Of a DNA stretch of 64,000 nt, positions 1 through 64,000 are shown piece after piece. Origin of the DNA: Ulva prolifera (Eukaryota > Chlorophyta > Ulvophyceae > Ulvales > Ulvaceae); NCBI GenBank assembly GCA_023078555.1, contig CM041197.1, forward strand, positions 2,266,501-2,330,500, in the 5' to 3' direction. The translations under genes and the position numbers were made by a program. Positions within the stretch are counted from its first letter, which is position 1. Every line of letters begins with the position of its first letter. The notes beneath the pieces are model-generated. The model worked only from the letters and a program-made list of their open reading frames with translations, was not told the origin of the DNA and searched no databases.

Positions 1-938
1 CCGCCCGCTAGCAGCGACCAGCAGCTAGCCACATCCCCCAACTGGCCGAAAATAACAATGCAGCCTTGTCCATGTACAAACACGGCTCCACCGCAAACAG
101 ACTGAATCGGAGGGCTGCACGACCTGGCACGTCCTGCCAGAAGCGGCCATAATTCCTGGGCTCCGCCCGCTCCGCCGTCGCCCCCGTCACACACGCCGTG
201 GCGGCTGCATGTGTACGATGCCACCGGCGCATGCGTGATCACGACGCCCGTGGCACCGACCTCAAGGCACATCTACAATTGCAACCCCGATGCGCCCGCG
301 TGGCGATTGTCCACCGCAGCCACACCCCCTGCAAGGCCACGGTGGCAGCTTTGACTCAACGGCTGCGTCTACTGTAGTGGTCGCTCATATTCTCCTCTTA
401 TTTATGGGTGTTCAGCCTCATAATGGTCCTCATGCCCAGCCTCTTAAACACGACCCCAACCTCGTCATACTTATGAGGCCAATTTTCGGTCCTCATATTG
501 TATGAGGAGTGTTCGTAAACTTATGCGACGCGACATGCGGCGCAGTATGAGCGACTCGGTAGAAGCTGCAGTGCGCTGTTCCGGTGGATATTCGACTGTA
601 CACACTATTACGTGATGATATGGTGCTGTGCCGCGGTGTCCATGTGAATTTGTGGTTCGCTCGCATCAACATCCGGTGGCCAGCACAGCACCCAAGACGA
701 CCACCCCCCCATGCCCACTAGCACGCGTGGCTGTGCTAGTGGCGCATGGGAGGCTGGTATTCTTGAGCGCAACTGCTCACTGCACCAGATGGACATTGAG
801 GAACTGGAAGTATGTGGTGTCCATGGGCAGCTGGATTCACCTCCATTACCTGATACTATCAAAGCACTTGCTTGCATGCATTCGCTGCTACTTGAAGCTC
901 AAGTAAGTGGTTACCCACTAGTTGCAACTACTCCTCCA
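1..938. other. No gene recognised; leading intergenic DNA
   Basis: No open stretch here shows a recognisable domain or a convincing intron-exon pattern. A short stretch around 370-510 is relatively AT-rich and carries several CTCAT/ATGAG inverted words, which could form small hairpins. I see nothing else to annotate. Confidence 0.5.
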
Positions 939-1510
939 GTCAGTGTTGACCTGCTGGCTATGGGTTGGTCAGCTCAGGTGTCCATGACAACAAGTAGTGC
1001 AGAACGTGCAGAACGAACCTGCTTCTCGAGAGGCGCCTCACACATGCACCTAATCCTGCATTCACATCCAGTCAGTGTTGACCGGCTGGTTGTGGGTTGG
1101 ACAGCACACGGCCAGGCCCAACAAGTAGTGCAAGCAGTGCAGAACGAACCTGCTTCTCGAGAGACGCCCCACACATGCAACTAATCCTGCATTCACCTCC
1201 AGTCAGTGTTGACCGGCTGGTTGTGGGTTGGACAGCACACGGCCAGGCCCAAGAAGTAGTGCAAGCAGTGCAGAACGAACCTGCTTCTCGAGAGGCGCCT
1301 CACACATGCACCTAATCCTGCATTCACCTCCAGTCAGTGTTGACCGGCTGGTTGTGGGTTGGACAGCACACGGCCAGGCCCAACAAGTAGTGCAAGCAGT
1401 GCAGAACGAACCTGCTTCTCGAGAGGCGCCTCACACATGCACCTACTCCTGCATTCACCTCCAGTCAGTGTTGACCTGCTGGCTGTGGGTTGGACAGCAC
1501 ATGCGGCGGA
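939..1510 (+). repeat. 131-bp tandem minisatellite, about 4.4 copies
   Basis: The word GTCAGTGTTGACC recurs at 939, 1071, 1202, 1333 and 1464, giving a 131-132 bp period. The middle copies are nearly identical and the outer ones diverge, as expected for an array expanding from its centre. Each unit contains a CTTCTCGAGAGGCGCC block and the words CGGCCAGGCC and ACATGCA. Short reading frames through the array simply repeat and are not treated as genes. Confidence 0.95.
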
Positions 1511-2108
1511 GTGGTGACAGAGGCAGACAGGGCACGCAGGTGTATTCATCCGCGCGCCGACCGGACAGTGGATAACATAGGATAATCGAGGCTTGGTATG
1601 CATTATAATACGGGATGTTTCGATGTGTCAGTCGCATAGGACGTACGTCAGATGGGCTGGGCTGCCAGTGTGTTAGCATGGCGGGATGTCAAGTGGGCTG
1701 TCCTGCGGTTGTATATTACACGCTGAGTGTCATATCACGGCCCTCCGCAGATGGTACAGATGTAGTGCAGGCCTGGTTCCTTTCGGTCGGTTCTTGTCCC
1801 GATCTGATCCCATCGCTCTGACATGGCGACGACGATCGCACCAGCGCCACGCTCGCTTTTGCGAGACTAGTCGTGGTGGTGCTCTCGTGAGCCAGATGAA
1901 CGTTCACGTCGTCTTCTCGCCGTTGTCATACATTTTACGATTCGTCCCAAGTAACCACCTTCGTTGGACCCAGACATCGTTCGTCACTTACACACGGCCA
2001 GGCCTTGGGTGCCTGCCAGTTGCAAGCTCGATTGGGGAATCCAATCATTACGGTTGCTGAAGTAATTTGTTGATGCTTCAATGTGGCTGTCCTGGTAGCA
2101 CTACAGTT
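1511..2108. other. No gene recognised between two tandem arrays
   Basis: Unique sequence between the 131-bp and 172-bp arrays. Short open frames on both strands lack recognisable motifs or splice structure. It contains a copy of the word ACACGGCCAGGCC (about 1991) that also occurs in the 131-bp repeat; a related word, CATGGCCAGGCC, occurs in the 172-bp repeat. Confidence 0.45.
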
Positions 2109-4053
2109 GGGTCGGGTGTGATCTCCAGTCTCACACACAGAGTCTGGAACTCAGTCGCAATGTGTCCTACACGACCAGGCATCATGTGCATGGCCAGGCC
2201 TGGGGCCAGCCACCATCCCAATGTGTTGAATGATATACCTGGTGCTGCTTCGCTGTACGCTGGGTGGGGAATCAGTGGCGGGGTCGGGTGTGATCTCCAG
2301 TCTCACACACAGAGTCTGGAACTCAGTCGCAATGTGTCCTACACGACCAGGCATCATGTGCATGGCCAGGCCTGGGGCCAGCCACCATCCCAATGTGTTG
2401 AATGATATACCTGGTGCTGCTTCGCTGTACGCTGGGTGGGGAATCAGTGGCGGGGTCGGGTGTGATCTCCAGTCTCACACACAGAGTCTGGAACTCAGTC
2501 ACAATGTGTCCTACACGACCAGGCATCATGTGCATGGCCAGGCCTGGGGCCAGCCACCATCCCAATGTGTTGAATGATATACCTGGTGCTGCTTCGCTGT
2601 ACGCTGGGTGGGGAATCAGTGGCGGGGTCGGGTGTGATCTCCAGTCTCACACACAGAGTCTGGAACTCAGTCGCAATGTGTCCTACACGACCAGGCATCA
2701 TGTGCATGGCCAGGCCTGGGGCCAGCCACCATCCCAATGTGTTGAATGATATACCTGGTGCTACTTCGCTGTACGCTGGGTGGGGAATCAGTGGGGGGGT
2801 CGGGTGTGATCTCCAGTCTCACACACAGAGTCTGGAACTCAGTCGCAATGTGTCCTACACGACCAGGCATCATGTGCATGGCCAGGCCTGGGGCCAGCCA
2901 CCATCCCAATGTGTTGAATGATATACCTGGTGCTACTTCGCTGTACGCTGGGTGGGGAATCAGTGGCGGGGTCGGGTGTGATCTCCAGTCTCACACACAG
3001 AGTCTGGAACTCAGTCGCAATGTGTCCTACACAACCAGGCATCATGTGCATGGCCAGGCCTGGGGCCAGCCACCATCCCAATGTGTTGAATGATATACCT
3101 GGTGCTGCTTCGCTGTACGCTGGGTGGGGAATCAGTGGCGGGGTCGGGTGTGATCTCCAGTCTCACACACAGAGTCTGGAACTCAGTCGCAATGTGTCCT
3201 ACACGACCAGGCATCATGTGCATGGCCAGGCCTGGGGCCAGCCACCATCCCAATGTGTTGAATGATATACCTGGTGCTGCTTCGCTGTACGCTGGGTGGG
3301 GAATCAGTGGCGGGGTCGGGTGTGATCTCCAGTCTCACACACAGAGTCTGGAACTCAGTCACAATGTGTCCTACACGACCAGGCATCATGTGCATGGCCA
3401 GGCCTGGGGCCAGCCACCATCCCAATGTGTTGAATGATATACCTGGTGCTACTTCGCTGTACGCTGGGTGGGGAATCAGTGGCGGGGTCGGGTGTGATCT
3501 CCAGTCTCACACACAGAGTCTGGAACTCAGTCGCAATGTGTCCTACACAACCAGGCATCATGTGCATGGCCAGGCCTGGGGCCAGCCACCATCCCAATGT
3601 GTTGAATGATATACCTGGTGCTGCTTCGCTGTACGCTGGGTGGGGAATCAGTGGCGGGGTCGGGTGTGATCTCCAGTCTCACACACAGAGTCTGGAACTC
3701 AGTCGCAATGTGTCCTACACGACCAGGCATCATGTGCATGGCCAGGCCTGGGGCCAGCCACCATCCCAATGTGTTGAATGATATACCTGGTGCTGCTTCG
3801 CTGTACGCTGGGTGGGGAATCAGTGGCGGGGTCGGGTGTGATCTCCAGTCTCACACACAGAGTCTGGAACTCAGTCACAATGTGTCCTACACGACCAGGC
3901 ATCATGTGCATGGCCAGGCCTGGGGCCAGCCACCATCCCAATGTGTTGAATGATATACCTGGTGCTACTTCGCTGTACGCTGGGTGGGGAATCAGTGGCG
4001 GGGTCGGGTGTGATCTCCAGTCTCACACACAGAGTCTGGAACTCAGTCACAAT
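2109..4053 (+). repeat. 172-bp satellite array, about 11.3 copies, with trimeric higher-order structure
   Basis: A 172-bp unit beginning GTCGGGTGTGATCTCCAG repeats head to tail without spacers from 2109 to about 4053. Copies differ by a few substitutions: CAGTCGCAATG or CAGTCACAATG, CACGACCAGG or CACAACCAGG, GCTGCTTCGC or GCTACTTCGC. From about 2918 these variants recur in a fixed order every three units, so a 516-bp trimer has been duplicated as a block. The unit length is in the range typical of eukaryotic centromeric or subtelomeric satellites, but location cannot be inferred from this window. Repeated 115-codon plus-strand and 80-codon minus-strand frames come from the repeat and are not considered genes. 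Confidence 0.97.
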
Positions 4054-4324
4054 GTTGATGTGAGTGCTGTCATCAACAAGGACTTAAATGTCGGCTAACA
4101 TGTTGTACGAGCAAGTTGCCAATGGCCGGTGCCTATACACACTGAGACACTCGTTCGCCAAGTGGATGTGAGGCCCGGTCTAGGGTTGCTAAGTATACCA
4201 GCAGTGCGTCAGTCTTACAATTTGATGGAAAACTTTGAATCACATCTTGGTCCATGCCACAGCTACAGTATGCATGGACCTCCAGCACTCCGTTACCAAT
4301 TCGGCAGCTCAGCGATGTCACGGT

Positions 4325-4762
4325 CTACTCTCGCAAATCTGGAAAAACACCATCAGCAATGAATGCGGCCTTGACCTCACATATTGCATGATGGAACAAG
4401 ACACAGGGGGAGGTGCCCTGATGGAGTGATTTGTGGCGCCCGATTATAGTATCCCGAGCTGCCAAGATGCTCTCCTCGCCTTCTTTATCCTTCTTCTTTG
4501 CTTGAACCGTCACGTACTTGGTGTGGTTGTAAAGCGTCTTCCACGCTGCATTGTGGCCAGACATTATGCGCTTGACTACATTTTCCAGCGTCTTGTGCCG
4601 CGCGGCTGGATTCTTGTTTCTCCTCCCAGACTTGCGGTCGTCCTCAATCTCACGATCGCATTCGTCCTTAAGTTGATTCTTGCCTGCATGTGTTGATTTG
4701 TCTTTGTGATGACAATGAAGAGTTCTGTACATGTTCACTGAGTCCGCATGGTACCGTGACAT
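4325..4762 (-). CDS. Hypothetical charged protein or exon
   Basis: An open frame of 145 codons with an ATG start, rich in Lys, Arg, His and Glu. It contains a basic central stretch (residues about 25-60, with RKSGRRNKNPAAR) and a second Lys-rich block (AKKKDKEGEE), which suggests a nucleic-acid-binding or coiled region. I do not recognise a family. It lies directly downstream of another minus-strand open stretch (4764-5552) in a different frame, so the two may be exons of one gene. It may belong to a decayed mobile element with the other minus-strand pieces up to 9.1 kb. This is inference from clustering and orientation only. Confidence 0.35.
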   Translation of the reverse strand: MSRYHADSVNMYRTLHCHHKDKSTHAGKNQLKDECDREIEDDRKSGRRNKNPAARHKTLENVVKRIMSGHNAAWKTLYNHTKYVTVQAKKKDKEGEESILAARDTIIGRHKSLHQGTSPCVLFHHAICEVKAAFIADGVFPDLRE

Positions 4763-4763
4763 G

Positions 4764-5552
4764 TCAGGTGCAGGTGTAGGTACTTCCAGTTGTAGTTGGG
4801 ATCAAACCTCTGACAGCTTTGAGGATTGTATCAGGGCAAGGAGGTAATACAGTGAAGACTATCTTGGCTTGCTTTATGTTGTCGGCCTTCATGTTACCTC
4901 TCGAGATCGCTGCGCTTGGTTCGTTGTTGCCTCCATCATTTATCGCTCCCAATTGCAATGGGTTCGAGCAGGAAAAGGTAGCGCATTCAGTGCCGGGCGC
5001 GCACCAAAGTGTGCAGTCTGCGGGACTCAATTGTAGCTGCATCTCCTTAACCTCTGGATCAAGAAGGAATTTGGCATACTCTCCATGCATGACCTGATTA
5101 GTGTCGGACCACTCTTTGACGTTGGGCACTCCCATAATGTCATACCCGGATCGTTGTGCACAAAGATCCTTCTCTTTCTCCATCCGTTCCTCTTTCCATG
5201 TCGATAGGTGCTCCTGTACATCACATAGCGCTGCGTAGGTGTAAGCGCTCACTGTGTCAATCAATGGGTCATCGTCGTTGTTGGAAAATCCAAGCTTGTC
5301 TCCACCTAAAATTTTTATCATTTGCGTCATGGTCCACGCAAACGCTGCAAATGGAACCTCTGGAGGCACCCACCCGGGCAGCAGCTGATACTCTGGCTTT
5401 GTTATTTCGCCACTTGGAGACACTCCTCGACAAGTAATATCGATCAGGTGGGTCTGGCCACTCCACCAAGCCACCCCGATGACGACCCAAATGGAGGTCC
5501 AGGGGCCGTATGGCCCTTGCAAGTACACGTGTGATAAAACTTCTCTGGCCAC
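4764..5552 (-). CDS. Hypothetical protein exon, unrecognised
   Basis: A 262-codon open stretch without an ATG at its boundary, so it is probably an internal exon. The N-terminal third is hydrophobic and aromatic (YGPWTSIWVVIGVAWW, then LPGWVPPEVPFAAFAW), the middle is acidic (NNDDDPLIDT) followed by a charged helix-like segment (TWKEERMEKEKDL), and the C-terminal part has several Cys residues (CTLWCAPGTECATFSC). Composition is unlike the GC-rich shadow frames and looks coding. No family assignment is possible by eye. Neighbouring open stretches lie in the same orientation on both sides. Confidence 0.4.
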   Translation of the reverse strand: MAREVLSHVYLQGPYGPWTSIWVVIGVAWWSGQTHLIDITCRGVSPSGEITKPEYQLLPGWVPPEVPFAAFAWTMTQMIKILGGDKLGFSNNDDDPLIDTVSAYTYAALCDVQEHLSTWKEERMEKEKDLCAQRSGYDIMGVPNVKEWSDTNQVMHGEYAKFLLDPEVKEMQLQLSPADCTLWCAPGTECATFSCSNPLQLGAINDGGNNEPSAAISRGNMKADNIKQAKIVFTVLPPCPDTILKAVRGLIPTTTGSTYTCT

Positions 5553-5627
5553 GGCAAATTCGGAAGCGCCTGCAACATCAGCATTATGGATGGATCACTG
5601 GCACGGCATGCATGGTGCATTTGGTTG

Positions 5628-6167
5628 TCACATCACTGTTGCAAGATTGATTCGGAACGGATGCAAACCTGTATCTTGAAGTTCTCTTAGCTCGTTTTGT
5701 GGCACTATCATCAAAGGCATCTGAGCGGCAGGGGACGTTTGCCTATGAGCACTATCATGTGCTGCGTGATCTTCCATTCGCTGGATCAAAGACACGACAG
5801 GGTCAGAATGTCGACCGCCATTCATGCCTGGTGCTGATGTGTTCCGGGCCCTAGGCGTACCCGAAGTCTGTGCAACAAGCCAATGCACTCTTTGCTTGAA
5901 CAGTGTAAGGGTAGCTGCACAAAGCAACAAGTTAGCTCCTACCATTTCTCTATCGCACAGCTATGGGGCGTAGCGAGGATCCGTACACCGTAGATGTTGC
6001 TTGTAGTCCGCAAAGAGCTTCACTATCGGGGTGCTTCCGCTGTTTAAGAACAAACCAATTTGATAACTCTCTTTTAATTCAACAGAGGGATTGAGGCCAG
6101 CACATACATACACCGCCTCTTTGAGGTTATCGCCGTTCAAGAAGCAGGTTTCGGCCTCGTCGAACAC
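5628..6167 (-). CDS. Hypothetical protein exons (two open stretches)
   Basis: Two minus-strand open stretches, 6167-5961 and 5945-5628, separated by a short gap that could be a stop or a small intron. The first begins FDEAETCFLNGDNLKEAVYV and looks like a soluble alpha/beta protein segment. The second contains a hydrophobic helix and then a polar tail. They are collinear with the open frames downstream (5552-4325) and upstream (6669-6238), which argues for one split or decayed gene. No domain recognised. Confidence 0.3.
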
Positions 6168-6237
6168 TCTTTTCTACAAAGTCCTTCCTTGTGAGATTTG
6201 TGAACTGGGGAGTGTGACTATGCATACGTAAATGGTG

Positions 6238-6669
6238 TCAGTGGTGCCATGTCAATCGAAAGAGGCATACCATGCGTGCAATTGCAGTTTCACATCGGGC
6301 AACAAGATCAGTTCCAGTTGATAGCGGGCTATACAAAAGCCCCCATATGTGTTTTGGAATGTCTGTAAAGGGTGCAGAATCGAGGAGATGTTGAGCCCCT
6401 ATCAAGTAAGCTACAAATCGGGACAGGGGGTCAACCACTCCCGCTACATGGTGGGCCCACCTACGGCGCGCAAGATCGGCTGCGATTTTGGCCGCTTGGG
6501 GAAGACTTTGGCTATTGTCTATGTTGAATGGGGATTCGTAGTGTGTCATATCGCTGTTGGGGAGTCTCCCCATTGCAAACCCGGGTTTTGTCGAATTTCC
6601 GCGCTTTTCCCCAAACGAGGGTCGTTCATGCCCAAACGTGTGCCATTGCATCGAGAACACGTAGCACAC
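6238..6669 (-). CDS. Hypothetical protein segment overlapping an inverted repeat
   Basis: A 143-codon open stretch. Its middle section (NIDNSQSLPQAAKIAADLAR and on into a VDPLSRFVAYLIGA segment) lies within the 130-bp sequence that is repeated in inverted orientation at 7734-7866, where the same peptide is encoded on the plus strand until the repeat ends. The part outside the repeat (SAPFTDIPKHIWGLLYSPLS) continues as plausible protein. So this copy is probably the original coding context and the 7.8-kb copy a rearranged fragment. Function unknown. Confidence 0.3.
   Translation of the reverse strand: MCYVFSMQWHTFGHERPSFGEKRGNSTKPGFAMGRLPNSDMTHYESPFNIDNSQSLPQAAKIAADLARRRWAHHVAGVVDPLSRFVAYLIGAQHLLDSAPFTDIPKHIWGLLYSPLSTGTDLVARCETAIARMVCLFRLTWHH
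6418..6549 (+). repeat. Left arm of a 130-bp inverted repeat
   Basis: This segment is the near-perfect reverse complement of 7734-7866. The arms start at TCGGGACAGGGGGTCAACC here and end at CCCCCTATCGGGACA there, with only a few differences. Looser similarity continues inward through G-rich words such as TTGGGGAG and TTTTCCCC. The 1.18-kb spacer has no recognisable gene. The pair could be the termini of a foldback element or two inverted copies of a gene fragment. Confidence 0.85.
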
Positions 6670-7733
6670 TCAAAATATGCTATGATACTCACCGGGTTAT
6701 GACATATTGCTTCTGTCACATTTTTGGGTAGCGTTCGGCAAGTGAGGCACTATTCAACGGCGCGCTAGCTGATCGGGCCGACATGGCGGGGCGCTCACGC
6801 ACTGGTCAGGCGACATGTCAGCATTGATTGGCAGCATATTGCGTGTTGAATATTGCGTGTTGAATATTGCGTGTTGAAGGACCCTGCCTCAATTTTATGT
6901 GCAATGGGGAATGCCCATGTTTTGTAATGCACCGTCACATCTACACCTTATTTCACAGCATGTCACTCTAATGATACCGCAAATGCGCATCAATGATGTA
7001 TCCACCGTGTATCCAGCATCCGCCGCTCTATTGAAATGATTCATTAGTGTACAATGGCGAGGCATGATCACAGCAGGCCAGAGTAACTCAACACGTCTCC
7101 AGTGACACTACGCAAAAGATGACCTAAGCATACCTACGCTGACGTCTTTGTTGAGAAGTACACACCTAGCAGGTGGACTGCAAAGTTCCGGATCATGCTC
7201 CATCACAAGGGCCTGTCAGGCCTGTCACAGGAATCAAGATACTCATGCGCCCCATGCCGATATCAAACGTTCTACGAGAGTGACGATCAATCACGATCAG
7301 GCAGTGAAGCTTTGATATCTCGTGTATAATTCAGTTTGAGCCACTATCCCATGCTACACACAGATCGCAGGTAGGACGCCCTTGCCGGATATCCAGAGAT
7401 TCAGACCTATCCAGCATTATTAGAGGGAGTAATACGACTCAAATTGCATAGCGTGCGTCACTGTGTGGCCAGCCTCCAGGAAACTCAGCCGTATACAGCT
7501 TCATGAAGCCTCACCAACGAAAAAAATGCACATACAGCTTTGCGATCACCAACAAGAGCTTTAAAGAGCTCATTTTAAAAGCGTTTGGGGACGCCTGCGA
7601 AAGTTTGGGGAGGTTTGGGGAGGCGACTGAGCGTCTGGGCCGGTTGGGGAGCCAGCGTCGCGAAAGGCCGATTTTCCCCAACCAGACGAGCCATATGGAC
7701 GATCATGGGCCATTTTCCCCACCCGAGTGAGAT
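6670..7733. other. Spacer between inverted-repeat arms; no gene recognised
   Basis: It contains a triple short repeat TATTGCGTGTTGAA (about 6838-6878) and a G-rich stretch at 7585-7660 with several TTTGGGG words, which could form G-quadruplex structures. Open frames are short and have no known motif. Confidence 0.4.
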
Positions 7734-7866
7734 GACACACTACGAATCCCCATTCAACATAGACAATAGCCAAAGTCTTCCCCAAGCGGCCAAAATCGCA
7801 GTCGATCTTGCGCGCCGTAGGTGGGCCCACCATGTAGCGGGAGTGGTTGACCCCCTATCGGGACAA
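7734..7866 (-). repeat. Right arm of a 130-bp inverted repeat
   Basis: Reverse-complement partner of 6418-6549. On the plus strand it encodes the same peptide segment as the minus-strand frame at the left arm (for example PQAAKIAVDLARRRWAHH), then diverges after TATCGGGACA, so the shared reading is truncated here. Confidence 0.85.
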
Positions 7867-7935
7867 TTCATCCACAGTGCGGCACCTACATAGCCAAGCG
7901 GAGGTAGGAGTGACAGTAATCAACATCATAGCACA

Positions 7936-8691
7936 CTAGGCAATGACCGGCGACTGTTTGGAACAGCTCCCGATGGCTTGGCAGACTATTGGGAGTACGT
8001 ACAACACTGGCGCCCTGGTGCCTTGTTCGGGATGGATCATTCGCATGTTGATCCTATGATCTAGCAAAAGTAGCTTCGAAGCACCCTCTATAGTTGCACT
8101 GAATGTGATTTTGACACCTTTACTGCGGAGCTGTGTTTCTCGTTTGCCGTGCCCAGCCGGACTCTCATTTGCAAGAGCAGCCATCAACATCCCGAGTCCG
8201 GCTGATGACTTGTACCCCAATTCCACAACCACCTCACCTTGGTGTTGTTTGTGCACTACTGTGATGTCTTTGTGTGGCAGTTGGTCTGTCTTTCCTAAGC
8301 AGGTACACGCGATTGGATGGGGCCCGCTGGCACCGGCATGACTCAACATGGAATTGCCAGAGGGGGGGGTCACAGTCAATCCACCCGACTGGTGTCCTTG
8401 AACACGTGAAAGAGCCCATGCCCTAGCTACTCCTTGGGCACTAGCTCGCGTGTGCAAACGGTACTGTGTTCGTAGCATACCATCACTCAATGAAAGCGCT
8501 CCGATCCACTTCACACATGCTGCCTTCATGGACTCCGTCAACGGCTTCCCCCTCGCTAAATGTAAGATTTGTCGGGCTTCGTGAGCGCAGTAGTCCACAA
8601 TTTTGTCGAAAAGGTTGTCGTCTGTTTCAACCTGGGCACGGACGTCTTTAATGGTCCTAGAGTTGTACTCCAATCCCCATGGGATAAACAT
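7936..8691 (-). CDS. Hypothetical protein, 251 codons
   Basis: An ATG-initiated open frame of 251 codons. The N-terminal half is helical and charged (RTIKDVRAQVETDDNLFDKI, then a His/Arg-rich segment). The C-terminal half includes LPHKDITVVHKQHQGEVVVE and a probable beta-rich region ending in a terminator. Codon composition is balanced and the frame is long for this AT/GC mix, so it is likely coding. I do not recognise a family. It follows a smaller minus-strand frame (9057-8716) by about 25 bp, and both may belong to the same unit as the frames between 4.3 and 6.7 kb. Confidence 0.45.
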   Translation of the reverse strand: MFIPWGLEYNSRTIKDVRAQVETDDNLFDKIVDYCAHEARQILHLARGKPLTESMKAACVKWIGALSLSDGMLRTQYRLHTRASAQGVARAWALSRVQGHQSGGLTVTPPSGNSMLSHAGASGPHPIACTCLGKTDQLPHKDITVVHKQHQGEVVVELGYKSSAGLGMLMAALANESPAGHGKRETQLRSKGVKITFSATIEGASKLLLLDHRINMRMIHPEQGTRAPVLYVLPIVCQAIGSCSKQSPVIA

Positions 8692-8715
8692 ATACCAAGC
8701 TACTCTCAGTTGAGA

Positions 8716-9057
8716 CTATAATCGTACCGCGGTTTCACCAGTCGAATCTGCCATCGAAGCCCGCTCGGTGACTAGCTCCCGACAGGTACCTTGTAATTCG
8801 CAAAGCTCCGCGAAAACGTCCGAGGTGTCTAATGACAAACTGAAAAATTGTTCGATGACATCATCGCAGACTTTCTGATACAGTGGGTAGATTCGACGCT
8901 CATCATCGGCCTCGGGACTAGGCAGACTATCAGCTAAGTCTGGCCCCTCGAGAAGCGGAGTTTCTGGCCCCCTATCCTCGTCGTCATCCACCTCCGGATA
9001 ATATGGGATCTTGGGGACGGCAGTGGTCGTCTTCGACCGAGATGGGACTTTGAACAT
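8716..9057 (-). CDS. Hypothetical acidic protein or first exon
   Basis: A 113-codon ATG-initiated frame. It opens with a basic segment (MFKVPSRSKTTTAVPK), then an acidic Pro-rich region (YYPEVDDDEDRG, EADDERRIYPLY), then a helical segment with two Cys (ELCELQGTC). The acidic region followed by a short folded segment resembles N-terminal regions of transposon-encoded proteins, but no specific family can be named. It lies just upstream of 8691-7936 on the same strand. Confidence 0.4.
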   Translation of the reverse strand: MFKVPSRSKTTTAVPKIPYYPEVDDDEDRGPETPLLEGPDLADSLPSPEADDERRIYPLYQKVCDDVIEQFFSLSLDTSDVFAELCELQGTCRELVTERASMADSTGETAVRL

Positions 9058-9297
9058 CGTGTCCAGTGCAAATTTGGGATTGCGCTGTCTAAAATCGCAT
9101 TCCCAAATTGAAACCTGTACAACACCACCATAAAATGTTGGCGGTAGTCGGTCACCAAAGCAGGGGGCGCGTAAGGCTCGGCAAGTCTGTGGGTGGAGAT
9201 TGGCTAGGATCCCTACTAGTAGTACCTATTTGGCCGGGATGTTGGCCAAGTGTGCATGGTAGGGTGTGACCTTGACAAGAGACCTATCACATGACAC

Positions 9298-9482
9298 AAA
9301 GTGTGACTCGGTGCAGTCGGGAGTTCCAGTGGAATTCCTAGCTGCTCCGAGTCACACTTAGTATACAATTTCGAACAGTACATTCAGTGCACAAAAATTC
9401 AAAATTAATGCATACGGCCATATCAATATAAGGATATAGTACGTTGTGTTAAGGCATGCCAAAAATTTTGAATTTTTGTGCA
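9298..9482. repeat. Nested short inverted repeats (hairpin-forming segment)
   Basis: Two inverted repeats lie side by side. AAGTGTGACTCGG (9298-9310) pairs with CCGAGTCACACTT (about 9347-9359). TGCACAAAAATTCAAAATT (9388-9406) pairs perfectly with AATTTTGAATTTTTGTGCA (9464-9482) across a 57-bp spacer. The second pair could be the terminal repeats of a 95-bp MITE-like element. No flanking target-site duplication is obvious by eye. Confidence 0.7.
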
Positions 9483-9952
9483 GTAAGAGTGAGGCTTCAT
9501 TAAGCACTGTCCGATACCATCACACGCGCACACACGAACAGGCGGGAGCTTCAACTTCGTGGAAACCCCCCCGACCCGGTTCGAAACGTTCATTTTTGCG
9601 ATGACATTCATCTCAACCTCATCGATCGTGCAGAATGCTGCATGTGACGCCGAACGAGTCCAAGCGTGTTGCACGCCAGGACAGGCGATTGCACAGACGA
9701 GCACGCCATCGGATTCAAATACGCAAGAGGCTCCGAGTGGACCAGCTCATAAACGATTCGATTCATACGCTGCATGAAGTAGCGTTCAAGAGGCATACCT
9801 GTGAGTAGCGGATTCGTGGAACGACAAGAGCTATGTAGCTGAAAGTAGCGGATCTGAGCCTTTATTGTTGTGGGATATCCATATCTGGGGATCCAAGAAT
9901 ATAGATGACATAATCAAGGGAGGAGTCATCTAACAAAGGACTCGTTGCTTCA

Positions 9953-10022
9953 GGTGAGCCCTAGTGGTTAGAGCATGTCGTGTGTACTCTAGAGGTCACC
10001 GGTTCAATTCTTACTTTCATTT
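9953..10022 (+). ncRNA. tRNA-like sequence with A and B boxes (SINE head or tRNA relic)
   Basis: A segment starting near TGAGCCCTAGTGGTTAGAGC matches a Pol III A box. About 40 bp later GGTTCAATTCT matches a B box at 9 of 11 positions (GGTTCGANTCC consensus). The spacing fits a tRNA, but the T-arm stem and the acceptor stem do not pair well, so an intact tRNA gene is unlikely. A tRNA-derived SINE promoter or a decayed tRNA is more plausible. Confidence 0.4.
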
Positions 10023-10689
10023 CTGCCGCGCGACTTTACGCGTTGGCAAGGTACGCTCCCCTCCACGTCGTCATGCACAGTCAGCATGCTTACCAGCTCA
10101 GGCACGCGCATTAACCCCTGTGCACACTCGATGAGACTAACACGCGTCTTGACATTTATGCCACATATATGACACATATCGGATATCAAGGACTATCACG
10201 AAATGGCTCCGTCTGATTTCCAGAGACGGTGCCTGCAGTGAGCATGTTGCGAGTACATTGGAGGTGCCACACCACTGGCCACGACCACGATCACTTCGTT
10301 CGGTTTCGATGCGACCCCGGCTCCGCGGAAGGTGTTGCACAGTCGCAAAAATGAAACTGTTTTAGCTCATCGTACCCGGCCTCAAGGCGGGGGGTGTATG
10401 ATCAAGTGCGAAGAAGTGATGTCGTTTTCGGAGCAGTCCAACCACAGGATGTAGTCTCATTCACATTTACGGTGTACATCGCAAAGCACAGGTCCAGTTG
10501 GTTACATCCGATCCCAAAAAGTGGCATCGTCACGACCCGGCCAATTTGGAGCCCACTCAGTCTCCTGCGGATTGAAGTGGCCCCTCACGTAGAACCTGCA
10601 TAGCAGAGTGCTGGTACACAGACAGATATGGCAAGGTAACGACGTCATCGCCGCAACTGTACCCAAATGATAGATTGCTTGCCATGAGC

Positions 10690-12060
10690 ATCAAGACGAA
10701 GGATAGCACCTGTCGTCGAACGAAGTCTTCAAGAAATGATCTGCAGCCTCTGGAGGGAGCTCCCCCCCACCCCGCAGTATGACTTCCAATGTATAGCGTA
10801 AGGCTATACCGCGAAGAGCCTCCATGACCAGCGCGTTACCATTGTGGTTGTATCCGTTGAGAGGCCGGTTCATGTGGAACTCCACCCACTGATCTATATC
10901 AGGCACCGAGGTTCCGTGCATGCTGTCAGATGCGGGGTGTTCTGCACTCTAGGCCTCGACTCCTTTCATAAATTGCTTCAAGTTGTATGCGGCCATGACG
11001 CCACACACATTCAGTCCATATCCATTCGGTGGAAGCGTCTTGGCCGGGGTAGCCAATGTTGGTTGCTGCGGTGTTGTCACCTGAAGAGCATACTCACAAA
11101 CGTCAGTGAGGGCAGCCCGTTCCCAACTTGATACACAGACTCAATAGGGCTAGCGGTGGTTACTGATGGGACACACCAACCGCCAGGGAATGTCAAGAGA
11201 GATTTTTGTAGCACGATCTAAGGGAACACCATGCCTGGCGCATGCTTCATGCGCCAAGAATACCTGGAACGACCTCTTAACTGTGCCAAGTTGTATGTTT
11301 TCAAATTTCGTGTGCGGTTGCACAGAGTCGAACACTAGAATTTCGGGTTGCGCTCCCCCGGAAGTACACTCCACTGCATCGGTCCATCTGATGACGTGGA
11401 GGTTGATAAAGATAATGCAAATCCAATGGGAACCACCTTCGCGTTTGTTTGGCCCAGACGATGGCGAAATTGGCTGCAGTATGCTTGCCACTATACTGCA
11501 TCCACACAACAGGGAGGCACTCTCCCAATGATACTTCGGATTCCCATCTTTCATATTGCGCTGGTAGTCTGGCTTTGGGTCGTTGGCATCCTGTGGGTAT
11601 CACATACATCAGTATACCACCGAAACAACCCACACAGCGAAAGACGCATGAGACACTCATCTTGGGACACCACATGTAGTATGGTATGTGCAAGGATCAC
11701 GCTGGAACACAGGGGAGGAGGTGCACACTGCGTATACAGCCAGGTTGTACAGCTGGATGACATGAGTGGCATCGTTCGGCGATATGAATCTGACTGTAGC
11801 TCCGGATTTTGGCAATGTGACGCCTAGTTTCCTACTCAATTTAGAGTCAGCACCACATACCTCAGCAGACGGGTTGGATACGGTAGATGGCACCCATGCC
11901 TTGCCTGCGACACCATGAACGGCAATGGTTGCAAGCCCCATGCACATGTCCTCTGTCAGCCATGCTCCAGTCTTCAGTGAGAGAATATCCTTCGTCTTGA
12001 TGGAGACCCACTGAGCAATGTTATCGTGATTTGGCGGGCGGTAAGTGTACAGTGTCCATA
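10690..12060 (-). CDS. Ulp1/C48-type protease of the transposon, catalytic Cys apparently lost
   Basis: Predicted peptidase read from exons at about 12050-11660, 11554-11150 and 10921-10691. Exon one carries the usual entry motif of the fold (GAWLTEDMCMGLATIA). Exon two has the catalytic-His motif HWICIIFINL and, after a longer loop, the Asp motif ILVFDSVQ. Exon three has the region where Ulp1 proteins carry GYDCGVF, but here it reads GYNHNGNALVMEALRG, aligning Asn-Gly-Asn to Asp-Cys-Gly. If the alignment is right, the nucleophile is missing and the protein is a pseudo-protease or a dead copy. The role of such proteins in transposition is not settled; de-SUMOylation or virus-like processing has been suggested for the family. 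Exon borders are estimates. Confidence 0.65.
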
Positions 12061-12220
12061 CATATGGGTGATCCTACAGCACCGTAACCTTGGGCTTACA
12101 TGTCTCAGACTACCTGTCACAGCTCCACGGTGGAGCTGCACGAATGCTCCATAAAGAAGCAGAGTGTGTCAATGAGGCACAACACTCGGATATCATCTTT
12201 CAACAAATGCAGGCCTACAA

Positions 12221-12883
12221 TCAATTGCTGCGAGGTTCACGTACCATTGCGGAGAACAGGCCATCCGCCCGCAATCCGGTGCATGGTCTCTTGGCAACGT
12301 AGGAATCAGTGATCACGATGGCCGGCCTCTTGTGCAACCCACGATGCGCACCACATGTTCCAGGACCTCGAGTGGCAAGGTCGGTAGCAGCCACATCGAG
12401 AGCGACCGCACGTACCGTGTGCGCCGATGTGGGCTGACATCTAATGGCACCCTGCCCCCCGATGCAGCCTTTGCTTGCCAACTTTCTTAACTCGAGACGC
12501 TGCTTTAGCAACGCTCTTTCAACCGGGGCTGGCCCATCGACAGACGCGCTTCCAATCGGCTGCCCCAGTGGACTTGGGGAACGCGACTCGTGGCCGCGAG
12601 TGATGGATACATGACGAGTCGAGCCACCACACTGCAACGAAACATCGGGTGTCTCAGTCGACTCGCCAGAATTACTACCGACATCAGCTGGAGACGTGTT
12701 CGCGGTGGACGGGCGCATATGTGCCGTCAATACAGCAGCGGGCGAATGATTGTCGCCAATGTACTTGCGGAGGAGCCAACATTCCGCCGTGACAGAATCT
12801 GTCACGTCAGCACCATAATGATATTGATTCAAAGAATATGTCACATGCGGCCGACACTGCAGCAGAGGTGGGCATCTAGACAT
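12221..12883 (-). CDS. N-terminal disordered region of the transposon protease or separate protein
   Basis: A 220-codon ATG-initiated frame, Ser/Pro/Ala-rich in the middle (GHESRSPSPLGQPIGSASVD), then a possible helix (APVERALLKQRLELRKLASK), then a Gly/Arg-rich end. It lies upstream of the Ulp1-like exons on the same strand and could be their N-terminal extension, since Ulp1 proteins of transposons often have long disordered N-termini. It starts 430 bp from the transposase start on the opposite strand, so the two could share a bidirectional promoter. Confidence 0.45.
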   Translation of the reverse strand: MSRCPPLLQCRPHVTYSLNQYHYGADVTDSVTAECWLLRKYIGDNHSPAAVLTAHMRPSTANTSPADVGSNSGESTETPDVSLQCGGSTRHVSITRGHESRSPSPLGQPIGSASVDGPAPVERALLKQRLELRKLASKGCIGGQGAIRCQPTSAHTVRAVALDVAATDLATRGPGTCGAHRGLHKRPAIVITDSYVAKRPCTGLRADGLFSAMVREPRSN

Positions 12884-13313
12884 GATGCTATGGCCAACGA
12901 GGCAGCATGCAAGACTCCACCGGAAGGGAATTGGCTAGCGGTTTGATTCAAACGTTTCCGGCGCGAACAGTGGACCTGTTACCTTCAGGTGGGCGGCATA
13001 CGTATATTGGACTCGGAATGGTCGATTCCGTGCACTCCGGGATGGCTGTCCCCCCAAATTCATCTGAGACCCCGCGTGGACATAGCGCCCGGCGCGTGGA
13101 ACGAAATCAAACAGATGGTACCCCGGCCGACAGTCAAGGCAACGCATGTAATACAGTAGTCGTGTCAACGCCCGTCACTGCATACCGCGCTAGCGTCTCT
13201 ACTTTCGAGGGGACACTGCGTGTCCTCCACTGGTGCCTCAACACACAGGGCAGATGGTGCAGAGCTGCCCAAGCCGTTGACGTACGTGATAGGGATACGT
13301 TAAGAGAAGACGG

Positions 13314-14893
13314 ATGGAGACGCCCACTGTATGTACGGTTTGTCAGCAGGTGATAGTGGGCGCACCCGCGAAAGGAGCTGTTACTGCCCATCTCCGGTAC
13401 TGCAGAGCAGCCATCAAGAAGAAGGCTGCTGCAGGCTTCAGTACGCGTGTCCTCGCCGACATAGCAGCTGAATGCAATACCCGGAGGATTCATCAACATG
13501 CTGCCAGAGCAGAGGTATTGAAATCATCTACGACAGAGGAAGAGCCTATCGCTCACCACGGGCAACGCGATGGATCGCCGGACGGAGCCGACGAAGCCGT
13601 AGAAGTGCACTATCTAGAAGACACTGAGCATCCATTCGACTCCTCAGGCCCGGAAGAACAGGCCGAATTGGGTGGTGTGCAGGATACGACGGGTGACACA
13701 CCAGAGCACAATGAAGACGATAGTGATGATGGAGACACCGAACCGCTGTACTCAACCGCGCCAGCATACATTGAAGATCAACTGGAATATGACGACCTCG
13801 TGGCATGGATGCTTTTAGACATGACAAATGTGGTGAAGAAAAAAATATTCCTCGTTTTGAAGATGCTGGCTATCCTGGCCAACAAAGGGCCGGAGTCAAA
13901 TCCACTGCACAGATCCCGAATTCAAACAGTCGAGGGCTTTGAGCGGTACATGAAAGATAAAGTGAACACGTTCTTCTGCAAAATGACGGCGAAAGAGGTG
14001 CCGATTGTATCCACTCGTCAAGAGCTGAGGGAACTAGCACCAGTGCCCCTGTTCATTCGTTCTTTACCGGACGTACTTGCATGTTGTTTGGCGAGTCCGG
14101 ACATAGATAATGCCAACGTCAACCTAGATCCAATGCCCGTACAAGGTGAACACTGGAAGACCCGATCCAATCCAGATGATGATGGGAGAGTCAACTGCTT
14201 CATGCAAGGAACCTTCATTCACAAAGCCAAGCAGGTGTCGTTCCCCATAAATCGGTTGTACTGAAATGGCAAAAATAGTGTAGATGACTCGTATGTCTTG
14301 GGGCGACGTCCGCGTCACTGTCGTCTGGGTACCAACATGATTGTGCAGGCAAGAACCAATGCTCGTGTCGCAAGCGGAGTGTCAGAAGCTGAAGCCCGAC
14401 GTCCAATCTTGGCACTTGGTCTCTTCTTTGATAAAACACTCATCAGTCCCATCGCCAAGAGGTATCGTCCACAAGCAGTGCGGATGACAATGCCCAGTCA
14501 ACACCACGAACTTACTAGACGAGGAGTTGTACAGCCACATGCATTACAATACATGGCATGCTCTCCCGTCCAAGGAAAAATTTGGTCGTGTATTATTAGT
14601 CGTGTTAAGGCTTCTTTTCATGCAGTGACGTGTACCCCATTTTTGTGGCTTTGATGAACGTTGACCAAAGCGTCCGTCATGAGGGAATCCAACTCCTATG
14701 CATGGTTCCCAACGTAAAAGAGTGGGTCCACTCCCACCTACCGGAGGGTCAAGAGCACATCCTTGTGGCAGAGATCGAGTCTGCCGTCACTGCGACAACT
14801 ACAACATTGTGGCAAACAATGTTGAGCGAGATAGGAGAAGCCACTAACCCACACGCCGAGGTACGACCGCAATACATGTGCTGAGGTTGGGAT

Positions 14894-14925
<32 letters not shown>

Positions 14926-17431
14926 CGCGCCTTAAAGTTGTGAGCTAATCTGTACACCGGGTGTAGGTTTGGGTCAAATTCCATGAAGACAGAGACCCCC
15001 TTTTGAAGCATCTACACAAGGAGCCGGCTTTTGACGAATCGGGACCGTACATGAAAGCATTGTGTGATGTCGTGGTGTCGGCTTTGATTCTAGACACCCC
15101 CGAAGCAGCAGCCACACTTGGGGTCATGTCCAGGTTTGGTGGTAGGATAGATAGCAAGAACAGTGGCAGCGATGCTGGATGCCTAATCTGCCATGCACCC
15201 ACGAGCAAATATGACTGTGCTCCCCAGGAGCTGACGGAAGACGAGCGGTGCACTCGAAACTTGATTGAAGCCCAACTACTAAGGGAGACCGGCAGTAAAG
15301 CCGCACTGAAAAGACAAGGTGTGTGAGGTGCAGTGTGAGTGGGAATGATTTATGTCTATGTAGCAGTGTCGATGAAGTAGCTTCCCACAGTTGCTGCGAC
15401 AGCACTATGACAGACTCCTTGTGGGTCAACCCACATGCCGGAACATGGGTGTGGTGCTTTTAGGGGTCAAAGAAACAGCACCCGCCCTCTGCAACATATT
15501 TTGGGACTCACAACATGAGTGGGGGGAGCTTCCGCGGCTGTGGGGTGTAGATATCCTACATCACTGGAATCTGGGGGTTATGAAACGACTAGGCATTGAT
15601 CAGCTAAAAGTGTGACTCCTTGAGACTCCATGTTCGAGGGCGAGCTTGTCCAATGTGGTGTGTCATGCTGCAAGTCGGGCACATGTGCACGCGATGGTAT
15701 ACTTACGTGCTAGTAATGCTGTAGGCAATCATCGCAATGTTGGGCGAGAAATCAAACCAGACACTACAGAATATGTCAAATCGAGTCAATAGATGGTACG
15801 ACATATTTGCCATATTCACGGTTCCACCATTTCCATCTCTACCATATGCGCACAAGGGCGGCCTCCTCAGTTCCGGCGACACGGTCGCTGGTGGAAAATT
15901 GCAAGGAGCTGAGATGAAAAGAGTGCAAGGGGTCTTGGCGTACATCGTGGATGCTCTACCCGGAGCTTCCGAATCTGTCGCACCACTGATGCTTGCACGG
16001 TGTGAGCAGTAACAACCGAATGTGACTACTTTCACATCAACCAACACAGTCCTCCACTTTATGAATTGATCATGCCCAGATACGCGCTGGATCACATGAC
16101 TGCCACAAGTTACCAGCTAAGGACCACTCTGTGTAGGCTCACTGCTTTGGGATTCTTGCTACTGCGAGGAAACTTAGCATACCAAGGATGGACTGCACTT
16201 GAAGTGGAAATGCTTCAGCACCACATCAGCTATGTATGGTTGCCGCTTGTAAAGCAATACCTCAGAGAACTCTATCATCCAGACGAAGCATCTCGGCAAG
16301 CACGAGTGCTCAAGGTGCATATAATCCTAGTTCACGCCACGGAACGCTTGTTAAGCCATGGACCTCCACAGGTATGCAACGAGTCACTAGTAGTGTTCAT
16401 CATGTGTATATGTCCTAAGACCGCTTCAACTAGCTTACCACTAGTCAATTGGTTGTTACTTATGGACCGACTTCCGCGCTCTTCAACTTCTGGAAGTGGG
16501 TAATCTGCAAAATGATGACGCCGTTGGTTGTAGGAGTACGGCACGGGACCGTTTGAGTCGGCACATGAGATACAAAAGAAAGCTGCACGGAAGACCAACT
16601 GCACCGCATTGACGCTAACAAAACAACATGCCGCTAGAGCCAGTGAAATCCAGTCATTTGTCGTAGCAGGGCATGTGAACAAGGCTTTGGGAGCAATTAT
16701 TGAAGGCCGGATCACACCGTCCTGCATAATCACACTGAGAGAAACTGACAACGAGGGCAATGTCGTGACCAGGCAACGAATTCTAGACAAAGCAGCCCCG
16801 TTGAGCTCGAGTCAGATGGATACGTGCACTGAAGTTCCCCCCATTACCGTTGATCCAGTGTCGATGGCACAACGTACCGTGAGGGGCAGCCAACACTGCA
16901 CCAGACTATTCTATGTGGTGTGCCACAGCCCGCCGCTAGTAGCCGGAAGGTCACACCAATGCTAATAGGAAATACAGGAGTGTTCGATTACCTCGTGATC
17001 ACATACACCTCCCCATGCAGGTACTGAGAGAGTTGGCAGATGTTCAGGCTGCATCCCGATTAGTAGAACTACACAACACCGGTCCGTGCACATACATTCG
17101 TGAAGCAGCCGGACTTGAGGGTATCGGCAGCCAACACAGGCAGTGTCACAACATCCGGATGTCGACACTGAAACGTCTCACGGATGCTGGATTGACGGAA
17201 GCTGTGGTACAGGGGCTTGAGCAAAGCATCACGACAACTGTGGTACATGAAACTGCAGCGCAAGTGCTGCAACTACCAGAGCTTTTGACACTGCCAGATT
17301 GTATCACGGAATATCTGCTGCAACAGCGAGATGCAGAGTTCATCGCTACAGGTGGGCTGGCGGAGACTCTCCTGAGATTGTGCTTCGTACACACCCGAAA
17401 CATCACACCTACTACACCCATAACGACGTAG
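13314..17431 (+). CDS. Plavaka-like transposase, multi-exon
   Basis: The first exon (ATG at 13314) begins with a zinc finger (VCTVCQQV...HLRYC), then an acidic linker and DDLVAWMLLDMTN, matching the start of Plavaka transposases. It continues to a PVPLFIRSLPDVLACCL segment that matches the 'loop of repeated LFRRDP' region of the family. Later exons include FFDKTLISPIAKRYRP (about 14425-14470, the DKT motif), a CxxC pair (GCLICHAPTSKYDC, about 15180), LWGVDILHHWNLGVMKRL (about 15540-15595), RWYDIFAIFTVPPFPSLP (about 15795), and GTGPFESAHEIQKKAARKTN (about 16540-16600), which matches the conserved E...H...K..TN motif near the end. The DNA cut-and-paste function is known for the family. A 32-bp poly-G tract sits in one intron (14894-14925). 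Exact splice sites were not all resolved. Confidence 0.75.
14894..14925 (+). repeat. Poly-G tract, 32 G
   Basis: An uninterrupted run of G inside an intron of the transposase. It would form G-quadruplexes and is also a place where sequencing length errors are likely. Confidence 0.95.
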
Positions 17432-17501
17432 CATGCGCTCATCAACGGCAGGTAATGCTTCACCCGTCCCGAGTCGTTGAACGTCCTTACCACCCCCTAG
17501 G

Positions 17502-18410
17502 ATGACGAAGCAGGACTCACTAAGCGTGTCTGAAACTGCTGTGGCAACACAGGTTTCCTATCTGAACCGCCCCAGTCATCTGAATTTCTTCCTGAGTGAC
17601 AGTGAAGAGCAGCCATTCGAGGATGCGGCAGCTAGAGTCAAACGCAGATGTCGTGCATACCGACGGCACTTTAGCGCAGCAATTCAAGGACAGACCTCTC
17701 TCCAGTCCAGTGTATGGGTTTTTCTTTTATGCACTGCCCTCAGCATGCTGGTCTTCCGCCCGGAGAGCACCGGAGCGGTGTTCACCGAGTTGCGTGTGCG
17801 AGATGCAAAGCAGACAGGTGGCAAGAGTACCTCCCAGGTGAACTTGATTCGATGGCTTGACCGGCTGCATCGACCAGGCAGTCGTCATCGTCCAGCCATA
17901 GCGCGCTTGATGCAAATGGCGGACCCGAACGCAGAGGTCATGGGCTGCGACCGACTGGTGTGGTCGCGATCAGGAGAAGAGGACGGCCCAAAAAAACTAC
18001 CAGATCTCAGCGCGAAGATATTACATGCTGCCCAACTCTCCGGGTGCTCTACAAAGCCCGGCTCCAAGCGGACGAAGGAGCGACGAGATCCAGATGCCAC
18101 AGCGGTGACCAAAATACGCACTGCTCTTGACGCGTTCGGGCAGGATAGACTAAGGGCTGATGATTTATACCGAGGGGTAGCTATGTGTTCAATCGCCCCA
18201 CCTGACCAATGCGCTACCCCAGTTCGTGTTCTGCCAGTCATAGGAACCGAGAGGGTCAATCAGTGGCGACCAGCGGCCGCAAATCGTGCACACAGTGCGG
18301 TCCAGCGTCACAGGGACTTTGAGATTACTCAAGGATACAAACTCAGTAGTTACTACCAGTTCCGCTTGGATCTGCAGGCGTTGCCGCGAGGATACGAAGT
18401 AGACCTGTAG
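17502..18410 (+). CDS. C-terminal exon of the transposase or companion protein
   Basis: A 302-codon frame with an ATG at 17502, 70 bp after the previous open stretch. It shows an acidic segment (FFLSDSEEQPFEDAAARVKR), a short hydrophobic helix (SSVWVFLLCTALSMLVF), and a basic C-terminal half with KPGSKRTKERRDP. It ends with YYQFRLDLQALPRGYEVDL and a stop. It could be the C-terminal part of the transposase, or a second element-encoded protein. I do not recognise a domain. It is the last coding stretch before the element's presumed right end. Confidence 0.45.
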   Translation: MTKQDSLSVSETAVATQVSYLNRPSHLNFFLSDSEEQPFEDAAARVKRRCRAYRRHFSAAIQGQTSLQSSVWVFLLCTALSMLVFRPESTGAVFTELRVRDAKQTGGKSTSQVNLIRWLDRLHRPGSRHRPAIARLMQMADPNAEVMGCDRLVWSRSGEEDGPKKLPDLSAKILHAAQLSGCSTKPGSKRTKERRDPDATAVTKIRTALDAFGQDRLRADDLYRGVAMCSIAPPDQCATPVRVLPVIGTERVNQWRPAAANRAHSAVQRHRDFEITQGYKLSSYYQFRLDLQALPRGYEVDL

Positions 18411-19234
18411 ATCGATGTAGGCGTGCACACGTCCCACAGCCACCTTGCCACGTCCCATGGATCAAGTTGTTCTCGATTGATGTAATGCATCTTAAGCTGG
18501 AGAAGTGCTAACTGACTGGCCGCTCACTGCCCCGCGTCGACTGTAGCTGCCAAGTCTTAGCAAGGCCCAGAGGTATCAGTCGGGACTCGCAGCTGAGGCC
18601 GCGCCAAAGCTGTACACGGCACATCAGTTTAAGGCCCCGCTAGATGTGATCATGCATCGAGAAGCGACGCGGACCAGCTGTGGTTCGTGTAACAGCCGCG
18701 GCTGGCTCTGTGTGCTACCATTGGCTTCGACAGATCGTTTCCGGCTGCGAGTCCGGTCGGTTGCGTCCATTCAATTTGGTAACCGTCCTAAAAGCTATGG
18801 GTGTAACAGATGTTTCAGCGCGATTACCGGCAACCTGCGTACATGACCCACTCGCAGCTTGCAATACCTACTAGCACCCGTGGCGACAGCGCCGATCGGC
18901 GCAGGGTCATCGCCATTACGGCGAAATCACTGTGTTCGGGTGCCAGAGTCGTTTGCAATCGGACACCGTGCACTAAATCACGTCCGCAAGGCACAGACGT
19001 AGTCGATTTCGATCAACACATGGTGAGGTCGCCGCTCATAACTCGCCACGTAAGGTTGCGCTCATGTGTTATGGGCGACCACCACAGTAGATGGAGGCAG
19101 ACTGCAATCCGCTGTAAGAGGCGACCAGGCGCAAGGCCACGGGCCAGATGATCATGGCGCATCTGTGTCAGTACTAGCGTTGCCACCTGCTTGCAGACCG
19201 TGGCATGGTCCGTGTCTGCGGCAGTACCGAACAT
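18411..19234. other. No gene recognised; right flank of the transposon
   Basis: Short open frames on both strands, none with a motif. If the transposon has terminal inverted repeats, the right one should lie here, but no clear match to the left flank was found by eye. Confidence 0.4.
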
Positions 19235-19990
19235 GTATGTAGTTACACAGGACAGCGGCCGGGAATCGGGCAGTTTTCTTTGAATCCACTCGCAAATCCA
19301 CTCAGTCCTTCATGGCACTGGGCCGGGCACGAGTGCGCAGCACAGCCCTGCCGGTGATGCCAGCCAAATTTCTTTAAAGATTCTTTAAAGATTGAAGTCC
19401 CGCACGGAGCACAATAGCATTCCCTTTGCACAACGCCACACTCAAGCGGCGCAGAGCATTCGTCACAAGAAAACCACGGTTCACAACATGTGGTGTACAC
19501 CACACCAAGATGCATCCTCCGCCAGCCGATTCAAGTCATCCATAGCAGGCTGTCCGAAGCGACAATGCGTCTGATGCGACAACGGCACAAAGCTATATGC
19601 GTTAGGGTCGTACAAACGGTAAGCATTGCGTTTCTGCACGTCTCGCGTCACCGCAGCACCCCCGTCCTCCCGGGCCTCCCGGCCGCAGTAGGTATCAGCA
19701 CAGGGATTCACAATCGACACATCCCCTATGCACAAAGGGTCATCCGGCGGCATAAACATGATGTCCCCCGGTTTCTCTTGGGCCAACGCCCTGAGCACCC
19801 GCTCCAGCCCCTCTGCCTGCGCGGCAGCGGCCTGCTCCCCAGACCCCGCCGCACCCTGGCCACCTTGTACTGCCGCCGCCGCCGGCGCCGCAGCTGCGCC
19901 GAGTCCGGCGCGGGTCGCCCCACATGGGCGCTGTGTCCAGCATTGCAATGCCATGGCCTCGGCGGCCTGAGCATGCATACTATACGCACA
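19235..19990 (-). mobile_element. LINE-type retrotransposon 3' fragment (reverse transcriptase C-terminal end)
   Basis: The minus strand encodes the tail typical of algal and plant non-LTR retrotransposon polyproteins: Gly-Asp-Ile followed by a GDVSIVNP segment, then [20 protein letters not shown], then GQPAMDDLNRLA. An Ala/Gln-rich region precedes it, and a Cys-rich tail (CDECSAPLECG...CYCAPCG) follows in another frame. No upstream catalytic YADD region is present, so it is a 5'-truncated copy, as is usual for LINEs. The downstream sequence (19243-19380) matches a second copy at 26.26-26.8 kb in the same orientation. Confidence 0.75.
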
Positions 19991-20074
19991 CATGTATGTA
20001 TGTAGTGCATGATTCATGTGGATGATACATGTGGATGTGACGTGTCTGCAGTGCATGCAGTGCTACAGTGTTAC

Positions 20075-20165
20075 AAGCCTTGTCCTGAGGACAAAGCAAG
20101 CAAGGGAGGTAGCACCGCGGGCAACAGCCAGGGGAACCGCACAGCCGGCTGTGGCCACGCAATTG
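20075..20165 (+). repeat. Dispersed repeat family A, copy 1
   Basis: The segment GGACAAAGCAAGCAAGGGAG followed by GTAGCACCGCGGGCA is one of seven related copies in the window. The others are near 21660, 49680, 52735, 57560, 61740 and 63060. Confidence 0.7.
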
Positions 20166-20228
20166 CTTTTAATTATTCAGTGCGATAGTGTACTTGCCTT
20201 TCCGACTTGAGCTTGCTGACAAGCACTG

Positions 20229-20726
20229 TTGTGCACATGCATGGAGCCGCAGGCGTGCAGGCACCTCACACCGACCGATCTTGCCGGGCGCCTCGTACTG
20301 CCGCGGCCCATGGCCAGGTTGCTGCTGAACCCGGCATGCATATGCTTGCGGGCTAGCCCGGCAGCTGCCCGGAACCTGCGCACGCTGGAACACCGCGTCT
20401 CACAGATATCGATACGGTTTCCTGTGCCAGAGCGACTCCGGCAAAAAACACCGAATGAGGAGCTGTATTCGTTGGTAGACTATTTACATGGACTTGGTTT
20501 TCACCGCTGCAGTGTGCTTACTCGCTGCGATGGAGAGGAGTCTGTCGATCAGTTGACACTGGGCTGTGCGACTGTGCGCATCACGTATAGGTCACCGATG
20601 CGCACCCACATTGCAGGATGGAGTGTCGTCTCAGCAATTTTCATGCATGAGTGCGCCATTTCGGCCTGCACATGCATTGAGGCAGCTCCAGTGCAGGAAC
20701 ACGGGGACCGAGAGCACAGCCTGTAG
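20229..20726 (+). other. Open stretch upstream of the kinase gene, uncertain coding
   Basis: A 165-codon plus-strand open stretch that ends about 10 bp before the kinase start codon. It contains no recognised motif. It could be a 5' exon of an unseen gene, a relic, or chance; I keep it as an observation only. Confidence 0.2.
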
Positions 20727-20734
20727 ACGTTAGC

Positions 20735-23700
20735 ATGGAGGCAGTCTTAGCTGAAGCCGTATTAGAAGGTATAATAGAAAATGTGTATGAGCTGTATGAG
20801 CTCTATTGTGGTCGCGAGGAAGCTCTTGCCGCTTTCGCCAGGTGCGAGAACACGTCTCCACATCGATGTCAGCACACGGCGTATTATGCAACGCCGTCAG
20901 GGGCAGTCCCACAACATGTTGAGGAATGTACGCAACGTATACTATGGGCTTGTGGGTACTCTTGGCTGTTCCCCATGCTGTGCGACAAAGAAGGCCATGT
21001 CATGCCGACGCTGTGTATGGATCTGTTTGTCTCGCGTCCACCGCAAGCGTGTAGGGACAGGGCCTATCCCTGATGATCACTTCTGGGACAATCATGGCTG
21101 TGATCGACCAGTGCTGCCTTCTGCTGTGCTGTACTGGATACATGCGATGTAAGCAAACTGATGTAGAGATCTCATCGATCGTTGACCAGCATGCGGACAT
21201 GTGTACAGCGCCGCGGGCGCCAGTGTTGACTGCAGCTGTCGTTGAGGAGCTGTAGCTCCTCAACCCTGTTGAGGAGCATGTGCTGCACGTGCGTGCAGCC
21301 ATGGCAGTAGTGCACAATCCCCTCTCCCCTGTGGGGCCCCCCTGCCAGCAGTTCTGCTGCAATTCCGCTTCATGAAGCCTTTGGATAACTCGTCAGTGGA
21401 CCACAGCTATGGACTACAGCCATGGCAGTACTAGTAGTACACCATGGCACTGTCGCTGGCCCCAGACCACCATCGACCCTGAAATGATATCAGGCGCTGA
21501 CAGCCTGACAATGGTGACTCAAGATGATGTGTCTGTGTGTGTGCGTGTGTGGGTGTGGGTGTGGGTGTGGGTGCGTAGCGATCTGTGTGCGACAACGTTT
21601 TCTGGGCGCGTCATGAGTTTGGTGTGTGTTGCGTGGGTGCACCGTACGTGTCTGGGTTTGTACTTGATCTGCTTGCTTCTTTCGCGGTTTCGCCCGCCTC
21701 GCCGCATTTATCCTTGTACCTCTAGATGATGCCCTGTCTCCCAAGACAATTGACGCTCCCTGCAATTCCAAATCATCTTCAGGTACATTCTGCATGTGGC
21801 ACACATTCTGGAGGGCATCCGGGAGAACATCCCGCAGCGAGCGCTGCCGGTGGCGCTGGACCTGGCCGCCCTGGTCGCCACCGCCCGCGAGAAGAGCGCC
21901 AAATACGCGGGTCGCGGCTTCGTGTCGACAGTGTGGCACCTACGCAGCGAGCGGGTGCGGCCACCCACACGTTACATGCATGTGCATACTATACTGTAGT
22001 ACCTGTCAGCCCCTTCGAGAGCGATGCTCATTCAGTTTTACTCGTCTCAACGCTCGAGCTCATTCATTTCTAATCCAGGTGGAACAGAGGCCCTCAGCAT
22101 GCAGCAAGTGCTGGAGTCGAAATCTGACAGTGCAGCTCACTGTTTTCGCGTCGACTCCACCCCCTCGTCATGTTTGAGCCCAACGACACGACATGTTCCA
22201 ACGCACTGCATACAAAGCTCTACCTCCGCAGACTATGAGCCTGTTGAGTAGCCGTCACGGCCACAGCATGCGGCGGCTGCTGCAGGCTCGGATGGAGACC
22301 CTGATGCAAGGCATCCAGCAGCTGCTGCCCCTACTCACTGTCGCCGTTGCCTCCACCGCCGACGTCTCCGCCGCCGTCGCCGACCTCTCCCGCCGCGCCG
22401 TGGCCCTGCAGGGCTCCAGCTCAGAGGCTGCTGCGCACCTCGGCCACTTACAGGCCGCCGTCTCCGCCGTCGCCTCCACCAGCGCGACCGTGCCCGAGAT
22501 TGAGAATCGCATGATGGACCTGCGGGATAGCATGACGCACCTGCACGATGCAAGCATCCAGACTGTTCTGCAGGCGTACGATGAGCTGCAGGGCACCCTC
22601 GGCCGTGGTTTTGCGGAAGTGAGAGGATCTCTGGACGGCCTCCAGCAGGAAATTGCGTCCATGAGGCGAGAGGTGCTGGTGTCGACCGGAGAGGTGAGCG
22701 CGAACGTGAAGGAGATGCACGCCGACGTGAAGGAAATCATGGGCTACCTGGCAGCCTGCTGCGGCATGAGGGCCACGCTTACTTCTGGCAACTCCCTCAG
22801 GCCAGCAGCAGACCGCATGCTGACAGTGCGTCCCTCATGTACATGCTGTACCAGTGGTGAACAGACAGGTACATTCATGCATGAACTCAATGCATGCGCA
22901 CGGGCCTGCAGTGCGGCTCATGTGTCTCACGAAGAAGACATCACATGCATGTTCAGAGAGCAAAGCACTCTGGAGATCGACGCCGCGCCAGTGGCCAAAG
23001 GAAGTTCGCGCGACAGTACTGACCTCAATCTGGAAGCTGTGGTGTCCATATTCATGATGGGGACATTGTTCAGGGACAGACGATCTCGTTGCCGGCAGAA
23101 TCATCTGCGTCCCCACCCAGCTCATGTCATGATCAGCGGTTTTCAAGTTGTTCCTGAGTTCAAGCATGACACTGTTCAGGCAATCGCTGAGGTGGCTGAA
23201 GGCGACAGTGCAACCGCGGCGCCAGCCCCAGAGGCCACGGAGAAGTGGGCAGAGAAGTTGCAAGAAGCGATTCTCGCAGGGACGGTCTCGATCACAGCAT
23301 GCCTCGTCCTCGGCATGCCCCTCATGCCGCAGGGCCCCCTGCGGCCCGTCACGCTGCCGTGCTGTGGCTTCGTGGTTTCCCACATCGGAGCACAGCGGCT
23401 GCTGGCGCAGCGCAAGTGCTCGTTCTGCCTCAAGTCCATGGCCGGCGATGCTCTCATTGAAGTCAATGACGCAGTCTGTGCGACAGTCGCAGCTGAGGGC
23501 CAAGGCGTCGCGCCCTGTGTGTTCCAGGACAGCGATGTGACGATTGGCGAGCCAATCGGCAAAGGTGGGGAGGCCACGGTCGTAAAGGGGGTGTTCAAGC
23601 GGAAGGACATTGCGGTGAAGCGCGTACCGCTAGCAGACACCCCTGGGGCAGCGGAGATGGCGGGGCTGAGGCAAGTGATCAACGCTTCGTACATCGCCGG

Positions 23701-26700
23701 GGTGGCGAGCCCGCACGTGTGCAAGCTGTACGGCTACTGCTGGGCCGGCTCTGAGGTCTGGTGCGTCACTAGTGGCTGCTAACCGCAGCCCGAGACTTGA
23801 ATTCATCAATTCACACTATGTACTATTGTCAAACATTGCGACAACCCTGCAGCAACTCCGCTGCTGCTGCCCCATGTGGACATCCGTGCTTGACTGTTGC
23901 ATTCAGCTACCATATCATGCTGTCGAGCAGTCACATTGAACCCTGATGGTTGTATATACTATATACAACCATAGTATATGTGCCCGCACCTTGGGTTATG
24001 TCATGATATGCTGCTAACGCTGCAGCATCACGTGGGGCAACCACCCCTCTGCTTGCTATTTTGTGTCAGATGCAACTATTTTGTCGGCATTCGGCATTCC
24101 GAGTCGAAGAGCCTTACAAAATTGAGTCAGCACAGGCTGTACATATGGCTTGTGCACGCCAGCGCATCGCAATGCTGTCCAGGCTCCGCACCATGTATGT
24201 GTTGCAGGCTGCTGATGGAGCTGTGTGAGTCAAACCTTGAAGAGTATATTCGGCAGGTCAGGAAGCGGCACCAGCTTTCTGGGTTGCCACCTCTGGACGC
24301 TGTGAACCTTGGCCTTATGCTGTGCTCTGCGCTGCGTGCTGTGCACCGGCGCGCGCGCTGCGTCCATCTCGATGTCACCCCCCGCAACGTGCTCATTGTG
24401 TCGCATGATCAGGGCCAGATGGAAAGTGACGATGGCCGACTTGTGATGAAAAGTGCAAAGCTGTGCGACTTCGGGCTTGCCCGGCATCTGCCGCAGTGGT
24501 TCAACTCGCTGATGACCGGAACAAAGGGCAAGACGTCTTCAATCGGAGGGGTGGCTGAAGGGACGGCCGGCTTCGCCCCAAAGGAGCAGCTTCTACGCAA
24601 GGGGGAGCGGCGCAGTGACGTATACAGCCTGGGCGCGACCATGTGCTTTGCTCTTACCGGCGAACCCCCATACAGCGGGACACGCACCGACATCGTCGCC
24701 CAGGTGCTCGAGGGTGTGCTCTTCTTGCTGAGCTCGAGCTTTCTGCCAGCAGTATGACACGCGGTGAGGCAGCAATGCCTGAGGTTGTGGTATGTGCACA
24801 TGCATGTGCACAGATATGCAGCCATGCTGCACCGCCTGCCTGTTCTAGCATATTCAGATGTGACTGCAGCTGTCAACCCTGTCGCATGCGAGGACAAGCG
24901 GGCCTGAGGCGAATGTACGTACATCCACCTGTCCATGGACATCTCCTTGCTGATTAGCAGCTGGACGTGCATCCCAGGATTCCGGAATCCTGGGCTTCAG
25001 CAAATGAAGCCTGAGAGCTATGCCCTTCAACTTGAAGCTGTGCAGGGCTCCCCATCGAGGCCCTGACGTATGTCGTGCCAGCCAGCCTGAAGGACCTCCT
25101 GACGACGATGACCGCAGTTCACGCCAAATCAAGACCCCACCTCAGCGCTGTGGAGGAGCGGCTGTTGGAGGTAGGCGCAGAACTGTCGGCAGCGGGCTCC
25201 ACGCCCCGATTCATCATGCCTCTCGGCGTTCGCAACGGCGGCTCGCAGCCCTCCTGTGGCGGTACAAGCCAGGCCCGCGGCAGTGTGGATACAGGTGGCA
25301 TATTGGCCGGAGCTTCTCCGCATGCAGTGGGGGCGGTTCCTGACCTTCCATCGAAAGACCCGCCGTCGCCGCTGACTGCGGCATCTGGGTCTTTGGCGCA
25401 TAAGGCCGCGCCGCCGCATGCGGCCACCGCCGACGCATCTGCCCCGCCAGAGCCCGAGCATTCGATACCAACATCCAAGCCAATGCTATTAGTCTCCTCT
25501 GCAGGCACTGGCAGCTTCGATGTATGCAACGAGACTGTCCATGACCCGGACTCTGTGGATGCAATATTAATGGCAGATGGAGTCGTAAAGTCGGCCACCA
25601 ACCAACACCAGCCCGACAGCTTAGTACCAACTCCAGATGTCCCCACAGAGCAAAATGAGGCTGACGTGCAGCGCATCGGAGCCCGCGACGACGACGGTGC
25701 ATCTATGCAGCAGTCTCAGGTGTGTGCCGAGCTCGAGGCTCTAGAGATCTCTGGCCACGTGTGGGTGATTGTCATTGCCGCTGCCTGTGGCATGTGTTCC
25801 ACTTGGTCTTCAGCTGATCGCAACACACCCGCTAGATCCACATGCGCTCATGCGTACCACAAACAGCATGTGCAGGACGTCAGCCATATTCATACCGTCG
25901 AGGATCTCTTGGTTCATTTGTCTGCCGGCCCGCCCGGCCAATTTCTTGACTTTGACTGGTCCCGCACGCTGCGCCTGACCTCCAACTGGAAGGCACCATC
26001 AGACTCACTGTCAGCGACATGGGCGTACCCACAGCCGTGCGCCGCTGCACAGCTGGGGCAAGGCGGCGGGGTCGTTGCCAACGTGACCCTGGACCTGGCT
26101 GGCAATGGCGCGCTGTTGCTGCACGGCTCAAGCCAGCTCCGTTTACGCAATTGTGTGATTCAAGGTGTGTCTGCATGCCAGCGACAGCAACGCCCTCAAT
26201 AAGGTGGACCCGCGAACCCCTTCACCATGTTGTTCACTGGTAGTGCACACCTCAACATGGCCATATATACAGTTACACAGGACAGATGCCGGGCATTGAG
26301 CCGTTTCTCGGAATCCACTCCGAGTCGCAAATCCACTCAGTCTTTAAAATTTTTCATGGCACTGGGCCGGGCACGAGTGCGCACCACAGCCCTGCCGGTG
26401 ATGCCAGCCAAAGTCCCGCACGGAGCACAATAGAATTCCCTTTGCACAACGCCACGCTCAACGGCGCAAAGCATTCGTCACAAACACACAATGGTCCACC
26501 ACACCACACCGAAACGCAACCTCCGCCGGTCGATTCCAGTGATCCATAACAGGTTGTCCCAAGCGACCGTGCATCTCATGCGGCAACGGCACAAAACTAT
26601 ATGCATCAGGGTCATACGAACGATAAGCATTGCGTTTCTGCACGTCCAGCGTCTCCGCAACACTCCCGTCCTCCTGAGTCGCCCGGCCACGATAGGTATC

Positions 26701-27938
26701 ACCCTGGCCACCTCCTACCGCCGCCGCTGCCGCCGCCGCAGCCGGCGCGGCGTCCAGTATTGGACGCATTAATGCATATATGGCGCGCATGGGCAATACA
26801 CCTCCCGGCCTGTGAATACCGTCAAATCACACCGCAAATCTGTCAATGTCCACAAAGCTGCGCAGAGGGTCGGCCAAGATTCTGTAAGCCTGCTGCCCGC
26901 TACCGCTGTCGACGCGCTCCCTGTACATGTCCGCTAGTTATGTACACCCTTTCAACAAGCCATGATTGATCAAAGATCTTTCGAATGCATGCAGGGGGTC
27001 GCGTCGCATGTGAAGGCCCTGACTGCCACGTAGAGCTCACTGATGTGAGATTCGTGCGCTGCAGCCTGGCGGCGCGCGGCGGCGCGAAAGCCACCATCAC
27101 TGGTGGCCACGCGTTTCCGGCTGAGAACTCCCCTCACTGGCTATTCAATGTGGAAGGCACGGGCACCATTGTGCATGCCAGCAAATTCAGCCTCGCTGGG
27201 AGCCTTGCTGTGCATGGCGGCGCCACCTTCACTGGGAAGCGCGTGCACATCAAACTTGAGACTGGCAGCACGTGGGGGATCTACGCCGCTGGCGATGGCA
27301 GCCGCGTCTCCATGGCCGAATCGTGCGTTTTGCTTGGCGCCGAAGTGCTCGCCTCGGATCGGCGCGGCGTGGGCGTGAGAGACAAGGCTGAGGTAGAATT
27401 GACAAAATTCACAGTGTCGCGTATGCCGAGGGGTGTCGAGGTGTCTGCAGGTGCACTCGTGAAGCTGCGAGACTGCACTGTAGACGCGGCGGAAGATGGG
27501 TTATGGGTGAAGGGGGAAGAAACACGAGTCGACGCTGCAGGGGGCCGCATTTCTGGGCGTGCAGCGGCTGTAGCCATTGCCGCATCTGTGGCTGGCCGTA
27601 ATACACAATTTTCGCAATGCCACATAGGCGAGCATCGCGTATTTGATGATTTTCCGCAGCAGCTTGCTGATCCACATGCAAGCGCTGATGGCTTGCATCA
27701 GAATTCGAATCAGGTGCGTTCACAAGCAAGTGCATTTCTTGAGCGTTGTCAGATTTCAATGAATCCATGCGCGCCATCAAATCTAACAAATGTCATGAAA
27801 ATTCAAGCCGTGGAGAGCCGTGGAGAGCCAGACCGCTGTGTAACACAACCCAATCAAGTACGTGCTTTAGATTGTTGCACACGGGCGCGCCAGCATAAAG
27901 TCGCTGCCAGCGCACCAACCTTTTTTTCAGAAACATGA
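20735..27938 (+). CDS. Multi-domain protein kinase with N-terminal helical bundle, U-box-like motif and beta-helix
   Basis: Eight exons with matching phases: 20735-20841, 21783-21954, 22232-22825, 23180-23760, 24208-24713, 25046-25719, 25876-26164, 26995-27938 (1288 aa). Residues 1-93 are helical ([20 protein letters not shown]) and 94-291 form a long coiled coil. About 350-375 is a U-box/RING-like Cys motif (LPCCGF...KCSFC). The kinase domain (about 412-700) has the Gly loop IGKGGEAT, Lys438 in [14 protein letters not shown] (Asp540), Asp572 in DFG, and [12 protein letters not shown] is HLD and the usual Lys after it is Thr, but the Asp, Asn and DFG residues are intact, so it may be active. 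A Pro/Ala-rich linker follows, then a parallel beta-helix (repeated short strands, for example [13 protein letters not shown]). The helical-bundle-plus-kinase order resembles plant MLKL/RPW8-like proteins, but that homology is only a hypothesis. The last exon may end earlier, at a donor near 27716. Confidence 0.8.
21241..21264. repeat. Short inverted repeat within first kinase intron
   Basis: GTTGAGGAGCT and AGCTCCTCAAC are separated by two bases, and the left arm recurs once more immediately downstream (21269). It forms a stable stem in intron 1. Confidence 0.8.
21530..21575 (+). repeat. GT-rich microsatellite
   Basis: A degenerate run of GTGTGTGTGCGTGTGTGGGTGTGG type located in intron 1 of the kinase gene, just upstream of a copy of dispersed repeat family A. 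Confidence 0.85.
21660..21725 (-). repeat. Dispersed repeat family A, copy 2
   Basis: On the minus strand it reads GTACAAGGATAAATGCGGCG, then GGCGGGCGAAACCGCGAAAG, matching the family A head. It lies in intron 1 of the kinase gene and is followed on that strand by a CA-rich tail (the GT run). Confidence 0.65.
23948..23970. repeat. Perfect 23-bp palindrome in a kinase intron
   Basis: GGTTGTATATA and TATATACAACC flank a single central C in intron 4 of the kinase gene. Confidence 0.9.
24973..24994. repeat. Perfect 22-bp palindrome in a kinase intron
   Basis: CCCAGGATTCC and GGAATCCTGGG abut without a loop in intron 5 of the kinase gene. Confidence 0.9.
26262..26800 (-). mobile_element. LINE-type retrotransposon 3' fragment inside kinase intron 7
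   Basis: A second copy of the 19.2-kb element in the same orientation. The minus strand encodes a [12 protein letters not shown] segment, then [20 protein letters not shown], then [14 protein letters not shown]. It shares long nucleotide stretches with the other copy (for example CACTGGGCCGGGCACGAGTG and the downstream region). It fills most of the 830-bp intron between the two beta-helix exons, so insertion was probably tolerated because it fell inside an intron. Confidence 0.75.
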
Positions 27939-27939
27939 G

Positions 27940-28079
<140 letters not shown>

Positions 28080-28194
28080 GCTGTGACCGAATTGCACGAC
28101 ACGACAGAATTGAGCATGTACCCGCATGCAGATGAACTAGGTGTGAAACAATGCATGCATACCTGTGGACCGTGACATCGATGTGATATCAGCC

Positions 28195-28574
28195 GACGGG
28201 GCGACAGTGCAGGATGTCAGCCGCATTCGCACCGTGAAGGATCTTCTGATCAAGAAGATCCTCTGGATCACCTGGCGGTCAGCCAACAAGGCGACAAGTT
28301 TGATTCTCAAGCTGTCCTGAAGATGACGGATTGCCGTGTCCATAAGGTGCCCATCGGCATCAGGATCACAAGCGATGCTTGCGCGAATCTCTACGACTGT
28401 GTGGTGGAAGAGGTCGGAGATGGGCTCTGCATTGAGGCGGGTGGCGAGGCATGGCCATGTGTCACGAGAGCTGAGGCGATGGGCTGCCGCTTCCATGGCA
28501 GCAACTCGTCAGTTGTCTATGCCAAACCGGAGCTCAGCGCAAACGTGACCTTCGAGCGATGTGAGATGGTGTAG
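28195..28574 (+). pseudogene. Degenerate copy of the beta-helix exon
   Basis: It begins with a preserved splice acceptor, GTGCAG, then GATGTCAGCCGCATTCGCAC, matching the acceptor and first codons of exon 7 at 25876 ([12 protein letters not shown] there, DVSRIRTVKDLL here). A small inverted duplication (AGGATCTTCT...AGAAGATCCT, 28238-28262) then shifts the frame. After it the frame reads AVSQQGDKFDSQAVLKMTDC and a beta-helix-like tail with repeated strands (ANLYDCVVEEVGDGLCIEAG) up to a stop at 28574. It is either a decayed paralogue or, less likely, extra terminal exons of the kinase gene. Confidence 0.6.
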
Positions 28575-29019
28575 TGAAACAGGGGCAGTAGTTGACTGCT
28601 CTCGAACCGTTCGTTGGTGACCTGTTCGGCTGGGCCGAATGGCGAAAGCCGTGCGGCCCGCTGGCACCACAATACATGTATGGCCCGGGGTCGAGTTTTC
28701 AGTTACTTTGAAGGACGTGCTGGCGGCACCGGACCCTGGAGCGATGTGCAGCACAGGCAATGGTGAAGAGGTTTGATGGGAGCTACAAAAGAATTCTAGA
28801 TCCATCCAGGTAGTACCTTGTGTGCGCATCTCTAGATACAGATCTGTATGTAACACAGGCAACACAAGGCAGACTAGTGGAACACAGCCATGGCCATGCA
28901 TGGTCACAGTGTACCTCAACTTGCCCCAGGGCACCACCAACCTGAGGCTCTGAAAGCCTAACACTGGAGGGTCACGATGATGCGCACGGCCGTCCCCCAC
29001 GACCATTGACGCTCACTGC

Positions 29020-29640
29020 AGTTCCATATCATCTGCAGGTACATTTTGCATTAAGCGGACGACCCCTGAAGGCTACGCACTCGTGCAAGGGTTCCGGTAG
29101 CAGCCCTCGCTGATGTGGCGCTTTCCAGCCGGAAGGACCTCCCGACACCGATCCCTGCCGCTGCAGCAGACTCGAGGCCCCTCCTCAGCGCTGTGGATTA
29201 TCGGCTGTTGGAGATCGGCGGAGATCTATCGGCAGCGGGCTCCATGCCCCGATTCGTCACGCCTCTTTTAATTCGTGCCATGGCGGCTCGCACCGGCACC
29301 CCTCCCGTGGCAGTACAAACCGGGCCCCTTGTATCGCCATATGCATGGGGCCACACCGCCGTCAGCGACACATGAGGCCGCGCCGCCGCATGCGCACACC
29401 TCCGGCGCTCCTGGGCCGCCGGAGCCCGAGCATTCAATGCTGTCATTCGAGCCATTGTTGTGCTTCTCTTCTTCAGGCATTGGCAGCGCCGATGTTTGCA
29501 ACGAGACTGCCGACGGTCCGCCCTGTGGCTCTGCGGGTGCAATGGCAGCTGCCACAGGGAAGGCGACCACTGACAAACACCAACCCGATAGCTCAGAACT
29601 ATCTTCAGAGGCATCTGCGAATTCAGCCATGCATGCAGGG
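29020..29640 (+). pseudogene. Degenerate copy of kinase exons 2 and 6
   Basis: 29005-29060 resembles the acceptor region of exon 2 (21750-21800), including the CAGGTACATT splice junction. 29095-29640 resembles exon 6 (25070-25690): the peptide RPLLSAVDYRLLEIGGDLSA here corresponds to [20 protein letters not shown] there, and the downstream Pro/Ala/Ser linker is also shared. The kinase exons between them are missing, so the copy is deleted and rearranged and cannot encode an intact kinase. Confidence 0.65.
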
Positions 29641-30049
29641 CCACGCGTAACAACCGAACACCAATATTATCATTTTGTCCCGGCTTCAAATTGTCCGAAA
29701 CAAAAACAGTATGTTTTCGAATTCCCACCATTAATGGTGAATTCTATCTGTGGACTGCTGATGTGCACAGCCAAGCAAGATGTGACACATACTTATCTCC
29801 GAACTGGAGTAGCAAAGGACTTGTATCATGAATGGTCTCACACCAGCGCCTGATAAACTGAACTTTATTAAAAATAGGCCTACACCAGGCACAATGTAAC
29901 GCCTGAACAATGGAAGTGTAGGGTGCACGGCTTACATTCTTATCACACTGCTAATCCGAGATGCATGGATCCTGTGTCGGTCACCTCCGCGCCAATATGG
30001 TGTACCACATCAGCACTGCTTGCTGACACCATGCCATTGCGCCGATGCA

Positions 30050-30052
<3 letters not shown>

Positions 30053-30088
<36 letters not shown>
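30053..30088 (+). repeat. Poly-G tract, 36 G
   Basis: An uninterrupted G run just beyond the 3' end of the Ulp1-like gene that lies on the opposite strand. It may form G-quadruplexes. Confidence 0.95.
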
Positions 30089-30103
30089 CTTGGTGTCGAA
30101 CTG

Positions 30104-32848
30104 CTATAGTCCTCGACGCTGGGTCGGACACAACCGTGCATGAAAGATGTCTTCATAGTCAATCGCTAGACTCGCAGCATATGGCTGCAGATGAGGAAGC
30201 ATGTCCGGCAGCAACGTATCCCAGAACCAGTTCCTGCATATGTCAATGTGGCGGGGCTCATGACTGATCAGGGCGCGATATTGGCAGGCACGCCACATCA
30301 GCATGCAGGCCGCAATTGGGCAAAACCTAGCTGCGGAGCGCGAGTATGAATACCTCAGCTCGTCCTCGGTGCACTCCATATAGATTGGGTCGGCGAAGTT
30401 CATGTCCCACCTTGCATCCATGAGAATGTTCCTGGCTTCAGCCGGGCTCATCGACCCGAGGTCATCGCCACCTCGCCCCCCTTGCTGCCATTCCTCAATC
30501 AGAGAACGCGCTAGTAGCATCCGGTACAGAACCGCATGCTCGGCTTTCAGGGATGTCAGCTGATTCACAGTCTCTCTGTCAATTGCAGAGCCGTCATTGG
30601 CCCCGAAGTCGTGCGGACTCCCGCCTCGCTGGAGCCACGCCTTGATGCTGTGGCACACGGTCTCAGCCACCATCGCCGTGTACACGCCACAGTCATAGCC
30701 ATGCCTTGGCGGCGGGACTCCAACTACCTGCGGGTTCAGCCATGAACGTCCTCGTTGTTGTCAAGTCACCGTCGCGGTGTATACCAACAGCTGTACCCAA
30801 AACCACTCCCTACCGCCACCTCGGCCACACTGGAAGTATTCATGCAGGTATGTAGTGCACACCTTGCGCAACTTCAATTTGTACTTGGGCTGTAAAGAGG
30901 GGCCAGGCCCTTGCTCCATCTGCTGTGCGGGCTGCCTTGCTGGAGCCGGAGGAGCGGCCTCCTGCGGCCGTGCCTGTGGGAGAGGGGGGGCTCCATCAAG
31001 ACACTGGCACAGCGCCAGGCTGAGGAAGTTGCAGATAGTTTCCGGTGCTGTAGCCGACGCCTCAGGGTGTGTGTTGTAGTAGCTGATGGTTGGGATTGCC
31101 CCGGTCTTGAGGAGCCCTGCACTATGTGCCCATGCTGCGTAGTGTTTGCAAGCAAGGTGCAGCTTGAGCCTGCCCTACGGTCAGGCATGCGTGGTGTGGC
31201 TCCAAAACGCACCAGGAAAGTAAACGACCGCCAGGGCCCAGTGGTTGTTGCTTGGCACTGGGCAGAGAAGGGCGGCTGCCTCCAGTGCGTTCACGGCCTT
31301 CAGCCACGCGACCAGGTGCAGCAGCGTCATGTAGCCCTGCGGATCCTTCAGGTTGTAGCTGGGCACCGCCAGCAACCGCGCCTCAGCTCTCAGCGCTGCT
31401 TTGACAACCCCATAATCCACTGGTGAGCTAGTCCACCACCCCGACACCCAGAAGTCGAGGAACGTGGATACAGAGACGTCGATCGACACGGTCTTGGTTC
31501 CATACGTGGCCAGGTCAACCCGCACACACTTGACCAGGGTGGTTCCCATTTTGCTCTCGAGATCGTCCGGCGCGTGCGGCCCGCCATGTGACGGCCCGGC
31601 CGCGATGGACATGGCGCGCTGCGGCGTGGCAGCCCGCCGTGTCAGGGGCCGTGCCGCGGAGCGGGCCGGAGTGGGGATCCAGTGGGGGGCTGGCCCTCTG
31701 GCGGCAGGGGGTGCTGGCCTTCCGGCGGCGGCGGGCGCGAGGCATGCTTGTGTCAGCACGGCCTCGGCCACCGCCGCCACGTCTGCGGTCGCCCCGGCAC
31801 ACTCACGACTGTCGGAGTCACGAGGAGCTGAGGCTCCCCGCGAAGCAGGCCGTGCTGCCTCCGGAGGGTCTGGGGGCGCCTGAGCAGCTGCCACCTGCGC
31901 CAGCTCGCAACGCCGAGATGCCAGCGGGGCAGGCTGCTGCTGCGCACAACCACGGCGGTCGCCGCGGTCCTGCCTGCTAGATGGATCAGGCTGTTGGGCG
32001 GGCACTGTGGACCCCGGAGCGGCGCTCTGACCTCCGGGCTCAGCCCTCAACGCAGGCCGCTCGTGCACCGCGCTGGATGTGCCCGCAAGAGCATCCACGC
32101 CACGTGGATCTGACGGCTGAGCCCCCACGTCCACGGATTGCAGCGGCAGTTGCGGTCTGGGGGGACTGAGAGGACGGTCGTGGACCACCTCCCCGGGCCA
32201 CTTCGGCCCCTGCCGCGGAACGTCCGACTGCAGGCGACTGAACCATCGCACGATTGGCTCCGCACCGATGGTCATCTCCACCCGTTGACGGAGACCGCCC
32301 ATGTCCTCCATGCCACCCGACTGCTGCACGCATCCCCGATACACGAATATCGCCGCAGGCCCGCACGGAGCCTCAGTGCGGACAGCACGCAGGAATGCTT
32401 CTTCTCGAAGCTGCAGCCACAAAACGTTAAGCTGAGCTCTGGCAGCTGTCGTCGGGTCGGGTGCGTCTGTGATTGCCTCTCCTTGGATCTCTCTCATGGC
32501 CGCGAATGACGTGAGCAGCGTCTGCATGAGCTCGCGGTCTCCGGCGCACACAGTGTCGACCATTGCTACATCACATCGTGTCAAAATCCATCCGTCTCCC
32601 ATGAAGTCCAGGGGGAAGCCGTGCTCTCGGAACATCACCAACGATGGGATGATCTGTCCTGGTGCCCATTCACCATCTCGAGCCGCTCTGAGAAACGCTA
32701 GGAAAGTAGGTTCACAACTTCTCATCTTGAGTTCTTCATAATATTCAATCAACACCGAGCGAGAAATCATACTGCCGGCGTACTGCCAAAGGTGTCGAGC
32801 CTCCTCCGCGCCCAGGGGCCTTGACTCATAACGCATCGTGTTAGTCAT
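30104..32848 (-). CDS. Ulp1/C48-like cysteine protease, 837 aa, three exons
   Basis: Exons 32848-31213, 31116-30863 and 30727-30104 join in phase 1 and phase 0 with good GTGCGT/GCAG and GTGTGC/GCAG signals. Residues 1-190 are helical and of unknown role; about 190-420 are Pro/Ala/Arg-rich and probably disordered; the C48-like fold begins near 430. The catalytic His is His536 in PVPSNNHWALAVVYFPG, and the nucleophile is Cys643 in VPPPRHGYDCGVYTAMVAE, a textbook Ulp1 motif. The residue expected to be Asp between them is Asn560 (ISYYNTHPE). About 190 residues follow the Cys. Ulp1 enzymes remove SUMO or NEDD8, but many algal relatives ride on transposons, so either a cellular or a mobile-element origin is possible. 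Family assignment is firm; activity and substrate are not known. Confidence 0.85.
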
Positions 32849-32896
32849 CTCTCTTGTGCTTCATATCGCGTTGCTACGTCGTCGTGGTGGAAGACA

Positions 32897-33605
32897 CTAC
32901 GCTGCCTGCCTTCCGCGTGCTAGCATGCTGTACGTACGTGGGCCGAAGTGGCGTTGGTGGCACGGAGGGTTTGGCCACAGATCTGGCAGTCTGCGTCCTT
33001 CACCGAACGTGCAGGGGACCCGGGGACTGAATCGGATGAGCCCGACCTCATCACGGTACTTGAAACGCAGGGGGCTAGCCCATGTGCCTATAATGTCCAT
33101 GGCTGGTGAAGCATATGATGCCCTGCAGGCGGGCTGAGGGAGTCAGAGCCGAAATTTGTCTGCTGTAACCAGCGAGGTGCATGGCGGCACAATTCGTGGG
33201 GGTCTGAGGCTGACACGGGTGGAGGTACGGGCGGGCGTATTGAAGTGGATGCATTATCAACACAACAGTCCGCCCGGAGGCCTTGTTCGCGATTGCCCAG
33301 ACCTGGACCCCACCGGGTAACCTTTGGACGGGGACAAGCTGCCCCGACATTGTATATGCGCACTACGTATCGGCCACCGCCGCAGGACGATGGTGGACTC
33401 CGCCCACCAGGGAGAACTCTGGACGGTGCTTGAGGACCTCGTCCAGCTGTCTGGCCCCTGGGGTGTACAGAGTGGTGCATTTGTAAATATCCGCATCACC
33501 GAGGTATAAAGTTGCCGCCCTTGGCGTGCTCGATGAACGCATCCCCAGACCCGTCGACGCGTGGGATTGCACCACATACTGCAAATCACCGACACACAGA
33601 TGCAC
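32897..33605 (-). other. Possible coding remnants upstream of the protease gene
   Basis: Three overlapping minus-strand open stretches (33605-33363, 33350-33075, 33100-32897) read as plausible protein (LCVGDLQYVVQSHASTG, RATLYLGDADIYKCTT, VQVWAIANKASGRTVVLI) but break frame repeatedly. They could be exons of a gene transcribed toward the Ulp1-like gene, or a decayed part of the same element. No family recognised. Confidence 0.3.
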
Positions 33606-34968
33606 CGTGCCGTTTTTTTGTCACACCAGCGAGCAGGTGCTGCGCAGCAGTGTCCTCCATAACAGATTATTGCGGATGCGACGCAATGTGATGCGGCACT
33701 GCTGATTCTGTTGAATGCTGTGCTGGCCCAACTTCAACGAAACTGCGAAAGCGACCAATTGGCGTACTCAATCGGCAGAAACTTTTGAGCAATACACACG
33801 TGACACTCCAGATTCGTGTTCAGTCAAGAGCCCGAGAGAGGCATGGACATGAGATTCGAAGAGCAGGGCCGAGGGCATGCCTGATGACACTCACGAGCCC
33901 ACCGGCGGAGGACGTGCTATCTGCTATCACAGAAATCTATCATGGACAACCCCAGGGTGCACCCTGACTGGCTCCATGACGCACATCGGCGGCGCATGCC
34001 TGTGGCACGACATGCACGCCGAGCTAAGCCAGTGCATGGCAGCATTGACGGACGGAGCGCGTGCAGCGAAATTTCACCAGGGCAACCTGATCCATCCTGG
34101 GCGCCGACGGTGTTACTACTCCTGCCACTACTTGACCGGGGCATTGGTGATCTTGGAGGTCAGGGGGCCCTTTGTGGTGTTGAACGGCGTGCCCTTGTAG
34201 CAAGCGACTCCTTCTGCATGCACGCTCACACATTTACTTCACTGCTGCGGGGGAAAAAGCAAAGAAGTTGGAACAGCAAAGTGCCTTCATGGCTGCAGAC
34301 AGGCTGAAGCCAGATGCTGAGCTACAGCACCATACCCACCAGAGGCGGAGTGCGGTGACAATACCACACGGGGCCCTAGCAGGCAGGCCAAAGCGGCACG
34401 ATCAGCACAGAGCGATGGCGTGCGTTGCTTTGGAGCTGCCGCAGCGTCTGGAGTGCTGGTCATTCAATAGACCTCACGGCCTCACAGAAACACAGATGTG
34501 GCATCAGGTCGACCCATTCCTGGGCCAGATCAACAGGGCAAACGTCAGCACACTGATCAAGCAGCGGATTAGAATGCAAGCATGATCCACCAGATCAGCA
34601 GTGTCGCTGGCGTCATGCACGAGATAATGCAGAGTGTAGAGTTGACATGTAGACACCCAGGCGCATCGGCAGGCATGCCGCTCAGCAGTGTTGGGTCGTC
34701 AGGCCCGCTCATATGGAACACCTCCAGCTTTGCAGGTCTATTTCTGGATGGCAGCCCTGTCAGCACTGCAAGGGGGCCAACAAAGCTGGTTTGAAGCACA
34801 CAGCCGCAGTGGTGGTATAAAAACACCCATGTTGACATGCTGCCCTGGCGGCCACGGGCACACGCAGCAGTGATCCCCGGGAGCCACGCTCAGCAGGGGG
34901 CGGCCGATTATTCAGGTCTGTTTTCTGGGTGGCAGCCCTAACAATGCTGCAAGGTGACTCGACGCTGC
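33606..34968. other. No intact gene; diverged internal duplication
   Basis: No recognisable coding sequence. It holds diverged repeats: 34679-34775 resembles 34885-34957 (CAGGTCTATTTCTGGATGGC versus CAGGTCTGTTTTCTGGGTGG), and the word CTCAGCAGGGGGCGG occurs at 34889 and 34968. Confidence 0.5.
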
Positions 34969-37822
34969 TCAGCAGGGGGCGGGGGTAGGCGCACCGGCGG
35001 AGGTGAGCATGTCGGGCAGGAGGCTCTCGAGAACCTTCTTCTTCGGGTTGAGCTGCGCCTCGGCGTCGGCGCCGTAGCCCTCGACCATCACGCGCTCGCC
35101 GTTCGGCACGCCCTCCGGCACCGCCACCGGCTCCACCGCCGCCTCCGTCGAGGCGCAGAGCACCTGCACGGCCACACCTCTTCGTTTGCGCCGTTTCCGC
35201 AAACCTGCCGCGCGCAACGCTCCCCAACGGAGTTTCTCCACCCAGAATGTCTATGTACTGGTTTCCAGGGTGCTCTAGGATTAGGACTGGAGTGACTTGG
35301 AAGAAAGGGAGGAGCTCTCACCAAGGAGAGATCCGTCATGTAGACTGCAGCATGCGGTCGAGACAGACACAGTGTACGAAGGCGCCGCTCACACATGAGC
35401 CTTATGAAGCAGACGCCAGATGGTTGTGCCGCCGCTCCTGCTACACCGGTTCCAGGCGCAGGCAGCCCGGCCAAAGCCCCTAAACAGCCCATGCTTCCCG
35501 CTAAGCGCGGTCACAAAGGACTCCAAGATACAGGGGTCGTCGCAAAGGATGCATGTCTCCCGGAAGCACATGCGAACCATTACCCCAGCACCACCTCCCC
35601 TCCGTGGGACCCCGCATCACCTCGTATGATCGCCCGACCGGTCCTCGTCGCGCACATCATCCCGCACAGCACGCAGCACATCACAGCACGCAGCATGGAG
35701 CAAGCTGCACGAGACGTGGGAGCGCACCATGCCGTGCGACATGACGCCGCGCATCTTCGCGGGCTTCAGGTTGAGCACGACGGCGACGCGGCGGCCCTGC
35801 ATCTCGGCCTGCGGAACCCACTTCACGAGGCCGCTGATGACCTGCCGCGGCGCCGCCTCGCCGACGTCGATCTCCTCAAGGTAAAGCCCGTCGGCATCCG
35901 GGTGCTGCTGCACGGCGGTGATGGTGCCGACGCGGATGTCGAGGGCGTCCACGCCCGCCGGCGTGGCCGCCGCGGCCGGAGCTGACGCCTGCATGTGCTC
36001 ACCACCTGGGGGTTGGCTTTCGCGGTCTACAATGATGAGGGGGGGTGACGATTTTGAGGGGCCATGGGGGCGAGGCTGCGATGCTCTCCCGTGGCTCTCT
36101 GTGTAACCCATTGTGATGCATGCACCTCCACCGTGCCGCTGCAGGCAGGCTTGCTGCTATGTTGATGCAGGAGCGGCTGCAGCTATGTGACAGGACTGGT
36201 CTAGCGGCTGACGCCGAAGCAGCGCTGTGTTGGGGGCGGCGGCGTTGGAGGCAGAACGGCCGTCCGCGCCCTCTGCACTACCGGCTCCAATGACAGCTCA
36301 GGTGGTTGGCAACGCTGAGTGGATGATGCGATACGTCTTCGTGTCGCAAAACATCTTGTGGATGCACCGGCCGGTGTCGCTGCAGCGGTGGGTACACAAA
36401 AAAAACACACACAACACACAGTACCCCATTGCAGCCCGTTCCGGCCCCTGCAGCTCCGACACTGATCGTTTGAAACGAGGACAAAGCGGATGAAGAGCGC
36501 ACGTTCTTGGCTGCATTCTTCGCGGCGCGTTCTGCCTTCTTCGCAGCAGCGGCGGCCGCGGCGTCGTCTGCCGGCGCGGCGGCCTCCCCCGCCCCGGCGC
36601 CCTCCCCGCCGCCCTTCTTCGCAGCCTTCTTTGCAGCCTTCTTGCTCATCCCGGAGACCTCTGCCGTGCCCTTGCTATCCGCTGCACCGGCCGAGGCTGC
36701 GGTGTCAGCCTTTGCTGCGGGGGCGGCGGCATGCTTGGCAGAACTCGCTGCTGTGGATGCTGACGTGGCAGTGGAGTCAGCCCGTGGCTTGGGAGCGGGC
36801 GCGGTGGGAGCCGGGGGCATCTTTGGGGCGGTGGCGAGTGGAAGGGACACGGCGGGGCAGATGGGGGGGGAGCTGGCTGGAACGTCGACGGTGTGGTGGA
36901 TGTGGTCGTACCAGCGCAGGATGTGGCAGAATGTGGACTGCTGGGCGATCGGGAACGCCACCTGGAGCCATGCAATGAGGTGATCGTGCTTCAAGAGTAC
37001 GTCATCTTGGATGCTGGTCTGTGTGTAAGTCTGCGATGTGAATTACTTGTTATGGGTTGGCTGGTTGGCGTCCGACATGGCGGCAAACATCACCCCATGT
37101 ATGTAGTGTGGAGGATGTGGCGGCGCTGCTACTGGAAGCCTCAGTGAGGATTTTGCATTGACTGGGCAGAGAAAAGCTGTATGGAGCAGTGCTGACAGAC
37201 ACCGCATGGCACAGCAATTAGCCAGGTTGCAGCTGTGGCACGCAGCGTTGAGGACAGATCTCGACTGTTGACAGTTAATAGCACGTACCACAGCATCGCT
37301 GAGCGCGGCATAGAGGCAGAGGTCGGCCAGGCTGAACTGGTTGTTGACAATGAAAACCCTCTTGCTGAGGACGTCGTTCAGCTCGAGCAGTGCGTCATCT
37401 GTAGCAGGTGTGAAGCGAGTGTGCACAAACGACATCCATTGCTCCACCTGCAGAACACAGCGGTATGCTAGAGCTTACACTCCAAACTGCCCTCCACATT
37501 TACGCTCGACTTGCTGCGGTGTCAAAGTGATGATGATGCAGTGCACTGTCGTGCATGGGGCAGGCAGTCAGGACCAACTATTGGGCCGCAGCAGCCTTAC
37601 CTGAGCAACCTCGGAAGGAGAACTCCCGACCAGATCAGGACAGCCGAGACGCGCCACGGCTTTGCAGATTGCGTTGACCTGAGTCAGCGTGGTTCCATCA
37701 GACTCCAGTTTGAGGGCTTTGCTTCCCTTGTGCACCTTCGGACCACTGCTCGAGCACTTGGCAAGCAGCAGTTTGACTGCCAGAGAATGCCCAGAAAGGT
37801 CGTCGGGAATATGTAAGGCCAT
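34969..37822 (-). CDS. ARC1/AIMP1-like tRNA-binding cofactor of aminoacyl-tRNA synthetases
   Basis: Five exons in matching phase: 37822-37601, 37447-37289, 37018-36503, 35988-35728, 35163-34969, giving 450 aa. Residues 75-170 form a GST-C-like fold ([14 protein letters not shown], then [13 protein letters not shown]), used by this family to dock onto glutamyl- and methionyl-tRNA synthetases. Residues about 175-300 are an Ala/Lys-rich linker with [14 protein letters not shown], suited to RNA contact. Residues 315-450 are the EMAPII-type OB-fold tRNA-binding domain: [36 protein letters not shown] joined by splicing to VLCAS, and [10 protein letters not shown]. The protein would act in the cytosol to present tRNA to synthetases. 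It diverges from the cytochrome b5 gene with 455 bp between starts. Confident; the exact name (ARC1 or AIMP1 type) depends on phylogeny. Confidence 0.93.
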
Positions 37823-38277
37823 GATGCACGGTGGTTTCAATGCAAGTCTCTACGGGAGATAGACGGCGTGAAGTTTAATCATCAAGGCGCGGAATCCCTT
37901 TCATGCACGCGAGATTGACGATACTACTACGACAACGAGGATATGCCTACGTGGGAGACAAGTCGTGGCCTTGCTGTTCCGCCTGTCGCCCGCTGCGCAC
38001 AGCGAGCAGGCCCTTGCCATGCTGAGTGCACCACAGCCATGAATGATTCGGGTACGCCTGCCTGCTTGAGTACACCAAGACAAAAGACAGATCATGCACA
38101 TGACAGCCTTTGATTGAATGTGCTGTTGGAGACGCGGCACTCTAATGTTTACGTGCCCATGCCGAACTGTCCGTCCGACGCACAACGCGGACTCAATCCG
38201 TTTGGTGCCCTGTGCCTGAACATATCATTTCCGACTTCAACCCCGATAACGCTTGCTTCTTGATCAACCAATCTACA
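37823..38277. promoter_or_regulatory. Shared intergenic region between two divergent housekeeping genes
   Basis: 455 bp separate the start codons of the ARC1-like gene (minus) and the cytochrome b5 gene (plus). A bidirectional promoter is likely from the arrangement. No clear TATA box or known element could be assigned by eye. Confidence 0.5.
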
Positions 38278-39134
38278 ATGGCAGGGAGTCGCGTCGTGAC
38301 GTCAGCTGAGCTGCAAGAGCATGCCTCTCACAAGGACTGCTGGCTTGCAATCCATGGGAAAGTATACGATATCACAAACTATCTCGTAGATCATCCAGGC
38401 GGCGATGATGTTATGCTTGAACATGCAGGTATGCTCGTTACGTGTGTGGTCAACTCGAGCGTTCCTGCCAGTAACTGGTTGCACAACTGTTGCTGGACGA
38501 CAACATCCCACGTAGACCGCCTGATCCCCTGAGGATATCTCATCTCTCCCCTAGCTGATTATGTCAAGCATGCCATTGATCGCGCTGTCTACATCTGGTA
38601 GCGCATGTTTCACTTCCAGAGCGAGCCGTGTTCGAACCATGATAGCCTATCATTGATAGGCCATGTGTGAATCACATATTGTCATTGCAAATCTCGAGCA
38701 TGTGATGTTGGCATTTGTGCACACCAACTTGCGAATGGGACATCGTGTTCGTTGTAGGAAAGGACGCAACTGAGGATTTTGAGTATTATGGACACAGCGA
38801 TAAAGCTAGAGAACATATGAAGGAATTTCTAGTGGGTGATTATGAGGTACGCGTCACAACGGGTGTTAATAACGATTGCGCGTTTATTATGTAAAGCGCG
38901 CTTGCGCGCCTAATACTGCAAAAATGAAGTATCATAGTAAGCTAAAACAATCAGGATGTCGTTCAGGGGGGGGATCCAGCACCTGTAGAAGCAGTTACGA
39001 AGGACGGTGTTGCCGATGCAGCTGTGTCACAGAAGTCACTGCCCATACGGATCATTCAAGCCCTGCTCCCCTTGTTGCTAGTGGTCCTAGCATTTATCAT
39101 CAAAACTCAATTTGATACCAAACCTCCATCATGA
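38278..39134 (+). CDS. Cytochrome b5, tail-anchored
   Basis: Three exons, 38278-38428, 38758-38846 and 38955-39134, give 139 aa with consistent phases. Residues 1-75 are the heme-binding domain: VVTSAELQEHASHKDCW, then VDHPGG with axial ligand His39, and EDFEYYGHSDKA with the second ligand His63, at the same spacing as in animal and plant cytochrome b5. A linker precedes a C-terminal membrane anchor (ALLPLLLVVLAFII, about residues 115-130) and a short tail, as in ER-anchored forms. It passes electrons from NADH-cytochrome b5 reductase to desaturases and other ER enzymes. Length is usual for the family. It is transcribed divergently from the ARC1-like gene. Confidence 0.96.
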
Positions 39135-40198
39135 GACGGAGGAAGCATGGGCGGAAGCCATTCTGATGCGATGTTTGGTTGATGCACAGCACGATTGCTG
39201 CAACGCCGCAGAAAAGCTAACAGTGGAAATTCAGAAAAGGGCTAGGCCGAATGCAGACCACTGTCTATTTTATTTTGGACAGGCATTGATTGCAGTGAAG
39301 ATATCTGCACAAGACAGGCCTGGCGTTTCTTGAGTTGCGTGACTTGTGCTTGCATAGAACAATGATCGGCAAATGGCTGCCGTGATGGAATGTACGATGC
39401 CCGTATCGCATTTTGTAGAGTGTGAATCCCAGTAACACTGTGACTCGGACTTGTAATCTTTTGCCACATCTGCTAGTGGCCACGGTGTCCCCACAGCGAG
39501 ACAGTGATACAGAAAATCAGATTTTACATTTATGATGCTGCTCATACCGGCACAGACTTGCTGAATAACTACAATGCTTGCACCAGTGTGGCTCTGTGCT
39601 GGTGTCCACAGGCAGCAACACATGTGGTGAGTACATAGCAGATCACTGTCTACACACAGCACTACGCGAAACGTGTAGTCTGACGTCCATGAAATTCAGA
39701 ACAGAGCACTCAGGGATTCGCAAGCGGTGTATGGTTCACATGCACCTCCGGGCAGACATAAGTGCTCTACAAGTTAATGGCATACAGCCCTCTCCAGAGG
39801 ATGGCCAGCACTGAGATACCAACAGATTGCAGAATCAATGAAATGGCAAATACATTGTTTCATGTGTGTACATGGATCCGTATGGAATCATCGGCGTTCT
39901 GCGGTGCTGTGTGATCGGAGTATCGTACGTGTGCGTCCAACGGCTGCCAAGGATAAAGGGTACATCATGACATCATTGGTTGGTACGTTACGTTCATGCC
40001 ATCTGCGATGAATATCAAGTTGAATTCCGCTAGTTCGAATCCTCGTTGAGGCAGTAGTGTGTCAGCGAAACCTGTGAGCACCGATGCTGTCAGCAGTAAT
40101 GAGGGCGCACAGCTGCGTGGTAAAGCATGACCTAATGCATTGATATAAGCTGTGCATATAGCATTTAATGGTCCATAACTGCGCTTCGCACGCGAGGG
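39135..40198. other. Intergenic, no gene recognised
   Basis: Presumably the 3' flank of the cytochrome b5 gene. Only short open frames are present. A B-box-like word (GTTCGAATCC, about 40033-40042) has no matching A box upstream. Confidence 0.5.
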
Positions 40199-41137
40199 AT
40201 GGCGCAGTCCAGCAGCCCCTGCTCAAAGACAGCGCCAGGTTTCTTGAGATCACCGAAATATTCTAAGGAGGGACAGGCACAGCAATCACTTGCTCCAAGA
40301 ACCGTTTCTATTGCTGTAACGAAGCCGAGCCTGTTCGGGAAACGTCCTCCACCTCGAACGCCCTCCATGACTGTAAAGAACCGGACCAACAGAGGAAATC
40401 TTCCAGAGAGTGCAGCAGCCAAACCAAGCTTTTCTGTGGACCTGAAGTCACAATCCAACAGCTCAGTGCAAGCTCTATTACATCCAGTATTCGTTACACT
40501 GGCCAAGGATGTGCAAGAGTATCCAATCAGGCTACCCGATGTAAAAGAAGCACTGTCTGCTGTCTGCATCTCAAGGCTGGGACGCACGCCAGCATCTGGA
40601 GTAGGCAGTCTTCCTGGAACCCCTTTTGTACCAGGGAGTGGCTGTGTTGGCCATCTAGAGTTCTTGCATGCGCCTTGCGCAACGGCAGCAGAACCTGACC
40701 CACCCGTCAGCCTGCAGAGCCGTCAGGATGCAAGCTCGAGGCAGAGTTCTCCCCATTCTTCCGCAAGCGCAGGCCATCAAATATTGCAGTGTGTAGCTTC
40801 CGCGCCTGCTTCAGGACCTGCCATACAACCCGCCACACTGGACTCCAGTAGAACAGTCAAAGCAAGCACACAGCCACAAAGTTCAGAACCACGTCACACC
40901 GAAGCAGGCATGGGAAACGTGCGAGGCAGCACTGATTCGGCACAATGGCATGGCACCCAAGGAGCAGCTGGCAGTTTGGGGGATGCATGCTTGCGTCAAA
41001 GTGTACTGGAGCCTGAGGCCTCCAGAAACATTGGGGACACCCATAGCCCGCCAGACCCCAGCACAGCGGATGTTGGACTGTGCATTCTGCCGTCCTGCAG
41101 CGCCAGGTATGGCGCTACTCTCTGCCGCAGCATGTAG
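40199..41137 (+). CDS. Hypothetical Ser/Pro-rich protein or first exon of a larger gene
   Basis: A 312-codon frame from a plausible ATG. It is Ser, Pro, Ala, Gln and Thr-rich, with basic patches near the start (MAQSSSPCSKTAPGFLRSP) and a short ordered-looking segment (LLHPVFVTLAKDVQEYPIRL). The rest looks disordered. Composition differs from the intergenic sequence on its left. More plus-strand open stretches follow to 46.2 kb, so this may be the 5' exon of a large multi-exon gene. No domain was recognised, so no function is proposed. Confidence 0.45.
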   Translation: MAQSSSPCSKTAPGFLRSPKYSKEGQAQQSLAPRTVSIAVTKPSLFGKRPPPRTPSMTVKNRTNRGNLPESAAAKPSFSVDLKSQSNSSVQALLHPVFVTLAKDVQEYPIRLPDVKEALSAVCISRLGRTPASGVGSLPGTPFVPGSGCVGHLEFLHAPCATAAEPDPPVSLQSRQDASSRQSSPHSSASAGHQILQCVASAPASGPAIQPATLDSSRTVKASTQPQSSEPRHTEAGMGNVRGSTDSAQWHGTQGAAGSLGDACLRQSVLEPEASRNIGDTHSPPDPSTADVGLCILPSCSARYGATLCRSM

Positions 41138-41458
41138 CGACTGGAAGGAGCATGATCTGATGCAACTACTTGTTGGCAGCTGGACATGATGTTCCCCTTT
41201 TGTTTGGGACCACAGAAATGTTGGCCAACATCAACTGCTTAGCCCTGACCTGGCAGAAATAGAATGACATCACCAGGCTAGCAATGTCTGCGGAACGTTG
41301 TTCATATGTGCATTGGCCCTGCACCACGTCTGCACCATGGTCCCCAGACCCTGGTAGCCAATTGTTATTCTGAACACCAATTGCTTCACACCGTAACTTT
41401 TGTTTACTGCCTGTGGCAGTCTGCTCCGCTATGCAGCGGCCTGAGCTGGTATTGAGGC

Positions 41459-43399
41459 TTGTCATTTCACAGCAGCTGCGTGCGAAAGCTGGGATGCAGT
41501 GCGAACGCAGGCTCAGTTGCGTGCAGGATTGAAGCCGAGGCAAAGCAGCCCAGCACACCCCCCGTGCACAAGCAAGCAGACTCGCCCCGCCTGCCGAGCT
41601 CACCAGAGCCACAGGTCCGTATGCCCGCTCTCATTGGCGTAATCACCCGCTCCTGGGCGTCCCGGGGCTTCTGCGGCGCCACCAGCAACTCAGCAGCGGA
41701 CATCGCGCAGCAACCTTGCACGGCACCTGCCACACCCACCGCCCAGAGCCTCCCTGAAGCTGGCAAGGTGACGCTGCCAAGCACCTGCACAGGCAAGTTG
41801 CCGTCCGCGACAGCGGCCCTTAGGTCAGGGGTTCTCTCCGGCGGCGAAAGAGTGGCAGATGGAGGACGGGGGCTGACAGCTGTAGGGGCTGCGGTCCCCG
41901 GTACGGCGCTGCTGCCCCATGGACCCATCTTTCCCCAGCCAGAATCCCTCCTCACCAGACTTCCTCCGCCAGACCGAGGGCATGGCCACACAGCCGTGCC
42001 GTCAGGCCTTCAGCGTGAGCCCACCTTGAAAGCACCAGGTGGCAGTGGCGGCTGCGCGGATGTGGCGGCGGGGCACATGCATGAGGGCGATCCTGCTGCC
42101 ACGCTACTTGAACTCCCCCAGGCCGCTGTGGGCGTCATTGATGCGTGTGTCGGGGTAGCATCCGTGGAGGGCACGGACGAGGAGGTCCCTGTACATTACA
42201 CGGATACGAGGTCGTGCCAGCTTGCGCATTATCTAACGGCAGGTGGGTGGAGAGGCCGCTCAGGGCCTGCCGCTGTTACGCTGCCGGTGCGGCCGCATGG
42301 CGCTGCTGCGGCCCACAGCGTTCACGAGCCGCTGCCCGCAGATCCGCCGTGTGAGGAGCACACACAGCCCGGTGTGCGCCTCGTGCTGCAGAGTCCGACG
42401 GCGGCCATTGCTCCAAGCGGGCTGCAGGGTGGGGCCGGAGGGGCAGGGGCAGGAACTGGAAAGGCCGGGGCTTCGGCGTCAACAGCGCAACGTCCAGGGC
42501 ACAGTGTGGTGCATGCCCGGGAGGAGGTGTGCATGTGGCGGGCGGACATGGAGGACCGCGCCGGGCAGGTCGCCGCGGCAGCCGCCCGTGCGCTTCTTGT
42601 ACCGGACACACAGGAACTTACGGCCGTTGGCCTGGCTGCGTCCGTGGCGGTGTTGCCGCGGGCACACGACAGTGGGGTCGCAGGGCGGAAGGAGGGCAGC
42701 GGTGGCGGCATGCATGCGGGTGGCCGAGCTTCTGGCACAGCGCGGTGTGGAGCACGCGGTCGGGGAACGTCGCGATACACTCCGGTCAGGGGATGGCGCG
42801 GCCGTGACGACTGCACAGATGGCAGGTTTGGGTACGGAGAGGAGGACGGCGGATCTCCAGATTGCCAGTCAGGATCTCCGGATCCGCGGGCGGTCAGGGG
42901 GGCCTGCACGATGGGAGGGGTCCGACGTGGTGCGGCTGGTGAATGGGATGAGGGGACGCTATCACCCGGAGCGGAAAAAGGGGCAGGGGTGCTTGAGGAG
43001 AATGAGGGGGACGGCGGCGGGAGCTTCTTGCTGATGACCGGCACATCGTGTGCGGGGGCCCGGTGCTGTGGGCATCAGGACCACATGCGCGCGGGCCCCC
43101 ACGCGGTGACGGCGCGCTCCGTGTCGCTCTCGCCGGACAGCCGCCTTGCACGGCGATGCAAGCACGCGGGCGGCACATCTGCCCTCGGAGATTGCCGCAC
43201 TGTCTGCGGAAGGCAGCGCGCAAGTGGGAAGGACGCTCGCCGACCAGGCTGCATTGCGGAAGCCGCGAGCTGTACAGACGACGGTGCGTATACGTACTTG
43301 ACGCTGATCGTTGTCTGGATCCGATGTCGACAGTTTCATAAACGGCGGGAGCGCCTTGACGTCCAATGTGCGCATGTACATGCATGCACGCATTCATGA
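41459..43399 (+). CDS. Hypothetical Ala/Gly/Pro-rich protein segment
   Basis: A 646-codon plus-strand open frame with low complexity and no recognised domain. Part of it may be a mix of exon and intron: a second plus-strand frame is open from 42243 to 43034 and reads more like a folded or coiled region (RVAELLAQRGVEHAVGERRD, then TADLQIASQDLRIRG). The GC-rich sequence keeps several frames open on both strands (for example 43044-42322 on minus), so coding strand and frame are uncertain. It is most likely part of the same unknown plus-strand gene as 40199-41137 and 43704-46180. Confidence 0.35.
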   Translation: MSFHSSCVRKLGCSANAGSVACRIEAEAKQPSTPPVHKQADSPRLPSSPEPQVRMPALIGVITRSWASRGFCGATSNSAADIAQQPCTAPATPTAQSLPEAGKVTLPSTCTGKLPSATAALRSGVLSGGERVADGGRGLTAVGAAVPGTALLPHGPIFPQPESLLTRLPPPDRGHGHTAVPSGLQREPTLKAPGGSGGCADVAAGHMHEGDPAATLLELPQAAVGVIDACVGVASVEGTDEEVPVHYTDTRSCQLAHYLTAGGWRGRSGPAAVTLPVRPHGAAAAHSVHEPLPADPPCEEHTQPGVRLVLQSPTAAIAPSGLQGGAGGAGAGTGKAGASASTAQRPGHSVVHAREEVCMWRADMEDRAGQVAAAAARALLVPDTQELTAVGLAASVAVLPRAHDSGVAGRKEGSGGGMHAGGRASGTARCGARGRGTSRYTPVRGWRGRDDCTDGRFGYGEEDGGSPDCQSGSPDPRAVRGACTMGGVRRGAAGEWDEGTLSPGAEKGAGVLEENEGDGGGSFLLMTGTSCAGARCCGHQDHMRAGPHAVTARSVSLSPDSRLARRCKHAGGTSALGDCRTVCGRQRASGKDARRPGCIAEAASCTDDGAYTYLTLIVVWIRCRQFHKRRERLDVQCAHVHACTHS

Positions 43400-43703
43400 C
43401 CGCCGAGTGCAAGTTGCGCACCATGCTGCCGCCCACATGGCGTACCCTGACTGAACTCGTCAAAGCAGCCTCCTGTCCTAGATCGCTGTCTGGACACTTT
43501 CCCCTGCCATGACCCAATCTGACCTCACTGCTACTCGGATTAATCCAAATTTGTGTGTGAGCGTGTTCTGACTTCATGCAGAGATCAGGTCGGTAGCGCA
43601 GGCTCTGCTTGCGCATGTCCCAGGCCCCCGAGACAGCAACTGCAAGCGAGCCGCCACCACGAATGTACGGAGTGACTCCCACGGCATCTCCCCTGAGCAT
43701 CCC

Positions 43704-45794
43704 ATGCCGACGCCGAATGCAAACTCTTTGTCACGCCTCTGCCATGCCTCCACTGCCGCTGGCAGCCATTCCCGCCGCGCGGATGTGCGCCCTGCGCCAG
43801 CGCTGGGCCCCATGCCTGCGGAGCAAAGGCGGGCTGCAGACCAGGGCGAGCACCCGGGCTCCGGGGTACTAGAGGATCAAGGGCAGGATGTGCGGAGCGG
43901 GGCCGCGTGGTCTCCCTGCCACGTCGGCTCCTTGGTTGCAAAGGCCCGGCGGCAACATGGTAGCACGGCAGCGTGCGCGCCCCCGCTCCCGGGCGCACGC
44001 GCCATGGGCGCGCTCGTGTGCATCGGGCCCTGGGCTCCGGGTGCGGGGCTCCAGCCTGGTGTAGCACCGCCAAACCGCAGTGCCGGCGGCATTTCTGGGG
44101 GCTCGTTGTGGCTACAGGGGTCCCCAGAGCTGACGCCGGAAGACAGCTACGCTGCAATTGAGGGCCTGCCGGAGAGCAGCAGCAGGAGGACACTGCATGC
44201 AGAGGCCTCGTCCACCTCGTCTGTGCCGCTGCTGAGCCTGTCTCCTCAGGACTCCATGGTGCAGCTGGAGCGCAGGCGCAAGGGGCGGCTACAGGGGCCG
44301 GCCCGCAGCGTGCGGCGTGCGCTGAGCTGCGAGGAGCGGGCGCGCCCGCCGCAGCTCGCGTGCATGATACAGCATGCGCTGAGGGACCCCGCAGGGGGCT
44401 CCTGCGTGCAGAGCACGTGCAGCACACGCAGCGTGCAGGCTACGCCGACTACGCGGCCATCCGGGCCTGAGCGCAACTCAGGGGTGCGGATCCCTGCTGT
44501 GCATGCCACTGAATCTGTAGTACTGATGCAAATGTTGAATAGCGTTTCTTCTGTGGCTGGGAGGCTGAATCGCGCGCGGCTTGCGAGTGAGCAGCCCGCA
44601 AGCTTCCGATCTGGCGCCCGGCCCGTCAGCGCTCTTGCTTGTGATCGTGTGCTGGCCGCAGTGTCCAGAAACACAGGTTCATTCACACACACACAACATT
44701 CACACACACACACACAAGTCGTTCATACTTTGCGGCAAATCCTGCTGTGCGCCTAGCCACGCCGGTCCCCCCCGAAATCACACCGGGGCCTTGGCTTGCA
44801 GGACATGCTTCCGTCCGTAGGATCCCCGGCACGGCACGCCCCTACTGCAGCAAAGGCTGCCCCCCACGTACGGCCCGCCCCAGCCAACTGCCTCGGCCGC
44901 TCTGCGCGCCCGACCGTGCGAGTCTCTTTGGTGTCTGGGGCTGCCTCGTGTCTGCCCGACGCCCTGTGCCTTGTGGCCAAGGCGTCAAGCCCTGTGCGCC
45001 CACCGCCGGCGGCGGGGCCTGCCTCAAAGCTCAAGGGTGAACCAGGGAATGGACAGCTGGGATCATCGGCGCCGGTGCGGCACACCGCTACGGCACACTC
45101 CTTTGTAGTCAGGCTTGCAAGGCACCGCAAGGTGTTCCAGCACCAGGGTGCTAGAACACTTGCCTTTCAATTCTGCAGCACCATAACTGTGGCGGCCATG
45201 CTACACCGGTCTTTGGGACGTATGCAGGCAGGAAACGCGGAACGCGATGCAGCGGCTGGTGTCGGCGTTGGCCCTGGAAGGGCAAAGGCAGTTGTGAGGC
45301 CGGAGCAGTCTCCTGATGCTTCAAATGCCTGCCCCCACTCACAACTTCCTCCCCCACCCCCAGCGGCAGCAGATGTGCCTGCAGTGGCTACAGCTGCATC
45401 TCCAGCACTCGCAGCCGCGCCGCCGGCCGCTCCGCGCGGCAGCCGCCTGTGCACAGACCCACGTCCGTCGGCGGATGCGATCCCGGCACGTATGATTGAT
45501 TCCGAAGCTGCATCTAGCGCATGCTCTTCGAACATGCATGATGGCTCGCCCTCACACCTGGGGGTGTCCCTACGTCATCCTGGCGCCGCCCCTGGCCACG
45601 ATGGTCCAGCAAGCCGTTGGAGCCGGCACCACACGCCCGTCAATGCAGCATGGGTGAGCCCTGTTCTGGATCCCTTTCCCCATATTTTGAAAGCTCAAAT
45701 GTTTGGGGAACCTGGGAATATCTTAACTGATTTGCGGTCGTTCGTGACGATTAATCTGCGGTGGTTCGTGACGATGATCGTCGCTGAATCGTAG
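43704..45794 (+). CDS. Hypothetical low-complexity protein segments
   Basis: Two plus-strand frames, 43704-44756 and 44796-45794. They are Ala/Pro/Ser/Arg-rich and mostly disordered. The first contains a possible helical, phosphorylatable segment (SSVPLLSLSPQDSMVQLERR, then SVRRALSCEERARPPQ). A CA dinucleotide run lies at about 44687-44715, near the end of the first frame. The segments appear to continue the unknown gene that starts around 40.2 kb and may end near 46180. No family recognised. Confidence 0.35.
44687..44715 (+). repeat. CA microsatellite
   Basis: Two adjacent CACACA runs separated by AACATT. It probably marks intron sequence inside the unknown gene. Confidence 0.85.
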
Positions 45795-46778
45795 CGCAGT
45801 GTTGCCTGATCACTCAACAGATGTCTAGGTGCCTCGCATGTACTGTAGCGTTTGCTGTGTTGCAGGGGCAGCATTCGGATGATCTGGGTAGCCCAGTCAA
45901 TGCATGCGATCTGATCTGGAGGGCGCCCTTAGCTCCTGGCCCCGGCCCGAAAGCTGGGGGGCGTGGACAAGGCCGGGTATCGGTCCTCAATGTGGAGGCG
46001 GTCCGCGGCGCGGCGGCCCCGGATGGCGACGACGGCTTCCACAGCCTCTTCCAGAGGTTTTTGGAGGCTCAGGCAGGTAGGGTTGCAGATGGGCCGCACG
46101 CGCCGCAGGCAGAAGGGCGCATCAAAGATGAGCGCAAGAGTGATGCCGTCTGTGCGTCCGCTACAGCTGCTCCCCGCTGAAGCGTCCTGGAGATTGAGTG
46201 TCAGCGTAGATGCTTTGATGCTTTCCGAGAAGTGTACATAGTGCTTTGAACACTGCCATTACAAGGTCGGACGAGGATATGGCTGAGTCTAAGCTGAATC
46301 TCACCTTTACATGGTACTTGACTGTTCCGGATTGACTTTGCAAGGGGCCAACATTTCTGGATTTCCTTTCCAAGCACTGTACTTCGATGTTCGCTACGTC
46401 CACTCATGAATGCCTAGAATGACACATTACTGAGGATATATGCGAGCAAATTCAAAAGAAAAGTTGTTGATAATGGTTCATTTGGACATGAAAGATGGTC
46501 AATCATCGGCCAACCAGCAGGTGCCCCCTGTACTACTAGTAGTGTACTGCTAGCTGGGCTTCACGGACTGGCATGCATGTCGCTAGGACAGGGGCACGCT
46601 GCACACAAAGTATGTCAGCTCGAGCCAGTGCATGCAAGACAGACTGGTATGGGGCACGGCTTACTGAGCAGTTGAAATGCCTCAATGCAGCTGAACAAGT
46701 ATGGACGCATTGTGCACATGGCTGGCCGGCACAGACAGCCTGCATGTGACAGCATGGAGTATTTGCAGAACATATGCA

Positions 46779-46796
46779 GAAGGACTGCAGTCCTTC
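46779..46796. repeat. Perfect 18-bp palindrome
   Basis: GAAGGACTG followed directly by CAGTCCTTC, self-complementary without a loop. Confidence 0.9.
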
Positions 46797-47293
46797 GGAT
46801 CGAACTCTCATTTAAGAGTGTCGAGCCCAGGTCGCCATGGCTGAAATCTGTGGCACTGCGGATACTTGTGTGCATGGTATAGGTGATCAGTTGGCCTTAC
46901 TTGATTGCATGCTGCTGCCGCATCTGACAAACATCAGATTGAACGTTCAACGTTGGTACCTGTACAAAGCGCATGCATTGCAAGCCCAAATCATGCATGC
47001 CCTGCAAAGTGCTCATAAGCAGTCACAGGGCGCACAAGCGATCGCAAACAAGTAAAGGCTCTGGTGTTGTCAACGGTCAAGGCATTGAATGTGATAACTG
47101 TGTCCTTTTGGGTAACTGTGATTGTAGTGTGTGGGCGGTGATCATGAATCTGAGTCAGTGCGACGCACGCGAATGTAGGAGCACTGAAGATAAGCAGATG
47201 GTATTATGCACCAAACAGCGGTTGTCGAGATTGTCTTGTTGCCAAACCCCCGTCTTTAGATCATCTTTCTTAGGAAAAATGATCTGAAATCTG

Positions 47294-47325
47294 AGAGCCA
47301 GCATGCTAGCTAGCATGCTGGCTCT
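47294..47325. repeat. Perfect 32-bp palindrome followed by a second hairpin
   Basis: AGAGCCAGCATGCTAG and CTAGCATGCTGGCTCT abut without a loop. Three bases later CCACAGTG and CACTGTGG flank GACACAG (47328-47350), forming a second stem. The pair could be a transcription terminator, a recombination site or a relic of a foldback element. Confidence 0.92.
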
Positions 47326-49674
47326 TACCACAGTGGACACAGCACTGTGGAGATCTCGGGTGTTCCATATAATGTGGGACAGGCGAGAGTGATGATCATT
47401 TTTCGAGGATTGAGGTTCAATGCCGCTCAAAAATAGGTTTCTAAACTATGAGCGGCTACAAATTACCAGTGTGAGCTGATTGAGCCACCCTCCAAATCGG
47501 TAATTCGCCAGTGAGGATAATATAATTGGCATTGTACATTATATGACTACTTGCATTTGTTTCTGTGCAATATGCATAAATTCTAGTTGTCGCTGCTTGT
47601 ACATTTGCTCAGCATCTCCGCTGGAGGTGGCTACAAGCACACTGCGTGCTGTCTGACGAGACCTTGCAAGGCTAGCTTAACATATCTTGCACTGTAGCAG
47701 GTTAGAAAGTTGCGGTGGCTCGATGTATGCCAAGAAGTAGCCGCGCTGCTCTTGTATCGACTTTATCATCATACACAGTGTCTGTTCACTTCTGTGGAAA
47801 GCTGCAGCCTTTCCCGTACTGACTTCCCGTTGAATCTGTAACAATCGAGTCATGCTGCAAGTGAAATTGCATTGAGAGTATATGTGATGCCACAGCGTGT
47901 GCTGTTGTAGGCAGCGGTGCACTGCTTACTGCACGGCATGGAGAAGGTTGACCTTCGTGTTTGTTGAGCGGTGACGCTGCACTGTTTCGGATGGGGACAG
48001 TTGACATATGCTATTGTGTCGCAGTCTGATCAGTGACTCGCCACTCCCGCGCTGCTGTCGTTGACCCACATCGTTGCTCGTTAGTCTTAGCGGAGCTGGA
48101 GTGTTATTCCAGCGGACAACGCATGCAACACAGTACAACTGCCTAGATTGGTGCACAATCGTCCAGCGTATCTTTCGCAGGATCAATCTCGAATTCGGCG
48201 TCCTGTGAAGGTGTGCTGCCAATTCCCTCCCTTCATCAGCCCCTGTGGTACAGGGACACATGACCCTCCACCAATACGAATGTAGCATATCCGTCTTCAA
48301 GTTCTTGCTTGTGGTAATGCTGCAGCGGAACGTATCTGCACAGCGCTAGTCCCCCTCACCATGCAGGGCATTCGAATCACTTCCAGACGTGGTCAACACA
48401 GCATCATACGCCAATTGCACACGGTATGTCGTCCCTAATAAATTGGGCGCATATGGGAGGTCTCTGATATTGTGCATAGCGATCCAAGGACAGTAGCGTG
48501 CATCTGGTCTTCGCACGCTCATGCCACGCCTCCTGGAAGCTACAAACAAGCTTAATGTCTTGCTGATGTTCCATTGATGATGTAGCGTCAACTGTGTTTC
48601 TGTGCATGTGGCCATATAGCAACGTACCAGCCCCGCTGATCTGATGGGCTCTGCAACCTATATTCAGGGTTGCAGGACGGCAAACAGTTGCACAACATTT
48701 CCTGTCACGAGAACGCATCAAGGTGATGTGGCATGAATCCGATGGCGTAGCTCTGGTGATGTGCCACTGATCGGTGACACTGCATCGTGCAATTCTTGGG
48801 TATATGGGCAATAACAGATATGTGGATGCCACAATAGAAGCTGGATCCATGTGAGCTCACAGCAACGACACAGGTGCCATCCGACCGTCCAGCTATGCAG
48901 AAGCAGCAACACAAAAAAAATGCTGTGCATCAGATGTCTGGAATGTCATCAAATGATAGATTATGGCAATGCACTTGATAGCAAATCGATGTGCAACATG
49001 TCAAAATACCATGCAATTATGCATCCACTGCCATGCAGTGTACCAAAACCAGGCAGGACTTGAGTGGATCGGGTGTGTGGTGTCAAGACTCACAGCTATG
49101 TGCATGTGACCCAGATGGTTTCATAATCTAATAAGCTGGGAGTGATTTATGAATTCAGGTTCCGGAAGCGGCTTGGTGAGGTGCACTATGGGGTATTATA
49201 TACCGTAAGGCTGCGTCGGAGTGCATATCTCCCAGATGGAATGCACTGATGACTTTACAGCGCTTGGAGTCGCTTCCCCGACGTGTTTACCGCCACGACG
49301 TTCCACCTCAAGAAAGATTCGCTGCAAGCCACCGTAATACCGCTGAATCCTGCTTGCGGCAGCACAGCCATGCCCGCAAGAACCTCGTGCACGCTCACGC
49401 GCACGCCCATCCCATCCATGGTTGTCAAAAGAGCGCACTGGCGGGACACCTCAACGACTGTTGAAGGTCATATTAGGCACAAACTGGCCTGTCATTGCGA
49501 CCAAGTACCGTTCGACGGGCATACGCTGCGCTCTGAGCGATGGACTGAGCAAACGCATGCAAACCCGCGACAGCAAGGTTCTTACTCATACGGACCACGC
49601 CCATTATGCCTGAGGTGATGGGAAGGCATTTTGTTATGTTTTGTAAATCGGGGCGGTCAGAACATTGCATTCAA

Positions 49675-49735
49675 GCTCCTCGCACAGGCAGGATCGACAA
49701 ATGAGCAGACTGGAGGTATTTCGATGGCAGCCTAG
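49675..49735 (+). repeat. Dispersed repeat family A, copy 3
   Basis: Begins CACAGGCAGGATCGACAAAT, then GAGCAGACTGGAGGTA. It matches copy 4 (minus strand, near 52735) almost exactly over the first 24 bases. Confidence 0.65.
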
Positions 49736-52700
49736 GTATTTTCGGCAAAAACACGAAACGCTGCAAAACCACTTGCATTCAAGTCCTCATCTTCTGCGCT
49801 TCACATTGGTGTTTTTTCGGGTTTCAGGTGAGGTCTGTGCACGCAGCCCGATGAATGTCTCTGTCATGGAGAACGCCGCTTTACGTCGGGTTACCGCTCG
49901 AGTACACCGGAGAGTGTGCAAGCGCCCCGGTTCATTGTGACACCGGGTCGAATGGATCGCTGTTGCTGTTGAGTGCTCAATTGCGTTGGTTGTGCTCTAA
50001 TTGGAGCCTTGGTATGTTGTGGCGGTGTATTGCAAGTGTGCCCGCTTACCCGTCCGTACCGCTGAATTACGTCGACAGAGCTCGATCAGGCCTTTGGCCA
50101 GCCTGATTGGGCATCTCTTTGACAAAATCCATCCACATTTGCTTTCGATATAACTTCAGCTGTGATTCTGTCTAGTTTTAGGGCCTATGAGCGGCAGCTT
50201 GGACTGCTCGGGTCTTGTCCACGTACACGGCGTTACTCTGAAAGTACGTGAGGCCGCTCGTAAAGAGCTGAAAAGGGAACATATGAATCCAGGGATGTGC
50301 TCAGAATTTTGTGCAGGACAACATCTGACCATGTGGTCGTGACCATGGCGTGAGCACTTTCACACCAAGAATGCTTTTCTGCCCTTTTGCCACGCCGCAC
50401 AGAGCCATGAATGCCAATGGTGTGGACACTGGCGTTGTTCAGTAGTTCCTTGTTTTTCTTCAAAGCAAACGGGAATCGAGAACTCAACACTCAACTCTTG
50501 GAATGCGATTGAGCATGACACTGCCTCACACCAAACCCAGATGCTTCTGTCACAACCCCGAAGCAACCATTCAAAGCACTGAGACACTTCCACATAGATG
50601 ATGTTGGCATCCGTGCCGCTCCTCCGAGCGCGACCGGTTGATGAGCAGGGTGCTCTTGGAGCTGCAGTCCTTTGAGGCCCCGGCAGAAATTTTGGTCGCT
50701 GGTTATTGCACACCCTCGTAGCCACAGCATGTCGCTGCGGTAGCGGCTGATCAAGCGCTCCGTAGATATTTCAACACAACTACACACCAAGATGCACAAA
50801 TGAACTTCAAAAGCGCTGCTGAACGTGATAGTTTTATTAAGACACACTGACCCTGTTCGGCCGTGCACTGCTGAAACGCTTCGCGATAGCTGTTTGTACC
50901 CAGTCGCGCCCCCACCTCGCCCTGTCCATTACGTAGTATTCTGTACCTATTTGCTTTGCGTCGATATGATAGCCCAAGGCCCCTCGGAATGTAGCGCCAC
51001 AGCATTCTTTTCGCGCTGCGAAAGGTCAGCATGACCTCGAGCTTTGTTTTTCGACGATTTGATTGCATCTTCGTCGCACAGATGCAAACTGCTGCTTGTT
51101 TCGAATTCTGTGAGGAATGCTGGAAGTGAAGGCTGAATTGGTGCAGCAGCTAGACGCACTCGAGCACAAAGCCACTCGCGGCAACCGTAGAAGCAGAAAA
51201 ATCCTCTGAAGCATTCACTTCAGATGTGTTACCAGTGTTGTTCTGTGCCGCTTTACGCCCTGCTCAAGGACAGTATTGTTGACACATGAGCACAAGGTGA
51301 GGAAGCAGACTGCGACATGTGGATCGTGGAGGCATGCAGCACGGAAACTCCCATATTGAATAGGTGATCCCTGTGCAGCTCAATGAGCCATTGGAATACA
51401 TTGGACAGAGTCATGGCGACCAGCGTGGAACACAGACAATCGCTACAAGCAACACGACAGGGCGTTTTCCTTGGACTTTCGAGTAGCCTGCACATACAGG
51501 TCGGCGCCAGTACATTCAACAATGGTGCATGCCTGAGCAATGGAGTGATCTTACTAGGCACATGATGCAGGCATGCGGTTTGTACTGTACATGGTGCAGG
51601 TCTTAGAAGACTTTTACTTGCAATGTGACCACTGATGCACCTATGAATTCGACACAGCAGTCATTGGTGGATACTCAAACTCAACTGCCATGAGATCATG
51701 ACGGCTTGCACATGGGGATTTATACCCGCAATAAGCTGCAAACTCGAGGACGTCCGTGGACACTGTGTTGGTTGCGACGGGATGAGCACGTCAACACGGT
51801 CAAGCACACCGGCTCCCCGACATCACATCACATTATCGAACTGGGCGTATACCCGATGATGAGAGTAAGAAGCTGCAAATTAGGTGCTTCAACCCGACTG
51901 TATGATGCTGGCGTCATGCACCTCCGGACAGGCCTCTGATTGTTCCCGGCAATTCTTGGCAAGCAATTGCATCTCACAGCAATCATAATTGCAGGCCACA
52001 CAGGCACGCGCACAAAGATTCGCCGGACATAGTTGCAAGCCATGCAGCAATCATTCTGGAGAGATACGTCTTGTCAGCGGCCGGCTTCATCACAAGACTG
52101 ATCAGCACAGCGTCCCCAGACCAACCTGAGGCAGCAGAGCGGCAGCCTGATGAACTGCCGGAATAAATCATTTCATAAGCCGCAGGTCATGTGTGTACAA
52201 CTATGCAGCGACTTCAGCAGCTGGAAAATATGTCAACGTACCTCAGGCGCAGATGTGTGCATAGCTGGCAAATCTTCTGGACCGCTCGAGCAGCCACATA
52301 CTCATGTACAGAATGAAAAGGATGACTATAACGAAGACTATGTGCTGCAAGTTGGTCTGGTGCGGTGATGTTTCCTGTCGGGAGGCCTGGCCGTGCGCAT
52401 TCGTACCGTATGGTATTCAGCAGTACGCTGCCGCACAGCGGCTGGTACGGACTTTTCTAAATGGCCACACAGACGGCTGTTTGACTCGCAATAAACATAT
52501 TTGTAACATTGACATCACATGCGTGGGCGTAGGAGCGGTGCAGCGGCGATCTGTTGCTCTGTGCCTTTTGACGCATTTACCTACCGCGGCAGAGCGTGGT
52601 ATGTCGATGGTAACTGGGGCAAATTGGGTAAAGGCCCTCGTATGAGCCCGCACAGCCCGGTAACTCCGGCTCTGAGGTGCCGGGCACAACACGGTACTAC

Positions 52701-54300
52701 CAGCGATGCCACTTTACCACCGTGCTACCTCCCGTTTGCTCATTTGTCGATCCTGCCTGTGTCGTGCCTGTCTCATGGCCATTCGTCTCTGCGCCAGCTC
52801 CCGCGTCGTGAATCCCGAAAGCGTTTGCTTTTTGCGACCAACGGGCTCGCGCCTTCCAAAGCATTGCCATGACCACGCTGCGCGATGCAGCGTCCTTGCA
52901 GAAGCACCGTCCGGATTGCAGTCAAGCAGGCGTACGGAGTCAAGCGCTGCACCTGGAACGCATATGTTGCGCAAGTATGCATACCTTCGGCCATTACACG
53001 CCCGTTTGTAGTCAAGGACGCAGCTCTCGTGAATCGTGGTTGGTGTGTATCTGTGGTCGCATGCACAAGCGAATGAGCGGCGGATCTGGGAGATAGGGCC
53101 ACGAGGTAGAGCCACGAGCCGAGACATATGCTTGCGGAGAGCCCAGGAGAACAACGTTGCGCAGTAAGCAGCTGTGGTACAGCCACAGCGTGCACTTGCC
53201 GGCCAAACCAGACGTGCAGGTCGCGTGCAGTGTATGGATGTGCACTGCTCTCAGCTTGGTCGTGGCATCTTGCTGCGCATCCAGTCGCAGAGCAGCAGTA
53301 TCGGATCACGACTGGAGTGGCGTCGCCAGCTTTACGTAGTACACAGTTTATGCATGGATCTCCAGGGAGACGGGCTCTGGGCATCTCGTGTGCGTTGGAC
53401 ATATCGCGGCTTCAGTACCGGACGCCGTCGTTCTGGTTCTCTAAATCAGCTGATGCTGTCCATCGCTGCAATGATGGCACGCAGACAGTATATATGCTGC
53501 GGAAGAAGTCTTCATCGGTATCACAATCACTGTCCTCCGTTAGCAGCACTTCACCTCACTTCCAAAGTATCGAGCCTGCGCGCGCGGATATTCCCAGTAC
53601 TTCTCCGAGACACTCGATCACTTTCAACGACCCTCAGTCAAAATGTGCGCACCGCCTGATCGCATGCGCGATGCTATGAATTTCTATAATACCTTATGTT
53701 GATGTGAAAGGAGCTGAAGCACGATCGCTACGCCTTCGCGGCGCAGGGATCCGTTCAGGCAAGCACTAGTGCAGCCCGCCGCAGGCGAAGCCCAGCAGTG
53801 GGAAGCATGCGTGTCCACGAGAGCTCGCGTCCAGGAACACGTATGCATGTATGGAGACCATGTGTAAGCGTTGTCCTTTGAGTGCACACCTCTCCTGCGC
53901 AGTACACCTGCAAATACTTCATTGATGATCCGACTGGTTGGTATACTTAAGTCCTTAAGCTTCAGGATCATGGATATTTTCTGACTGAGATTTACAGCCA
54001 TTCAGTGACAGCGCGCACCAGTAGCCATGATGCTGACTGGTAGGCACACCTGTAGCCAGCTAGATACCTGGTCAGCTTTTTCTGCGCTCGAGCTCGATCT
54101 TCCGTGCACTGCCATCAGTGTGAGCTGTGGGCTGTGCCAGGCGCGTGCACTATACTCAATTGCACCGCTGCAAGGTCCTGCCAACCGCATCATGATGCGG
54201 CAATTGACACAAAGCACTGCCAGTCAGTGATGCGCAGCCAGCCTAGGCCTAGCTAGCGCTCAGTCACAAGGCCGTCGCACCAGTGCATGGCTTGGATTGA
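49736..54300. other. Non-coding or decayed region
   Basis: Several minus-strand frames between 51214 and 50233 overlap and read as protein-like fragments (for example NNASVHTIGIHGSVRRGKRA) with repeated frame changes, which suggests an old mobile-element or gene relic. No family could be assigned. No intact gene seen in the rest. Confidence 0.4.
52700..52765 (-). repeat. Dispersed repeat family A, copy 4
   Basis: On the minus strand it reads CACAGGCAGGATCGACAAAT, then GAGCAAACGGGAGGTAGCAC. It links the 49.7-kb copy (shared head) to the other copies (shared GGGAGGTAGCAC core). Confidence 0.65.
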
Positions 54301-54351
54301 TAACACCAGCTTCAAGGCTGTCCTGATGTCCCCTGACCTGCCTCACAGCCG

Positions 54352-55832
54352 TTGCGATGCACGCAACGTAGCCTCACGCTCAGATCTGCTGCATGCAGGA
54401 TCTACGCTGCTGCTACTATTGGCCTCATGGTCGCCGGCGCCGCCATGGCCCCAGAGCACGCCTCTGCTGCCGTCTCCACCGGCACAACCACCTCCCGCAC
54501 CCTGCTCGCCAAGGACTCCAGCGGGGACGAGGGCGACGAGGGCGATGAGGGCAACGAGGGCAACGAAGGCCTCGACTTCTTCCGGCAAAACCGCCCCACC
54601 CTCAGCGGCAGCGATGAGGGCGACGAGGGTGATGAAGGCAACGAAGGTGACGAGGGCAATGAGGGCGATGAGGGCGACGAGGGCGTACAAACGATCGACC
54701 GCGACGGGGACGAGGGTGACGAGGGCAACGAGGGGAACGAGGGCAATGAGGGTGGCTTCAGCAGCGGCTTCTCCGGCTCCACGCTGTCCGCGGTTACGTG
54801 CACGTCCCAGGCCTCCGCACAATCATTCTCTGCGATGAGCTCCGCCCACGTGGTCGCCGTGGCCGAGGTCTTCACGGAGTTCTGCCGGCCGGACTTTGAC
54901 GGCGTGATCGCAGGCGCGCTGGCCGTGGCGGCCGACGCCGGCGTCGCGATCGCGCACGCCCTCACCTCCACACAGGCGCACTGCGCGTCCACCGGCATCG
55001 CGTTCGGGTGCGCGAGCGCGAGCGCGACGGCCGAGGCGTGGGCCGAGGCGACCGCCGAGGCACACGCGACGGCCGTCGCGGCGAGCGCGGAGGAGTGCGA
55101 CTGCCTCACCGACGTGCGCGCGCTGTCGGTCGGTGTCGCGTCGACATTCATCGAGCTGACGGCCGACGCGTTTGCGCGCGCGGAGGTAACGGCGTGCACC
55201 GAGGGCGACGCCGAGTCGTTCGCGGCCGCGTACGCCAACTGCTGCGCGTATGCTTACGCCAAGGTCTGGACCAAGGTGCTGCTCCTACTTTGCCTCAGCC
55301 GCCCACCTGCACGGCATTTCGCCCTGGCGTAGCTAGCTCTTGTATGAACAGCACTCTTGTCAGAGAGTTTTTGTTCAATGAGCCCGATCATCATTGGACG
55401 TACATGAAGGGCGCACATGGATCTTCTGTCTGCTCAGCGAGTGTGATCTACCTTGTTCACGCGGTCCATCGTTTGCACGATCGTGGGCGCGATGCGACAT
55501 TTTCATAGCTGGAACCCGCATACTTTACCTCCGGCGGCTCGCTCCCAAGGCAGCGGACCACGGCTGTTGCTGATGCTGTGGAGGGTGGAGTGGTCACATG
55601 CATGTGTGCTGCGGGGCTCACACGTGTGGTGGGTGTACTGCAGGCCCTCGCAGAGGCGCTCCTGGAGGGCGACTGCTTCCACAGCACCGTGGCGACCAGG
55701 ATCATCGCGGCCACAGGCGGCGACTTCGAGGTCGTGGAGGGCTGCGAGCGCGGCGACTTCTCCATCGGTGACGCTGCCGGCTCCACCGACGGCTCCACCG
55801 CCGAGGGCGTACGGTCCCCTGCTCTGCTCTGA
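54352..55832 (+). CDS. Putative secreted acidic protein with Asp/Asn-Glu-Gly tandem repeats, copy 1
   Basis: Exons about 54352-55263 and 55644-55832, phase 0, giving about 366 aa. A hydrophobic N-terminal segment (IYAAATIGLMVAGAAMA) looks like a signal peptide. It is followed by three blocks of tandem DEG/NEG triplets (residues about 58-133) separated by short spacers, then an Ala-rich domain with conserved Cys residues (VTCTSQ, EFCRPDF, ECDCL) and a second exon with GDCF, GCERGD and STDGSTAEGVR. The same architecture is encoded in inverted orientation at 58.9-60.3 kb. Function is unknown; the acidic repeats could bind Ca2+ or serve a matrix role, which is inference. No ATG starts the signal peptide in frame: the nearest in-frame ATG (54427) is inside it, so a 5' exon is missing from my model or the copy is damaged. 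Confidence 0.75.
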
Positions 55833-56798
55833 TCACAACCTGACTTCGGGTAAATCGCACTTGTGTCTCAGTGGGGCGTATGTACGCATTTCTGGGGGGG
55901 TGCTGCATGTCTGGTGGTTGCATTGAGGCAGTGTTTGCCCCCTTCCTGCGCCAGCGCCTACAGCTTTGTCAGTTCATCTATATATATATCCTTGGTATTC
56001 AGAGCAATGTGTTTGTGCCATGACCTCTCAGTGTACACCTCACGATTATGGGTTGTGCTACAATTGTGTGACTGGTAGATGAGCGTCCCCGCTTCTGCTT
56101 GTCAAGGAATGCGCTCGAGCTCGAATGTGTGCACCTCGCGGTTGTGAGTATACTGCAGGGAACATTGTGCTGAAGTCTGCCGTGTGATTTGCAGCAGGCG
56201 AACGAGAACTAAGCTGGGACGCCTCGGCGGCACGGGGCAGCCTCGGCGGGTGGGCTGGAATTCGCAGCGCTAGCATAGCTGCAGCTACGGATGACGGCCG
56301 GTGCTGCCGTGACTGTTGCACCGACTAATACTGTCGCCACGGTTCAGATACCGCGACAACGAATAAAAGTCTAATTTCCCACCAGTCCCAGTGTGCTCAC
56401 GGGTACATGCATCATGATGAAAACGATGATCGCTAGTCATAAGTGTGACAAGCGTAGAATAAAAAAATGCAAGGTAGCTACTTTTTCAAGAGTGTAACAG
56501 TGAAATTTCCCTTGAATCGCCCAAACTCGTCTCTGCTTATGTCTTCTGCAATCGGGTTGCCTGATGTGCAGCGCACGCAGCACACTTTGCCCCATCTGAT
56601 TGTTGTGAATTGGTCTGTATCGGTGTTACAGTGGACCAACAATGCGAAGAGGTGCGATAGGTGAACAGCAACAGCACAGCTGCGGGCTTATGTATGTACC
56701 ACACACCAGGCCTAATGCCTGTGATATACTGCTCTCTAGACAGTACACACACATCCGTGTGTCCAGCAGTGTTGGGTCGCTGTGCAGCGTTTCCACGT

Positions 56799-56826
56799 CT
56801 GCCACCCAGAAATTAGTCCTGAACAT
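56799..56826 (-). repeat. Dispersed repeat family B (short)
   Basis: On the minus strand it reads TTCAGGACTAATTTCTGGGT, then GGCAG, resembling 34911-34938 and 34736-34757. About 50 bp away, CAGCAGTGTTGGGTCG also matches 34684, so a larger element is shared. Confidence 0.55.
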
Positions 56827-56949
56827 TCGGAATTGTTACATTTGATCGGGCCCGACGACCCAACGCTGGTGTCCAGGTATGGGTCTGTCTTGGCCTCTGT
56901 AGGCCGAGACACACACACAGGCACCATCATGCAGGCAAGGCTGTTTTGA

Positions 56950-57602
56950 CGGGGCTGTCGGTCCCGTCCGATGACCTCACGCCGCTCACGGGCCACCCGG
57001 CTTGAGCGGCGCTGCGCACCCGCCCGGGCTGCGTGGTGGGCAGTTGCCGCTGCGTGTGCGCTCGCAGCCTTGTCCGCTTTATTGTGGTGACGGCTCGGGC
57101 GTGCCGCGTTTCGCTGGTGTCTTCCCCGTGCGCCTGTGTGTGGCCCGCCGTTGGGGCGTGGCCGGGTGGTTTGGGCGGGCTGGGCTGGCCTCTGGGGGTT
57201 GCGGGTGTGGGTTTGCGGGCGGGCGGGGTGGTGTGCGCGGGCTGGGGTTGGGGGGTTGTGCTGGGGGAGGCGGGGTTGGGGGGCTGTGCTGGGGGAGGCG
57301 GGGGCCTCCCCGGGCTGGGGGTTGTTGCGGTCTCGCTGTTTGTTTGCTGGGCGGCCTTGGCTGTTTGTGCTTCCGGGGCTCGTGCGCCTTGCTGTTGGGC
57401 GGGGTTCGGGTGGGGATGGGCGTGTGGGCATGGGCGTGTGTGTGGTTGTGTGGCCGTGTCGCTGTGTCCGGCGCGGGTGCTGCCGTTGCGTGGGTGTTTT
57501 GGTGTGCGCTTCGTGTGGCTTGCTGTGTGGTGTGCGTTTCCCCTGCTTCTTGCTTGCGGTGCTACCTGCCTCGCTTGCTTTGTCCTTGTAACACATGTGC
57601 AC
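56950..57602 (-). repeat. Dispersed repeat family A, copy 5 with long C/A-rich tail
   Basis: On the minus strand a family A head (ACAAGGACAAAGCAAGCGAG, then GCAGGTAGCACCGC) leads into about 600 bp of extreme C- and A-rich sequence of low complexity, with G and T correspondingly depleted. The tail keeps a 288-codon minus-strand frame open, but its Pro/His/Thr/Arg-only composition indicates repeat, not protein. Confidence 0.6.
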
Positions 57603-57703
57603 TAGCTACGAGATGCTGAGTGATCCTTCAACACGGATTGCATGGTGCACATCAATCCAGGGCATTGCAGAGCAGCGGTGCATGTGGCACTTCAGGTGTG
57701 AAT

Positions 57704-57749
57704 GTCTGACCTGGCCATGGCATGTGCACTGGCCATGGCCAGGTCAGAC
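57704..57749. repeat. Hairpin: 18-bp perfect arms, 10-bp loop
   Basis: GTCTGACCTGGCCATGGC (57704-57721) pairs with GCCATGGCCAGGTCAGAC (57732-57749). It could form a stable RNA or DNA hairpin. Confidence 0.9.
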
Positions 57750-58872
57750 TTGTGAGCTGGCTGTATGCTGTAGCCCAAGGACCTCGCATGTATGAAACCC
57801 ATTTTAATTCATTGAATGATTTTGTCTTTCAAAGTGTTCCATATAGCCGATGCCGGACATGTAGTGCTGCACAGAAGCATTGGCATCGCTGCCTGCAGTT
57901 TGGCGCTGTTGGCCACAGCTAATTATAACGAAACAACAGTTGTCTGAGTGTGCACTGCCAGTGGTCAATTTACATTCAAGAATCGCAAGACTTTCTACAT
58001 CTGCACCTCGACCAAGTGGAGACAACCTCTTATGGCCATCAGCCGAAGGCACATGCCCACGCATGACCTAAGCCAGACATCCCCCATCTCGCCTGCCTGC
58101 AAGCGCCGCAGCATGCCACGCCCTGAGGAGGGAGCCACAAGGTGCGGCCGCCTCAGGTCAATGGAGCCACAATCTTCCCCCTTATTTTCAACCCAGTTAT
58201 TTCAGGCAGGGATCATGTCTACAGGCAACCCGGCGCGAGCTAAAGCGCGCTGGCGGCACCGGACGCATCCCAAGCAGAATGCGCCAGCCGTGCCGCTGCA
58301 GCAAGCCCACCCAGTGCTCAGATCTACCTCTACCTCGCGGCCTCAATTGCTGAGACCTGGACCCCGCCTATTCTACGCTGATAGCGTCTCTGGCCCAGGG
58401 ACGACTGGGTGCCCCCCAAGCCACAGTGCCCGCCTGTGACCTCCACGGGCAGAGCTGTCCACCAGTGTTCCAGCACAGCCGCATTCTAGTGTTTGTCCTC
58501 GTTCGCTTGCTGCACGCATAGCCCCATCCAGTCAGTGCGAGCCCAGTGCCCATTCGACAGCATGGGTCTGTTGCTTTTGTGCGTCCGCAGGACACGCATG
58601 CACGGGCCGCTTCACAGGCTGTACTCAAACAAAACGACATCATCCACAGACATTGCCCATGCCGGTGATCGACGACGAGATGCGTGCTGCGCCGAGAAAT
58701 GCAATTTTAAACAAGCGCGCCAACTCAGAGGGCAGCTCCATGTGGATGCATGGGAATCACTGTGGTCGAGGCCACCTAAGCTGACCGGGGTAGCAACACA
58801 AATTCATCTCAGCAGCATTGAGCGACAGCAAAAATTGTGAGACAGCGTGCACCAAGCAAAAAGGGGGGCTGT

Positions 58873-60274
58873 CTAGGGGGCGGGGGGGATGCGCACGCCC
58901 TCGGCGGTGGAGCCGTCGGTGGAGCCGGAGGCGTCACCGAAGGAGATGTCGCCGCGCTCGCAGCCCTCGATAACGTTGAAGTCGCCCGACGTCTCCGCCT
59001 CGATCCTCGTGCTGACCTCCGCCGAGAAGCAGTCGCCCGCCAGGAACACCTCCGCGATCGTCTGCAGTGCAGCCCCCTGACCTCAGCCTGCTGCCGATCG
59101 GTGGCTACGACTCCATGCTGTTGCGCGGCTGTCGCGGATGGCCCCGGGCCCACAGCGCATGACTGGGGGCACCGTGGTTGGTATACGTATGTGCACGCAC
59201 ATTTCCCGGCACGGAACATACGGAGCACGGTGACCTCCTAGGAGCCGCCCTGGCATGCCACCGCCGTGCACGTCTGAACTTACGCCGATCTGTGCCGTTT
59301 TGCGCTACACAACAAGCAGGGCCCTGCAGGGGGGAGATGGGGCATACCGATGTGATCACCCTGGCGTATGCGGATGCCGCGCAGAACGAATACGCGACCG
59401 CGAACGCCTCCGCGTCTCCCTCGACGCACGCCGTCACCTCCGCGCGCGCAAACGCGTCGGCAATCAGCTCGATGAACGTCGACGCCGTGCCGACGGACAG
59501 CGCGGACGCGCCGACGAGGCAGTCGCACCTCTCCGCGCTCGCCGCGACGGCCGTCGCGTGTGCCTCGGCTGTCGCCTCGGCCCACGCCTCGGCCGTTGCG
59601 GTCGCGCTCGCGCACCCAAATGCGATGCCGGCGGACACGCATGCCGCCTGCGACTGCGCGAGGGCCTCCGCGATAGCCTCGCCCGCGTCCGTCACTGCGC
59701 TGCCGATGCCCTGCCCGATGCTCTCGAAGTCATCCCGGCAGAACTCAGAGAAGAGCTCCGAGACGGCGGTGACGTGCGCATTGGTCATGGACGAGAACGT
59801 GGCTGCGGTGGCCTGGGAGGTGCAGGTCACGGAGGAGATGGTGGAACCGGTGAAGCCGCGGCTGAAGCCACCCTCGTTGCCCTCGTTACCCTCGTTGCCC
59901 TCATCCCCCTCATCGCCTTCGTCGCCCTCATCGCCGTCCTTGTCAACGACTCCGCCCTCGTCCCCCTCATCGCCCTCGTTGCCCTCATTGCCTTCGTCGC
60001 CCTCGTCGCCTTCATTGTTGCCGCGGAGGGTGGGGCGGATGAAGCCGTCAAGGCCCTCATTGCCCTCATTGCCCTCGTCACCCTCGTTGCCTTCATCTCC
60101 GTTGGAGTCCTTGGCGAGGAGGGTGCGGGAGGTGGTGATGCTGGTGGACACTGCGGCGGAGGCCTGCTCCGGGGCCATGGTGGCGCCCGCGACCATCAGG
60201 CCAACAGCAGCTGCAGCGTAAATCCTGCATGTAGTGGAGAGCAGTTGAGAGGCTGGGGAGCTGGGTGCTGCCAT
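58873..60274 (-). CDS. Putative secreted acidic protein with Asp/Asn-Glu-Gly tandem repeats, copy 2
   Basis: Exons 60274-59360 and 59061-58873, phase 0, give 367 aa. The start ATG (MAAPSSPASQLLS) leads into a signal-peptide-like helix (RIYAAAAVGLMVAGATMA). Then come DEG/NEG triplet blocks, the Ala-rich Cys domain (VTCTSQ, EFCRDDF, RCDCL) and the C-terminal exon with GDCF, GCERGD and STDGSTAEGVR, ending in a PPAP tail. It is a close paralogue of the 54.3-kb gene, with the same intron position. Most differences are synonymous or in repeat number. The intact start makes this the better candidate for a functional gene. Localisation outside the cell is inferred from the signal peptide. Confidence 0.8.
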
Positions 60275-60410
60275 CTGGGGGCGCCAGCGGGCCCGCAGAC
60301 ATGCATGGCATGCCGTGGTCATAAGACATGGTCTGACATGGTCTCAGGCCCTCAAGCCATGGTCTGGCATTGTCTCATTATGTTTAATACTAATCCTGAA
60401 AAAATTAACT

Positions 60411-60545
60411 TCAACGTTTAGACTTTGGGAAACCAGAGGTAATAATTGTTTTCCCTTTATGGATTTCATCTTTTATGGACTTCATTAGTGCTGCAGCGTT
60501 GGCTCCAGAGCTGCTGGGTAGACCCTTGCTGGGTCCAGCATGAGT
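60411..60545 (-). CDS. Possible terminal exon, hypothetical protein
   Basis: After an acceptor-like TGGACCCAG the minus strand reads GLPSSSGANAAALMKSIKDE, then IHKGKTIITSGFPKSKR and a stop at 60411. The segment is polar, well balanced and reads as a genuine C-terminus. No upstream exon could be joined with confidence, and no family is recognised. Confidence 0.4.
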   Translation of the reverse strand, partial: THAGPSKGLPSSSGANAAALMKSIKDEIHKGKTIITSGFPKSKR

Positions 60546-60689
60546 GGTGCAGCTCACTGTGTTGCAAAGACAAGGTGAGATACCTTGCACCAGACCACCA
60601 AACACATGCACATTAGAAGCAACGGTGGCAGCTGCTGCATGCTGACTTGAGCACAGCTGCAGGCCTTGTGACATGTGCACATATGCACA

Positions 60690-62559
60690 TCAAGCAACAA
60701 CATGTACAAGGCAGTGTTGATGTGATGCTGATGCAGCTGTATTACTGTGTGATGCATGCAGTGCTACATACTTCTCTGAAATTATTGGTGTCACACATGC
60801 ACCAACAGCACCCCTTTTGGTATCTGTAATCAATATCCTACTAGGATCAGGTAGGGCCTTACCTGTTGCACCCTGTGACGGACACTGATGACTACTTGCG
60901 GAACATTTGTGGATGAATCCAAATGCTGGCTGTGAGCTTGAATGTCGTGTGCAGGTAATGTGCTCTGCAACTCAATGGGGCATGGACTTATAATTTTCTC
61001 AGAATCACAAGGCTATAGCTTCTAGCTAGCCTCACGCAATAAATAAAAGCTACTGGTAGAGTTGTGCAGAGTCTGAGCCTGAGGGGAAGGTGACAGCTGT
61101 CATGCTCCCACTCAGAGCAAGATGAGATCACCATGTGATGCAGCGCATGGGCGTCAACACTAACATGGTGCATCATGTGTGACTCCACACGAGCAATGGA
61201 TGCTGGCATGTACTCAGGCATGCATGCTCTGTGGCAATGTGCTAGCACAGGCTGGCCTGGATGTGGAGTGGCTCGCCATCGCTTGTGAGCTGCAAAAGCA
61301 GTACATATCGAATACAATACAAATACATGCTTATGTAAGCCCCGCATACGTCTGGTGTGACAGCCACTACGCCATGCCAGCAACCAGCAACCCCACACAC
61401 GCCTGGAACCGGAGCAGGGTTCGGCCCAATTGCACACAGAGGCTAGACACAGTCAAATCCTAAATTTTGCGCGAGTTTAGCAGATGAGACGGGCAACAGC
61501 GAATGCTGCCCGACCTACTCTCCAGAATGTAGCAGCGTGCTGCACTCGGACACTTCTGAACCCGAGCTGTGGCAACAAGAACGCCCAAAAGAGCTGACAG
61601 AATCCATCAGAAGAAGAGTCGGTACACTGAGCCCTAGGGACTACCATGAGAAAGACGCTATCCACATGCTTCAGTCAGTGTCAGAGTGGCGCAAGGGCGT
61701 CGACACCTACGCGCGCGTGTTGCAAGATGAAGGTGGCAAGGCGGGCAGCACCGCGAAAGCAGGCAGACCAAGCACACACCCAGACACCTACGCGCGTGTG
61801 TCACCGGCACCCTCCACCTTCCTGTCCGAGAGACGAGAACGCACATGTCTGTATACGTATGTCGTTCAGATGAACAAAGTGAGCTCGAGCTCACGAGTGT
61901 TCGTGTTCTAGCTAAAGCCCTGTCGCTCCAAACCTGCCGCTGTGCAGGTTAAATATTGTACTAGCAGTCAAGATAGTCAAAACTGTGTACACGAGTCTGT
62001 GGGAGGTGAAGTATTGAGAGACAACAAATTGTCAGCCTGAGGGTTCAACGGGCATATATATGCTGGACGCCATGACGGAATCGCAAGTGCGCATGCTCCC
62101 CGAGACGACCTGGCGTGAGTGCGCCAGTCCGCAGGAGCGCATACATGCTACGGGCAATGCGCGCTGCGAGCTTCATGCAGCCGCAATTAAGTGCGATTAG
62201 AGCAGGCTGCGACGGCATGGCGCACGGGAGCGCTGCGTACACGTAATGCAAGCGCTGTAGTATTCCCCGCGTCTAGACAGACAACGTGGCTGCGAGACGC
62301 AAGACAGACCCTCCATGGGACATCGCCACACCGGCTGGCTCAAGCTTGACCGTTCGCGAGACTCGGAAGCGGCATGCCTGGCGCAGCCACGAGCTACTCA
62401 GCACCCGATTGCATCATGCCGCGTAGATTCTCTCGTTCTGCATCATTCATCATTAGATGTACTGACTCAACCCATGTACAGCACATTTGTCAGGCCATGT
62501 GACTGGCTGGGCGACCTGATGTGAGATTGCCTGCACATGGTCCTACAGCTAGTCCTGCT
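60690..62559. other. No gene recognised
   Basis: Only short open frames. It contains repeat family A copy 6 near 61740 and many TGCATGCA-type words. Nothing else can be supported. Confidence 0.45.
61725..61795 (+). repeat. Dispersed repeat family A, copy 6
   Basis: Reads GCAAGATGAAGGTGGCAAGG, then CGGGCAGCACCGCGAAAGCA, followed by a CA-rich tail. Confidence 0.7.
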
Positions 62560-62657
62560 GTGGCAATCCAGTGATATGGCCGCTATACCACTGGATCCTT
62601 GCACGTCGCGACGTGCAAGGGTCCAGTGGTATAGCGGCCATATCACTGGATTGCCAC
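62560..62657. repeat. 98-bp near-perfect loopless palindrome
   Basis: Two 49-bp arms meet at 62608/62609 (CACGTCG and CGACGTG at the centre) with a single mismatch (GGATCC against GGGTCC). The outer ends are GTGGCAATCC and GGATTGCCAC. It has no spacer, so it would extrude as a cruciform or, if transcribed, form a long hairpin RNA. It may be a foldback MITE or a small-RNA precursor. Confidence 0.95.
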
Positions 62658-64000
62658 ACCTGCCACTGGCAGTATACTGGCAGGACTGTGTATACACAGC
62701 CCACATGTACCTTTCAGCTGGCACACAACCGTGTGTTGTATTCAGTGCAGATGAGTAAAACTTTGTTGCCGGATTTCAGCAGGCTTCACCACCTAGCAGC
62801 AGTGCTTAGTGTTGTTCACCCGGCAATAATTGCCTAGGGGCTATGATGGACAATTTAGGCCCTAGCATCAACCCTTCGCAGTCACAGTGTAGAAGTGTCA
62901 ACAATCAGGGGATGTACAGTGCCACATAATGTAGCTCTGGTGGTGCGTTGGTGTGGTCGTGATGAGATCAGCTGGCCAGCATAGACCGGCCACACCAAAT
63001 CGACACCCGGGCCAACTCAGGAGGTCTGAGGCAACTCGTGATATGTATTACCACGATCAAGGCCGCAGGGCGGGCAGCACCGCGAAACCAGCAAGCACCA
63101 TTGCACAGAAAACACCAACACAAACACAGCAACCACACACACCGATGCACACACGCCACAGCTGCCCCCCGCCCCCCCCGGGCCTGTCCATTGGCCGGGA
63201 GGTACTCGTGTGAACCAGGGGTGGCGATGCGTGTGCCACATTCTAATTACCATCGGCGGGCAGCCGTGCATAGATCTGGATGCCACAATATCTTCGAGCG
63301 TTCAAGCTGGTCAATGGCACTGCAAGCTCGAGCTAGCCTGGGAGCATGTAATGCTAAAGCCCAAGGCTCTGAGCGGGGTACCGGCCAGCTGGTCAGCTCG
63401 TGATTGTCTTGCATAAGCTGATGAGCAGCAGCCCACAAAGCAACACCACTGCATGCTGACCGCTCATGTTGTATCACAAGGATAAGGCGGCGAGACGCTG
63501 AACCCAACCGGAAACCAGCCAGCAGTGCAAGAACCCAACCACCAACCCGGTCCAACGCTCATGTTATGTATGCTCATGTTCTGTATGTACATTTCCATGT
63601 AACTTTGCTCAACATGCTTTGCAATCAATCCAGACCTGTTCAGGGGGATGCATTAGTGGTGCTTATATAGTTGTGTCATTTTTCAACGTCACAGGCCATT
63701 GAATGGCAGAGCAACTCATCAAACCAACCAACACACAGCAACGCCCAAGGAGCAACACTGAATTGAGGGCCTCCGGCTGCGCAGCTCGGCTCGTGCGGAG
63801 GCTCCGGACGACGGGGGCACACAGAGATCAGACCACCAATTACGGTACTACTCGTAGAAGCCACTGGCATAGTTTGATGCAAAATGCGCAGTGCAGATGC
63901 AGATGCAGCGGTGCCGGCCGCTGGAGGGTACTGCGCAGTCCTGTGGCGGCCACATGCATGCGCAGTGCATGAGCTATGTGTCGCAGCAGCTTGCAATCCT
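62658..64000. other. No gene recognised; contains repeat family A copy 7
   Basis: Family A appears at about 63045-63110 (ACCACGATCAAGGCCGCAGG, then GCGGGCAGCACCGCGAAACC), followed by a CA-rich tail. Only short open frames are present in the rest of the region. Confidence 0.5.

Follow-up and report, generated by a model that had tools for sequence, protein, structure and literature searches.

One strand face of a right-handed beta-helix, carried by the C-terminal part of a family of green algal kinases, changes unusually fast among tandem gene copies, as in recognition receptors, and might therefore belong to a new receptor type that distinguishes self from intruder. The analysed stretch of Ulva prolifera DNA (the window; 64,000 nucleotides) holds one gene of this family. 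Our leading, though still tentative, reading is that it belongs to an expanded family of multi-domain receptor-like kinases and encodes a recognition receptor, probably intracellular, with the beta-helix as the sensor.

Gene structure and domain architecture

The gene is real and spans 20735-27938 on the forward strand, with eight exons, GT-AG introns, 1301 codons and no internal stops. The model was refined using paralogs; the start, the stop and the eight exons of the initial annotation stood, and its length of about 1288 codons was replaced by 1301 upon paralog-guided correction.

Exon 1, 20735..20841, forward: aa 1-36, first N-terminal segment; ATG, donor CAG/GTGCGA
Exon 2, 21783..21954, forward: aa 36-93, N-terminal segment; acceptor TTCAG/GTACAT, donor CGG/GTGCGG
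Exon 3, 22232..22825, forward: aa 94-291, helix and coiled-coil-like region with a heptad-like hydrophobic pattern; donor ACA/GTGCGT
Exon 4, 23180..23760, forward: aa 292-485, RING/U-box-like segment at about 23309-23506, kinase N-lobe from about 23540
Exon 5, 24208..24713, forward: aa 485-654, kinase catalytic core
Exon 6, 25046..25758, forward: aa 654-891, C-lobe end of the kinase, then a linker rich in Ser/Pro/Ala by composition
Exon 7, 25876..26164, forward: aa 892-988, start of the beta-helix
Exon 8, 26995..27938, forward: aa 988-1301, right-handed beta-helix coils and C-terminus

The exons resemble many other stretches of this genome far more than chance would give, mostly at about 35-55% identity. 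Exon 1 has a counterpart in three of eight paralog stretches (L055, L050 and L049), two of the eight being very short. Exon 2 shares 53% identity with L055 and 38% with L056, and exon 3 shares 47% and 49%, respectively, and 28-51% over wider genome matches; the donor and acceptor positions of the intron between exons 3 and 4 agree with six paralog loci, as judged by eye. The C-lobe end in exon 6 is 41-45% identical to L056 and L055, and exon 7 is 51-55% identical to both beta-helix units of L055 and 28% to L056. The 3' end of the gene is less sure than the rest of the model: a strong donor noticed by eye at about 27714 (CAG/GTGCGT) could remove the last codons by splicing toward the remains of a second unit of the beta-helix (about 28203-28574).

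The protein runs from a helical or coiled N-terminus through a RING/U-box-like segment, a kinase and a linker to a right-handed beta-helix. A single multi-domain kinase, as first annotated, is supported by an uninterrupted 388-codon open frame (25036-26202) that contains both the C-lobe end of the kinase and the first beta-helix coils. The spliced kinase domain matched Pkinase (E 2.2e-25) and PK_Tyr_Ser-Thr (E 1.9e-22), and the VAIK Lys, the catalytic Asp and DFG are present. The replacements of HRD by HLD (24365-24373) and of the following Lys by Thr (24377-24379) had been read correctly; in addition, the third Gly of the G-loop is Ala. The predicted C-terminal parallel beta-helix was borne out by a PF13229 match of the spliced region above the cut-off (E 1.8e-6; 28.1 bits versus 25.9). 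Among nine rows of the family beta-helix alignment, eight matched PF13229 at E 0.01 (best 8.7e-14), the exception being the window's own 219-aa row, and a PDB search by sequence returned no beta-helix relatives at E 0.1. Glycan binding by the beta-helix, raised in the initial annotation, gained no support from the analysis, nor did anything speak against it. Two 19-residue windows of a crude hydropathy scan, aa 321-340 (1.99) and aa 124-142 (1.73), exceed the mark of 1.6 usually taken, so membrane contact is possible; no start resembling a signal peptide was noticed in the same scan. Neither the exon frames nor the spliced domains gave an NB-ARC or NACHT Pfam match.

An expanded family in one genome

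We analysed one genome (88.9 Mb) and counted 34 kinase places of the family among 36 kinase rows, omitting two that were second pieces of the same genes. The architecture count used all 54 N-terminal/U-box-like matches, with the window row in both groups, and all 42 beta-helix matches; the window's own upstream distances were entered by hand, its pieces sharing a single open frame. A U-box-like piece lies upstream of the kinase in 27 of the 34 places, 23 of these 27 also having the N-terminus, and a beta-helix lies downstream in 19 of the 34; all four parts occur in order in 16/34. Where kinase and beta-helix are both present, they are 1.8-2.4 kb apart in 18 of 19 places. Copies are located on contigs C1, C2, C4, C7, C9 and C36. 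Once identical rows had been collapsed and the window gene and its fragment omitted (L001, L021, L031, L045), 18 of 19 distinct kinase motif rows retained the catalytic Asp and 16 retained DFG. Two paralogs, L019 and L042, resemble pseudokinases, and L051 has no kinase.

Diversification of one beta-helix face

Selection was examined in tandem paralogs on contig C1, the window gene being a singleton too divergent for this test (about 40% beta-helix identity). Among four recent tandem copies (six pairs for each exon; only pairs with dS 0.01-1.2 are given), the U-box/N-lobe exon (dN/dS 0.20-0.34) and the kinase exon (0.13-0.35) are conserved, and the main beta-helix exon reaches 0.71-1.12. Hypervariability does not extend to the first beta-helix exon (0.35-0.65). 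The changes cluster on outward residues of one strand, forming a stack across successive coils.

Two sets of beta-helix units were compared. Set 1 comprised four units, all those with at least 82% identity, the copy at C1:12384631 being omitted because its frame is interrupted; set 2 comprised three units, then five of at least seven, with positions from 210 on dropped in the five-unit test. In set 1, 18 of 27 outward sites were variable on strand 1, compared with 8 of 45 on the strand that follows (p 4e-5), a post hoc test because the coil register was fixed by eye on this very set. The five units of set 2 gave 18/27 versus 10/42 (p 5e-4). The ratio of pN on the strand-1 face to exon-wide pS was 3.0 in set 1 (95% 1.9-4.8), with 0.54 (0.35-0.87) for the rest of the exon, and 2.55 (1.56-3.91) in the five units of set 2, with 0.76 (0.51-1.16) for the rest. 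With three units of set 2 the rest of the exon reached 1.00 (0.63-1.70); loops are also fast in this set, and neither value for the remainder lies clearly under 1. Replacing exon-wide pS by that of the same sites lowers the face ratio to 2.5 in set 1 and to 1.8 (three units) or 1.5 (five units) in set 2, and a table of amino-acid versus silent changes for the three units of set 2 was not significant (p 0.21). In both sets, variability was highest at register positions 2 and 4. Entropy across the wider family, for eight of nine alignment rows including the window gene, had the same face bias (p 0.0015). A pN/pS above 1 on a face of the putative sensor, with its exposure read from the coil pattern, was thus found specifically in the C1 tandem paralogs. 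On this analysis, the fast-changing strand resembles a diversifying recognition surface of the kind that LRRs carry.

A possible receptor with a beta-helix sensor

The suggestion in the initial annotation of an undescribed signalling or immune receptor gains strength from the tandem expansion and from the diversifying beta-helix face of the paralogs. As a sensor, the beta-helix would bind variable ligands along the diversifying strand face, most likely proteins of a parasite, a virus or a rival strain. The coiled N-terminus may assemble the protein into oligomers, and ligand binding might release or cluster the kinase, which would then phosphorylate its target; the RING/U-box-like segment could possibly couple this signalling to ubiquitination. 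The logic would be that of an NLR or a receptor kinase, in which a diversifying repeat sensor and a conserved output are encoded by clustered genes.

Plant receptor-like kinases resemble the window protein in matching the Tyr/Ser-Thr kinase model, in the loss of the HRD Arg and in coupling the kinase to a ligand-type repeat domain. The window protein differs from them in its C-terminal sensor, built from a beta-helix instead of LRRs, and perhaps in its start, where the crude scan showed no likeness to a signal peptide. Plant hypervariable NLRs form gene clusters and have fast-changing residues on the surface of the C-terminal repeat domain (PMC8226289). The family described here likewise has clustered genes and fast-changing residues, presumably at the surface, in a C-terminal repeat domain; unlike NLRs, the window protein has no NB-ARC or LRR match, its kinase is central and its repeat is a beta-helix. 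The same genome has 33 separate NB-ARC matches.

More speculatively, though well within what is possible, these genes might represent an algal receptor class whose hypervariable recognition scaffold is a right-handed beta-helix and not an LRR or immunoglobulin fold. The scaffold would be joined to a RING/U-box-like module as well as to a kinase, and the genes would be kept in clusters that diversify rapidly, alongside a distinct NB-ARC repertoire. Few hypervariable recognition scaffolds are known, LRRs and immunoglobulin folds chief among them. If the proposal is true, a beta-helix diversifying coil by coil on one strand face would be an additional such scaffold, and algae would gain a receptor system that can be studied as they meet viruses, parasites or symbionts. 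Among the literature matches listed, this architecture is described in neither a title nor the opening of an abstract. Because the register identifies the variable residues, binding tests could be targeted to them directly.

Alternative readings

The protein could instead be a ubiquitin ligase/kinase hybrid, in which the beta-helix selects cellular substrates and the RING/U-box-like segment marks them, with diversification serving substrate range and not defence. Intracellular right-handed beta-helices act as binding modules in FBXO10/FBXO11 and SHCBP1, and the beta-helix of the F-box protein FBXO11 picks substrate proteins; a ubiquitination domain adjoins in FBXO10/11, where it is an F-box in place of a RING/U-box-like segment, and these proteins are not known to have a kinase. 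The motif is kept throughout the family, with ten invariant columns in ten sequences (including C41, G45, P47, C62, S67 and C83), and members gave weak Pfam matches to Rtf2 (5/10) and zf-C3HC4_3 (2/10). Against this, the window protein passed no cut-off for a RING or U-box: its likeness is to the Rtf2 RING (E 0.015 and 0.014; 15.1 bits versus 27.4), and eight of the ten PDB profile matches listed were PriB, with one RING ligase at E 0.99. The U-box-like motif first annotated thus stands as a likeness, and we rejected an established U-box/RING domain. Scans of viral and prokaryotic contigs for relatives of the segment, with two short patterns each, gave 23 and 21 pattern matches, none confirmed. 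Rapid change on one face in tandem copies suits an arms race over ligands better than stable substrates, and we consider the hybrid unlikely, albeit worth keeping in mind.

The family might also serve self/non-self or mating compatibility instead of immunity against parasites. Diversifying change and tandem clusters would suit either use, whereas the spread of copies over the contigs named above speaks against the compatibility function, which we regard as rather improbable.

The initial annotation compared the N-terminus with MLKL/RPW8-like cell-death proteins. In a cell-death kinase of the MLKL/HeLo type, the kinase would free an N-terminal four-helix bundle that permeabilises membranes. As in MLKL/HeLo/RPW8 proteins, a helical-looking N-terminus precedes the kinase or signalling core: the residue pattern looks helical, and aa 124-142 are hydrophobic and conserved. 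Yet the N-terminus matches no family over the cut-off, and the profile searches proposed with the comparison did not uphold it. The window N-terminus had no MLKL_N or RPW8 match in Pfam up to E 5, RPW8 was absent from the full Pfam lists of this N-terminus and two relatives, and the matches listed for nine aligned family members (25 of 51 families) did not support the link. MLKL was likewise absent from the ten PDB profile matches listed. An hhalign comparison with mouse and human MLKL aligned a short stretch at equivalent positions (49-80 to 50-81) with a score of 13.8 and a probability of 0.4%, inside the range of 100 column-shuffled controls (mean 10.6, maximum 18.7; one reversed control was also included). 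A genome search with MLKL_N gave only two matches, both elsewhere; it proceeded exon by exon and might overlook a domain divided among three exons. We therefore rejected MLKL/RPW8 homology at the sequence level; the window kinase also differs in retaining its catalytic Asp and DFG, and the cell-death function appears improbable, slightly more so than a compatibility function. In L057, a different gene of the genome, a weak match to MLKL_N (E 0.0052, below the cut-off) precedes WD40 repeats, and this lends the MLKL-type reading some favour.

Two adjacent genes, a kinase and a beta-helix that merely duplicate together, are very hard to reconcile with the shared 388-codon frame and the near-constant downstream spacing.

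Neighbouring repeats and remnants

Ten other open reading frames of the window were chosen among those of at least 180 codons; nine had no Pfam match at E 0.01, and the tenth had a collagen-like match below the cut-off. Around the receptor-like kinase gene we noted three further features.

26262..26760, no strand assigned: dispersed repeat copy inside intron 7, not a protein-coding part, from genome matches
28203..28574, forward: remnant of a decayed second unit of the beta-helix, out of frame in part; its left edge was set by eye
29085..29589, forward: decayed second copy of the exon for the kinase C-lobe end and linker; its two pieces match at 56% and 48% identity

The intron 7 repeat has 52 genome matches including itself, the remaining ones being 74-89% identical (scoring covered 40 of 978 first-look candidates), and a second copy lies at 19232-19697. 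Within the decayed beta-helix unit, 28272-28568 is 29% identical to the window's own coils (E 6e-8), and the paralog L055 has a full second beta-helix unit downstream.

Gene model and domains of the encoded protein

The initial annotation proposed a single multi-domain kinase encoded by eight exons and about 1288 codons. The eight exons stand, with seven GT-AG introns and an open frame, and the final model counts 1301 codons. A "long third exon" is in fact two exons, with the donor ACA|GTGCGT at 22826 and the acceptor before 23180, as judged by eye at six paralog loci. Two long open frames join pieces of the gene without splicing: 22178-23782 spans the coil, the U-box-like segment and the kinase N-lobe, and 25036-26202 spans the end of the kinase C-lobe, the linker and the first beta-helix coils. 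Exons 4-6 together encode the kinase fold, thereby tying together the remaining pieces. The proposal of one multi-domain kinase is supported. The genome comprises 88.9 Mb in 44 contigs (window at C2:2266501-2330500) and contains 38 chlorophyll a/b-binding matches, the best with an E-value of 1.2e-49, as expected of a photosynthetic eukaryote. Splice sites of the GTGCG/GTGTG donor and GCAG acceptor types tentatively suggest a green alga.

Pfam recognised the spliced kinase domain (Pkinase, E 2.2e-25) and, above its cut-off, the beta-helix (PF13229, E 1.8e-6). The best 60 of 509 PDB matches to the kinase were mixed, led by EGFR, ULK3, MLK4 and SYK. The RING/U-box-like segment reached only Rtf2 below the cut-off (E 0.015). 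Ten relatives of this segment gave weak RING matches (Rtf2 in 5/10, zf-C3HC4_3 in 2/10), and 8/10 PDB profile matches were to PriB, so we regard the segment as a likeness. A crude hydropathy scan of the protein found no signal-peptide-like start and two hydrophobic windows, residues 321-340 (1.99) and 124-142 (1.73), which may be compatible with membrane contact.

No family exceeded the Pfam cut-off at the N-terminus. HeLo/4HB homologs have been described in fungi and plants (PMC10197012, PMC10952240). The suggested resemblance of the N-terminus to MLKL, HeLo or RPW8 found no sequence link by Pfam, PDB profiles, hhalign or a genome search with MLKL_N. Elsewhere in the genome, the protein of a locus at C1:2442017-2442340 carries at its N-terminus a domain weakly resembling MLKL_N (E 0.0052, short of the cut-off), with WD40 repeats after it, a layout reminiscent of fungal HeLo-type designs.

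An expanded family with a conserved kinase

Three exon frames used as queries against this one genome, the basis of the family analysis, gave 36, 42 and 54 matches. When matches were arranged by position, a U-box-like piece lay upstream in 27/34 kinase places; among these 27, the N-terminus was present in 23, a downstream beta-helix on the same strand in 19, and both in 16. Family members cluster at C1:12.25-12.45 Mb, C1:11.40-11.42 Mb and C9:0.05-1.16 Mb. By eye, no kinase was seen in one variant (L051) that has the N-terminal, coil and beta-helix parts, another (L048) carries the N-terminus ahead of a different kinase with HRDVKPSN, and a divergent copy on contig C7 (L044) has HLDLKPEN. Minus-strand kinase and beta-helix pieces (~35-49% identity) lie among the plus-strand kinase genes of C1:12.25-12.45 Mb, suggesting convergent gene pairs.

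In 19 distinct motif rows covering the catalytic loop, the HRD arginine is replaced by leucine throughout (19/19). The catalytic Asp is kept in 18/19, Asn in 17/19 and DFG in 16/19; with these retained, most rows look competent for Mg-ATP binding and a few are decayed. The lysine position is occupied by Thr (14/19), Lys (3/19), Ala (1/19) or Ser (1/19), and Thr for Lys is common in the expanded clade.

Diversification of one beta-helix face

Among four recent C1 tandem copies, some pairs of which have few changes, dN/dS was 0.20-0.34 in the U-box/N-lobe exon, 0.13-0.35 in the kinase exon, 0.35-0.65 in the first beta-helix exon and 0.71-1.12 in the main beta-helix exon. We arranged the latter as nine coils of 17 register positions, fixing the register by eye on these copies and inferring outward residues from the coil pattern; positions 2, 4 and 5 of strand 1 were taken as the outward face. 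The second beta-helix units served as a replicate. Simple Nei-Gojobori proportions (pN, pS) were summed over pairs.

Variable outward sites and pN/pS in the beta-helix
Sample; strand 1; strand 2; p; face pN/exon pS; remaining exon pN/exon pS; face ratio with same-site pS
Four tandem copies; 18/27; 8/45; 4e-5; 3.0 (95% 1.9-4.8); 0.54 (0.35-0.87); 2.5
Three second units; 15/27; 7/45; 5e-4; 2.9 (1.6-4.9); 1.00 (0.63-1.70); 1.8
Five second units; 18/27; 10/42; 5e-4; 2.55 (1.56-3.91); 0.76 (0.51-1.16); 1.5

Positions 2 and 4 were each variable in 7/9 coils in the tandem copies, and led again in the five second units (7/9 each). Across the wider family, including the window gene, entropy was also higher on the same face (1.87 vs 1.37, p 0.0015; 8 of 9 rows). 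An excess of pN over pS on one strand, with the other outward strand spared, would not be expected from relaxed constraint alone. The loops of the second units are also fast (~1.3 and 1.0 for three and five units), and the amino-acid-versus-silent contrast in the three units was not significant (p 0.21).

A possible recognition receptor and the NB-ARC repertoire

The diversifying face, the clustered genes and the conserved kinase fit a probable recognition receptor. Such a receptor would probably be located inside the cell, with a putative sensing step, coil-driven oligomerisation, and output via phosphorylation or ubiquitination. We found no description of this domain architecture among the entries listed from the literature searched, which is largely open-access.

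The window gene product has no NB-ARC match. A genome search gave 33 NB-ARC matches, many of them clustered and in long open frames:
C6:2.3-2.6 Mb, NB-ARC cluster
C4:7.32-7.53 Mb, NB-ARC cluster
C8:5.2 Mb, NB-ARC cluster
C1:4.7-4.88 Mb, NB-ARC cluster
These matches might represent an NLR/STAND-like repertoire in an alga; NLRs have already been reported in a chlorophyte, Chromochloris (PMC7145615). One member of the kinase/beta-helix family (C4:7375887) sits within the C4 NB-ARC cluster.

Repeats and decayed fragments near the gene

Decayed duplicate fragments of the gene lie downstream at 28203-28574 and 29085-29589, and a fragment ~190 kb away (C2:2100027) is 91-97% identical to its kinase/linker exons. 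A dispersed repeat with at least 52 matches in the genome (40 of 978 candidates scored) occurs in intron 7 (26262-26760) and upstream of the gene (19232-19697). A long AT dinucleotide run (27945-28078) immediately follows the stop codon, and a tandem array of ~172-base units with ~99% identity occupies 2109-4055.
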